A stretch of 37,239 nt of DNA, from assembly GCA_905480225.1 (NCBI GenBank), contig CAJQPO010000041.1:1-37239 (forward strand), in the 5' to 3' direction. Position 1 is the first letter of the stretch. Each line of letters opens with the position of its first letter. This stretch comes from an uncultured Flavobacteriales bacterium (GTDB lineage: Bacteria > Bacteroidota > Bacteroidia > Flavobacteriales_D > Parvicellaceae). The notes below the pieces were generated by a model. That model made no database searches. It had not been told where the DNA came from and saw only the letters and a list, made by a program, of their open reading frames with translations. This document shows positions 1 to 37,239 of this stretch, piece by piece. A program made the position numbers and the translations under genes.

Positions 1-22
1 TGAGAGATACAATAGTTAGCAA

Positions 23-1060
23 TTGAGTCAGGAGAACAATAAGATTAATAGATTGAACATAGGATTAATGATTTCCTCTCTAGTCATTGCATTTTCATTA
101 CCATTTTGGCTGTTTCTTTTTTCATATGCAGTGCTTGGGCCATTGCATTATCTCACAGAAATAAGCTGGCTTAGAAAGAAAAATTTTTTCACAACAGGTA
201 AATATGATTTTCTCCCTTTAGTTTTGGTTGCCATTATTTGGTCTGGGACTTATTTGTTCCTGTCTTTCTTTAATGATTTTCCAGCAGAAATAAAAGTGAG
301 TTGGTTTGGAAATGATTGGCGAGAAGTTGTAGGAAATTTCAGGATAAAGATGAACCATATAGTGCTTGCGGGGCTTATAGGTAGTGTAGCAATGGCCTTT
401 GTTTCTTCTTGGCGCAAAAAAATAATAGCATTAGTTGGAGGGTTTGGTGTTGGAGTGATATTCTCCTATCTAGATTTGGAAATATATTCACATTTAATAG
501 GAACTTTGTTGCCCACTTTAATTCACGTTTTTCTTTTTACCGGAATTTTCATGTTATATGGGGCATTGAAGAACAATTCGAAATCTGGTCTTTTAGGAGT
601 ATTACTTTTCTTTGTGTGTGGTGCACTTTGCTTTTTAGTGCCGACATATTCTGGTACTATCGATTTTGATGCAGGCATTAATGCATACCGAAACTCTAGT
701 TTTCATTCGTTAAATGCGGTCGTAATGAACTTTAATCAGCCCACACCTTGGAACATAGCAAATGACTCACTTTTTAATGATCTTGGCATCCAACTTCAAC
801 GATTTATAGCGTTTGCCTATACTTATCATTATTTGAACTGGTTTTCAAAAACATCTATTATAGGCTGGCACAAAACTTCTAAGATTCATTTGATTTTTAC
901 CGCTGTAATATGGGTGTTAAGTGTTTCACTATACGTATATGACTATACGGTTGGTTTAAAAGTATTATTGTTTTTAAGTATTCTGCATGTTGTTTTGGAA
1001 TTTCCATTAAATGCCCATTCATTTGTTGGTGTCTTTAGGCACGTAATTCGAAAAGATTGA
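23..1060 (+). CDS. Polytopic inner-membrane protein of unknown function
   Basis: I do not recognise a characterised family. The protein (345 residues from a TTG start, or 330 from the ATG at 68) has about eight or nine strongly hydrophobic segments, at roughly residues 14-38, 63-83, 112-130, 133-150, 158-180, 190-207, 285-306 and 312-335, with short polar loops, so it is an integral membrane protein. Histidines sit in or next to membrane segments (H42 in GPLHYLTE, H168, H269 in TYHYLNWF, H322, H332), which could bind a metal or a cofactor; that is inference only. Its stop overlaps the next start by one base (TGATG), so it is probably co-translated with the DUF6495 gene and the hydrolase behind it. 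The true start is uncertain because the gene begins near the window edge. Confidence 0.75.
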   Translation: MSQENNKINRLNIGLMISSLVIAFSLPFWLFLFSYAVLGPLHYLTEISWLRKKNFFTTGKYDFLPLVLVAIIWSGTYLFLSFFNDFPAEIKVSWFGNDWREVVGNFRIKMNHIVLAGLIGSVAMAFVSSWRKKIIALVGGFGVGVIFSYLDLEIYSHLIGTLLPTLIHVFLFTGIFMLYGALKNNSKSGLLGVLLFFVCGALCFLVPTYSGTIDFDAGINAYRNSSFHSLNAVVMNFNQPTPWNIANDSLFNDLGIQLQRFIAFAYTYHYLNWFSKTSIIGWHKTSKIHLIFTAVIWVLSVSLYVYDYTVGLKVLLFLSILHVVLEFPLNAHSFVGVFRHVIRKD

Positions 1061-1518
1061 TGAAGTACAGGAGATTGACAATAGATGAATTGAAAGAACT
1101 TGAACAAGAGTTTATCCAGTTTCTTATTTCCAATGGAATTGAAAGTAACGATTGGGAGAAAATAAAAAAAGACACTCCAAAAGAGGCGGATATTTTAGTA
1201 GATACTTTTAGCGATGTTGTGCAGCAAAAAGTGCTTGAAGGCGTTCGATACCTTGAGTATCGAGCGAAAAATGAAGCAAGGTATTTTGAATGTAATGCTG
1301 AAGAAATTAAACTTATCGCATTGACTTCGCGAGATGTTGACTTGTTGGATGTTGCTGCGATCAAGCGTGCTGTGCATAATTCAGTTAGTGGGATTGAAAT
1401 TTATTCCGGTGTTAAGAAGTATGCAAAGCAAAGGGAACTAGAATTATTCAATATGATTCAGTCAGGATGTGAGATTACTGATGAGAAGTTGTTTTTGCTT
1501 TTACATAATATGCTATGA
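1060..1518 (+). CDS. DUF6495 family protein
   Basis: A small, charged, probably cytosolic protein of 152 residues. The N-terminus (MKYRRLTIDELKELEQEF) and the segment containing the DWEKIKK and LFSDVV-like (TFSDVVQQ) stretches match my memory of the DUF6495 family, common in Bacteroidota and without known function. The ATG at 1060 overlaps the previous stop as TGATG, which fits better than the TTG one codon earlier. The gene in turn overlaps the next start by ATGA (1515-1518). It has no signal peptide or membrane segment and is mainly predicted helical from its E/K/L pattern. The family name is recalled, not searched. Confidence 0.8.
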   Translation: MKYRRLTIDELKELEQEFIQFLISNGIESNDWEKIKKDTPKEADILVDTFSDVVQQKVLEGVRYLEYRAKNEARYFECNAEEIKLIALTSRDVDLLDVAAIKRAVHNSVSGIEIYSGVKKYAKQRELELFNMIQSGCEITDEKLFLLLHNML

Positions 1519-2627
1519 GGATTTTAATTTTAATTGTGTTGACTCTGCTGTTTAATTCATGCCATGTTGGACGATTTTTTGTTTACAATTTTGCGAACAT
1601 AACGGACTACAAAAAGTTTCATAACTCCGAATTGGAGCAGTCAGATACTCCATTTAATTTTATGGTAAGTGATCGGGTGTTGAGTTTCAATTTGTCTAAG
1701 TACAGTATTTATTCTGACGTCGATTTAGACAGGTTTAATGAATTACATAAATCCGTTGCATTTGTAATCATAAAGAACGACAGTATTGTTTATCAATGGT
1801 ACGGAGATAAATATGAAAGAAGCACTACTTTCACTTCTTTTTCAATGGCGAAAAGTTATGTTTCGGCTCTAGTTGGCATTGCAATTGAGGAAGGTTATAT
1901 CAGAACCGTGCAGGATCCTATAACCGATTATATTCCGGAATTTAGAAATAGTGGATTCGAGAATATCACGATTGAAAATGTTCTCAATATGAGAACGGGA
2001 ATTACATATAAAGAGAATTATTATTCGCCTTTTGGTAATGTTGCAATAGGTTATTATGGTCGCAATCTTGACCGGCATTTAAAGAAATTGAAGATCAAGG
2101 GAGAGCCAGGGAAGCAGTTTGATTATGTTTCAATTGCTACTCAGATATTGGGTGAGATTATTCAAAAGTCAACCGGGCAATCGTTATCTGGATATTGTGA
2201 GGATAAAATTTGGAAAAAGATTGGAACAGAGTTCGGCGCGACTTGGAGCCTAGATCGCAAAGGGGGTATGGAAAAAGCTTTTTGTTGTATTAATGCAAAA
2301 GCAGTTGATTATGCGAAAATGGGAAGGCTATATCTGCACGGTGGAGCTTGGGAAGGTAGGCAAGTAGTCCCTGCGGAATGGGTAAAGGCGTCTGTAGAAA
2401 AATCAAGTAACTCTAAAGACGATTTTTATGGATATCAATGGTGGCATTTCCCTGATTATAGTAACAAGAATAATAAAGGGATAGTTGATTTTTATATGCA
2501 AGGGCATCTGGGCCAGTACGTTTATGTGAACCCAATCAATAATACAATTGTGGTTAGACTAGGAACAAATCGAGGAGGTGTGTATTGGGATGGGTTGTTG
2601 AATGAGTTGGCAGCGACAATCAAATGA
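1515..2627 (+). CDS. Serine hydrolase, class C beta-lactamase fold, lipoprotein
   Basis: A member of the beta-lactamase/penicillin-binding-protein-like serine hydrolases (Pfam Beta-lactamase, EstB-like). The nucleophile motif SxxK is S110-M-A-K113, the second-motif tyrosine is Y204 in YVS (YxN position), and the third motif near the C-terminus is H331-L-G, the usual replacement for KTG in this subfamily. The N-terminus is hydrophobic and ends in FNSC (C16), an acceptable lipobox, so it is likely a periplasm-facing lipoprotein. Substrate cannot be told from sequence: such proteins include esterases, D-aminopeptidases and peptidoglycan amidases, and few are true antibiotic lactamases. The start overlaps the upstream stop (ATGA), implying translational coupling. 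A block of structured repeats follows directly. Confidence 0.88.
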   Translation: MRILILIVLTLLFNSCHVGRFFVYNFANITDYKKFHNSELEQSDTPFNFMVSDRVLSFNLSKYSIYSDVDLDRFNELHKSVAFVIIKNDSIVYQWYGDKYERSTTFTSFSMAKSYVSALVGIAIEEGYIRTVQDPITDYIPEFRNSGFENITIENVLNMRTGITYKENYYSPFGNVAIGYYGRNLDRHLKKLKIKGEPGKQFDYVSIATQILGEIIQKSTGQSLSGYCEDKIWKKIGTEFGATWSLDRKGGMEKAFCCINAKAVDYAKMGRLYLHGGAWEGRQVVPAEWVKASVEKSSNSKDDFYGYQWWHFPDYSNKNNKGIVDFYMQGHLGQYVYVNPINNTIVVRLGTNRGGVYWDGLLNELAATIK

Positions 2628-2640
2628 GCTTATATAAAAG

Positions 2641-3029
2641 TTCAATGGGGAGCTAATGCTCCCCAGAGAATGGATTAACGCCACCTTACATCCTTGTTTA
2701 TCGTTGAGAGGAAGGGAGTTGAACCCTACAAACGATCGCCTTCGATCCAAACAATATTTTTGTTTAGGATTCAATGGGGAGCCAAAAGCTCCCCAAAGAA
2801 AGGATTAACGCCACCTTACATCCTAGTTTTTCGTTGTGAGGAAGGGAATTGAACCCTTCAAACGATCGCCTTCGATCCAAACAATATTTTTATTTAGGAT
2901 TCAATGGGGAGCTAAAAGCTCCCCATTGAAAGGATTAACGCCACCTTACATCCTAGTTTTTCGTTGTGAGTAAGGATTTGAACCTTTTTTAGCTGCTGCC
3001 TTCAGCAACTCACATTTTTAAAGAACAAG
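2641..3029. repeat. Three tandem ~130-bp structured repeat units, gene-free
   Basis: No gene is seen from 2628 to 3161. Units start at 2641, 2770 and 2900 (spacing 129 and 130). Each holds, in order: a GC-rich hairpin (GGGGAGC...GCTCCCC, a perfect 14-bp stem with 3-nt loop in unit 3, 2900-2930); a near-invariant stretch GGATTAACGCCACCTTACAT plus CC; a hairpin whose minus strand is a tRNA T-arm look-alike with loop TTCAACT, TTCAATT or TTCAAAT (2713-2727, 2842-2858, 2972-2986); and a 5-bp hairpin with loop CCTT (AAGG on the minus strand). In units 1 and 2 that last stem is GATCG/CGATC, in unit 3 TGCTG/CAGCA, so pairing is kept while sequence changes. This argues for a structured RNA or folded DNA on the minus strand. 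Confidence 0.85.
2965..3014 (-). other. tRNA-like fold in repeat unit 3 (acceptor-like stem, hairpin, T-arm)
   Basis: Read on the minus strand, the unit folds as follows: a perfect 7-bp closing stem TGTGAGT/ACTCACA (3014-3008 with 2971-2965), a hairpin TGCTG-AAGG-CAGCA (3007-2994), a 7-nt linker, then a T-arm AAGG-TTCAAAT-CCTT (2986-2972) stacked directly on the closing stem. That is the topology of a tRNA without its D-arm, 50 nt in all. There is no usable 7-nt anticodon loop with U33, and no CCA. Units 1 and 2 keep the T-arm and the AAGG hairpin but have only a broken closing stem (TTGTttGG with CCtcACAA in unit 2). It could be a tRNA-derived element or an unrelated structured RNA. Confidence 0.45.
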
Positions 3030-3161
3030 TAAGTAATGAATACTTGAATACTTTCAAAGTTATAATTATTTACGAAGCTTTACGAATAAAGTAACAAAAA
3101 TTCATAATTATTAGAGTATATGCATTAAAATAGTATATTTATTACATTTATTGTATTAAAT

Positions 3162-3635
3162 ATGGAAAATAGTAGTAATGTTTACGATATTGATAATCTG
3201 GATAGGGAAATTTTAAGTATTCTCATGGAAAATGCTAAAACTTCCTATTCTGAAATTGCCAGAAAATTAATTGTTTCTCCAGGCACCATACACGTCAGGA
3301 TGAAGAAATTAGAAGATGCTAAAGTTGTAGTAGGGTCGCAAATAAATGTTGATCCTCAAAAATTGGGATATGACTTATCTGCGTTTTTAGGCGTCTATTT
3401 AGAAAAGAATTCAGCTTATGAAGAAGTTATTTATAGACTAGAGCGAATCTCAGAAGTTGTGGAAGCCTATTATACAACAGGTAATTATGGTATCTTTTTA
3501 AAGATTTTCTGTAAAAACACGAAGCATTTGTACGATGTACTGAATCACAAAATTCAGCCAATTAATGGCATTCAGAGAACGGAAACACTTATTTGTCTCG
3601 AGGTTGGACTCAAGAGGCAAATAGGTATTCAATGA
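3162..3635 (+). CDS. Lrp/AsnC family transcriptional regulator
   Basis: A 157-residue feast/famine regulator. The N-terminal winged helix-turn-helix is at about residues 10-60 (LDREILSILMENAKTSYSEI, then IARKLIVSPGTIHVRMKKLE), with the usual LDxxIL opening. The C-terminal RAM/AsnC effector and oligomerisation domain spans about 68-152, with the typical alternating beta strands and the YYTTGNYGIFLKIFCKN segment. Such proteins bind amino acids and control amino-acid metabolism genes. The nearby tyrosine catabolism genes (hppD, hmgA) and the aminotransferase are plausible targets, but nothing in the sequence proves it. The upstream AT-rich 140 bp separate it from the repeat block and could hold its promoter. 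Confidence 0.93.
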   Translation: MENSSNVYDIDNLDREILSILMENAKTSYSEIARKLIVSPGTIHVRMKKLEDAKVVVGSQINVDPQKLGYDLSAFLGVYLEKNSAYEEVIYRLERISEVVEAYYTTGNYGIFLKIFCKNTKHLYDVLNHKIQPINGIQRTETLICLEVGLKRQIGIQ

Positions 3636-3662
3636 GGTTTTCGGTTATCACTCTCTCTAATA

Positions 3663-3679
3663 AGTGCCATAATGGCACT
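3663..3679. other. Short perfect hairpin after the Lrp gene
   Basis: AGTGCCA-TAA-TGGCACT, a 7-bp stem with a 3-nt loop, lies 28 bp after the Lrp stop. It is followed by an A-run rather than a T-run on the plus strand, so it is not a classic intrinsic terminator; it may be an mRNA 3'-end structure. The rest of the 216-bp gap before the heat-shock gene shows no gene. Confidence 0.4.
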
Positions 3680-3851
3680 AAAAAAGAGTATTTCTATCGA
3701 GGTATAATCAAAAAACTGACATAAAGTCATATTTATTAATGAAATGATCTTTTGGAACATCATTTGACTATTTTATTGACAGCTGTGAGTCCTTATCAAA
3801 ACCAAAGTGAAAACAGCTAGAACCAAGTATAAATAGTAAAAAAAGTAAAAG

Positions 3852-4274
3852 ATGTTACAAACAAGATTCAACAACACAACAGCGCCTCATTTCCAAGATA
3901 TATTCGATGATTTTTTCGGGAAGGGAATCGGAGTCAATGAAGGCTATTCAAATGGTCCGGCCGTAAATATAATAGAGTCAACTAAGGAGTTTAAAATCCA
4001 AGTTGCTGCACCTGGACTGGAGAAAAAACATTTTAATGTAGAAATAGAGGAAAGGAAATTAACAATTTCTTCGGAGGCGGAAATTGGTAAAGTGCTTGAA
4101 GGCGATGTTTACCGAAAAAGGCAATTTTCCATTAGTAAATTTAAGCGTGTATTCACATTGCCAGAAAGAATAGATGAGAATGCCATAATAGCCAAATACA
4201 ATAGTGGAATATTAGTATTGACTATTCCGAAAGTAGAAAAAGTAAAAGATTTGAAGCAAATTAAAATTAACTAA
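3852..4274 (+). CDS. Small heat-shock protein, Hsp20/alpha-crystallin family
   Basis: A 140-residue ATP-independent holdase chaperone of the cytosol. The alpha-crystallin domain covers about residues 35-138: it begins PAVNIIESTKEFKIQVAAPG, continues through KKHFNVEIEERKLTISSE, and ends with the diagnostic AKYNSGILVLTIPK strand (the GxL motif). The short N-terminal arm contains FxDIFDDFF, common in Bacteroidota Hsp20 proteins. The C-terminal tail LKQIKIN carries the I-x-I oligomerisation motif (IKI). It stands alone, with its own upstream gap and a strong terminator shared with hppD. Normally induced by heat or envelope stress. Confidence 0.95.
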   Translation: MLQTRFNNTTAPHFQDIFDDFFGKGIGVNEGYSNGPAVNIIESTKEFKIQVAAPGLEKKHFNVEIEERKLTISSEAEIGKVLEGDVYRKRQFSISKFKRVFTLPERIDENAIIAKYNSGILVLTIPKVEKVKDLKQIKIN

Positions 4275-4304
4275 TAATTCTGTTTTAAAAAGGTAGGTGG
4301 TAAA

Positions 4305-4338
4305 TTTAAAAGGGAGGTCCTCAGATCTCCCTTTTAAA
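4305..4338. terminator. Bidirectional intrinsic terminator between hsp20 and hppD
   Basis: A perfect 12-bp stem, TTTAAAAGGGAG (4305-4316) with CTCCCTTTTAAA (4327-4338), and a 10-nt loop. Each strand ends the stem in a T-rich run, so it can stop transcription of the convergent genes on both sides. Confidence 0.85.
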
Positions 4339-4349
4339 ATTGAAAAAAC

Positions 4350-5513
4350 TTATAAAGTTCCTCTATTTTCCTGTTCTCTTTCTATTGCTTCAAAAAGTGC
4401 TTTAAAGTTGCCTTTACCAAAAGACTGAGCACCTTTTCTTTGAATAATCTCAAAAAACATAGTTGGTCGATCAACAACTGGTTTGGTAAATAATTGAAGT
4501 AAGTATCCTTCATCATCCCGATCAATCAGAATTCCATGCTGTTTTAATATATCTACGTCTTCATCAATTTCACCAACTCGTTCGATCAAGTCCTCATAGT
4601 AGTTTTCTGGCACATATAAGAACTCTACTCCGCGATTACGCATTTCTGATACTGTTGCTACTATATCATCTGTTGCTACAGCAACGTGTTGCACTCCAGC
4701 GCCATTATAGAAATCTAAGTACTCTTCTATTTGTGATTTTTTCTTGCCCTCAGCGGGTTCATTTATTGGAAATTTAATCCTACCATTCCCGTTGGACATT
4801 ACCTTACTCATTAAAGCCGTATAGTCTGTAGAGATGTCTTTGTCATCAAATGAAATAATTTGCGCAAAGCCCATTACTTTCCCATAAAATTCGCACCATT
4901 TATTCATTTCATCCCAACCTACGTTTCCAACCATGTGATCGATAAATTTTAAACCAACAGGTTTTGGATTATAGTGAGATTCCCATTTTTTATAACCTGG
5001 TAAAAATATTCCATGGTAGTTTTTACGTTCAATAAATACGTGAACAGTTTCACCGTAGGTGTGAATTCCAGACTTAACAATTGTTCCGTTTTCATCCTCA
5101 ACGGTTGTCGGTTGCAAATAGCTTTTGGCTCCTCTTTTGGTAGTTTCTTCCCAAGCTTTTGTTGCATCGTCAACCCATAAGGCAACCACTTTGACACCAT
5201 CACCATGTTTGTCTATGTGTGCATTTATTTCGCCGCCTTTTTCTAGAGTGGTGGTTAGGACCAACCTTATCTTGCCTTGCTTTAAGACATAAGAAACGCG
5301 GTCAGTCACTCCAGTTTCTAAACCTGCATAAGCCTCACTTTGAAAACCAAAAGCAGTTTTATAAAAATGAGCGGATTGTTTTGCATTTCCAACGTATAAC
5401 TCAACGTAATCTGTGCCTAAAAGTGGCAAAAAGTCTTCCGCTTCAGGAAATAACTTTTTCAATCCATATTCGGTATTTTGTAAGTTCTTAAGGTCTTTTA
5501 TTTCTGCTGACAT
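4350..5513 (-). CDS. hppD: 4-hydroxyphenylpyruvate dioxygenase
   Basis: Converts 4-hydroxyphenylpyruvate to homogentisate with O2 and Fe(II), the second step of tyrosine breakdown. The 387-residue protein (ATG at 5513, MSAEIKDL) has two vicinal-oxygen-chelate domains: an N-terminal one starting GTDYVELYVGNAKQS and a catalytic C-terminal one. The three iron ligands are visible: H193 in FIDHMVGNV, H276 in GVQHVAVATDDI and E355 in MFFEIIQRKG. The C-terminal gating helix (FGKGNFKALFEAIEREQ) is present. A TTG 39 bases further upstream is open but would overlap the real hmgA 3' end, so 5513 is chosen. It lies 23 nt after the reconstructed hmgA stop and is probably co-transcribed with it. Confidence 0.97.
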   Translation of the reverse strand: MSAEIKDLKNLQNTEYGLKKLFPEAEDFLPLLGTDYVELYVGNAKQSAHFYKTAFGFQSEAYAGLETGVTDRVSYVLKQGKIRLVLTTTLEKGGEINAHIDKHGDGVKVVALWVDDATKAWEETTKRGAKSYLQPTTVEDENGTIVKSGIHTYGETVHVFIERKNYHGIFLPGYKKWESHYNPKPVGLKFIDHMVGNVGWDEMNKWCEFYGKVMGFAQIISFDDKDISTDYTALMSKVMSNGNGRIKFPINEPAEGKKKSQIEEYLDFYNGAGVQHVAVATDDIVATVSEMRNRGVEFLYVPENYYEDLIERVGEIDEDVDILKQHGILIDRDDEGYLLQLFTKPVVDRPTMFFEIIQRKGAQSFGKGNFKALFEAIEREQENRGTL

Positions 5514-5536
5514 ATTCTGAAATTTAACGTTATTTA

Positions 5537-6696
5537 TTAATGTTCTAACCAAGAGGTATGATAATCTCCCATATCTAAATCTAACCCTTGTTGTGTTAGT
5601 TTTAATGGCTTAAAAGTGTCCACCATAACGGCTAGTTCTTCCGTCTTCACTTGCCAATACTTCTTTCCATCGCCCCAGGGTGTGGGCCGTGAGGAATGCC
5701 TGATGGATGTAATGTTAGCATTCCCTGTTCAATGTGATTTCTACTCATAAAGTCTCCATCAACATAATAAAGGACTTCATCGGAATCAATATTGCTATGA
5801 TTGTAGGGAGCAGGCACAGACTCGGGATGATAATCGTATAGTCTTGGGCAAAAAGAGCACACTACAAAAGCACTTGTTTCAAATGTTTGATGTACGGGAG
5901 GAGGTTGATGGACTCTACCCGTAATAGGTTCAAAATCATGGATGGAAAATGCATAAGGGAAATTATATCCATCCCAACCAACTACATCGAAAGGATGTGA
6001 TGCATAGATGTATTGGTGAAGCATTCCTCCTTTTTTTACTTTTACTAAAAAATCACCTGTTTCGTCATGTGTTTCAAGTTCACTCGGTCTTCTTAAATCA
6101 CGCTCACAGTAAGGGGAATGCTCGAGTAATTGACCAAACCAATTTCGATACCGTTTTGGTGTATACATTGGGTGATACGATTCTACGATAAAAAGTCGGT
6201 TATTTTCATCATTAAATTCCATTTGATAAATCATTCCACGAGGAACAATTAAGTAATCACCATATGAAAATTCAATATTACCCAATAGGGTTTTGAGTTT
6301 CCCAGAACCTTTGTGAATGAATATCATTTCATCACAATCTGCATTTTTATAGAAATAAGTGGTTTGAGATTGTTTAGGGGCAGCAACTACAATATGACAA
6401 TCATTGTTTACCAATACAGGAATCCTACTTTCGAGAAAATCATTGGTGGGAACAGCATTAAAGCCATTCAGTGCGTACGACTTCATGTTATTCTCTACTG
6501 CTATTGTAGGCGCAACGTTAATGGATTCCAAAATTTCTTTTACTTGAGTTGGTCGTTGACAATGATATAATAGGGATGACATACCATCAAAGCCAATCGT
6601 ACCAAACAATTCCTCGTAATAGTAGCTACCGTCAGGTTTTTTGAACGTTGTGTGCCTTTTGTGAGGAATTTTCCCGAGTTTGTGATAAAAGGGCAT
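5537..6696 (-). CDS. hmgA: Homogentisate 1,2-dioxygenase, frameshifted near the C-terminus
   Basis: Opens the ring of homogentisate to maleylacetoacetate, the step after HppD. The reading frame from 6696 runs 349 codons with the cupin-fold features of the family, including NHSNIDSDEVLYYVDGDF (H300 with acidic residues at +6/+7) and the HGPHPGAMERSIGK block (H336-H339), then meets a TGA at 5649-5647. One base out of frame, the sequence continues KTEELAVMVDTFKPLKL and ends MGDYHTSWLEH at a TAA (5539-5537), exactly the tail the family should have. The total of 1160 nt is one short of 387 codons, so a single missing base near 5647-5655 explains it. Either a real mutation, removing about 37 terminal residues, or a sequence error. 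Confidence 0.93.
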
Positions 6697-6976
6697 TGAG
6701 TTATTTATTTAATTGTTTATAAAAAAAGCGTTCCTAAAGTACATGCCAATTTGGACGAATTGTAAATAAAACTGATGTTCTCTTTGCGGTATCTCCCTAA
6801 AAGCTATGTTCACGCAAAGGTATCGAAAAATCAAATGTTAAAATGATGATAAAAGTCAGTTTGGTCGTAATTTATGATGGTTGAGGTTACTTGGGAAACT
6901 TGAAAAGCAAATTGCTAAGCGTGAATTTTTTCTTCAGACCGACCCAATACGCCTTTTTAAGGTTACATTTATCGCC

Positions 6977-8134
6977 ATGCCGAATTACGACTTTGTTTTA
7001 AATTCAAAACTGCCGAAGGTTGGGACAACGATTTTCACTAAAATGTCTGCTCTTGCTCAAAAGACTGGAGCAGTTAATTTGTCTCAGGGTTTTCCTGATT
7101 TCGATGTTGATCCTCAATTGTTAAAATTAGTATCGAAATACATGGCTGCTGGTTTTAACCAATATGCGCCTATGGCAGGAGCACTTGATTTGCGGGAAGC
7201 GATTGCAGCTAAAATTGAAAGATTGTACAGTGCTCAATACAATGTAGAAAACGAAATAACGGTTACAGCAGGCGCTACACAAGCCATTTTTTCTGCGATT
7301 TCAGCGTTGATTGTTGAAGGTGATGAAGTAATAATATTTACACCTGCTTACGATTGTTATGAGCCAGCAATTGACATTAATGGAGGAAAAACAATTTTTG
7401 TGAAGCTAAAATCTCCGAATTATAAGGTGGATTGGTCTGAAGTCAAAAGACTTGTTTCGCGAAAAACAAAAATGATTATCCTCAATACCCCACATAATCC
7501 GACGGGATCTATTTGGGATAAGCAAGACATGGAAGAGCTGGCACATTTAACGAAAGGAACAGGTATTATTTTGTTAAGTGATGAGGTCTATGAACACATT
7601 ATTTTTGAAAATAAAGAACATCAAAGTGTTTTAAAACACAAGGAGCTAAGAGACCGTGCTTTAGTAGTCGCTTCATTTGGGAAAACTTTTCACGTGACGG
7701 GTTGGAAACTGGGATATATCGTGGGCCCTTCCTCAATAATGAAAGAATTTAAAAAGGTGCATCAGTTCAATGTTTTTTGTTGCAACCATCCAATGCAATT
7801 GGCCATCGCATCTTATATTAATAACGAAGAAAATTATCTCCATTTAGGTTCTTTTTATGAAGAAAAGAGAAACCTTTTTAATGAGGCTGCTGTACAATCT
7901 CGATTTGATGTACTTCCTTCTTCCGGCACTTATTTCCAGTTGCTTGATTATTCGCGGATTACCAATGAAGATGATGTGCAGTTTGCTGAAAGGCTTACAG
8001 AAGAGTTCAAAATTGCTTCAATCCCTGTGTCGGTTTTTTACAATACGCCAGACACAAATAAGGTGCTTCGATTTTGCTTCGCAAAAGAAAATGAAACGTT
8101 AGAACGCGCAGGCGAAATACTATTGAAAATTTAG
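6977..8134 (+). CDS. ybdL: PLP aminotransferase, YbdL-type (methionine/glutamine/kynurenine transaminase family)
   Basis: A fold-type I class I/II aminotransferase of 385 residues that moves the amino group of methionine, glutamine or aromatic amino acids onto 2-oxo acids. The start MPNYDFVLNSKLP followed by NLSQGFPDF is typical of the YbdL/kynurenine aminotransferase group, so the ATG at 6977 is preferred over the upstream open frame. PLP residues are visible: N174 in NTPHNPTG, D202 and Y205 in SDEVY, and the Schiff-base lysine K236 in SFGKTFHVTGWK; the substrate-carboxylate arginine is in LRFCFAKE. It is divergent from hmgA, and an omega-amidase lies one gene downstream, which suggests the glutamine transaminase/omega-amidase salvage route. 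The exact substrate is inferred. Confidence 0.9.
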   Translation: MPNYDFVLNSKLPKVGTTIFTKMSALAQKTGAVNLSQGFPDFDVDPQLLKLVSKYMAAGFNQYAPMAGALDLREAIAAKIERLYSAQYNVENEITVTAGATQAIFSAISALIVEGDEVIIFTPAYDCYEPAIDINGGKTIFVKLKSPNYKVDWSEVKRLVSRKTKMIILNTPHNPTGSIWDKQDMEELAHLTKGTGIILLSDEVYEHIIFENKEHQSVLKHKELRDRALVVASFGKTFHVTGWKLGYIVGPSSIMKEFKKVHQFNVFCCNHPMQLAIASYINNEENYLHLGSFYEEKRNLFNEAAVQSRFDVLPSSGTYFQLLDYSRITNEDDVQFAERLTEEFKIASIPVSVFYNTPDTNKVLRFCFAKENETLERAGEILLKI

Positions 8135-8300
8135 TAATCAGTAACCATTTTATGACGATTGCGTAATTATTTATAGTGCCATTCAACAAGGGGGTATGGA
8201 AAGATGGTTCTACCTGATCCCCAATCATTCTTAATAACAGTTATTTTTAAGGTCAAGATGGTATACTACATACATCTTTATCAATAATAATGTAAGGGAA

Positions 8301-9260
8301 ATGGAAAAAATGAGGGGATATTTTTGTTTGTTTGGCTGCCAACTGTTACTATTTACTAATGCAATAGCACAGAAGAGTAGTGTCATAGAAGTATACTCTG
8401 AACAGGACAGCTCTTTCGCTTATTTTGTTAGGAATCATCAGCTTTTTAATGAAAGTTGGGACACTTTAGCTCAACCAAATTTTTGGAAGATAGTAATGGC
8501 AACTCACGAGGATTCCTGTATTGTAAATGTTGCTTCGACAAGACAAGTTTTATTTTCAACTTCCTACACAAACTATAAAAAGAAATCAACTGCCCAGAAA
8601 AGTTTATATAAAGACAGTATTAGAAAAGCATATTGTTTAGATTATAGCACAAAAATTTATCTGACCTCTGGAAAACGAGCATTTTATGATTTTGAAAAAG
8701 TCATGCCCTCAATATCTAAGGGTGTTGAGTTGTTTTCAGATATCCATACTGACCCTTGGTACGCGCAAGCAATACTATTGATCGAGAGTCCAGGCAAATT
8801 AGCTCGTTCTAATGCAGGGGCTTATGGTCCTTTTCAATTAATGAAAAGTGTGGCTCGTTCTCATGGGCTTAAAGTAAATAAACAAATTGATGAAAGGAAA
8901 GATTTTGATAAATCCGCTAAAGGTGCAGCAAGTCTTTTGACAAAAACCTGTATTCCTGCTGCAAAAAGAATTTTAACAAAACATCAATTGGAATATTGCG
9001 AAGATGACTTGTGGTTTAAATTATTTGTATTGCATATTTATCATGCTGGTGCAGGTAATGTAAATGGTTTATTGACTTCCATTAATGTCAAAAGTGGCGG
9101 GATGGGTTTGATAAAAACAATGTGGCAGAGTGAGTGGGGTGGGTTTAAGAATGCCTCTCAGAACTATTCTCAAGTCGCGCTAGCGACGATGATTATTCTG
9201 AATGATATCGTTGAAGAAAAGTCAAAATATATTTATGAGTGTTACACGACTCATGAATAG
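8301..9260 (+). CDS. Secreted lytic transglycosylase with SLT domain
   Basis: Cleaves peptidoglycan glycan strands in the periplasm. Residues 1-23 form a signal peptide ending NAIAQ. The catalytic SLT/lysozyme-like domain spans about 145-305, with the active glutamate E162 in ILLIESPG, the GAYGPFQLM motif (family pattern GAxGLMQ) at 173-181, and HIYHAGAGNV (usually YNAGPGNV) near 247. The first ~130 residues are not recognised. A START choice at 8301 is supported by AAGGG just upstream; a second ATG lies three codons later. The 3' end overlaps the omega-amidase start by 8 bases, so the two are probably translated from one message although their functions are unrelated. Confidence 0.9.
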   Translation: MEKMRGYFCLFGCQLLLFTNAIAQKSSVIEVYSEQDSSFAYFVRNHQLFNESWDTLAQPNFWKIVMATHEDSCIVNVASTRQVLFSTSYTNYKKKSTAQKSLYKDSIRKAYCLDYSTKIYLTSGKRAFYDFEKVMPSISKGVELFSDIHTDPWYAQAILLIESPGKLARSNAGAYGPFQLMKSVARSHGLKVNKQIDERKDFDKSAKGAASLLTKTCIPAAKRILTKHQLEYCEDDLWFKLFVLHIYHAGAGNVNGLLTSINVKSGGMGLIKTMWQSEWGGFKNASQNYSQVALATMIILNDIVEEKSKYIYECYTTHE

Positions 9261-10032
9261 TTCATTAACATTTGCATTGATTCAATCTGATTTGGTTTGG
9301 GAAAACCCCCAAGCAAACCTTTTGCACTTTGAACAACTTTTGAATTCTTTAACCAAAAGCGTAGACGTGATTGTTCTTCCTGAAATGTTTACGACAGGAT
9401 TTTCAATGAGTAGTGAAAGTTTGGCAGAAAAAGTCAATGGTTCTACAGTTGACTGGATGAAGTTGTTTGCTGAAAAAAAGGATGCCGTAATAGTAGGAAG
9501 TATTATTATTTGTGCCGACAATAAATATTACAATCGTTTGCACTGGGTGTGTCCAGATGGAACGGTTTCCTTTTATGACAAGAAGCATCTGTTTAGTATG
9601 GCCAACGAGAATAAGCACTATGAATCTGGAACAAAAAGGCTAATAATAGAATATAAAGGATGGAAATTTTGCCCTTTGATTTGTTACGATCTTAGGTTCC
9701 CTATTTGGAGTAGGAATGATTGTGACTATGATTGCCTCATTTATATTGCAAATTGGCCTTCAACCAGAATAGGGGCGTGGTCTATATTGCTTAAAGCCAG
9801 AGCCATTGAAAATCAGTGCTACGTGCTCGGAGTTAATCGAATTGGAATGGATGGTTCAGGGATAAATTACAACGGTGGGACAGTAGCGATCGATGCAAAG
9901 GGACAAATTTTGACATCTGTCGAAAATGAATCTTCAGGAATTGCAATTTTTGAGGTGGATAAAGAGTCGCAAAGAAAATTCAGGGAGAAATTCCCCGTTT
10001 TATTGGATCGAGATGACTTCGAATTGAATTAA
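9253..10032 (+). CDS. yafV: Omega-amidase / nitrilase-superfamily amidohydrolase (YafV, Nit2 type)
   Basis: Hydrolyses 2-oxoglutaramate or 2-oxosuccinamate to the dicarboxylic oxo acid and ammonia. The 259-residue protein shows the nitrilase E-K-C triad: E44 in LPEMFTTGF, K110 in YDKKHLF and C144 in LICYDLRFP; the family-typical ANWPSTR, KARAIENQ and GVNRIG blocks follow. The ATG at 9253 gives the standard N-terminus (MNSSLTFALIQSDLVWENP) and overlaps the preceding stop by 8 bases; upstream starts would add foreign sequence. Together with the YbdL-type aminotransferase it forms a methionine/glutamine transamination route in which the amidase pulls the reaction forward. The gene ends only 9 bp from the convergent Ig-like gene. 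Confidence 0.92.
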   Translation: MNSSLTFALIQSDLVWENPQANLLHFEQLLNSLTKSVDVIVLPEMFTTGFSMSSESLAEKVNGSTVDWMKLFAEKKDAVIVGSIIICADNKYYNRLHWVCPDGTVSFYDKKHLFSMANENKHYESGTKRLIIEYKGWKFCPLICYDLRFPIWSRNDCDYDCLIYIANWPSTRIGAWSILLKARAIENQCYVLGVNRIGMDGSGINYNGGTVAIDAKGQILTSVENESSGIAIFEVDKESQRKFREKFPVLLDRDDFELN

Positions 10033-10041
10033 ATAGAAGTT

Positions 10042-11630
10042 TTATTCCTTATCAATTTCCCAATCTTCTACTAAGTTCCAATTAGACCTTACATTGATTG
10101 ATTTATCAAAGTTGATTACTCGCTCAGGGAACAATTTCGCATTGTAGTCACCCGTGTCCCATTGATTGTTAAAATTATTATCATGAATAAGTCTGACATT
10201 GTATTTCCCAGGAAGTAATTCGTCAAAATTTATTGCTTGTGCACCATAAAAGCTGTCAGAAATACGAATTAATTTACCTTTTGGATCCAATAGTTCCAAA
10301 AACATATTTTTTTTATTGTTGGTAATAATGTTGACGGTAAGAAATCCCAAGTAATTTTCTTTAAATGTGCTGACTTGAATAGTAGTTGAATCTATTGCTC
10401 TTCCAGTAGCATCGATAATACTTGCTGAATCAAGCCTGAGGGTATATTTTGAGTTAGGCTCGTAATTACCGTTTACCGTCATTTGATAGGGGTTTTGAGT
10501 ATTAATTGATAAAGTTATGGGCATCCTCGTGCTGTCCTTCATTAAATCGATATCCTCCGATAAGTACTCGGAAACAGGCTCGTTAAAGTTCAATTTCAAA
10601 TCTTCTAAAGCTTCAAATCCTTTCGGTAAAAATTTCAATTTAAATTCAGTTGGCTTTTTAGAAAGTGAAATGGAAATGGTGTCTTTAGACCCATCAAATT
10701 GCAACAAAGAGAATTTAGTTTTTTTTAGTCGATTATTGGTATAAATAGACAAGCTGTCTCTTTTGCTGTTCCAAATATATTTTGATCTGTTGCTTGTTTC
10801 TAAAGGTCGAAACCTCTCAATATTTACCCCTTTATTGAAAATCACTTTTGCGCATCCATTGGTAAACCCTACCTTTTTTATAACCGTGATGTTTTTTGAT
10901 TCCGGATAAAAGGCATAAAGCTTAATCATTGAGGCATTGGAATCAACCTTATCAATAACAATGGGTTCTTTTAAAAACCAATTCCTTCTGATTGTTCATC
11001 GTATTTGTAATTCCCATTTTCATCGGTTAATGCGATTGTTTTGTAGGTCCCCTCCTTGATATTCTCAATGGAAAACCATCCAGCACTATTGGTTATCCCG
11101 ACGTAATTGGGTTGGGAGAAATAAGGGACGGAATCACCTAAGGTTTTGTATAAACCAACTATTGCTCCTTCAAGAGGAATCCCTTGTTGTGAACTATAGA
11201 CGGTCCCTCTTAGTTCTAGAGAATCGATGAACGCACCTGTTGAAAACACATATTTAAAGTTTTGCAATTCATTTCCTTCAGCGATGTCCTTAATTGCATT
11301 GCCAAAATTAATAGTGTACGTGGTGTTTTTTTCAAGTTCGGAATTTAATTCGATATAGAGTTTTTTACCTTTTACTTTGAATTGAGGTAGTGTTGATACT
11401 CCTGGATTAATTGAAATCGTTTTGGTTTGGTCCAGTTTGAAATATTCATCAAATACCAGAAGGGCTCCTTTCGATGCGAAGTTGACACTATAATTTGCAG
11501 GATGTACTCGGTCTTGATCTAATACAGGGGGATATTGGTCTTTAGCTCCGCCAGTTAACGGTGCTATTTGTGCACATGAAAAACAGAATAAACTAACAGC
11601 AAAAACGATAAGTATTATTCCCAGTTTCAT
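10042..11630 (-). CDS. Ig-like (SbsA-type) domain lipoprotein, frameshifted
   Basis: A predicted surface or periplasmic lipoprotein of about 530 residues when restored. The N-terminus (MKLGIILIVFAVSLF then CFSC, C19) is a lipoprotein signal; residues ~35-130 resemble a bacterial Ig-like Big_5/SbsA domain (the PPxLD, LLVFDEYF, FGNAIKDIAEGN, YVFSTG pattern), followed by a carboxypeptidase-regulatory-like beta domain (LRGTVYSSQQG). Translation stops at 10973-10971 within GGTTTTTAAAAG. With one more T the frame reads GIGFLKEPIVIDKVDSNAS and runs into the 3' part (to 10042), which holds more Ig-like and beta-rich sequence. The span of 1589 nt is one short of 530 codons. Its start overlaps the msrC stop by ATGA. 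Function unknown. Confidence 0.82.
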
Positions 11631-12112
11631 AGCGTATCGGAAATGATTTGGCAAATATTCTCTAATCCAGCGGCATCTGTTGTATTAAAATAATCCAATT
11701 GATTTGAGTCAATATCTAATATTGCAATGACCTCTTTGTCTTGGAATACCGGGATTACAATTTCAGATTTTGATTCTGCACTACAGGCAATATGACCCGG
11801 GTAATTGTCAACATTATCCACAATAATGGTCTTGCCTTGTTCCCAACAAGCACCACAAACACCTTGACCTTTTTTGATTCGAGTGCATGCAATGGGGCCT
11901 TGAAACGGTCCAAGAATTAATTCTTTGGGTGTGTCTACTAAATAAAACCCTACCCAAAAGAAGTCAAACTCTTGCTTCAACGCAGCACTTACATTAGCTA
12001 AGTTGGCATATAGATTTTTCTCATCACTAATTAAGGCACCTAATTGTACACTTAATTCGCCGTATTTCTGAGCTAAGTTTGACGTTTTAGTTATAGTTAA
12101 CTGCTTTACCAT
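11627..12112 (-). CDS. msrC: Free methionine-(R)-sulfoxide reductase, GAF domain
   Basis: Reduces free methionine-R-sulfoxide in the cytosol, repairing oxidised methionine. The whole 161-residue protein is one GAF domain with the fRMsr signature: C76 in IACTRI, C86 in KGQGVCGACW and C110 in GHIACSAESKSEIVIPV, the three redox cysteines, plus an extra C89. WVGFYL near residue 53 and ILDIDS near 131 are also typical. It starts 1 nt after the comF stop and overlaps the following lipoprotein start by ATGA, so the three are one transcription unit. Known relatives are yeast fRMsr and E. coli YebR. Confidence 0.94.
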   Translation of the reverse strand: MVKQLTITKTSNLAQKYGELSVQLGALISDEKNLYANLANVSAALKQEFDFFWVGFYLVDTPKELILGPFQGPIACTRIKKGQGVCGACWEQGKTIIVDNVDNYPGHIACSAESKSEIVIPVFQDKEVIAILDIDSNQLDYFNTTDAAGLENICQIISDTL

Positions 12113-12113
12113 A

Positions 12114-12791
12114 TTAAGCGCCCGCTAAAGTAGCAATACTAATTTTAATGCCATTCACTTTGTTTAAAACATTGCAACAAGATTCAATGGTCGAACCAGT
12201 TGTGATCACATCGTCTACTAATAAAACATGCTGATTGCTTAACGATGTTGTTGACGAAAGGGAAAATATGTCATTGACATTTTGCCATCTATCTTGTCTG
12301 GACTTATTGGTTTGAGTGGCATTATTTACCTTTCTAATAATCGCTTTCTCCAATACGTCGATATTTAAAACACTAGCAATGCCGAGCCCCAAGTAATAAC
12401 TTTGGTTATACCCTCTTTTTTTCTCTCTATCTGGATGCAATGGAACTGGAATAATAACATCAATATCGTTTAAGTCTTCAAAAGACTTCAATTTGATTCC
12501 AATTAAACTGCCCAAAAATTCACAGAGCTCTATTTGATTTCCGTATTTCATTGATTTCAAAATCTTTTGAACCTTTCCTCCTTTTTGGTAGTAATATAAG
12601 GGAAGGCAGGTGTTAAATTTTGTTCTTCCTGTTAACAGTTTTGCAGTAGGATTCGTTGTGTCTGCTGAATAAAAAAGTTCCGGCAGTTCGTTTTTACATT
12701 GTAGACAAATGAATTTTTCTTGCTTATAAAGGGAACTGTTACATGTAATGCAATAATTGGGGAAAATGAGAGTGATAAAATCGCGTAGCAT
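12114..12791 (-). CDS. ComF family protein (phosphoribosyltransferase-like)
   Basis: A 225-residue ComF/GntX-type protein, linked to natural DNA uptake in several bacteria and otherwise of unclear biochemistry. The N-terminal four-cysteine zinc site is C14-x2-C17 and C29-x2-C32. The C-terminal phosphoribosyltransferase fold shows PVPLHPDREKKRGYNQS around 116-131 and the PRPP-binding loop VLLVDDVITTGST at 189-201. It is the first gene of the minus-strand unit leading to msrC and the Ig-like lipoprotein, and it diverges from the coiled-coil gene. Confidence 0.93.
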   Translation of the reverse strand: MLRDFITLIFPNYCITCNSSLYKQEKFICLQCKNELPELFYSADTTNPTAKLLTGRTKFNTCLPLYYYQKGGKVQKILKSMKYGNQIELCEFLGSLIGIKLKSFEDLNDIDVIIPVPLHPDREKKRGYNQSYYLGLGIASVLNIDVLEKAIIRKVNNATQTNKSRQDRWQNVNDIFSLSSTTSLSNQHVLLVDDVITTGSTIESCCNVLNKVNGIKISIATLAGA

Positions 12792-12856
12792 AATAAATTG
12801 ATACCGGACTGTTAATTTCTATGTACTCAGGACAATAATATATTGAATTATGGCAT

Positions 12857-12864
12857 TACTTTTG
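12857..12864 (+). promoter_or_regulatory. Candidate -7 box (TACTTTTG)
   Basis: Matches the Bacteroidota -7 consensus TAnnTTTG, 17 bp before the ATG of the coiled-coil gene. No convincing -33 element at the proper distance is seen. Confidence 0.35.
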
Positions 12865-12881
12865 AATTAAATTAACGTATT

Positions 12882-13880
12882 ATGACAAATTCTTCATTTT
12901 CAGAGAACCCACCAACTTCTTCATCAAAAGAAAGCAAAAAGAGAGACCCGCTGTATATAACGTTAATTATTATTCTGATTGGAGCCCTGTCTTTATGTGC
13001 TTATCAATGGAGTCATTTTAGTAATCTGAAGCAGGTGTGTGCCATTGAAAATCAAAACCTCAATTCTTACATCAAAGAAATGGAAGCGGATCTTGGATCT
13101 AGTGGCCTTGACTTGATGTCTACTGACCTTAGAGAAAATTTACAAGCAATGCTTGAGCAAATGGACACGCTGCAAACGGATAACCAGGACATGTTGGATA
13201 GTATCAGGGGTCAAAAGGAAAGAGTAACGGCTTTGATGGTTGAACTGGAGGATATGCGCAAGAGTGGAAAGAGAGACGCTAGAACGATTTACAAACTCCG
13301 CAAAGAAACAGAAACTCTGAGAAAAGTAATGCGCTTTCAAGTCCATAAAATTGACTCCTTAAACAAAATGAATATACAATATCGTGGAGAAATTGAAGAT
13401 CAGTTAGCCACCATCAGTTTAAAGGATAATAAAATAAAGGACCTGACAGATGTGAAAGATGGATTGGCGGAAAAGGTAAATATAGGTTCTCGTTTAATGA
13501 CTTCAGGGGCTAAAGCAGATGCGCTAAGAGTGAGGTCTTCGGGTAGCTTTAAAGAAACGCCTCGGGCAAAGAGTACGAACATGATAAGAGCATGTTTTAC
13601 AATAATGGCTAATCCTATTGCAGTGGCTGGAGATAAAATCATATATATGAGGATTATCTCCCCAGAAGGCGGTGTTTTAAATGATGGTAATCCAGAAATG
13701 TTTGGTATCGATGGGGGGCAAATGGAGGCCAGTGTCAAAAGAGTGGTGAATTATCAAAAAGAAAACATGGACTTATGTATTTTCTACGATGTAGAAAATG
13801 CCATTAATGCTGGGGAGTATATTGTTAAAATATTCTGTGAGGGAGCGGAAATCTCATCTACGGCTTTTTCACTTAAGTAA
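12882..13880 (+). CDS. Membrane-anchored coiled-coil protein, unknown function
   Basis: Not a family I recognise. The 332-residue protein has a short Ser-rich cytosolic tail, one membrane helix at about 24-42 (LYITLIIILIGALSLCAYQW), a long heptad-rich coiled coil from about 48 to 200, and a C-terminal beta-rich domain from about 225 to 332 (ACFTIMANPIAVAGDKIIYM ... EYIVKIFCEGAEISSTAFSL) that looks like an Ig-type sandwich. The topology predicts a periplasmic coiled coil and terminal domain. This layout resembles envelope spacer or adaptor proteins; a role in envelope organisation is a guess. It converges on the large barrel gene with a 35-bp gap. Confidence 0.8.
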   Translation: MTNSSFSENPPTSSSKESKKRDPLYITLIIILIGALSLCAYQWSHFSNLKQVCAIENQNLNSYIKEMEADLGSSGLDLMSTDLRENLQAMLEQMDTLQTDNQDMLDSIRGQKERVTALMVELEDMRKSGKRDARTIYKLRKETETLRKVMRFQVHKIDSLNKMNIQYRGEIEDQLATISLKDNKIKDLTDVKDGLAEKVNIGSRLMTSGAKADALRVRSSGSFKETPRAKSTNMIRACFTIMANPIAVAGDKIIYMRIISPEGGVLNDGNPEMFGIDGGQMEASVKRVVNYQKENMDLCIFYDVENAINAGEYIVKIFCEGAEISSTAFSLK

Positions 13881-13915
13881 ATCTACTTGTACTCTTTTAT
13901 TTCTGATTCTAGCCT

Positions 13916-16900
13916 TTAGAAAAAGGCACGCACTTGTATTCCTCCAGAGTGAATTGCCTGATTGCTAGTTGATTTTCTACCGAGATAATTAAGGCTGACC
14001 TGGAGGTTGTTTGCGAGTGTTCTTTGAAAATTAACAGTCCATGTAAAATTACTTCCATTTTTTAATCCATTTAACATTTCAAATCCTAAAGAAGAATTCA
14101 CATCGCCATCGAACTTAATTGCAATGTAATTCACCAGCACGGTCAATGAACCTTTTGTTGCTTTATTCAATCTTAATTCAGCACCAAAATCGATAATCTC
14201 TGCAACCTCTCCGCCAAGATCAATGGTATTTTCCTTTTTGGTAGTTTCATTAAGTATTGAAACACGAAAAGAGGTGTTTGGTTGGTAGGAGAATTTTGGT
14301 TTAAGACTAAAAACATTGAGGAGGTAGTTTCGACCAGTTGTATAATCGGAAGAATTACTTTTACTACCTATTTCCTGAAAGGAAATGAAGGTAAATTTTC
14401 TATTCAAGTTCCACCTGATACGCAACTCATGTTGGTTAATGCTCCGAGAATCGAAACCAGATGTAAGAAGAGATTTACCATCTACTTTTTTGTAAGTATA
14501 ATCCAATCCAAATTTTGGATTGCTTCGATTGTAGAAAATGGTATTTCGAATTGATGAATTTAATGCAACAAGTGCGGACTCATTAATTGAAGTAATAAAG
14601 GGGTTGTAAGCTGTATTTCCAGATTCCTCATTGGTTTTCCGATCTATTCTCAAAGAAGATTGGTTGCTGAAATGACATAGAAACTTACGTAACCCTTTTT
14701 TTTGCTGCCATATGGCAGACGGTCTTAGATTAAGAATTTGATTAAATTGATTCGTGTACGTTTTTATGTATTCATTGGTTGGCGTAAAAACTCGAATATA
14801 ATCAGCTTGATCAGGAAAGGCAGAAATTTCAAATTCATTGATTTCTTTGACTCCATTATCGTTGTAATCGTTCCAGGCATAAATACCTTGTCCTGCTTGA
14901 ACCTGTACATATGCGAATTGCTTTTTTAACTCTTGACCCGAACCAATTTCATAGAATGTTGAGCTCGATATGAAGCCTTTTAAAGCTTTGAGTGAATATT
15001 CTACTCTTCCCAGTAGCGTCTCGTCTGGTAAGACACTGGTAACAGAATCATTCACAATTTTTAACGTGCGGTACTCGAATCTTGTTTTGAATTTATGTTT
15101 AGCGTTGTTTTTAAGGCCAAGAGTAATGCCGTAATGCTCAGAAGTTGTTGCAGGGCTCAATACATTTGCATACCTAAGTTTGTCGGATCTTTGGCGAAAA
15201 TAGATTTCAAATTGGTTTGAATTTTGATTTCCGATTACATTTGAGACGTAGCCTTTCCAATCGTAAAATTGATAGCTATTACCTAATAACGAATCGGTTT
15301 GATCAAAATAAAATTTATTTTGCTCAAATTCGTCAACAAAGCCTATTCTCAGCCAATTGATATCCTGAGATAAATCTGATTTATGCCTGAAGAAATTCGT
15401 CGTTTCAAAGCCCGAAGTTTGAGTTAATACTCCTCGGTATTTAATTTTAGTTCCGTTTTGATTAATATTTAGTTCTCCTCCATTCATTCTTCCTGAGAAT
15501 TCTTTGATGGATTGGAATGTATTAAAGAAATAACGCACCGATCCAACCCCCATTTTTTGAACCCCTATATTTCCTTTACCCATGATTTGATCACCGGTCA
15601 AATCTTTACCCAAAAGGTTCCAGTTTCTTTCAAATTCAACGAGCCTGTAGCGTTCAATACTGCTAAATTCTGCAGATCTATATTCTGCATCAATTTTATT
15701 AAGAAAGATCCAGCCTGTTGAATCACTCGAAATGGGTTTTCGTGTATTCCAATGACCTTCAAAACCATAACCTACATTGTCTTGGGAGTTAAGAGATGAA
15801 AACGTATTGACGTCTTTATTAGATAACGCACCTTCAAAACCCAGTTTGGTATGCTGTGAAAAATTATAAGACGTTCCCAAGACAACCATTTGTCTTTTTT
15901 GAGGAGGAACAAGAATAATAATAGGTTCGAAATTACCATTAAGCACCGTTTCGCCAGCAACTGTGTCTGGCTTTACCCATTTATACACTCTTCCGAAGGA
16001 AGTGAAATCATCCAAGACATAATTACCATTTCCTTGTCCCACCTCTGTAAAGCTCAGTTGAAAAAATGCACTGTCTTGGTTCGTGCTATACACATAAATA
16101 TTACTGTACCCGAGGCTATCTATTTTTTTGTAGAGTGTTAGGTCGGTTGAATATCCAACGCTATCAATACCAGGACTATATGCCGAATTAATATTGTCTC
16201 CTGCTAAGCTTAAAAGAATTTTTTGTTCATCAGAAAGTGATTGTTGAAGCGGTTGATTTTTGCTATCCTGCTCAGAATAAACCTGAAAACCAACCCCCCA
16301 TTTATCTTTCTGATAATCGGATGAAAATTGAAATAGCGAACGGGCATAGTTTTTATCTGAGTATTGAAATTCAACGATAATTCTTCGGTCTTTAGTAATC
16401 AGATTTTTGGGTGTAAAAGTAATTTCTGCTGTATTGTAGTCAACGGTGTAATCGTTGGACTGTCCGCGCGTTAATAAGCGTCCATCAATGAAGACGCGTT
16501 CTGTACCAGAGAGCACAATAATAAAGCGTTCTCCATTATCGCCGATCAACTTGTAAGGCCCTTGATTTCCTTCTTGACCCTGCACGATATTCCTCGAAAA
16601 CTTACCTTTTGATAACGCAAGACTTGAAGAAACTTTCCAAAAATTATTTTTTAAATCGGTCTCCATTAGATTGGTTTTAAAAGAAATTCCTTGTGCTTTC
16701 TTTTGATAGGAGAGGAAGTAGCTTTTAGGGCGCCTTAACCAAAAATCTCCGGCTGTTAGTTTCGATTTTGTATTAAACAACTGAATGTATGCTTGGTCAA
16801 AATCTTGCAGTTGTAAGGTGTTTCCTTCTGGTTGTATGGGTATATTATCGTCGGTGATGGATGCTAAAATGTTAATGTCATCTGAAACTTTTCCATTTAG

Positions 16901-17392
16901 CTGCAGGCTTAGGTTAGAGTTGACTCCGAGGTCTTGATTGTTTCCGAAGCTAATTCCTCTTGAAATACTTCCCGATTTATTCAAGGATGAGAAGCCAAAT
17001 AGATCGGTATTTGATTTGTCATTTGCCGTCCAATTGAAAATTTGGTCTGGTGTTTCCAAATTCGATTCAATTCGATTGGTATCTTTTTTACGGTATGTTC
17101 TGGTTAAATCTATTTTTAAAGTTCGATAGTGTAATTCGATAGTGGTGGGTAGATCTCCGCGCCATAGTAAATGCTTTGAGTGTGCATTGTAACTGTACTT
17201 CTTGGTGTTGACAATCTCCCCGTTTATTGCAATTTCTAGTGTATTAATTGCGATAATATTGGTGTCAAGTAAAATGCTATCGGTAGTAAGAGTCAATTTT
17301 TTACGGACTACATTGGATTGGCACAGGCTACTATTTGCGACGAAACCGCATAAATAAACGACGAAAGCTATGTAAATACATGATGTATGCAA
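13916..17392 (-). CDS. Large outer-membrane beta-barrel protein, unknown function
   Basis: A 1158-residue exported protein. Residues 1-25 form a signal peptide (TTG start; an in-frame stop lies two codons upstream and no earlier ATG is possible). From about residue 120 the sequence is rich in alternating aromatic/polar strands of outer-membrane barrels (for example SLSLQLNGKVSDDINILASI-like segments) and ends in AFF, a C-terminal aromatic typical of barrel insertion. The block GNQGPYKLIGDNGERFIIVL with RVFIDGRLL and DYTVDYNTAEITFTPK recurs, from memory, in large Bacteroidota outer-membrane proteins including SprA-like ones. There is no TonB box or plug domain that I can see. Probably a cell-surface channel or secretion-related barrel. 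Confidence 0.85.
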   Translation of the reverse strand: MHTSCIYIAFVVYLCGFVANSSLCQSNVVRKKLTLTTDSILLDTNIIAINTLEIAINGEIVNTKKYSYNAHSKHLLWRGDLPTTIELHYRTLKIDLTRTYRKKDTNRIESNLETPDQIFNWTANDKSNTDLFGFSSLNKSGSISRGISFGNNQDLGVNSNLSLQLNGKVSDDINILASITDDNIPIQPEGNTLQLQDFDQAYIQLFNTKSKLTAGDFWLRRPKSYFLSYQKKAQGISFKTNLMETDLKNNFWKVSSSLALSKGKFSRNIVQGQEGNQGPYKLIGDNGERFIIVLSGTERVFIDGRLLTRGQSNDYTVDYNTAEITFTPKNLITKDRRIIVEFQYSDKNYARSLFQFSSDYQKDKWGVGFQVYSEQDSKNQPLQQSLSDEQKILLSLAGDNINSAYSPGIDSVGYSTDLTLYKKIDSLGYSNIYVYSTNQDSAFFQLSFTEVGQGNGNYVLDDFTSFGRVYKWVKPDTVAGETVLNGNFEPIIILVPPQKRQMVVLGTSYNFSQHTKLGFEGALSNKDVNTFSSLNSQDNVGYGFEGHWNTRKPISSDSTGWIFLNKIDAEYRSAEFSSIERYRLVEFERNWNLLGKDLTGDQIMGKGNIGVQKMGVGSVRYFFNTFQSIKEFSGRMNGGELNINQNGTKIKYRGVLTQTSGFETTNFFRHKSDLSQDINWLRIGFVDEFEQNKFYFDQTDSLLGNSYQFYDWKGYVSNVIGNQNSNQFEIYFRQRSDKLRYANVLSPATTSEHYGITLGLKNNAKHKFKTRFEYRTLKIVNDSVTSVLPDETLLGRVEYSLKALKGFISSSTFYEIGSGQELKKQFAYVQVQAGQGIYAWNDYNDNGVKEINEFEISAFPDQADYIRVFTPTNEYIKTYTNQFNQILNLRPSAIWQQKKGLRKFLCHFSNQSSLRIDRKTNEESGNTAYNPFITSINESALVALNSSIRNTIFYNRSNPKFGLDYTYKKVDGKSLLTSGFDSRSINQHELRIRWNLNRKFTFISFQEIGSKSNSSDYTTGRNYLLNVFSLKPKFSYQPNTSFRVSILNETTKKENTIDLGGEVAEIIDFGAELRLNKATKGSLTVLVNYIAIKFDGDVNSSLGFEMLNGLKNGSNFTWTVNFQRTLANNLQVSLNYLGRKSTSNQAIHSGGIQVRAFF

Positions 17393-17499
17393 TGTTCAGA
17401 ATCTGTTGCCAGTGTAAATACGAATATATGGGTTAAAAAGTATAGTTGTCGCAAGACTTTTAGGCAATTTTCAACCTTCAAGTATGTCACTAATATTAT

Positions 17500-17507
17500 T
17501 ATATTTG
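17500..17507 (+). promoter_or_regulatory. Promoter -7 box for the solute-binding lipoprotein
   Basis: TATATTTG fits TAnnTTTG exactly, 36 bp before the ATG at 17544. The expected -33 TTTG is not clear (TTTTC near 17469). Confidence 0.5.
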
Positions 17508-17543
17508 CACGGTTATTAAAGCTAGTGAGCAAATAAATTTTAT

Positions 17544-19310
17544 ATGAAGAAGTTACTGCCTGTTCTTATTACGTTAGCCCTGATTACGTCCTGTGGTGGT
17601 CCTGAACCCGTAGTGGAAGAAGGAGAGAAAATGGTTGAACTTAAGGGATTTTACACACACAATGATGTAAAAGAGAAGATTTACGCTGGTGGAATGTTTA
17701 GAATGAACGAGGTTGAAGATTTTAAAAATCTTTACCCCCACAGCTTAGTGGATGTAGTATCTCATAGAATTGCAAATCAAGTATACCAAGGCCTTCTAAA
17801 ATTCAGTCAAGAAACACTTGAAATAGAGGGGAATATTGCTTCAAATTGGGAGATTAGTGAAGATGGTAGAACGTACACTTTTCAGATAAGAAAAGGAGTG
17901 TTTTTTCATGATGACCCTTGTTTTCCTGAGGGAAAAGGCAGAGAGGTAACTGCGGAAGATGTTAAGTATTGCTTCACTAAACTATGCGAATTCGGTGGGA
18001 ATAATAAATTGTTCGGAATGTTTCAAGACCGTGTGGTAGGGGCGAATGAATATTATGAGAACACAAAAAATGGAAGCGTAGAAGATATCTCAGTCAATGG
18101 TATTCAGGTTACTGGAGACTATGAAGTAAAAATCATGTTGGAAAAACCATTTGCGGCATTTGAAAAAGTCGTCGCTCACAACTGCTGCTGGATTTTTCCA
18201 AAAGAAGCAGTTGACAAGTATGGAAATGAAATGAGAACACATTGTGTGGGTACTGGACCATTTCAAGTGCTTGAAGTGGAAGAAGGTAAAAAAGTATTAT
18301 TAGAGAAAAATCCTTCTTATTGGGGGAAAGATGAATTTGGGAACTCATTGCCTTATTTGGACTTAGTTAAATTCACTTTCGCAAAAGAAAAGAAAACAGA
18401 GCTTTTGCAGTTTAATAAGGGAGCACTTGACCTCATGTTTAAATTACCTGTAGAAGAAATGGGTACAGTAATGGGTAGCGTTGACGATGCCCAAACTGGT
18501 AAAGGTTTGAAATATCAATATCAGTCAATACCAGCATTAGGTACGCAATATTATGGATTTCTGCATACTGCAGATTACTTTAAAGATAGGAGAGTCCGTC
18601 AAGCTTTTAACTTGGCAATAGACCGTGATAAATTGATTGATTACACACTGCAAGGAGAGGGGCATCCTGCAACACACGGTTTCGTTCCACCAATGGAAAT
18701 TTATGATATTAAAAAGGTTAAGGGTTTTGATTTTGATGTGGAAAGAGCCCAAGCACTGATGACTGAGGCTGGTTATCCAGGAGGTAAAGGGTTCCCCGAA
18801 ATAACATTATTTTTCAACGAAGGTGGTCAGACCAATACCATTGCTGCGCAAGCCATTAGAAATATGATAGAAGAGAATCTAGGTGTAACCTTGAAAATGG
18901 AAAGGATGCAGTTTTCTACTCTTATTGAGCAGTTTACTACTGGAAAGTGTGAAATGTGGAGAACTGCCTGGGTCGCTGATTATCCAGATCCTGAAAATTT
19001 CTTAAAGCTGTTTTATGGAAAAACAGTACCATTAGGGGAGAACGAAAGTTCGTTCCCAAATGCCCACAGGTATAATAACCCTCAGTTTGATTCAATATTT
19101 GAATTGGCGTTAGCGGAAATGGATCCAGAGGAACGAAACAGGTTATACGTTGCTTGCGATCAATTGCTTATTGATGATGCTGCATTCATAAGTCTGTATT
19201 ACGATGAATACATCCGGTTATTAGGGTTAAATGTTAGAAATTTCCCTCAAAATGCGATGGAATACCGTGACATGACCGAGGTTTTTCTATCGAAAGAAAA
19301 AAAGAAATAA
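17544..19310 (+). CDS. ABC transporter substrate-binding lipoprotein, family 5 (DppA/OppA type)
   Basis: A 588-residue solute-binding protein for peptides or similar small molecules. The signal MKKLLPVLITLALITSC has a lipobox cysteine at C17. The family 5 pattern is clear: VYQGLLKFSQETLEIEGNIA, WEISEDGRTYTFQIRKGVFF with HDDPCFPEG, later RRVRQAFNLAIDRDKLI and the WVADYPDPENFLKLFYG block. No permease or ATPase genes are near; in Bacteroidota this binding protein is often encoded away from its transporter. It has its own promoter-like element and a strong terminator, so it is monocistronic. The ligand cannot be told from sequence. Confidence 0.94.
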   Translation: MKKLLPVLITLALITSCGGPEPVVEEGEKMVELKGFYTHNDVKEKIYAGGMFRMNEVEDFKNLYPHSLVDVVSHRIANQVYQGLLKFSQETLEIEGNIASNWEISEDGRTYTFQIRKGVFFHDDPCFPEGKGREVTAEDVKYCFTKLCEFGGNNKLFGMFQDRVVGANEYYENTKNGSVEDISVNGIQVTGDYEVKIMLEKPFAAFEKVVAHNCCWIFPKEAVDKYGNEMRTHCVGTGPFQVLEVEEGKKVLLEKNPSYWGKDEFGNSLPYLDLVKFTFAKEKKTELLQFNKGALDLMFKLPVEEMGTVMGSVDDAQTGKGLKYQYQSIPALGTQYYGFLHTADYFKDRRVRQAFNLAIDRDKLIDYTLQGEGHPATHGFVPPMEIYDIKKVKGFDFDVERAQALMTEAGYPGGKGFPEITLFFNEGGQTNTIAAQAIRNMIEENLGVTLKMERMQFSTLIEQFTTGKCEMWRTAWVADYPDPENFLKLFYGKTVPLGENESSFPNAHRYNNPQFDSIFELALAEMDPEERNRLYVACDQLLIDDAAFISLYYDEYIRLLGLNVRNFPQNAMEYRDMTEVFLSKEKKK

Positions 19311-19331
19311 GTAGAGTGCTTACAATGACTT

Positions 19332-19354
19332 AAGGGGCGATTGCCCCTTTTTTT
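19332..19354 (+). terminator. Intrinsic terminator of the solute-binding gene
   Basis: Stem AAGGGGC (19332-19338) with GCCCCTT (19343-19349), loop GATT, followed by a T-run to 19354. It is 22 bp after the stop. Confidence 0.9.
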
Positions 19355-19415
19355 ATGGAGAAACTTCTTTTGAAGTAACAAAAATATGTGTAAAAATGAA
19401 TGAATGGTTCGGTTA

Positions 19416-19448
19416 TTGTTTGCTTAAGTTTACTCAATTTTACACTTG
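19416..19448 (+). promoter_or_regulatory. Candidate promoter of the OmpA-like gene
   Basis: TTGTTTG at 19416-19422 (-33 like), an 18-bp spacer, and TACACTTG at 19441-19448 (one mismatch to TAnnTTTG), 14 bp before the ATG at 19463. Plausible but short leader. Confidence 0.35.
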
Positions 19449-19462
19449 AAAAAATCATTTCA

Positions 19463-20452
19463 ATGAAGCAATTTATCTCACTTATTTGTCTTATTACGTT
19501 TCTTACATTAGTTGGATGTGTACCGGCTCGTAAATACGAAGAACTAGAAGCGAAGTACAACAAGTCTCTTGCTGATGCAGAGCTATTTAAAACAAAATCT
19601 CAAGATTGTGAGGCAGAAAAGCTAGAGATTGAATCTGAACTTACCGAGCTCAAGAAAAAGCATACAATTGTGTCTGAAGACCTGGCCAATTTAGAGCGGT
19701 CTTATAAAGAAACGCTTCGGCAATATGAGGAAATTAAGGAGAATCATAAGATATTAAAAGATCAATATGACGCTTTGTTAAAACTTTCTGAGCGAGAGAG
19801 TCAATTGCTTGGAAAGGAGCTGGATGCTGCGAGACTGGAATTGCAGAAGAAAGAGGATGAATTAAATAGGCTAGCGACAGAATTGAATCAAAAAGAAAAT
19901 CGGCTTGCACAGTTGCAAACGGACCTTGAGGCAAGAGAGAAACGCGTTAATGAATTGGAAGAAATAATTTCTAAAAAAGATGCCGCAGCGGAGGCATTAA
20001 GGCAGAAAATTGCTGATGCCCTTCTAGGATTTAAAGATAAAGGTTTAACTGTCGAGGAAAAAGATGGTAAAGTATATGTCAGTATGGAGGCAAAATTGCT
20101 TTTTGCTTCTGGCAAAACAGATGTAGGATCTGAAGGCAAAAAAGCCATTGTTCAATTAGCAAAAGCTTTAGAAGGTCAAGATGAAATTGATGTACTTGTT
20201 GAGGGGCATACGGATACAGATGAAATGCGTGGTTCTGGACATCCAAAGGACAATTGGGAATTGTCTGTTTTGAGAGCAACAGCAGTTGTGAAAATAATGA
20301 CTTCAAGTAGCTCTATTGACCCTAAAATATTGACGGCTGCCGGACGAAGTAAATTCATACCAGTTGGGGAGGATAAAGCGAAAAATAGAAGGATTGAAGT
20401 AATTTTAATTCCAAAATTAACAGAACTTTTTGAAATCATATCCAATGATTAA
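19463..20452 (+). CDS. OmpA-family lipoprotein with coiled coil and peptidoglycan-binding domain
   Basis: A 329-residue envelope protein that should tether the outer membrane to peptidoglycan. From the ATG at 19463, residues 1-19 form a lipoprotein signal (LVGC, C19); an earlier in-frame ATG at 19400 would bury this signal, so it is rejected. Residues ~25-185 are a long coiled coil rich in E/K/L. The C-terminal OmpA/MotB domain (about 200-320) shows LLFASGKTDVGSEGKKAI, the VEGHTDTDEM motif and the AAGRSKFIPV...AKNRRIEVIL ending that contacts diaminopimelate. It stands alone and converges on radA. Confidence 0.93.
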   Translation: MKQFISLICLITFLTLVGCVPARKYEELEAKYNKSLADAELFKTKSQDCEAEKLEIESELTELKKKHTIVSEDLANLERSYKETLRQYEEIKENHKILKDQYDALLKLSERESQLLGKELDAARLELQKKEDELNRLATELNQKENRLAQLQTDLEAREKRVNELEEIISKKDAAAEALRQKIADALLGFKDKGLTVEEKDGKVYVSMEAKLLFASGKTDVGSEGKKAIVQLAKALEGQDEIDVLVEGHTDTDEMRGSGHPKDNWELSVLRATAVVKIMTSSSSIDPKILTAAGRSKFIPVGEDKAKNRRIEVILIPKLTELFEIISND

Positions 20453-20485
20453 TAGACTTTCTTGACTGGACGAGTGTAGATAGCT

Positions 20486-21850
20486 TCAGGCGAACAACCT
20501 CTTGAATACCTCTTCTATTTTACGAACTTGAACGACTTCTATCTCGTAATCTTTTTCATTCAAACCTTTATTGTTGGCAGAAACTATTATTTGTCGATAG
20601 CCTAGTTTTTGGGCTTCAAATATTCGCTGATCTAAACGAGATACGGGTCTTATTTCTCCTGATAATCCAACTTCAGCAGCAAGACAGGTATTCTTGGCAA
20701 TTGGAAGATCTACATTCGAGGATAATACTGCACAAACTACGGCTAGATCTATGGCAGGATCATCTACCTTAATGCCTCCAGCGATATTTAAAAAAACATC
20801 TTTTGACCCTAATTTAAAACCGCATCTTTTTTCAAGAACTGCCAATAACATGCCCAGGCGTCTTAAATCAAACCCAGTTGCAGAGCGCTGGGGAGTTCCA
20901 TATGCGGCCGTACTAACCAACGCCTGAATTTCTATGAGCATGGGGCGCATTCCTTCAAGCATCGATGCAATGGCAACACCACTTAATTCTTGGTCATTGT
21001 TACTGATTAATAATTCGCTAGGATTTGAGACTTCTCGCAATCCGGACCCTTGCATTTCGTAAATTCCTAATTCATTAGTAGATCCGAATCGGTTTTTTAC
21101 GGATCGGAGCAGGCGATATACATGATTGCGATCTCCTTCAAATTGTAGAACTACATCAACCATGTGTTCCAAAACTTTTGGACCTGCAAGGGTTCCATCT
21201 TTAGTAATATGTCCAATAAGGAATACAGGAGTGTTGGTACTCTTAGCAAAACGCAATAGCTCAGAAGTGCATTCTCTAATTTGAGAGATACTTCCAGGAG
21301 AAGAATCCAGGCTTTCTGAGAAAAGCGTCTGAATAGAATCTATAATAAGCAGGTCAGGATTTATTTCTTTTATTTGTTTCAGTATTCTGTGTGATGATGT
21401 TTCGGCTAATATGACACAATTTTCATTGTCAATACCAATGCGATCTGCGCGCATTTTTATTTGTTGTTCTGATTCTTCACCAGAAACATAAAGTGTTTTT
21501 AACGTATTTTTTTTAATGGCTATTTGCAACATGAGCGTTGACTTACCAATGCCAGGTTCGCCACCAAATAGAATCATTGAACCAGGTACTAATCCTCCCC
21601 CCAAAGCACGGTTCAGCTCGCTGTCTTTTAAATTAATTCTTGGGTGCGCTGCAGAATCTATTGATTTGATTGACACCGGCGTTGCGGTATTGGTAAAATC
21701 AACTAATCCTGGTAAAGTTCCTTTATTAGGTTTACTAATTACCTCTTCGATAAATGTATTCCATTCATTGCAAGCTGCACATTTTCCAACCCACTTGGGT
21801 GATTCACTGCCGCAATTTTTACAAAAATATGTTGTTTTAACTTTAGCCAA
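20486..21850 (-). CDS. radA: DNA repair protein RadA
   Basis: A RecA-like DNA-dependent ATPase and branch-migration helicase acting in homologous recombination. The 454-residue protein has the N-terminal zinc finger C10-x2-C13...C24-x2-C27, the Walker A motif GGEPGIGKST (96-105), the RadA-specific KNRFG motif (252-256) and a C-terminal Lon-like domain (GGIKVDDPAIDLAV, GLSGEIRPVSRLDQRI). The start is TTG, immediately after the flippase TAA with no gap, giving the conserved MAKVKTTYFC. It is the last gene of the panC-panD-flippase-radA unit. Confidence 0.97.
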   Translation of the reverse strand: MAKVKTTYFCKNCGSESPKWVGKCAACNEWNTFIEEVISKPNKGTLPGLVDFTNTATPVSIKSIDSAAHPRINLKDSELNRALGGGLVPGSMILFGGEPGIGKSTLMLQIAIKKNTLKTLYVSGEESEQQIKMRADRIGIDNENCVILAETSSHRILKQIKEINPDLLIIDSIQTLFSESLDSSPGSISQIRECTSELLRFAKSTNTPVFLIGHITKDGTLAGPKVLEHMVDVVLQFEGDRNHVYRLLRSVKNRFGSTNELGIYEMQGSGLREVSNPSELLISNNDQELSGVAIASMLEGMRPMLIEIQALVSTAAYGTPQRSATGFDLRRLGMLLAVLEKRCGFKLGSKDVFLNIAGGIKVDDPAIDLAVVCAVLSSNVDLPIAKNTCLAAEVGLSGEIRPVSRLDQRIFEAQKLGYRQIIVSANNKGLNEKDYEIEVVQVRKIEEVFKRLFA

Positions 21851-22837
21851 TTACTGTTTTATTTTAACGTCTGAAACTTTTAATTTAACGTTGATTGCAA
21901 ATAATGAAAAAAGGCCAAATACGACGAGGAATACGGTTTGGACCACCCACATTAAAATAGCAAAGCTGGAAGCTTCCACCGCATCGTGTTCGCCATATAC
22001 TAAAGCTGCAGTAACAAAAATAGGATAGAGGCCGATTCCCCCGGGTGTTGCAGCTATTGCAACTGCTCCAACAATAAAACACGACAATAAAGTGTCCATT
22101 GAAATGTCACTAACGCCATTTACACCTTGGGCGCAAATCCAAAACATCAGAACGTAACAGGACCAGATAAAAACGGTATGCACCAGGTATAGAAATTTCT
22201 TTTTTAAAGTGAAAACAGTTTTTATCCCAGACCATAATCCTTTCATTTTAATAATGAACCAAGATTTAATTTTTTTAGAAATTACAATCGCAGAGACACT
22301 TAAAACGCCTATCGATCCAACAACAATATACAACCATGGAATTGAACTGCCATTATCAGCGTTAGGGTTGGTCGTCATCGCTTCAATGGCTTCTTTTCCT
22401 ACTAAGAAATAAGTCGCAAATGTTAATATTGCAAGCATAATTAGATCTATAACGCGCTCTGCTACAATCGTTCCAAATACTGTTTCAACGGGTAGGTTTT
22501 CTTTTTTTGAGAAAAATCCTGCTCTTGCGAACTCCCCAGATCTTGGAATCGTTAAATTGATGATGTACCCTATCATCACAGAGTGGTACATATTGGATAC
22601 CTTCGCATTATAGCCTAATGGTTCTAGCATGTATTTCCATCGATACGCTCGACTAAAATGACTCAACCAAGCAACGACAATTGATAAAAAAACCCACAGA
22701 TAGTTAGCACTTGCGAAGGCATAAGGAATGTCTTCTTTTTGTTCTGATGAAAGGGTAGAATAGAAATACCAAGTTAAATAAACACCTATTCCCAGAGGTA
22801 GTATTACTTTAAGTAGTTGTATCAGCTGATTCTTCAA
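21851..22837 (-). CDS. Lysylphosphatidylglycerol-synthase-type transmembrane protein (flippase-like, YbhN/AglD family)
   Basis: A 328-residue inner-membrane protein with about eight hydrophobic segments. It has the family pattern FLSIVVAWLSHFSRAYRWKYML near 50-72, then LTIPRSGEFARAGFFSK and a VAERVIDLIML segment, and the late GGIGLYPIFV block. It corresponds to the membrane half of MprF without the catalytic domain, so a lipid or polyprenol-linked flippase role is likely, but the substrate is unknown. It starts 3 nt after the panD stop and abuts the radA start; this order is common in Bacteroidota as I recall. Confidence 0.88.
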   Translation of the reverse strand: MKNQLIQLLKVILPLGIGVYLTWYFYSTLSSEQKEDIPYAFASANYLWVFLSIVVAWLSHFSRAYRWKYMLEPLGYNAKVSNMYHSVMIGYIINLTIPRSGEFARAGFFSKKENLPVETVFGTIVAERVIDLIMLAILTFATYFLVGKEAIEAMTTNPNADNGSSIPWLYIVVGSIGVLSVSAIVISKKIKSWFIIKMKGLWSGIKTVFTLKKKFLYLVHTVFIWSCYVLMFWICAQGVNGVSDISMDTLLSCFIVGAVAIAATPGGIGLYPIFVTAALVYGEHDAVEASSFAILMWVVQTVFLVVFGLFSLFAINVKLKVSDVKIKQ

Positions 22838-22840
22838 AAC

Positions 22841-23191
22841 TTATGTGAGAAGATTAGAAGAAGTTTCTGGGAATATCATGGTTGGTTTAAAGGTTTTCGC
22901 TTCATCAAAATCCATATATCCGTAGCCAATAATAATCACAACATCACCAACTGCAGCTTTGCGGGCCGCTGGACCATTGAGGCAAATTGTACCGGATGAT
23001 CTTTCTCCTTTAATAACATAGGTTTCTAAGCGTTCTCCATTATTGGAATTTACAATCTGAACAAATTCGCCTTCAATGATATTTGCTGCATCCATTAGAT
23101 CTTCATCAATGGTAATGCTTCCAATGTAATTCAATTCTGCCTGAGTAATTGAAACCCGATGTATTTTGGACTTTACGACCTTTATTTGCAT
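22841..23191 (-). CDS. panD: Aspartate 1-decarboxylase
   Basis: Makes beta-alanine from L-aspartate for pantothenate and coenzyme A synthesis. The 116-residue pro-enzyme has the self-cleavage site G24-S25 (NYIGSITID), where serine becomes the pyruvoyl cofactor. Other conserved blocks are K9-I-H (substrate lysine region), [11 protein letters not shown] and [20 protein letters not shown]. It lies 12 nt after panC in the same operon, so both halves of pantothenate assembly are made together. Confidence 0.97.
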
Positions 23192-23203
23192 GCCGCAAAA
23201 GTA

Positions 23204-24046
23204 TTAAAATATCTCGACGTTATCAATAAGCCGAACTCCACCTACTTCGGCGGCAACAAAGGCTCTTGCATGTTGCGCATCACTCCATTTTTCAATTGGG
23301 GAAAGCGTCCTCGAATTAGCGATTATTAGGTATTCTAGTTTCGTATGTTGCTCTAATTGGTTTATTGCTTGCTTTTTTAGTGCATCCAAATTGGATTTTT
23401 GAAAACGGGATTTAATTAGGTTTAATGCCTTTGATAATTCCAAAGCGGCAGGAATGTCTTTTGTGTCGAGTTGACTATTTCTACTACTAAGGGCGAGGCC
23501 ATTTTTCTCTCTGACCGTTGGGCAGCCAACGACGTCAATGGGGAGATTAAAAAATCGTACTAATTGTTGAATAATAACAAATTGCTGATAATCTTTTAGG
23601 CCAAAAAAGGCCTTTTCGGGTCGGACAATTTCAAATAAACGCTTAACCACATGCACAACTCCATTGAAGTGCCCAGAACGAAATTTGCCTTCCATATATT
23701 GATCAAGTCCTGCAAAATCAAATTCAAAAGGAACTTCATCTTGGTATATTTCATTTTCAGTTGGCGCAAAAACAAGGTCGCATTTAGCGGCTTCTAATTT
23801 ACTGACATCCATCTTTAAACTTCTGGGATAGTGGTCGAGGTCTTCTGCTTTATTGAACTGTTTTGGATTAACAAAAATGCTACAAACTGTAAAATCTGTT
23901 TGTTCTTTTGATGATTTGATGAGGGATAAATGGCCTTCGTGTAGCGCTCCCATGGTCGGGACAAACCCAATAGTCAAGCCTTTACTCCTGCAAGCAGAGA
24001 TGATTTGTTCGAGTTGAATCGTCGAAGAAATTACCTTGGTTCTCAT
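23204..24046 (-). CDS. panC: Pantothenate synthetase
   Basis: Joins pantoate and beta-alanine with ATP to give pantothenate. The 280-residue protein shows the nucleotidyltransferase HIGH-type motif (PTMGALHEGHLSLI), the VNPKQF and GKFRSGHFNGVVHVV blocks, FGLKDYQQ, and the KMSKS-like region REKNGLALSSRN. It is the first gene of the minus-strand operon with panD, the flippase-like gene and radA, and diverges from the GT5-like gene across a 100-bp gap. Confidence 0.98.
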   Translation of the reverse strand: MRTKVISSTIQLEQIISACRSKGLTIGFVPTMGALHEGHLSLIKSSKEQTDFTVCSIFVNPKQFNKAEDLDHYPRSLKMDVSKLEAAKCDLVFAPTENEIYQDEVPFEFDFAGLDQYMEGKFRSGHFNGVVHVVKRLFEIVRPEKAFFGLKDYQQFVIIQQLVRFFNLPIDVVGCPTVREKNGLALSSRNSQLDTKDIPAALELSKALNLIKSRFQKSNLDALKKQAINQLEQHTKLEYLIIANSRTLSPIEKWSDAQHARAFVAAEVGGVRLIDNVEIF

Positions 24047-24087
24047 TTGGTTTACAAATTTGAAAGCGCCAAAACTAGCCTAAAGTA

Positions 24088-24118
24088 TTGAAATTACGGT
24101 TTTTTTTCTATATTTTTG
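24088..24118 (+). promoter_or_regulatory. Candidate promoter of the GT5-like/DUF4270/glmS unit
   Basis: TTG at 24088-24090 (-33 like), a 20-bp spacer, and TATTTTTG at 24111-24118, an exact TAnnTTTG. A clear Shine-Dalgarno AAGGAG (24134-24139) lies 7 nt before the ATG, stronger than is usual in this window. Confidence 0.6.
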
Positions 24119-24146
24119 TACCCATTTTTATTTAAGGAGAATACTT

Positions 24147-24974
24147 ATGCAACAGAAACGTGTGTTATACGTCTCGCAAGAGATTCAACCATTTTTACCG
24201 GAGTCAGAAATAGCAAAAACTGTCAGAAAGGCTCCGCAAGGGATCAAGGAGGCAGGGAAAGAAATCAGGGTATTTATGCCCAGGTTTGGATGTATTAATG
24301 AGAGGAGGCATCAATTACATGAAGTAATTCGCCTTTCAGGAATGAACCTTATCATTGATGATGCGGATCATCCGCTCATTATCAAGGTGGCTTCTATTCA
24401 GGCTGCTAAGATGCAGGTATATTTTATTGACAATGAAGAATATTTTAAAAGAAAAGCCGTTTTTGGTTCAGATGAAGAAAAGTTCTTCAAAGATAACGAT
24501 GAGCGAGCCATTTTCTTTTGTAGAGGAGTTGTAGAAACAGTTAAGAAGTTGGGATGGTCTCCTGATATCATTCATTGTAACGGATGGATGACTGGTGTGC
24601 TGCCCCTTTACTTAAAGAAGTTTTATCATGACGACCCACATTTCGCAGATGCAAAAGTGGTTTATTCCGTTTATGAAGAAGGGTTTGATGGTACACTGGA
24701 TAAAAAGATGCCAAAAAAATTAAAATTTGATGGTTTTTCAGAAACTGATTTGGAATTAATTAAAAGTCCATCATTTGCCAACATTAACAAGTTGGGAGTT
24801 GAATTTTCAGATGGCGTAATTCGTGGTTCTAAAACTATTAATGAAGAAGTAGAGCAATTTATCGAAAAATCGGGTAAGTTGGCTCTTGACTACCATGACG
24901 AAGAAGGAATGGTAGATGCCTATAACGGATTTTATGATCAAGTGCTCGAAGGAGCTTCGGTGCTCGCTGACTAA
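24147..24974 (+). CDS. Glycogen/starch synthase-like protein, GT5 N-terminal domain only
   Basis: A 275-residue protein matching only the N-terminal Rossmann half of GT5 starch/glycogen synthases. It begins KRVLYVSQEIQPFLPESEIA and continues IKEAGKEIRVFMPRFGCINE, FKDNDERAIFFCRGVVE and PDIIHCNGWMTGVLPLYLK (family H-x-x-D/N-W region). The ADP-glucose-binding K-x-G-G-L motif expected after the first strand is replaced by ESEIAKTVRKAPQ, and the C-terminal GT domain is missing altogether. It therefore is unlikely to be a glucosyltransferase by itself. I recall the same half-length protein beside panC and DUF4270 in many Bacteroidota, so it is a conserved form, not a local truncation. Confidence 0.88.
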   Translation: MQQKRVLYVSQEIQPFLPESEIAKTVRKAPQGIKEAGKEIRVFMPRFGCINERRHQLHEVIRLSGMNLIIDDADHPLIIKVASIQAAKMQVYFIDNEEYFKRKAVFGSDEEKFFKDNDERAIFFCRGVVETVKKLGWSPDIIHCNGWMTGVLPLYLKKFYHDDPHFADAKVVYSVYEEGFDGTLDKKMPKKLKFDGFSETDLELIKSPSFANINKLGVEFSDGVIRGSKTINEEVEQFIEKSGKLALDYHDEEGMVDAYNGFYDQVLEGASVLAD

Positions 24975-24981
24975 AGGAAAA

Positions 24982-26334
24982 ATGAGTAAAAGAAATATTT
25001 GTAATATGCGGAAGGCTAATCGGTTTTCCGCATTATTTTTGGGGGTTATTCTAGCTTGTGTTAGTTGTAAGAAAGAAGAGGGAGATTTGGGTTTACTTGT
25101 TCAGCCGCAAGAGGACCGATTGAATATTGTGGTTTCAGATACATCGACGATTCGCGCTTTTACTATTCTAGAGGATTCCTTGCGATCGGATGAATATCTT
25201 GTTGATTTGTTAGGAAGTTATGTTGACCCTACCTTTGGTCTTACATCTGCCAGTATTTATACCCAGATAAGGATGGAATCAGAAGTTGTGGATTTTACAT
25301 CGGTATCTGGATCAGTAGCTGAAACGGTAGTAGACTCTATTTATCTATATCTGGATCTTAATGGCAATTACGGCACCTTAGACCCGCAAACATTTGAAGT
25401 TTATAGGATTACCGAAGACTTATACCTTGACAGCAGTTATTATTCTAATTCTGTACTCACTAATGATGGAATTGATTTGGTAGAAGTTGGTGCGGGAACA
25501 ATTGTCCCGGATCCCTTTAATTTCAGTACCGTTGATGGCAATTTAATTAATCCTGTTCTTAAAATTAAGTTGGCAAACACTTTAGGTGACGCTTTGGTAG
25601 CCGAGTCGGGTGGGGGGAATTTGGCTGACAATGCGGCATTTACAGATTGGTTCAAAGGTTTATATATCAGAGTAAGCAATACTTCTCAGTCGAGTGGTGA
25701 AGGTTCCATCCTTTATTTAGATCTCTTGAATAGTTATTCTAGAATGTCTATGTATTACCGTTATACTTTTCCTGGAGAAGAGGATACCTTGAAATTCAAC
25801 TTTAATATAAATACAAGCTGTGCAAGATTTAATAGTGCAGATCATGACTACACAGGGACTGTAATAGAGTCTCAGCTTTTAGATACTACTCAAGGAGATG
25901 AAACCATCTATTTGCAATGTATGTCAGGAGTTAAGTCTAAAATAACGTTGCCATTTCTTCGTGAACTTCCAGACAGTATAGTGGTTAATAAAGCTGAACT
26001 TGTTTTACCCTATGATTATTTTGAAACGGATCCTTACTTTCCGCACGTGCAATTGTACCTTTTAGGAATCGATGATGAAGGAGCCTCTTATTTTCTTGAA
26101 GACTTTTTTGAAGGAGAAACACTTTATGGCGGTGTCAGGGATAATAGCAACAAAGAGTTTAGGTTTAATTTAGTAAAGCATGTTAATAACGTTTTAACCG
26201 GAGTGAAATCCAACAATGGATTATTTCTAATTTCGACTTCGGCTATGGTGTCTGCTAATAGAACGATTATTAACGGAATCAATAGCACGAATAAAAACAA
26301 GATGAAAATCATCTTTACGTATACTAAATTATAG
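24982..26334 (+). CDS. DUF4270 domain lipoprotein
   Basis: A 450-residue exported lipoprotein of unknown function. The ATG at 24982 follows AAAGGAAAA and lies 7 nt after the previous stop; another ATG at 25006 is possible. The signal ends CVSC (C29 from 24982). The mature start EEGDLGLLVQPQEDRLNI and LLGSYVDPTFGLTSASIYTQ are characteristic of DUF4270; the rest is beta-rich. It is positioned between the GT5-like gene and glmS, the common Bacteroidota order as I recall, but no mechanism links the three. Confidence 0.92.
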   Translation: MSKRNICNMRKANRFSALFLGVILACVSCKKEEGDLGLLVQPQEDRLNIVVSDTSTIRAFTILEDSLRSDEYLVDLLGSYVDPTFGLTSASIYTQIRMESEVVDFTSVSGSVAETVVDSIYLYLDLNGNYGTLDPQTFEVYRITEDLYLDSSYYSNSVLTNDGIDLVEVGAGTIVPDPFNFSTVDGNLINPVLKIKLANTLGDALVAESGGGNLADNAAFTDWFKGLYIRVSNTSQSSGEGSILYLDLLNSYSRMSMYYRYTFPGEEDTLKFNFNINTSCARFNSADHDYTGTVIESQLLDTTQGDETIYLQCMSGVKSKITLPFLRELPDSIVVNKAELVLPYDYFETDPYFPHVQLYLLGIDDEGASYFLEDFFEGETLYGGVRDNSNKEFRFNLVKHVNNVLTGVKSNNGLFLISTSAMVSANRTIINGINSTNKNKMKIIFTYTKL

Positions 26335-26351
26335 GTGCTAATCGAAAATAG

Positions 26352-28193
26352 ATGTGTGGAATCGTTGGATATATTGGTACTAAGGATGCTTATCCTATTC
26401 TCATAAAGGGTCTCAAAAGACTTGAATATAGGGGCTACGACAGTGCAGGAGTTGCATTACTTCACGATGGTGATTTAAATGTTCATAAATGTAAAGGCAA
26501 AGTTGCAGACCTTGAAGCTTTTTCCGAAAATAAAAATTTATCTGGGAGTGTCGGTATTGGGCACACAAGGTGGGCCACACACGGACCGCCAAACGATGTT
26601 AATGCGCATCCACATGTGTCCGGTGATGGGAAGCTATCTTTGATTCATAATGGCATCATTGAGAATTATGATGTAATCAAAGAAAATTTATTATCACGTG
26701 GCCATAAATTTGAGAGTGATACAGACACAGAGGTTTTGGTGCATTTTATTGAAGAAATTCATTCACAAGAAAAGGGAGACCTTTTTGATGCTGTTCGTAT
26801 TGCTTTGAACGAAGTTCATGGAGCTTATGCGATAGTCATGGTTGACATGAGTAATCCTAGAGAAGTAATTGTAGCCAAAAACTCAAGCCCTTTAGTAATA
26901 GGTTTAGGAGAAAACGAATATTTCATAGCATCGGACGCTACGCCTATCGTAGAATATACTAAGAACGTAATCTATCTAGAAGATGGAGAAATTGCTAGGC
27001 TAAACCTGGATACAGGAATTAAGTTGAAGACTGTTCGTAATGAGGACAAAAAACCCTATGTACAGGAACTCGAAATGCAACTTGAAGCATTAGAAAAAGG
27101 AGGGTATGATCATTTCATGCTTAAGGAAATTTACGAACAACCCAGGTCTATCCAAGATTGTATGAGGGGAAGAATTTCGTCTGCAAAAGGAGAAATTATG
27201 CTCGGTGGTATCAAGGATCATATTGAAGAAATGGCCAATGCCGATCGTATAATTATTGTTGCTTGTGGTACATCTTGGCATGCAGGTTTGGTGGGGGAAT
27301 ATTTATTTGAGGATTTAGCCAGAATACCTGTCGAAGTTGAATATGCCTCTGAGTTTAGATACAGAAATCCGGTCATTACGGAAAACGACGTTGTTATTGC
27401 TGTTTCCCAATCAGGTGAAACCGCGGATACGCTCGCTGCAATTAAAATGGCAAAAGGGGCAGGTGCAACCATTATTGGTATTTGCAATGTCGTTGGTTCT
27501 TCTATATCTAGAGAGACGCACGCCGGTTCATATACCCACGCGGGTCCAGAAATTGGTGTTGCATCCACAAAGGCATTCACAGCTCAAGTAACTGTTCTCA
27601 CTCAGATGGCGTTGCTTTTAGGAAAACATAAGAAAACAATTAATTCTGCTCGATACAGTAGGTTATTAGTAGAAATTGAAGCGATTCCAGAGAAAGTTGA
27701 AATAGCTTTGAAATCTGATGCTCTGATTGAGCAGATTGCAGAAATTTATAAAGATGCGACCAACGCACTGTATCTAGGTAGAGGTTATAATTTCCCAGTT
27801 GCTTTAGAAGGCGCTCTGAAACTCAAAGAGATATCCTACATACATGCCGAAGGCTACCCTGCAGCTGAGATGAAACATGGACCAATTGCTTTAATTGACG
27901 AGGAAATGCCGGTTTTTGTTATTGCTACTAATGATGCATCCTATGAAAAAGTAGTAAGTAACATTCAAGAGGTCAAAGCGAGAAAAGGTAAGGTGGTTGC
28001 AATTGTTACAAAAGGAGATCGTACGGTTAAAAATTTGGCAGATCATGTTATTGAAATTCCGCATACTGATGATGCCCTGGTACCTCTTTTAGCGACCATT
28101 CCACTTCAGTTATTGTCCTATCATATTGCAGTAATGAGAGGCTGTAACGTAGATCAGCCTAGAAATCTAGCTAAATCCGTCACGGTAGAATAA
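26352..28193 (+). CDS. glmS: Glutamine-fructose-6-phosphate aminotransferase (isomerizing)
   Basis: Makes glucosamine-6-phosphate from fructose-6-phosphate and glutamine, the entry to peptidoglycan and amino-sugar synthesis. The 613-residue enzyme has the N-terminal glutaminase domain with the nucleophile Cys2 exposed after Met removal (MCGIVGYIG), GHTRWATHGPP and HNGIIENY, then two SIS domains (ACGTSWHAG, SQSGETADT; LGRGYNFPVALEGALKLKEI, EMKHGPIALI) and the conserved C-terminus QPRNLAKSVTVE. It is the last gene of its unit, 17 nt after DUF4270. No glmS ribozyme-like structure is expected or seen in the short leader. Confidence 0.98.
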   Translation: MCGIVGYIGTKDAYPILIKGLKRLEYRGYDSAGVALLHDGDLNVHKCKGKVADLEAFSENKNLSGSVGIGHTRWATHGPPNDVNAHPHVSGDGKLSLIHNGIIENYDVIKENLLSRGHKFESDTDTEVLVHFIEEIHSQEKGDLFDAVRIALNEVHGAYAIVMVDMSNPREVIVAKNSSPLVIGLGENEYFIASDATPIVEYTKNVIYLEDGEIARLNLDTGIKLKTVRNEDKKPYVQELEMQLEALEKGGYDHFMLKEIYEQPRSIQDCMRGRISSAKGEIMLGGIKDHIEEMANADRIIIVACGTSWHAGLVGEYLFEDLARIPVEVEYASEFRYRNPVITENDVVIAVSQSGETADTLAAIKMAKGAGATIIGICNVVGSSISRETHAGSYTHAGPEIGVASTKAFTAQVTVLTQMALLLGKHKKTINSARYSRLLVEIEAIPEKVEIALKSDALIEQIAEIYKDATNALYLGRGYNFPVALEGALKLKEISYIHAEGYPAAEMKHGPIALIDEEMPVFVIATNDASYEKVVSNIQEVKARKGKVVAIVTKGDRTVKNLADHVIEIPHTDDALVPLLATIPLQLLSYHIAVMRGCNVDQPRNLAKSVTVE

Positions 28194-28218
28194 TCACAAA
28201 GGGTAGTTTGAGTGTTCC

Positions 28219-28246
28219 AGATAAGCCCATAACTTATCTCGTTTTT
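28219..28246 (+). terminator. Weak intrinsic terminator after glmS
   Basis: AGATAAG (28219-28225) pairs with CTTATCT (28233-28239), 7-nt loop, then CGTTTTT. AT-rich stem, so modest strength. Confidence 0.55.
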
Positions 28247-28281
28247 AAGGAGAAAAAATGATAGTTATGTGAAGAATGTTC

Positions 28282-28725
28282 TTACCACATAATCACTTGA
28301 TCATTATCCGTGTAAATATCAATGTCTTTTGTGAATAGAATGCAGCATAGATCTATGATAGGTAATATCATTAACCCGCCTAACGTAAGTGAGTAGAATA
28401 AGGGTACCACTTCAGAAGTACCTAAATACATTCTGTGCACACCAAAAGGACCTAGGGCAACAGCAAATAAAGCTGCAACACCCTTTCGTTTTTTGAATCG
28501 TACTTTTTGTCGTCGGGATTTCTTTACTGATTTTAAGGAATCACATGACTGTGTTGCATATTCATTAGATATTGTGTCTCTATGCAAAAACGTTACTTCA
28601 ACTTTGTTTTGAGCGTCAGCAGAATACCATCCAATTAACAAACAAAAACCTAAAATATATTTTAAAGGAGCGTTGAATTTCCTAGTAAGGCCTTGTAAAT
28701 AAATGCATTCAAAGTGATTTTTCAC
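28282..28725 (-). CDS. TM2 domain-containing membrane protein
   Basis: A 147-residue protein. Residues ~20-38 are hydrophobic (signal or anchor, ending ADAQ), then a short polar/basic region, then a TM2 domain from about 82 to 134: two helices, [19 protein letters not shown] and [20 protein letters not shown], with the typical G-x-H-R-x-Y-L-G turn. Function of bacterial TM2 proteins is unknown. The GTG start at 28725 overlaps the sodB stop as GTGA, so it is translationally coupled to superoxide dismutase; the pairing may be incidental. Confidence 0.85.
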
Positions 28726-29330
28726 TTATGCTTACTGTATGAAGCACTGATTTTATCCCAATTAATAACGTTGAAAAAAGCCTGAATGTAATCGGGCCTT
28801 CTGTTCTGGTAATTCAAGTAATAAGCATGCTCCCAGACGTCAAGGCCAATAATTGGATAGCCGCCACAACCAACGCCGGGCATTAGTGGATTGTCTTGAT
28901 TCGGTGTTGAGCAAATTTTCACTTCTCCACCCTTGTGTACACATAACCATGCCCAGCCAGACCCAAATCGAGTTGCTGCAGCTTTGGCAAATGCATCTTT
29001 AAAACCATCAAAAGAACCATATGCATTGTTAATGGCATCTGCTAGCTCACCTGTTGGATTACCACCGCCGTTAGGAGACATGTTTTCCCAGAATAAGCAG
29101 TGATTAAAAAAACCCCCTCCATTATTTCGGACAGCATTATTGTCCATGTCTAGGTTTGTTAAAATGTCTTCAATGTCTTTGCCTTCAAGTGGACTACCCG
29201 CGATAGCGCCATTTAAATTGTTGGTATATCCATTGTGGTGTTTGCCGTGATGAATCTCCATTGTTCTAGAATCAATGTGTGGTTCTAAATCATCATGATT
29301 GTACGGTAGTTGAGGTAATTCGAATGCCAT
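28722..29330 (-). CDS. sodB: Superoxide dismutase, Fe/Mn family
   Basis: Converts superoxide to oxygen and hydrogen peroxide in the cytosol. The 202-residue protein starts at the ATG at 29330 ([19 protein letters not shown]); an upstream in-frame ATG would add 16 atypical residues. Metal ligands are H27, H77 (FFNHCLFW), D164 and H168 ([18 protein letters not shown]). GGGFFNH and the [10 protein letters not shown] region do not settle iron versus manganese, so I leave it as Fe/Mn; the symbol follows usual practice. Coupled to the TM2 gene downstream. Confidence 0.96.
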
Positions 29331-29422
29331 AATAGTTGTTCTTTTTTTTGAAATTCTAAGGTAGGAAATGCACAGCAATTATAACGAATAATTAAGCCTG
29401 TTTTCATTCTGTAAGATAAAAA

Positions 29423-29454
29423 TTGTTGTATTTGCTAAAAAAGTACTAATTTCG
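29423..29454 (+). promoter_or_regulatory. Candidate promoter of the repetitive acidic lipoprotein
   Basis: TTGTTG at 29423-29428, 18-bp spacer, TAATTTCG at 29447-29454 (one mismatch to TAnnTTTG); ATG 37 bp downstream. Confidence 0.4.
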
Positions 29455-29491
29455 CAACCTTATTTACGTAAATTAATAAAAACTAGTTAAA

Positions 29492-29770
29492 ATGAAAAAA
29501 GTAGTAACACTTGTAATGATTGCTGCAGCTACAACATTCGCTATGACATCTTGTGGTGGTGGTGAAGAAGCTGCTGGAGGTCTTGAAGACATGTTGAATA
29601 ATGCAGTTGAAGAAATGGAAGCTGCAGTTGAAGAAGCATCAGAAGAAATGGAAGTTGCAGTTGAAGAAGCTGTTGAAGAAATGGAAGCTGCAACTGATTC
29701 TGTAGCAGTTGAAGCTGTTGAAGCAGTTGAAGAAGCTGTTGAAGCAGTTGAAGAAGGTGCAGCGCACTAA
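29492..29770 (+). CDS. Small acidic repetitive lipoprotein
   Basis: A 92-residue predicted lipoprotein, not in a family I know. The signal MKKVVTLVMIAAATTFAMTSC gives C21, followed by GGGEEAAGG. The remaining ~65 residues are almost only E, A, V and M in the repeating patterns VEEA and VEEMEAA, a highly acidic helix. The DNA repeats too (GTTGAAGAAGC-like units), so the gene could expand and contract. It has a candidate promoter and a strong terminator, and so looks like a short, highly expressed monocistron. Another acidic lipoprotein with a similar N-terminus lies at 33730-34218. Confidence 0.8.
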   Translation: MKKVVTLVMIAAATTFAMTSCGGGEEAAGGLEDMLNNAVEEMEAAVEEASEEMEVAVEEAVEEMEAATDSVAVEAVEAVEEAVEAVEEGAAH

Positions 29771-29793
29771 GATTCTAGCTCAACAAAAATATT

Positions 29794-29825
29794 AAAGGGG
29801 CCTTTTTAGGCCCCTTTTTATTTTT
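29794..29825 (+). terminator. Strong intrinsic terminator of the acidic lipoprotein gene
   Basis: Stem AAAGGGGCC (29794-29802) with GGCCCCTTT (29809-29817), 6-nt loop, and a T-rich tail to 29825. Confidence 0.92.
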
Positions 29826-29861
29826 GTAGTAATTTTATTTACACTCATCAATCTATTAAAT

Positions 29862-30053
29862 ATGTTACCGATGGTTAAATCGAAAGCCGCAATTATATTT
29901 GCAATATCAGGAGTGCTACTTTCTGCTTGTGCAGAAGATGTTCCTCAGGAAATAAATGAGCAGTTTAACACGGATTCTGCGACAGATTCAAATGAAATAG
30001 AGCTAGTCGATTCTTTATTCGATAATATTGAGTTTGATTTCGAAGAAGACTAA
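29862..30053 (+). CDS. Tiny acidic lipoprotein, hypothetical
   Basis: A 63-residue predicted lipoprotein with signal MVKSKAAIIFAISGVLLSAC (C23 from the first ATG; a second ATG is at codon 4) and an acidic mature part of about 40 residues with many D, E and S and a terminal DFEED. I do not recognise it. A clean signal peptide and lipobox argue that it is real despite its size. It converges on the S41 protease gene with a 24-bp gap and follows another acidic lipoprotein. Confidence 0.6.
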   Translation: MLPMVKSKAAIIFAISGVLLSACAEDVPQEINEQFNTDSATDSNEIELVDSLFDNIEFDFEED

Positions 30054-30077
30054 ACCAAGACCAAGTATTCTGAAAGC

Positions 30078-31688
30078 TTATTTCGTAATTTCTTTAATGG
30101 CCCGTATTATTTCAGAATCTTTCTGAACGAGAATGGCGTATCTTCCATCTTCCCCCCAAACGTTTGAAGCAATTTGAATCTTAAGCCTGGTTTTTATTCT
30201 TTCTTTTGAGGCTTTGATTCCGGGCATAGAGGGCTTAATGTTATGTGCATTTTGGGCAAATTCAATAAACTGGTTAAAAATCTTATCAGATAAGTCAAAG
30301 GTCATTGCAAAATCTTGCGCATTGCGATTTTGATTCAGTGCTTTTCGATTCTGGTCAACATAATTGAATGCAAATTCACTAAATACAGGAGAATACGTCA
30401 ACGCTGCTAGAAATGCAGAATTACCCGTTGTATCCAGCGGGATAAAAACATCTGGAAATATTCCACCACCACCGTACACAATTCTACCTCCTACAGTTTC
30501 AAACTGCTCCAGTTCAGATAATTTTGCACTATCAATCGAGTAAAATTCACCATTTTCATATCTGTTATAGTAGTCCGCGCTGTAATCGATTCCTTCTCCA
30601 TAAGGCTTTTGAATACAACGACCAGATGGGGTATAGTATCGGGCAACTGTTAGTCTAATAGCTGAGCCGTCTGATAAAACAATAGGTTCTTGAACAAGGC
30701 CTTTCCCGTAGGATCTTCGCCCCATAATTGTTCCTCGGTCATTGTCTTGAATAGCTCCAGAGACAATTTCACTTGCAGAAGCTGAATTTTCATTAATTAG
30801 CACCACTAATTCTGTATCTAATAGACGACCGTTTTTAGTAGAGATATTATCAAATCTCCCATTATGTCTGCCGTCTGTGTATACAATCATTTTTCCTTTT
30901 TTAAGAAACTGATCGGTAAGTTGAACAGCAGGTTGTAAATAGCCACCACCATTATCACGCAGGTCTAATATTAACTTTTTCATGCCATTATTGATTAGTT
31001 TTTTGATGGCCATATCAAACTCAAGTGGCGTCGTTTCTGCAAACCTGGCAAGTTTAATAAATCCTACACCGGGAGTAATTATTCTTGCGCTTTCAATGCT
31101 TTTTATCGGAACCAATCCACGTAGAATACTAAAGTCAACGAATTTATTTTTTGAAAATCGATACACTTTAACAGACACAGGAGTATTAATTCGACCTTTC
31201 AATTGACTAAAAACACCATCATTAGTTAATCCAACATCTGTTATTTTATTGCCGTCTACTTCAATGATGCGATCTCCAGGTAATATTCCCTCTCTTTCGG
31301 ATGGTCCTCCATCAATTACATTTGTAACAATCAATGTATCTCTTAAAATCATAAAACGGATACCAATGCCACCGAACCCACCTTTAAGTGGTTCATCCAT
31401 ATTGCTTAAATCTTTTGCAGGAATATAAGACGAGTGCGGGTCTAGGTTTTGAAGGATGCCACCTATAGAATTTTCGACTAAATCATTCGATGATATACTG
31501 TCTACATATTTGACTTCAATCTCATTAAGAACGCGGTTAAGTTTAATTAAATCCTGCTTTTCATTAGAGAAATTAGTGACGGAAGTTACCTCTTGCAGCG
31601 TGCCTAAAAAATAGCCGCCAGCCATTACGGCTGCCAGTAATAGCGGCAAGAGAATAGTGGCACTACTGTATTTTGGTTGTTCAATCAT
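30078..31688 (-). CDS. S41 family C-terminal processing protease (CtpA/Tsp type)
   Basis: A 536-residue membrane-anchored periplasmic protease. An N-terminal membrane helix lies at 11-30; a PDZ domain at about 100-180 (GGIGIRFMILRDTLIVTNVI, GILPGDRIIEVDG); and the peptidase S41 core at about 200-390. The catalytic serine is S304 in NENSASASEIVSGAIQD and the lysine is K329 in RRSYGKGLVQ, the usual 25-residue spacing. RDNGGG (244-249) forms the oxyanion side. The ~130-residue C-terminal extension after the core is common in Bacteroidota. It begins 6 bp after the dCMP deaminase stop, so they are likely co-transcribed. Confidence 0.95.
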   Translation of the reverse strand: MIEQPKYSSATILLPLLLAAVMAGGYFLGTLQEVTSVTNFSNEKQDLIKLNRVLNEIEVKYVDSISSNDLVENSIGGILQNLDPHSSYIPAKDLSNMDEPLKGGFGGIGIRFMILRDTLIVTNVIDGGPSEREGILPGDRIIEVDGNKITDVGLTNDGVFSQLKGRINTPVSVKVYRFSKNKFVDFSILRGLVPIKSIESARIITPGVGFIKLARFAETTPLEFDMAIKKLINNGMKKLILDLRDNGGGYLQPAVQLTDQFLKKGKMIVYTDGRHNGRFDNISTKNGRLLDTELVVLINENSASASEIVSGAIQDNDRGTIMGRRSYGKGLVQEPIVLSDGSAIRLTVARYYTPSGRCIQKPYGEGIDYSADYYNRYENGEFYSIDSAKLSELEQFETVGGRIVYGGGGIFPDVFIPLDTTGNSAFLAALTYSPVFSEFAFNYVDQNRKALNQNRNAQDFAMTFDLSDKIFNQFIEFAQNAHNIKPSMPGIKASKERIKTRLKIQIASNVWGEDGRYAILVQKDSEIIRAIKEITK

Positions 31689-31694
31689 TCGTGC

Positions 31695-32138
31695 TTAAGG
31701 ATTTTCTATTTGTTTTAGTTCTATTCCAGCCTTTTTTAAAAAATCTAGCCCCGATAGATCTTTGTATTGATTGGAATAGACCAACCGAACAATACCAGCT
31801 TGATGGATTAATTTACTGCATTCTTTACAAGGTGATAAAGACAGGTATAAGGTTGCCCCACCGCAGCTATGTGTTGATCTTGCCGTCTTAAGAATGGCAT
31901 TAGCCTCGGCATGAAGCACGTACCATTTGGTATAGCCTGCTTCGTCTTCGCAAGAATTTTCAAATCCAGTTGGTGTGCCATTATAACCATCAGAAATAAT
32001 CATACTGTCTTTTACGATAATGGCTCCAACCTGTTTGCGGTGGCAGTGCGATAGCTTTCCCCATTCCTTGGCCATTTTGAGGTAGGCACGGTCGTAACGT
32101 TCTTGTTTTTTTGATCCGATTTCTTCTGCGGTTTTCAT
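31695..32138 (-). CDS. dCMP deaminase (deoxycytidylate deaminase, ComE-like)
   Basis: Deaminates dCMP to dUMP, feeding thymidylate synthesis. The 147-residue zinc enzyme has the HAE motif (H77-A-E79, catalytic glutamate E79) and the PCxxC motif with C104 and C107. GYNGTPTGFENSCED at 51-65 is the nucleotide-binding loop typical of dCMP rather than cytidine deaminases, and S30-H-C-H precedes a second zinc-site region. It is the first gene before the S41 protease. Confidence 0.95.
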   Translation of the reverse strand: MKTAEEIGSKKQERYDRAYLKMAKEWGKLSHCHRKQVGAIIVKDSMIISDGYNGTPTGFENSCEDEAGYTKWYVLHAEANAILKTARSTHSCGGATLYLSLSPCKECSKLIHQAGIVRLVYSNQYKDLSGLDFLKKAGIELKQIENP

Positions 32139-32322
32139 AATGGGATAAAGATAGACAAAAGCGCTCCGAATAGGGTACGTATGGCGCTGGAAAATGAGAC
32201 CTAAATCATTTTAATTTTCCGTTTATCTATCAGGGAACTATGTGCTCTAAATGATTAAATTATGGCTCGTTCATTAAATTGTATTGAATTCCAATTATTT
32301 TAGTGAATTAAAATGGTTAGGC

Positions 32323-33666
32323 ATGAGAATAAATAACTGGTCTGGTTTATATGGTTTTGGTTATGTCCTGGTTTCATTTGGTATTTATGGATTTTATAAA
32401 AGGTTTGAGATTAAAGGGAAAGAAAATATTCCAACCGGAAAGCCTATTCTTTTTGCAGCGAATCACCAGAATGCATTTTTGGATGGTGCCATAATTGGCT
32501 ATGCAATTTCAAAACCAATCTACTTCCTAGGTAGGGCAGATATTTTTAAAAAGAAATTGGCGAAGTGGGCATTAGGGGGGTTTAATTGTTTACCTATTTT
32601 TCGAGAACGTGACGGTGCAGACTATTTGTTGAAAAACGAAGAAGTTTTTGAAAAATTTTATGATGTTCTTGCAAAAAACCATCCCATTGTGATTTTTCCA
32701 GAGGGAAGTCATGCGCCATATAAGTATATCCGTGGGCCATTAAAAAAAGGTGTTTTCAGGATTGGTGTTGGTGCAGAGAAAAAGTATGATAACAGTTTGG
32801 ATGTACATATTGTGCCTGTTGGTCTTGAATACGAGAGGCATTCCAAAATGGGCGGTGATTTGTTGCTTACTTTTGGTGAGTCGATACGCGTTCAGGAACA
32901 CATGTATGGTGACGACGATGAACAGGAAAAAGCGTATGCTGCTTTAGTGCCATTATTAGAAAATCGAATAAGCAGTCTAATTATTGATGTAAAGGAACAA
33001 GATTATTATGAACTCATTATGAGTTTAGAACGAATGTTTCACAGCGAAATCATTGTAAAAAAGAACAAATGGGATGGTCATTTAACAAATAAGTTATCGG
33101 CTCAGAAGGCCTTCATTCGGAAGGTCGAAAAATATATTATTTCTGATGTTGAATCAGCAAAACAACTACAAGCAATTGAGCGGAATTTTTCGTCACGCAT
33201 ATCTGAATACGGCTTGAGAAGTTGGTTATTTCAAAAAGAAAGTCATCCCGTAGCAATGGATGTTACTGTGTTAATTCTATTATTCCCATTCCATTTCTAC
33301 GGTTTAATAACCAATTATTTGCCCTACAAGATCGCAAATGGATGGGTAGATAAAAAAGTCAAAGATGTCAATTTTCACGCATCTATAAAAGTAATTATCG
33401 GAGCATTGAGTTTTTTATTCTATTGGATTTCTCTATTACTAGTTGTGGCCTATTTCACAGATAATTGTTTATGGGTATATTGTTGTATATCACTGCCTTT
33501 ATCTGCGATTATTAGTCAATATTATTGGTCCATCATCTGCAAACTTCGAGGTAAAATTACGTTCAACAAGATAATGTCAGAACCTTCTGGTGTTGCTAAA
33601 AATATGAGAGAACAATATGAAAGCTTGAAACAATGTTTCCAAACAATTTATGCTGCTGAAGATTAA
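32323..33666 (+). CDS. 1-acylglycerol-3-phosphate O-acyltransferase-like protein (PlsC/LPLAT superfamily)
   Basis: A glycerolipid acyltransferase-like membrane enzyme of 447 residues from the ATG at 32323 (a TTG at 32284 would add 13). Motif I is NHQNAFLDG (H-x4-D catalytic dyad), motif II surrounds FRERDG, and motif III is FPEGSHAPY. The C-terminal third has two to three membrane helices (VTVLILLFPFHFYGLI, ALSFLFYWISLLLVVAYF and a following one), a layout of the long Bacteroidota LPLAT proteins rather than classic PlsC. It likely adds acyl chains to a lipid precursor at the inner membrane; the acceptor is unknown. Monocistronic. Confidence 0.9.
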   Translation: MRINNWSGLYGFGYVLVSFGIYGFYKRFEIKGKENIPTGKPILFAANHQNAFLDGAIIGYAISKPIYFLGRADIFKKKLAKWALGGFNCLPIFRERDGADYLLKNEEVFEKFYDVLAKNHPIVIFPEGSHAPYKYIRGPLKKGVFRIGVGAEKKYDNSLDVHIVPVGLEYERHSKMGGDLLLTFGESIRVQEHMYGDDDEQEKAYAALVPLLENRISSLIIDVKEQDYYELIMSLERMFHSEIIVKKNKWDGHLTNKLSAQKAFIRKVEKYIISDVESAKQLQAIERNFSSRISEYGLRSWLFQKESHPVAMDVTVLILLFPFHFYGLITNYLPYKIANGWVDKKVKDVNFHASIKVIIGALSFLFYWISLLLVVAYFTDNCLWVYCCISLPLSAIISQYYWSIICKLRGKITFNKIMSEPSGVAKNMREQYESLKQCFQTIYAAED

Positions 33667-33676
33667 GAAATAAAAA

Positions 33677-33699
33677 AAGGGAAACATGGTGTTTCCCTT
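33677..33699. terminator. Bidirectional terminator between acyltransferase and lipoprotein
   Basis: Perfect stem AAGGGAAACA (33677-33686) with TGTTTCCCTT (33690-33699), loop TGG. On the minus strand it is followed by a run of T; on the plus strand by AAATTTAAAT. Confidence 0.8.
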
Positions 33700-33729
33700 A
33701 AATTTAAATACAATTGAGCCTAAATTTAA

Positions 33730-34218
33730 TTAAGGCTGTAAAGCTGCAGCAAGTTTCTTTTGAATATCCATCATTCGTCCTGCTTGATCCGCGTTAAGCG
33801 TAGCAGCAGCTTCAGACATCTTAGTTGACCATTTTGCCGCATTTGGCGCAAGTGCTGCCATGTCCGTCATAACAGACATGTCCGTTGGGTCAGCTTTTTG
33901 CTTTTTAATAGCCGCAATATAATCGTCTGCGAAACTTTCATAATCATCGAGTAATGAATCCCATTCACCAGAGTCTCCTTCATCAGAGTCTCCTTCATCA
34001 GTAGTTTCAGTTTCAACAACATCATCAGTAGTTTCAGTTTCTTCAACATCATCAGATGAGTAATCGATTTCGTCACTAATTTCATCCATAGCATCTTCAT
34101 ACTCAGACATTGCTTCATCCATGGCGTCTTCCCATGATGGCTTTTCTTCAGCTCCTCCACATGATACAAGTACAATGGCAATCATGGATAGAATCGCAAA
34201 TAGGTTTGTTTTTTTCAT
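33730..34218 (-). CDS. Acidic lipoprotein with helical C-terminal domain
   Basis: A 162-residue predicted lipoprotein: signal MKKTNLFAILSMIAIVLVSC (C20), then an acidic linker from about 25 to 95 (WEDAMDEAMSEYEDAMDEI, repeated VETETTD and DEGDS), then a helical domain of about 65 residues with LLDDYESFADDYIAAIKKQK and ALAPNAAKWSTKMSEAAATL. That C-terminal segment resembles the DUF6591-type domain as I recall it; this is uncertain. The linker DNA contains short direct repeats. Start region and style resemble the lipoprotein at 29492. Separated from DUF4197 upstream by 76 bp. Confidence 0.8.
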   Translation of the reverse strand: MKKTNLFAILSMIAIVLVSCGGAEEKPSWEDAMDEAMSEYEDAMDEISDEIDYSSDDVEETETTDDVVETETTDEGDSDEGDSGEWDSLLDDYESFADDYIAAIKKQKADPTDMSVMTDMAALAPNAAKWSTKMSEAAATLNADQAGRMMDIQKKLAAALQP

Positions 34219-34294
34219 TGTTTAAAATTTTAGATGTGCAATGTACGACTTTAAATTAAAATTATGAAAACAATGATTTTTTTAGCAATTGCAA

Positions 34295-35020
34295 TTACTG
34301 AAATACTTTTTTTAATAGCTCAGATACTCGGGCTGCCGGATTCTTTCTAATTTCAAGTTCTTCTTTTGCAATTTGAATAAATAAGCCATCAATCGCCTTA
34401 TCGGTAGCATAGCCTACTAAATCTGGATTAACTTTTTGAACCATAGGTATTTTGTTGTATGTGTTGAACACTGTAGTCCAGTGTTTTGTAGCACCAACTT
34501 TATCCAAAGATGTTTTTATGATAGGTTTAAATTTTGCAATCAATTGGGTTCTTGTTTCAGAACTTAAATACACAGTAGCCGCATTATCTTCGCCCTTCAA
34601 TATACTCATTGCATCATTTACACTTAAGTTTTTAATAGCACTTACGAATAATTCTTTTGAACTACTGGCCGCATCTTCAGCTGCTCTATTCATCGATTCA
34701 ATCATAGCATCTACTTTAGATCCTTGTCCTAATTTGCGCAATTTTGATTCTACTTGCGTGGCTTCTTTTGGCATTAGCAGTTTGATTTGGTCATCTTTAA
34801 AATAGCCGTCTTTTATAGATAACTGTTTTACGCCTTTTTGAATGCCATTATTCAGTGCTTCTTTAAGCCCTCTTCCAACTTCTTCTTCAGATAAGCCCTG
34901 TTTTGTTGGGATAGAGATGCCAGACTTTTCTAGGCCTTTTTTTAGTTTTGAGATTTGGGCTTGCACATTCAAACCGTTTACTAGAAGAACCAAGATGGTT
35001 ATGTAAATTGATTTTTTCAT
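34295..35020 (-). CDS. DUF4197 domain-containing periplasmic protein
   Basis: A 241-residue exported protein of unknown function. Residues 1-22 are a signal peptide (MKKSIYITILVLLVNGLNVQAQ). The mature protein starts with the family hallmark GLSEEEVGRGLKEALNNGIQKGV near 43-64 and continues with IKLLMPKEATQVESKLRKLG, MNRAAEDAA, LFVSAIKNLSVNDAMSILKG, and ends with GYATDKAIDGLFIQIAKEE and RKNPAARVSELLKKVF, all in DUF4197 order. It is the last ordinary chromosomal gene before the accessory region. Confidence 0.95.
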   Translation of the reverse strand: MKKSIYITILVLLVNGLNVQAQISKLKKGLEKSGISIPTKQGLSEEEVGRGLKEALNNGIQKGVKQLSIKDGYFKDDQIKLLMPKEATQVESKLRKLGQGSKVDAMIESMNRAAEDAASSSKELFVSAIKNLSVNDAMSILKGEDNAATVYLSSETRTQLIAKFKPIIKTSLDKVGATKHWTTVFNTYNKIPMVQKVNPDLVGYATDKAIDGLFIQIAKEELEIRKNPAARVSELLKKVFQ

Positions 35021-35134
35021 AAAGAAGAGTTTAATTTTTTAAGAGATTTTAATTTAGTTTGAGAAATGCACAAAGTGTACCAAAGTATTAAAAGCTATTT
35101 TAATTATTGGCAATTATAAAGTCAAATTAAAAAG

Positions 35135-35166
35135 AAACCTCTATAAGTCATGACTTATAGAGGTTT
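35135..35166. terminator. Orphan 32-bp perfect palindrome, terminator-like
   Basis: AAACCTCTATAAGTCA (35135-35150) is exactly mirrored by 35151-35166, with T-runs beyond the stem on both strands. It sits in the upstream region of DUF4197, where no terminator is needed on the minus strand for a visible gene. The rest of 35021-35375 has only a 69-codon open frame that I do not trust, and an imperfect match (35173-35189) to the tRNA 3' remnant. Confidence 0.65.
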
Positions 35167-35375
35167 TGCTTGTACTCGAGGCGGGACAATTGTCGAACTT
35201 TATGAAAGAAGATATTCAATTAGTTTTAAGCTTTATTTAAAATGCTTATCCACAGCTTTCAGCGTGTCTAACAATATCAAGCTGACCTCAGAAGAGAGCC
35301 TCATTAAAGCTGCAGATAACTGCCATCTCAGAAATGTAATTCATCTCAATTTTTATTAGGTTAAGGTTAGCGCGC

Positions 35376-35991
35376 ATGAGAACAAGAACAAGTTATGATA
35401 CCAGTATCAAACACCTTTATCGCGAAGGATTGGAAAAGTTGATAGCTCCTTCCATTAGAAAAAATATTCCACGTTCGACCATACACCGTTGGCGACAGGA
35501 AAAGAAGGAGAAATACCTAGGAAGTGAGTTAAATGAGTTAGCAAAATCGGAACTGCTCCTACTCAAACAGTTCGTTCATTCAAGAAATGAACGACGGATC
35601 TTTATGAATTATGTGCGCATTGGAAGGTTTATCGAAAAGATTTCAGGAGAGCGAGTTTTACGAAAGTTATTTGCTGAAAACAAGGCAGAAGTGATCGATC
35701 TGATTGAACGCATACAGGAAACAATGCCTTTGGAACAAGTCTTGCGTTTCTTTAACATCTCTCGTTCAACATATAATTTATGGATCTTGGGTCTCTATGG
35801 CGACTGTTATCATTCGCCATTAAACTGGTGTAAGGTGAAGCAACGTTAACTCCGTCTGAAGCACATGAACAATCAGAAGACTACATGAATAGGAAAAGGC
35901 AACTTCAAATGCTCGAAGCAAGAAAGCAAAGATGCATTACAAACAAATGTAATACTTGTACTAATTGTCCTTACAAACAGGATATTTAAAT
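35376..35991 (+). pseudogene. Transposase remnant, catalytic core deleted and frame broken
   Basis: The first frame (35376-35849) encodes 157 residues with two helix-turn-helix regions: IPRSTIHRWRQEKKEKYLG near 33-51 and MPLEQVLRFFNISRSTYNLW near 115-134, the DNA-binding part of an IS3-like Bacteroidota transposase. It reaches a CYHSPLNWC segment and then stops. In another frame (about 35834-35991) the sequence reads TLTPSEAHEQSEDYMNRKRQ and ends with a cysteine cluster C-x4-C-x2-C-x2-C, which looks like the C-terminal end of the same protein. The DDE integrase core of about 200 residues between them is missing. An internal deletion that also shifted the frame explains both halves. Confidence 0.75.
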
Positions 35992-36005
35992 TAGTTAATA
36001 ATTGA

Positions 36006-36023
36006 TGTTCCTTATAAGGAACA
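36006..36023. repeat. 18-bp perfect palindrome
   Basis: TGTTCCTTATAAGGAACA, 14 bp after the transposase remnant ends. It could be an operator, an IS end structure or a small hairpin; nothing nearby decides. Confidence 0.5.
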
Positions 36024-36087
36024 CTTATGCGTAGAATCAAATTAACTAGTAAAGCCATACTACGTCTGAGAAACAATTGATAAGAGT

Positions 36088-36113
36088 CTAGGTTCGAGCC
36101 CTAGTGGGACAAC
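36088..36113 (+). other. tRNA 3'-end remnant (T-arm plus acceptor 3' strand), possible att site
   Basis: A perfect T-arm, CTAGG-TTCGAGC-CCTAG (36088-36104), is followed directly by TGGGACA and AA, the layout of a tRNA 3' end. Upstream there is no anticodon arm, D-arm or 5' acceptor strand (TGTCCCA would be needed). So this is the 3' piece only, as left when an integrative element recombines into a tRNA gene. Confidence 0.7.
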
Positions 36114-36178
36114 GTTGCTTATGATGTTAGAATATTTATTTAGTAAATGTTTCATTTTTATATGGTATTTGTGAATGT

Positions 36179-36259
36179 GCTACAACGGATCTGCGCTAGG
36201 CAATGTGGCGCTACCTCTTGGATATAATTGTGCGCCATTTTGCTTAGTGCATGTTATGC
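36179..36259 (-). repeat. attC-like site B at the 3' end of higA
   Basis: Imperfect inverted repeat with arms 36193-36211 and 36232-36250 (15 of 19 pairs; GGCGC/GCGCC perfect at the inner end) and a 20-nt loop. On the minus strand it is bounded by GCATAAC at the gene side (36259-36253), which contains the higA stop codon, and GTTGTAGC at the outer side (36186-36179). R''/R'-like boxes round a long imperfect stem right at a stop codon is the layout of integron-type attC sites; the boxes fit RYYYAAC/GTTRRRY only partly. Confidence 0.5.
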
Positions 36260-36553
36260 TGCGTTTCCTTTTATAGTCTTGATATTATTCAATTCGTTTT
36301 CCTTGTGCATTTTCTCTTCTTCAAGATCATAGTCATCCTGTAAACCAAGCCAAAACTTTGCGCTGATGCCGAAAAACTTAGCAAAACGCAGAGCCGTGTC
36401 AGCAGTGATCCGCCTGTTGCCTTTAATGATTTCACTGATCCTAGTTTGAGGCAGGAAGGTGTCTTTAGCCAAGCGGTAGGCCGAAATTCCAAGTGGCTCT
36501 AAGAATTCCTCCTTTAGTACTTCTCCCGGGTGTATGTTATTCAATCGTTCCAT
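36254..36553 (-). CDS. higA: HigA-type antitoxin, XRE-family
   Basis: The antitoxin that binds HigB and represses the operon. About 99 residues from the ATG at 36553 (MERLNNIHPGEVLKEEFLEP, the standard HigA/VapI opening). The helix-turn-helix covers about residues 22-65 (SAYRLAKDTFLPQTRISEII, KGNRRITADTALRFAKFFG), followed by FWLGLQDDYDLEEE. An in-frame ATG at 36580 would overlap higB by 17 nt but gives an atypical N-terminus; GAGA stands before 36553. The toxin gene comes first, as in HigBA systems. The stop codon lies inside the box of site B. Confidence 0.93.
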   Translation of the reverse strand: MERLNNIHPGEVLKEEFLEPLGISAYRLAKDTFLPQTRISEIIKGNRRITADTALRFAKFFGISAKFWLGLQDDYDLEEEKMHKENELNNIKTIKGNAA

Positions 36554-36563
36554 AATTCTCTTT

Positions 36564-36845
36564 TTAATGATAGTCAACAATACTCACATCATATGCGTCA
36601 TTATTTTTCCAGTTAAAAATGATTCGCCATTGGTTGTTGATCCTAATGCTATGGTATTTTGACATATTACCTTTTAATTTTTCCAGTCTGTTAGCAGGAG
36701 GAACTCTTAGATCATTTATGTCTTGTGCATTATTGATCATTCTTAGTTTTCTTCGTGCAACATTCTGTATTTCGTTTGGTAATTTTTTAGACCGAATACC
36801 ATTCCAAATTTTTTCGGATTCTTTATCACCAAAACCTTTTATCAT
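36564..36845 (-). CDS. higB: HigB-type mRNA interferase toxin, RelE/ParE superfamily
   Basis: A 93-residue ribosome-dependent mRNA endonuclease that stops growth when HigA is lost. The sequence follows the HigB pattern: MIKGFGDKESEKIWNGIRS, LPNEIQNVARRKLRMINNAQ, DLRVPPANRLEKLKGN and the core SIRINNQWRIIFNWKNNDAYDVSIVDYH, with basic and aromatic residues at the expected catalytic end. The ATG is only 6 nt from the inner end of site A, so there is almost no room for an own promoter except within that site. Together with higA it is a complete pair and probably functional. Confidence 0.94.
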   Translation of the reverse strand: MIKGFGDKESEKIWNGIRSKKLPNEIQNVARRKLRMINNAQDINDLRVPPANRLEKLKGNMSKYHSIRINNQWRIIFNWKNNDAYDVSIVDYH

Positions 36846-36851
36846 AATTAC

Positions 36852-36939
36852 GCTATACGTTACTAACGTTAAAAGTAAGTAAAAGTTGCCAGCTGTGCAA
36901 ATTTTGGGAGTGGTTTATTCATGAAGTATAACGTTTAGC
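36852..36939 (-). repeat. attC-like site A between truncated recombinase and higB
   Basis: GCTATACGTTA (36852-36862) and TAACGTTTAGC (36929-36939) form an inverted repeat, 10 of 11 pairs, 66 nt apart, with weaker pairing inside and a small TTGC/GCAA hairpin in the middle. On the minus strand it begins GCTAAAC and ends GTATAGC, paralleling site B (GCATAAC, GTTGTAGC). The recombinase stop codon lies in its outer arm, as the higA stop lies in that of site B. Confidence 0.45.
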
Positions 36940-37239
36940 TAAATAGCGTTTTAGTACTGCTGTGTCCCATCAAAGTTTGTATATACCGTATGTCAGCACC
37001 ATTTTCTAAAAGATGCGTAGCAAAGCTGTGACGAAGCATATGTGGAGTGACATTCTTTTTTATTTTAGCCCTTATTGCGGCTTTTTTTATGATTGCAAGA
37101 ACACTTGTGCTGCTGTATGAAAGACCTTTTCCCCCTTCAAATAAGAATTTTTTGGGACGATATTCTTTAAAATATTCACGAAGCATATTTAGCACATTTG
37201 CACTTAGAATCGTAACTCGATCTTTGTTGCCTTTTGCCC
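36935..37239 (-). pseudogene. Tyrosine recombinase (XerC/D-like integrase), C-terminus cut off before the catalytic Tyr
   Basis: The frame is open to the window end, so only the C-terminal ~100 residues are seen. It starts [20 protein letters not shown] (the GKGNKxR catalytic-lysine strand), then the HxLR motif in [17 protein letters not shown] and the GHSSTKT motif. In intact relatives KT is followed by xxIYTHV with the nucleophilic tyrosine. Here it reads LFS and stops at 36935-36937, inside the arm of site A, so tyrosine is absent. It lacks the IntI-specific insertion, so it is a XerCD/phage-type enzyme. Probably inactive; the 5' part is outside the window. Confidence 0.85.

Follow-up and report, generated by a model that had tools for sequence, protein, structure and literature searches.

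Architecture of the array in the window

The window analysed here is the whole 37,239-nt stretch of contig CAJQPO010000041.1 from an uncultured Flavobacteriales bacterium, and it carries on its minus strand a tandem array divergent from a gene encoding an AsnC-type regulator (Table 1). As proposed in the initial annotation, the array consists of three minus-strand units of about 130 nt each, with start spacings of 129 and 130, within 2641-3029, and it is gene-free, no ORF of at least 80 aa being present between 2628 and 3161. The previously claimed hairpins (GC-rich, with a 7-nt T-loop, and with an AAGG loop) were all found in the array, the T-loop having the form TTCAANT. The stem of the AAGG hairpin changes between TGCTG/CAGCA and GATCG/CGATC with pairing preserved, unit 3 is closed by a perfect 7-bp stem (TGTGAGT/ACTCACA), and the reported variation of the T-arm stem among units was confirmed, with a 4-bp stem in unit 1. 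The conserved stretch, 24 nt long in the initial annotation, is also present in each unit, with an invariant block of 22 nt. Near the array, the minus strand also encodes 4-hydroxyphenylpyruvate dioxygenase (4350-5552) and a homogentisate-dioxygenase-like protein (5647-6696).

Table 1. Features of the array and its surroundings (window coordinates unless a locus is named)
Feature	Position	Strand	Remarks
AsnC orthologue, divergent from the array	3162..3635	+	NCBIfam AsnC; Pfam AsnC ligand domain and HTH
-7 promoter element TAACTTTG of the RNA, Bacteroidota-type	3055..3062	-	TAnnTTTG motif enrichment
Leader hexamer GTTCTT	3021..3026	-	position by reading; also in both relatives
Unit 3, mini tRNA-like	2965..3014	-	7-bp acceptor-like stem (3008-3014 with 2965-2971); AAGG D-arm-like hairpin 2994-3007 (TGCTG/CAGCA); T-arm
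Unit 2, mini tRNA-like	2835..2886	-	AAGG hairpin 2864-2877 (GATCG/CGATC); T-arm; 3' acceptor-like strand 2835-2841
Unit 1, mini tRNA-like	2705..2756	-	AAGG hairpin 2734-2747 (GATCG/CGATC); T-arm
T-arms of units 3, 2 and 1	2972-2986, 2842-2858, 2713-2727	-	
Invariant block GGATGTAAGGTGGCGTTAATCC, copy 1	2932..2953	-	same in 7/7 units having it, three genomes
Invariant block, copy 2	2802..2823	-	
Invariant block, copy 3	2672..2693	-	without a T-arm after it
GC-rich hairpin after unit 3	2900..2930	-	14-bp perfect inverted repeat, between units, without T-run; may be a processing site or a terminator
GC-rich hairpin after unit 2	2776..2794	-	
GC-rich hairpin after unit 1	2647..2664	-	followed by a short T-run
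Small-RNA-like motif of G027/G029	L041 ~2085-2170; L042 ~1085-990	+; -	

The unit boundary is better redrawn, with the tRNA-like element comprising the closing stem, the AAGG hairpin and the T-arm (e.g., 3014-2965), which places the 22-nt block and the GC-rich hairpin between the tRNA-like elements. Folding of the 406-nt minus strand gave z = -6.3, and 0/100 shuffles were equally stable. The GATCG version of the AAGG hairpin (units 1 and 2) had a probability of at most 0.08 when the full-length strand was folded, yet this hairpin covaries (see below), and an alternative pairing of the 5' strand of the T-arm with the invariant block was predicted in some units.

Related arrays and covariation

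In its own genome the element was found in three copies only, all at one place, and among 39 family genomes the array recurred in two others, G038 (JABJPZ010000077.1, Crocinitomicaceae bacterium; three units) and G037 (CAJWDP010000026.1, uncultured Flavobacteriales bacterium; two units). The gene order serine hydrolase, array, AsnC-type regulator and Hsp20 is common to the three genomes, and this synteny, together with the single locus in the own genome, argues against the tRNA-like transposable unit suggested in the initial annotation. A match in a further family genome, G021 (E 0.03), looks by eye like coding sequence. Outside the genus, a model of the window-type units only (R1) gave no convincing match, with a best E of 0.043 among the 39 family genomes and of 0.028 among the 399 order genomes; better plus-strand matches of R1 inside the genus (E 0.004-0.05) were the same hairpins read in reverse. 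A short elbow pattern matched strings in 36/399 order genomes.

Across the eight genus units, double changes occurred at 9 pairs (shuffle mean 5.3; 2/500 shuffles as high), and the covariation score was reached by 0/500 shuffles. The AAGG hairpin was paired in 97.5% of cells and the closing stem, in one register, in 54%. By eye, the closing stem was perfect in 4/8 units; in L011 and in the window, units 1 and 2 close through weaker or alternative pairings. The two mini-elements of G037 have perfect closing stems of differing sequence (TTGTGAT/ATCACAA and TGTTCG/CGAACA), which is compensatory evidence for an acceptor-like stem combined with a GG-loop hairpin and a T-arm, in other words a tRNA elbow lacking the anticodon arm. 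Two related MAGs carry homologous arrays in which pairing is preserved by compensatory substitutions.

A long tRNA-like RNA family in Bacteroidia

A longer tRNA-like RNA of 109-203 nt, with a 7-bp acceptor, D, anticodon and T arms and a very large variable arm, was identified beyond the genus. R2, a covariance-type family model built from nine long forms in which all 216 cloverleaf cells pair, produced matches of 75-118 bits in 66/395 class genomes; at least 66/395 carry the long form, and the complete sequence from a 67th genome, G621 (L126), reaches 93.3 bits. Some R2 match at E <= 0.001 was obtained in 276/395 genomes, the weaker ones being about 84 nt long, and matches of at most 60 bits were ordinary tRNA-Leu in 6/6 checked, suggesting tRNA-Leu as a likely ancestor.

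In 48 distinct sequences (from the 40 best-scoring loci, the nine training sequences included), 99.4% of 1152 cells were paired with double changes at 14/24 pairs, and in 51 further distinct sequences (the remaining strong matches and L126) 98.3% of 1224 cells were paired with double changes at 15/24 pairs, both alignments being fitted to R2 and so biased towards it. The covariation score of either alignment was reached by 0/500 shuffles, and partner sliding lowered pairing to 52-62% in both. Such strong structural constraint on the long forms speaks for more than the decayed ordinary tRNA that the initial annotation had allowed for. The tertiary set U8-A14, R15-Y48, G18G19 and TTCRA was present in 48/48 best-scoring long forms, and the other 51 showed U8 in 50, U48 in 50 and TTCRA in 50. 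With the 7/5 model to which they were fitted, both alignments gave a 7/5 acceptor-T branch (paired cells: 100% and 99.7% in the acceptor, 100% in the T-stem). Tandem same-strand copies with gaps of 20-418 nt were found in 16/66 genomes, indicating that the family is prone to tandem expansion; G768, in which AsnC lies between the two RNA copies, was not counted as tandem.

ARAGORN found nothing on the window or on 30 class loci. Of 13 order loci, 11 of them with the RNA, 12 were likewise without a call, and the sole gene called was a separate tRNA-Arg. Rfam at E <= 1 gave no tRNA-family match to the RNAs across 10 order loci, where the sub-cut-off matches touching the RNA were Phe_leader (30.8 of 55 bits, 3' end, L084) and Plastid-psbl-rps4 (23.6 of 68 bits, opposite strand, L042), and no match at the gathering score across 18 further sources. 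The Rfam search that the initial annotation had recommended for the window array likewise yielded no match at the gathering score and otherwise chance-level matches. As no description of an AsnC-linked tRNA-like RNA was found in the open-licence PMC literature, this RNA is apparently undescribed so far.

Shortened members also occur. L125 (G455, 69 bits) is a 77-nt short form without the large variable arm, called by ARAGORN as tRNA-Asp with anticodon ATC. L131 (669-783, minus) and L075 (2111-2191, plus) are reduced forms, apparently arisen independently, without a normal anticodon arm; the genome of L131 also has AsnB. Together with the window genus, the family shows a graded series from a full tRNA to an elbow-only RNA.

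Linkage to AsnC and a common promoter motif

The window regulator scored 186.5 bits with NCBIfam AsnC (cut-off 227, not reached) and 81.1 with the next model, LrpA, and its nearest solved structure was E. coli AsnC (2cg4, 2.6e-42). At E <= 1e-35, AsnC was detected in 16/399 order genomes, whose AsnC-divergent slot held long tRNA-like RNAs in 10 (L073, L079-L087), a reduced RNA in one (L075), the array of the genus in three, just a motif and terminator with no tRNA part in G027, and nothing recognised in the distant G277. Hence the view of the initial annotation that the window holds a tandem-expanded, tRNA-derived member of an RNA family gained support, since the same AsnC-divergent slot holds tRNA-like RNAs across Bacteroidia. 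Divergently from AsnC, G027 and G029 both carry a small-RNA-like motif, AAGAGGTAGTAGT..TTTTGTAG, with a strong terminator.

In the class, AsnC (E <= 1e-35) was found in 64/66 genomes with a strong RNA match (RNA-positive) compared with 10/80 without one (Fisher 6e-28, for related genomes, uncorrected for kinship, and tests that are not independent). The two RNA-positive exceptions were G752, which is highly fragmented, and G555, in which an AsnC relic with five in-frame stops (G555:C24:4201-5043) lies beside RNA L202 (79.6 bits; loop CGTTCTA and T-loop TTCTAAT, both degenerate). The RNA lay within 300 nt of AsnC in 45/66 genomes, each with a divergent copy (the nearest copy in 44 genomes and the second copy in G768), at a median gap of 166. 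RNA and AsnC were separate or on different contigs in the other 21/66, and the AsnC upstream region was RNA-free in 10/10 examined of these. Of the 10 AsnC-bearing genomes without a strong match, G525 carries an RNA of 31.4 bits in the divergent slot; the other nine showed no RNA there at E <= 1.

The motif TAnnTTTG, the Bacteroidota -7 promoter consensus, occurred in the RNA direction in 27/34 AsnC-RNA intergenic regions, those of the window and its two relatives among them, against a mean of 5.4 and a maximum of 13 in 1000 dinucleotide shuffles; some of the 34 regions come from close relatives, and at class loci the start of AsnC was taken as the start of the tblastn match. The hexamer GTTCTT, chosen as the top one among all hexamers, was present in 13/34 regions (1.0 expected) and resembles the boxA of rRNA leaders.

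Relation of the window units to the long forms

Sequence similarity between the window units and the long forms is weak. R2 gave 6.2-21.9 bits on the genus units, and an unrelated place in the same 26 kb reached 8.8; in these 26 kb with filters off, the three window matches were weak though end to end (E 0.00015, 0.016 and 0.17), and a genome-wide R2 search gave no match to the window units. Unit 3 aligned with 13.9 bits (E 0.016), its AAGG hairpin lying on the D-arm (GAA-GGCAG). In units 1 and 2, R2 prefers TGTAAGGTG of the invariant block as the acceptor 5' strand, and TGTAAGGTG resembles the acceptor 5' strand plus U8 G9 of the long forms, just as the block sequence TGTAAGGTGGCG looks like their 5' end (TGTGAGGTGATG in G029). 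As a thermodynamic structure, the invariant block serving as the acceptor 5' strand of the next unit was rejected, with a pairing probability of 0.0 in the whole-transcript fold; the block-as-acceptor parse may instead be an evolutionary reading.

The window has the AsnC-divergent position, its own promoter motif, and acceptor, D and T arms in common with the family. From the tertiary cloverleaf set, its units retain only the acceptor-like stem, the GG hairpin and the T-arm. They have no anticodon arm, and all three carry A in place of G73; G is retained at position 73 in a single one (from G038) of the five remaining genus units. T1-A72 is retained in window unit 3. Membership of the window in the family, most likely on these data, rests on position, promoter, leader, elbow and T1-A72, the sequence link being weak. 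Overall, a real, structured, AsnC-linked tRNA-like family very probably exists, and the window most likely represents a strongly reduced tandem branch of it.

Identity bases of the long forms

All of the 99 distinct long forms (the 48 and 51 sequences above, with L126 included and L075, L125, L131 and the window genus excluded) carry U1-A72, G2-C71 and G73. Their anticodon loop has G34 in 94, U35 in 98, C36 in 98 and C38 in 97, U33 in 84 (G in 12, C in 2, a gap in 1), and at position 37 U in 79, C in 10, G in 9 and A in 1, i.e. a pyrimidine in 89. The bacterial identity elements given in PMC9976931 are G73, G10, G34, U35, C36 and C38 for Asp, G73, G34, U35, U36 and A37 for Asn, and, among others, C72 and C11-G24 for Ser, and GatCAB recognises U1-A72 according to the text of PMC4206432. 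Judged by its bases, the long form unites an Asp-type loop with the GatCAB signal. Some tRNA-Asp features are missing, G10 being present in only 23/99 and G1-C72 being replaced by U1-A72 in 99/99, so a permissive AspRS would be needed. A serylated RNA, initially considered from G73 and the long arm, was dropped given A72 (99/99) and U11 (88/99), neither of which fits the tRNA-Ser elements.

Asparagine synthetases and GatB

E. coli K-12 carries asnC and asnA as a divergent pair 151 nt apart, and E. coli AsnC responds to asparagine in regulating asnA. In G496, an AsnC-bearing genome with no RNA in the slot, the divergent gene is asnB (gap 153; AsnB 940.9 bits, cut-off 499). The slot of the RNA is therefore taken in some other bacteria by an asparagine-making enzyme, which suggests an RNA helper for asparagine making.

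AsnB and GatB were surveyed in 72 genomes, 46 RNA-positive (36 of the 66 strong class genomes, chosen for family cover, and 10 from the order or genus, four of which have reduced RNAs) and 26 without a strong match. E. coli-type AsnB above the cut-off was present in 0/46 RNA-positive and 5/26 RNA-negative genomes, and in 4/6 RNA-negative genomes with AsnC (3/5 without G525, which has AsnB and the divergent RNA together). Since it was also absent from 19/20 genomes without both AsnC and RNA, only the small contrast with the six AsnC-bearing genomes (Fisher 6e-5) is informative. In 42/46 RNA-positive genomes there were AsnB-like relatives that did not reach the cut-off (E <= 1e-30, at most 255 bits), often in frames of 600-660 aa, some of which may be active synthetases; only G399, G719, G689 and G680 had at most marginal AsnB-like relatives. 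GatB was found in 45/46 RNA-positive genomes, in 3/6 AsnC-bearing RNA-negative genomes and in 19/26 of all RNA-negative genomes. The sole exception among the 46 was the window's own MAG, in which GatB was not found; both relatives have it. Within family f52, G437 has AsnB without RNA and GatB, and the four RNA-positive members tested (G766, G476, G510 and G623) show the reverse. According to passages of PMC4206432, some bacteria, including Bacteroidetes genera, lack both asparagine synthetases, possess AsnRS, GlnRS and GatCAB, and may form Asn on tRNA.

Proposed mechanism and alternative explanations

The preferred reading, with a probability of roughly 40%, is that the window units are reduced tandem members of a Bacteroidia-wide, non-decoding tRNA-like family whose long forms would be charged with aspartate, amidated by GatCAB and controlled by AsnC. 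The long-form RNA would fold as a tRNA and be charged by AspRS through its GUC-C38 loop and G73, after which GatCAB would amidate the Asp-RNA to Asn-RNA through U1-A72. The abnormal anticodon loop and oversized variable arm would exclude the RNA from the ribosome; both abnormalities could be explained by the harm that an RNA loaded with Asn but bearing a GUC loop would do there. Asparagine would thus be made on a dedicated RNA and released, and AsnC would tune transcription of this RNA to the asparagine level, in parallel with its control of asnA in E. coli. In the window genus, the RNA would have shrunk to an elbow and acceptor; the absence of the anticodon arm makes charging there doubtful, and the array, either reduced but kept or decaying, may be a failing or repurposed version. 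This asparagine mechanism is tentatively regarded as the best single explanation of the loop bases, U1-A72, AsnC, the asnA/asnB slot and GatB together. The broader proposition, that much of Bacteroidia makes asparagine on a dedicated non-decoding RNA that has replaced a synthetase in place and role, pared down to an elbow and multiplied in the window, is advanced with more reserve.

For the window itself, a serious though unlikely alternative is that the array is a decaying relic, the genus no longer needing the RNA and only traces remaining. The lost anticodon arm, the A at the G73 position in all three units, the imperfect closing stems of units 1 and 2 and the failure to find GatB in the own genome are all in line with decay, but the pairing preserved by compensatory substitution in the AAGG hairpin and closing stems of the genus, the identity of the 22-nt block in three genomes, the retained promoter and leader, and GatB in both relatives point to maintenance.

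The RNA could also be an uncharged decoy or regulatory RNA, an AsnC-controlled tRNA mimic that binds a synthetase, EF-Tu, RNase P or a modifying enzyme and tunes translation to the amino-acid supply. Elbow, acceptor and T-arm are the very parts retained in the reduced forms as well, and some lineages do without the anticodon and variable arms (L075, L131 and the window genus; L125 without the variable arm). A decoy is nevertheless rather unlikely, because U35, C36 and C38 (97-98/99) and U1-A72 and G73 (99/99) are more specific than it needs, and because it leaves the asparagine synthetase genes in the same slot unexplained.

It is less plausible still that the tRNA-like elements are RNase P/Z processing signals releasing the 22-nt block and hairpin as a small RNA. 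Several long forms, by eye, run straight into terminator-like hairpins, which does not fit such a role, even if no other part of the array is as conserved as the 22-nt block and the AsnC-divergent RNA of G027, devoid of a tRNA part, has its motif and terminator in common with G029.

Charging with serine or another residue, for use in a non-ribosomal reaction, appears improbable. G73, the large variable arm and G2-C71 partly fit bacterial tRNA-Ser, as does the purine-pyrimidine pair at position 4-69 in 89/99, but A72 and U11 conflict with the C72 and C11-G24 of the Ser list in PMC9976931, and the linkage to AsnC would go unexplained. Nor do the long forms have the A73 that tRNA-Leu needs.

An overlooked decoding tRNA (e.g., Asp or a suppressor) is very improbable despite the full cloverleaf and the G34, U35 and C36 of nearly all long forms, because U33 is found in only 84/99 and position 37 is mostly a pyrimidine, which makes a decoding role unlikely, and because the variable region can be as long as about 130 nt and the anticodon arm is missing from some lineages. 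Integron attC sites, T-box or riboswitch elements and CRISPR-like repeats, weighed against their generally known features, were rejected, there being no Rfam gathering-score match and no downstream gene on the array strand.

Comparison with known systems and significance

The long forms resemble the type II tRNA-Leu in D-arm sequence type and long variable arm, but differ from it in having G73 instead of A73, U1-A72, a non-Leu loop and a variable arm that is often several times longer. TRNA-dependent asparagine synthesis, in which AspRS and GatCAB act on tRNA-Asn, is alike in U1-A72, G73, G34 and U35, with GatB in 45/46 RNA-positive genomes; in contrast to that route, the mechanism proposed here, if right, would use a separate non-decoding RNA with the Asp-type C36 and C38. 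The allo-tRNAs and tRNA-Sec-like RNAs described in PMC7609411 also have a large variable arm, and, in the text of that source, odd anticodons, some in polycistrons and unusable in translation, whereas the long forms have a 7/5 and not an 8/4 or 9/3 acceptor-T branch, are linked to AsnC and belong to Bacteroidia; the word 'Bacteroidetes' occurs 0 times in the available text of PMC7609411. A tRNA-like elbow plus an insert is common to tmRNA and the long forms, but the latter have an anticodon-like arm, and in the window region the tmRNA search gave only a 17-nt T-arm fragment (11.9 bits, cut-off 47); ARAGORN called no tmRNA on the window or on the class and order loci. Compared with the divergent asnC-asnA pair of E. 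coli, the partner of AsnC is here an RNA instead of an enzyme gene.

A conserved tRNA-shaped RNA is therefore carried by roughly one in six of the 395 Bacteroidia genomes sampled, with no match in Rfam 15 and missed by ARAGORN. Its AsnC linkage, its identity bases and the synthetases in the same slot provide a testable hypothesis on asparagine supply and on a target of AsnC. If charging takes place, the RNA would be a specialised substrate for amino-acid synthesis and not for translation, and an RNA gene would have taken the chromosomal place and the role of an asparagine synthetase.

Further features of the long forms

Several minor features were observed in the long forms. The motif GGGTTGACCAC recurs in long variable arms (e.g., L103:1281-1426, L113:1501-1651 and L073:1170-1372), and the variable arms of the 48 sequences contain GACCAC in 9/48, ANAAA in 42/48 and CTAAC in 41/48. 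Enlarged D-loops of up to about 37 nt are present in some members of the 51-sequence set (L154-L204). Two Rfam DUF805 RNA motifs lie near a long-form locus (L084, 240-304 and 832-897, plus). In addition, columns 25 (D-loop) and 36 (anticodon loop) covary, with A/U in 35, C/G in 9 and C/U in 4 of 48 sequences, hinting at a possible contact between D-loop and anticodon loop or an alternative fold.
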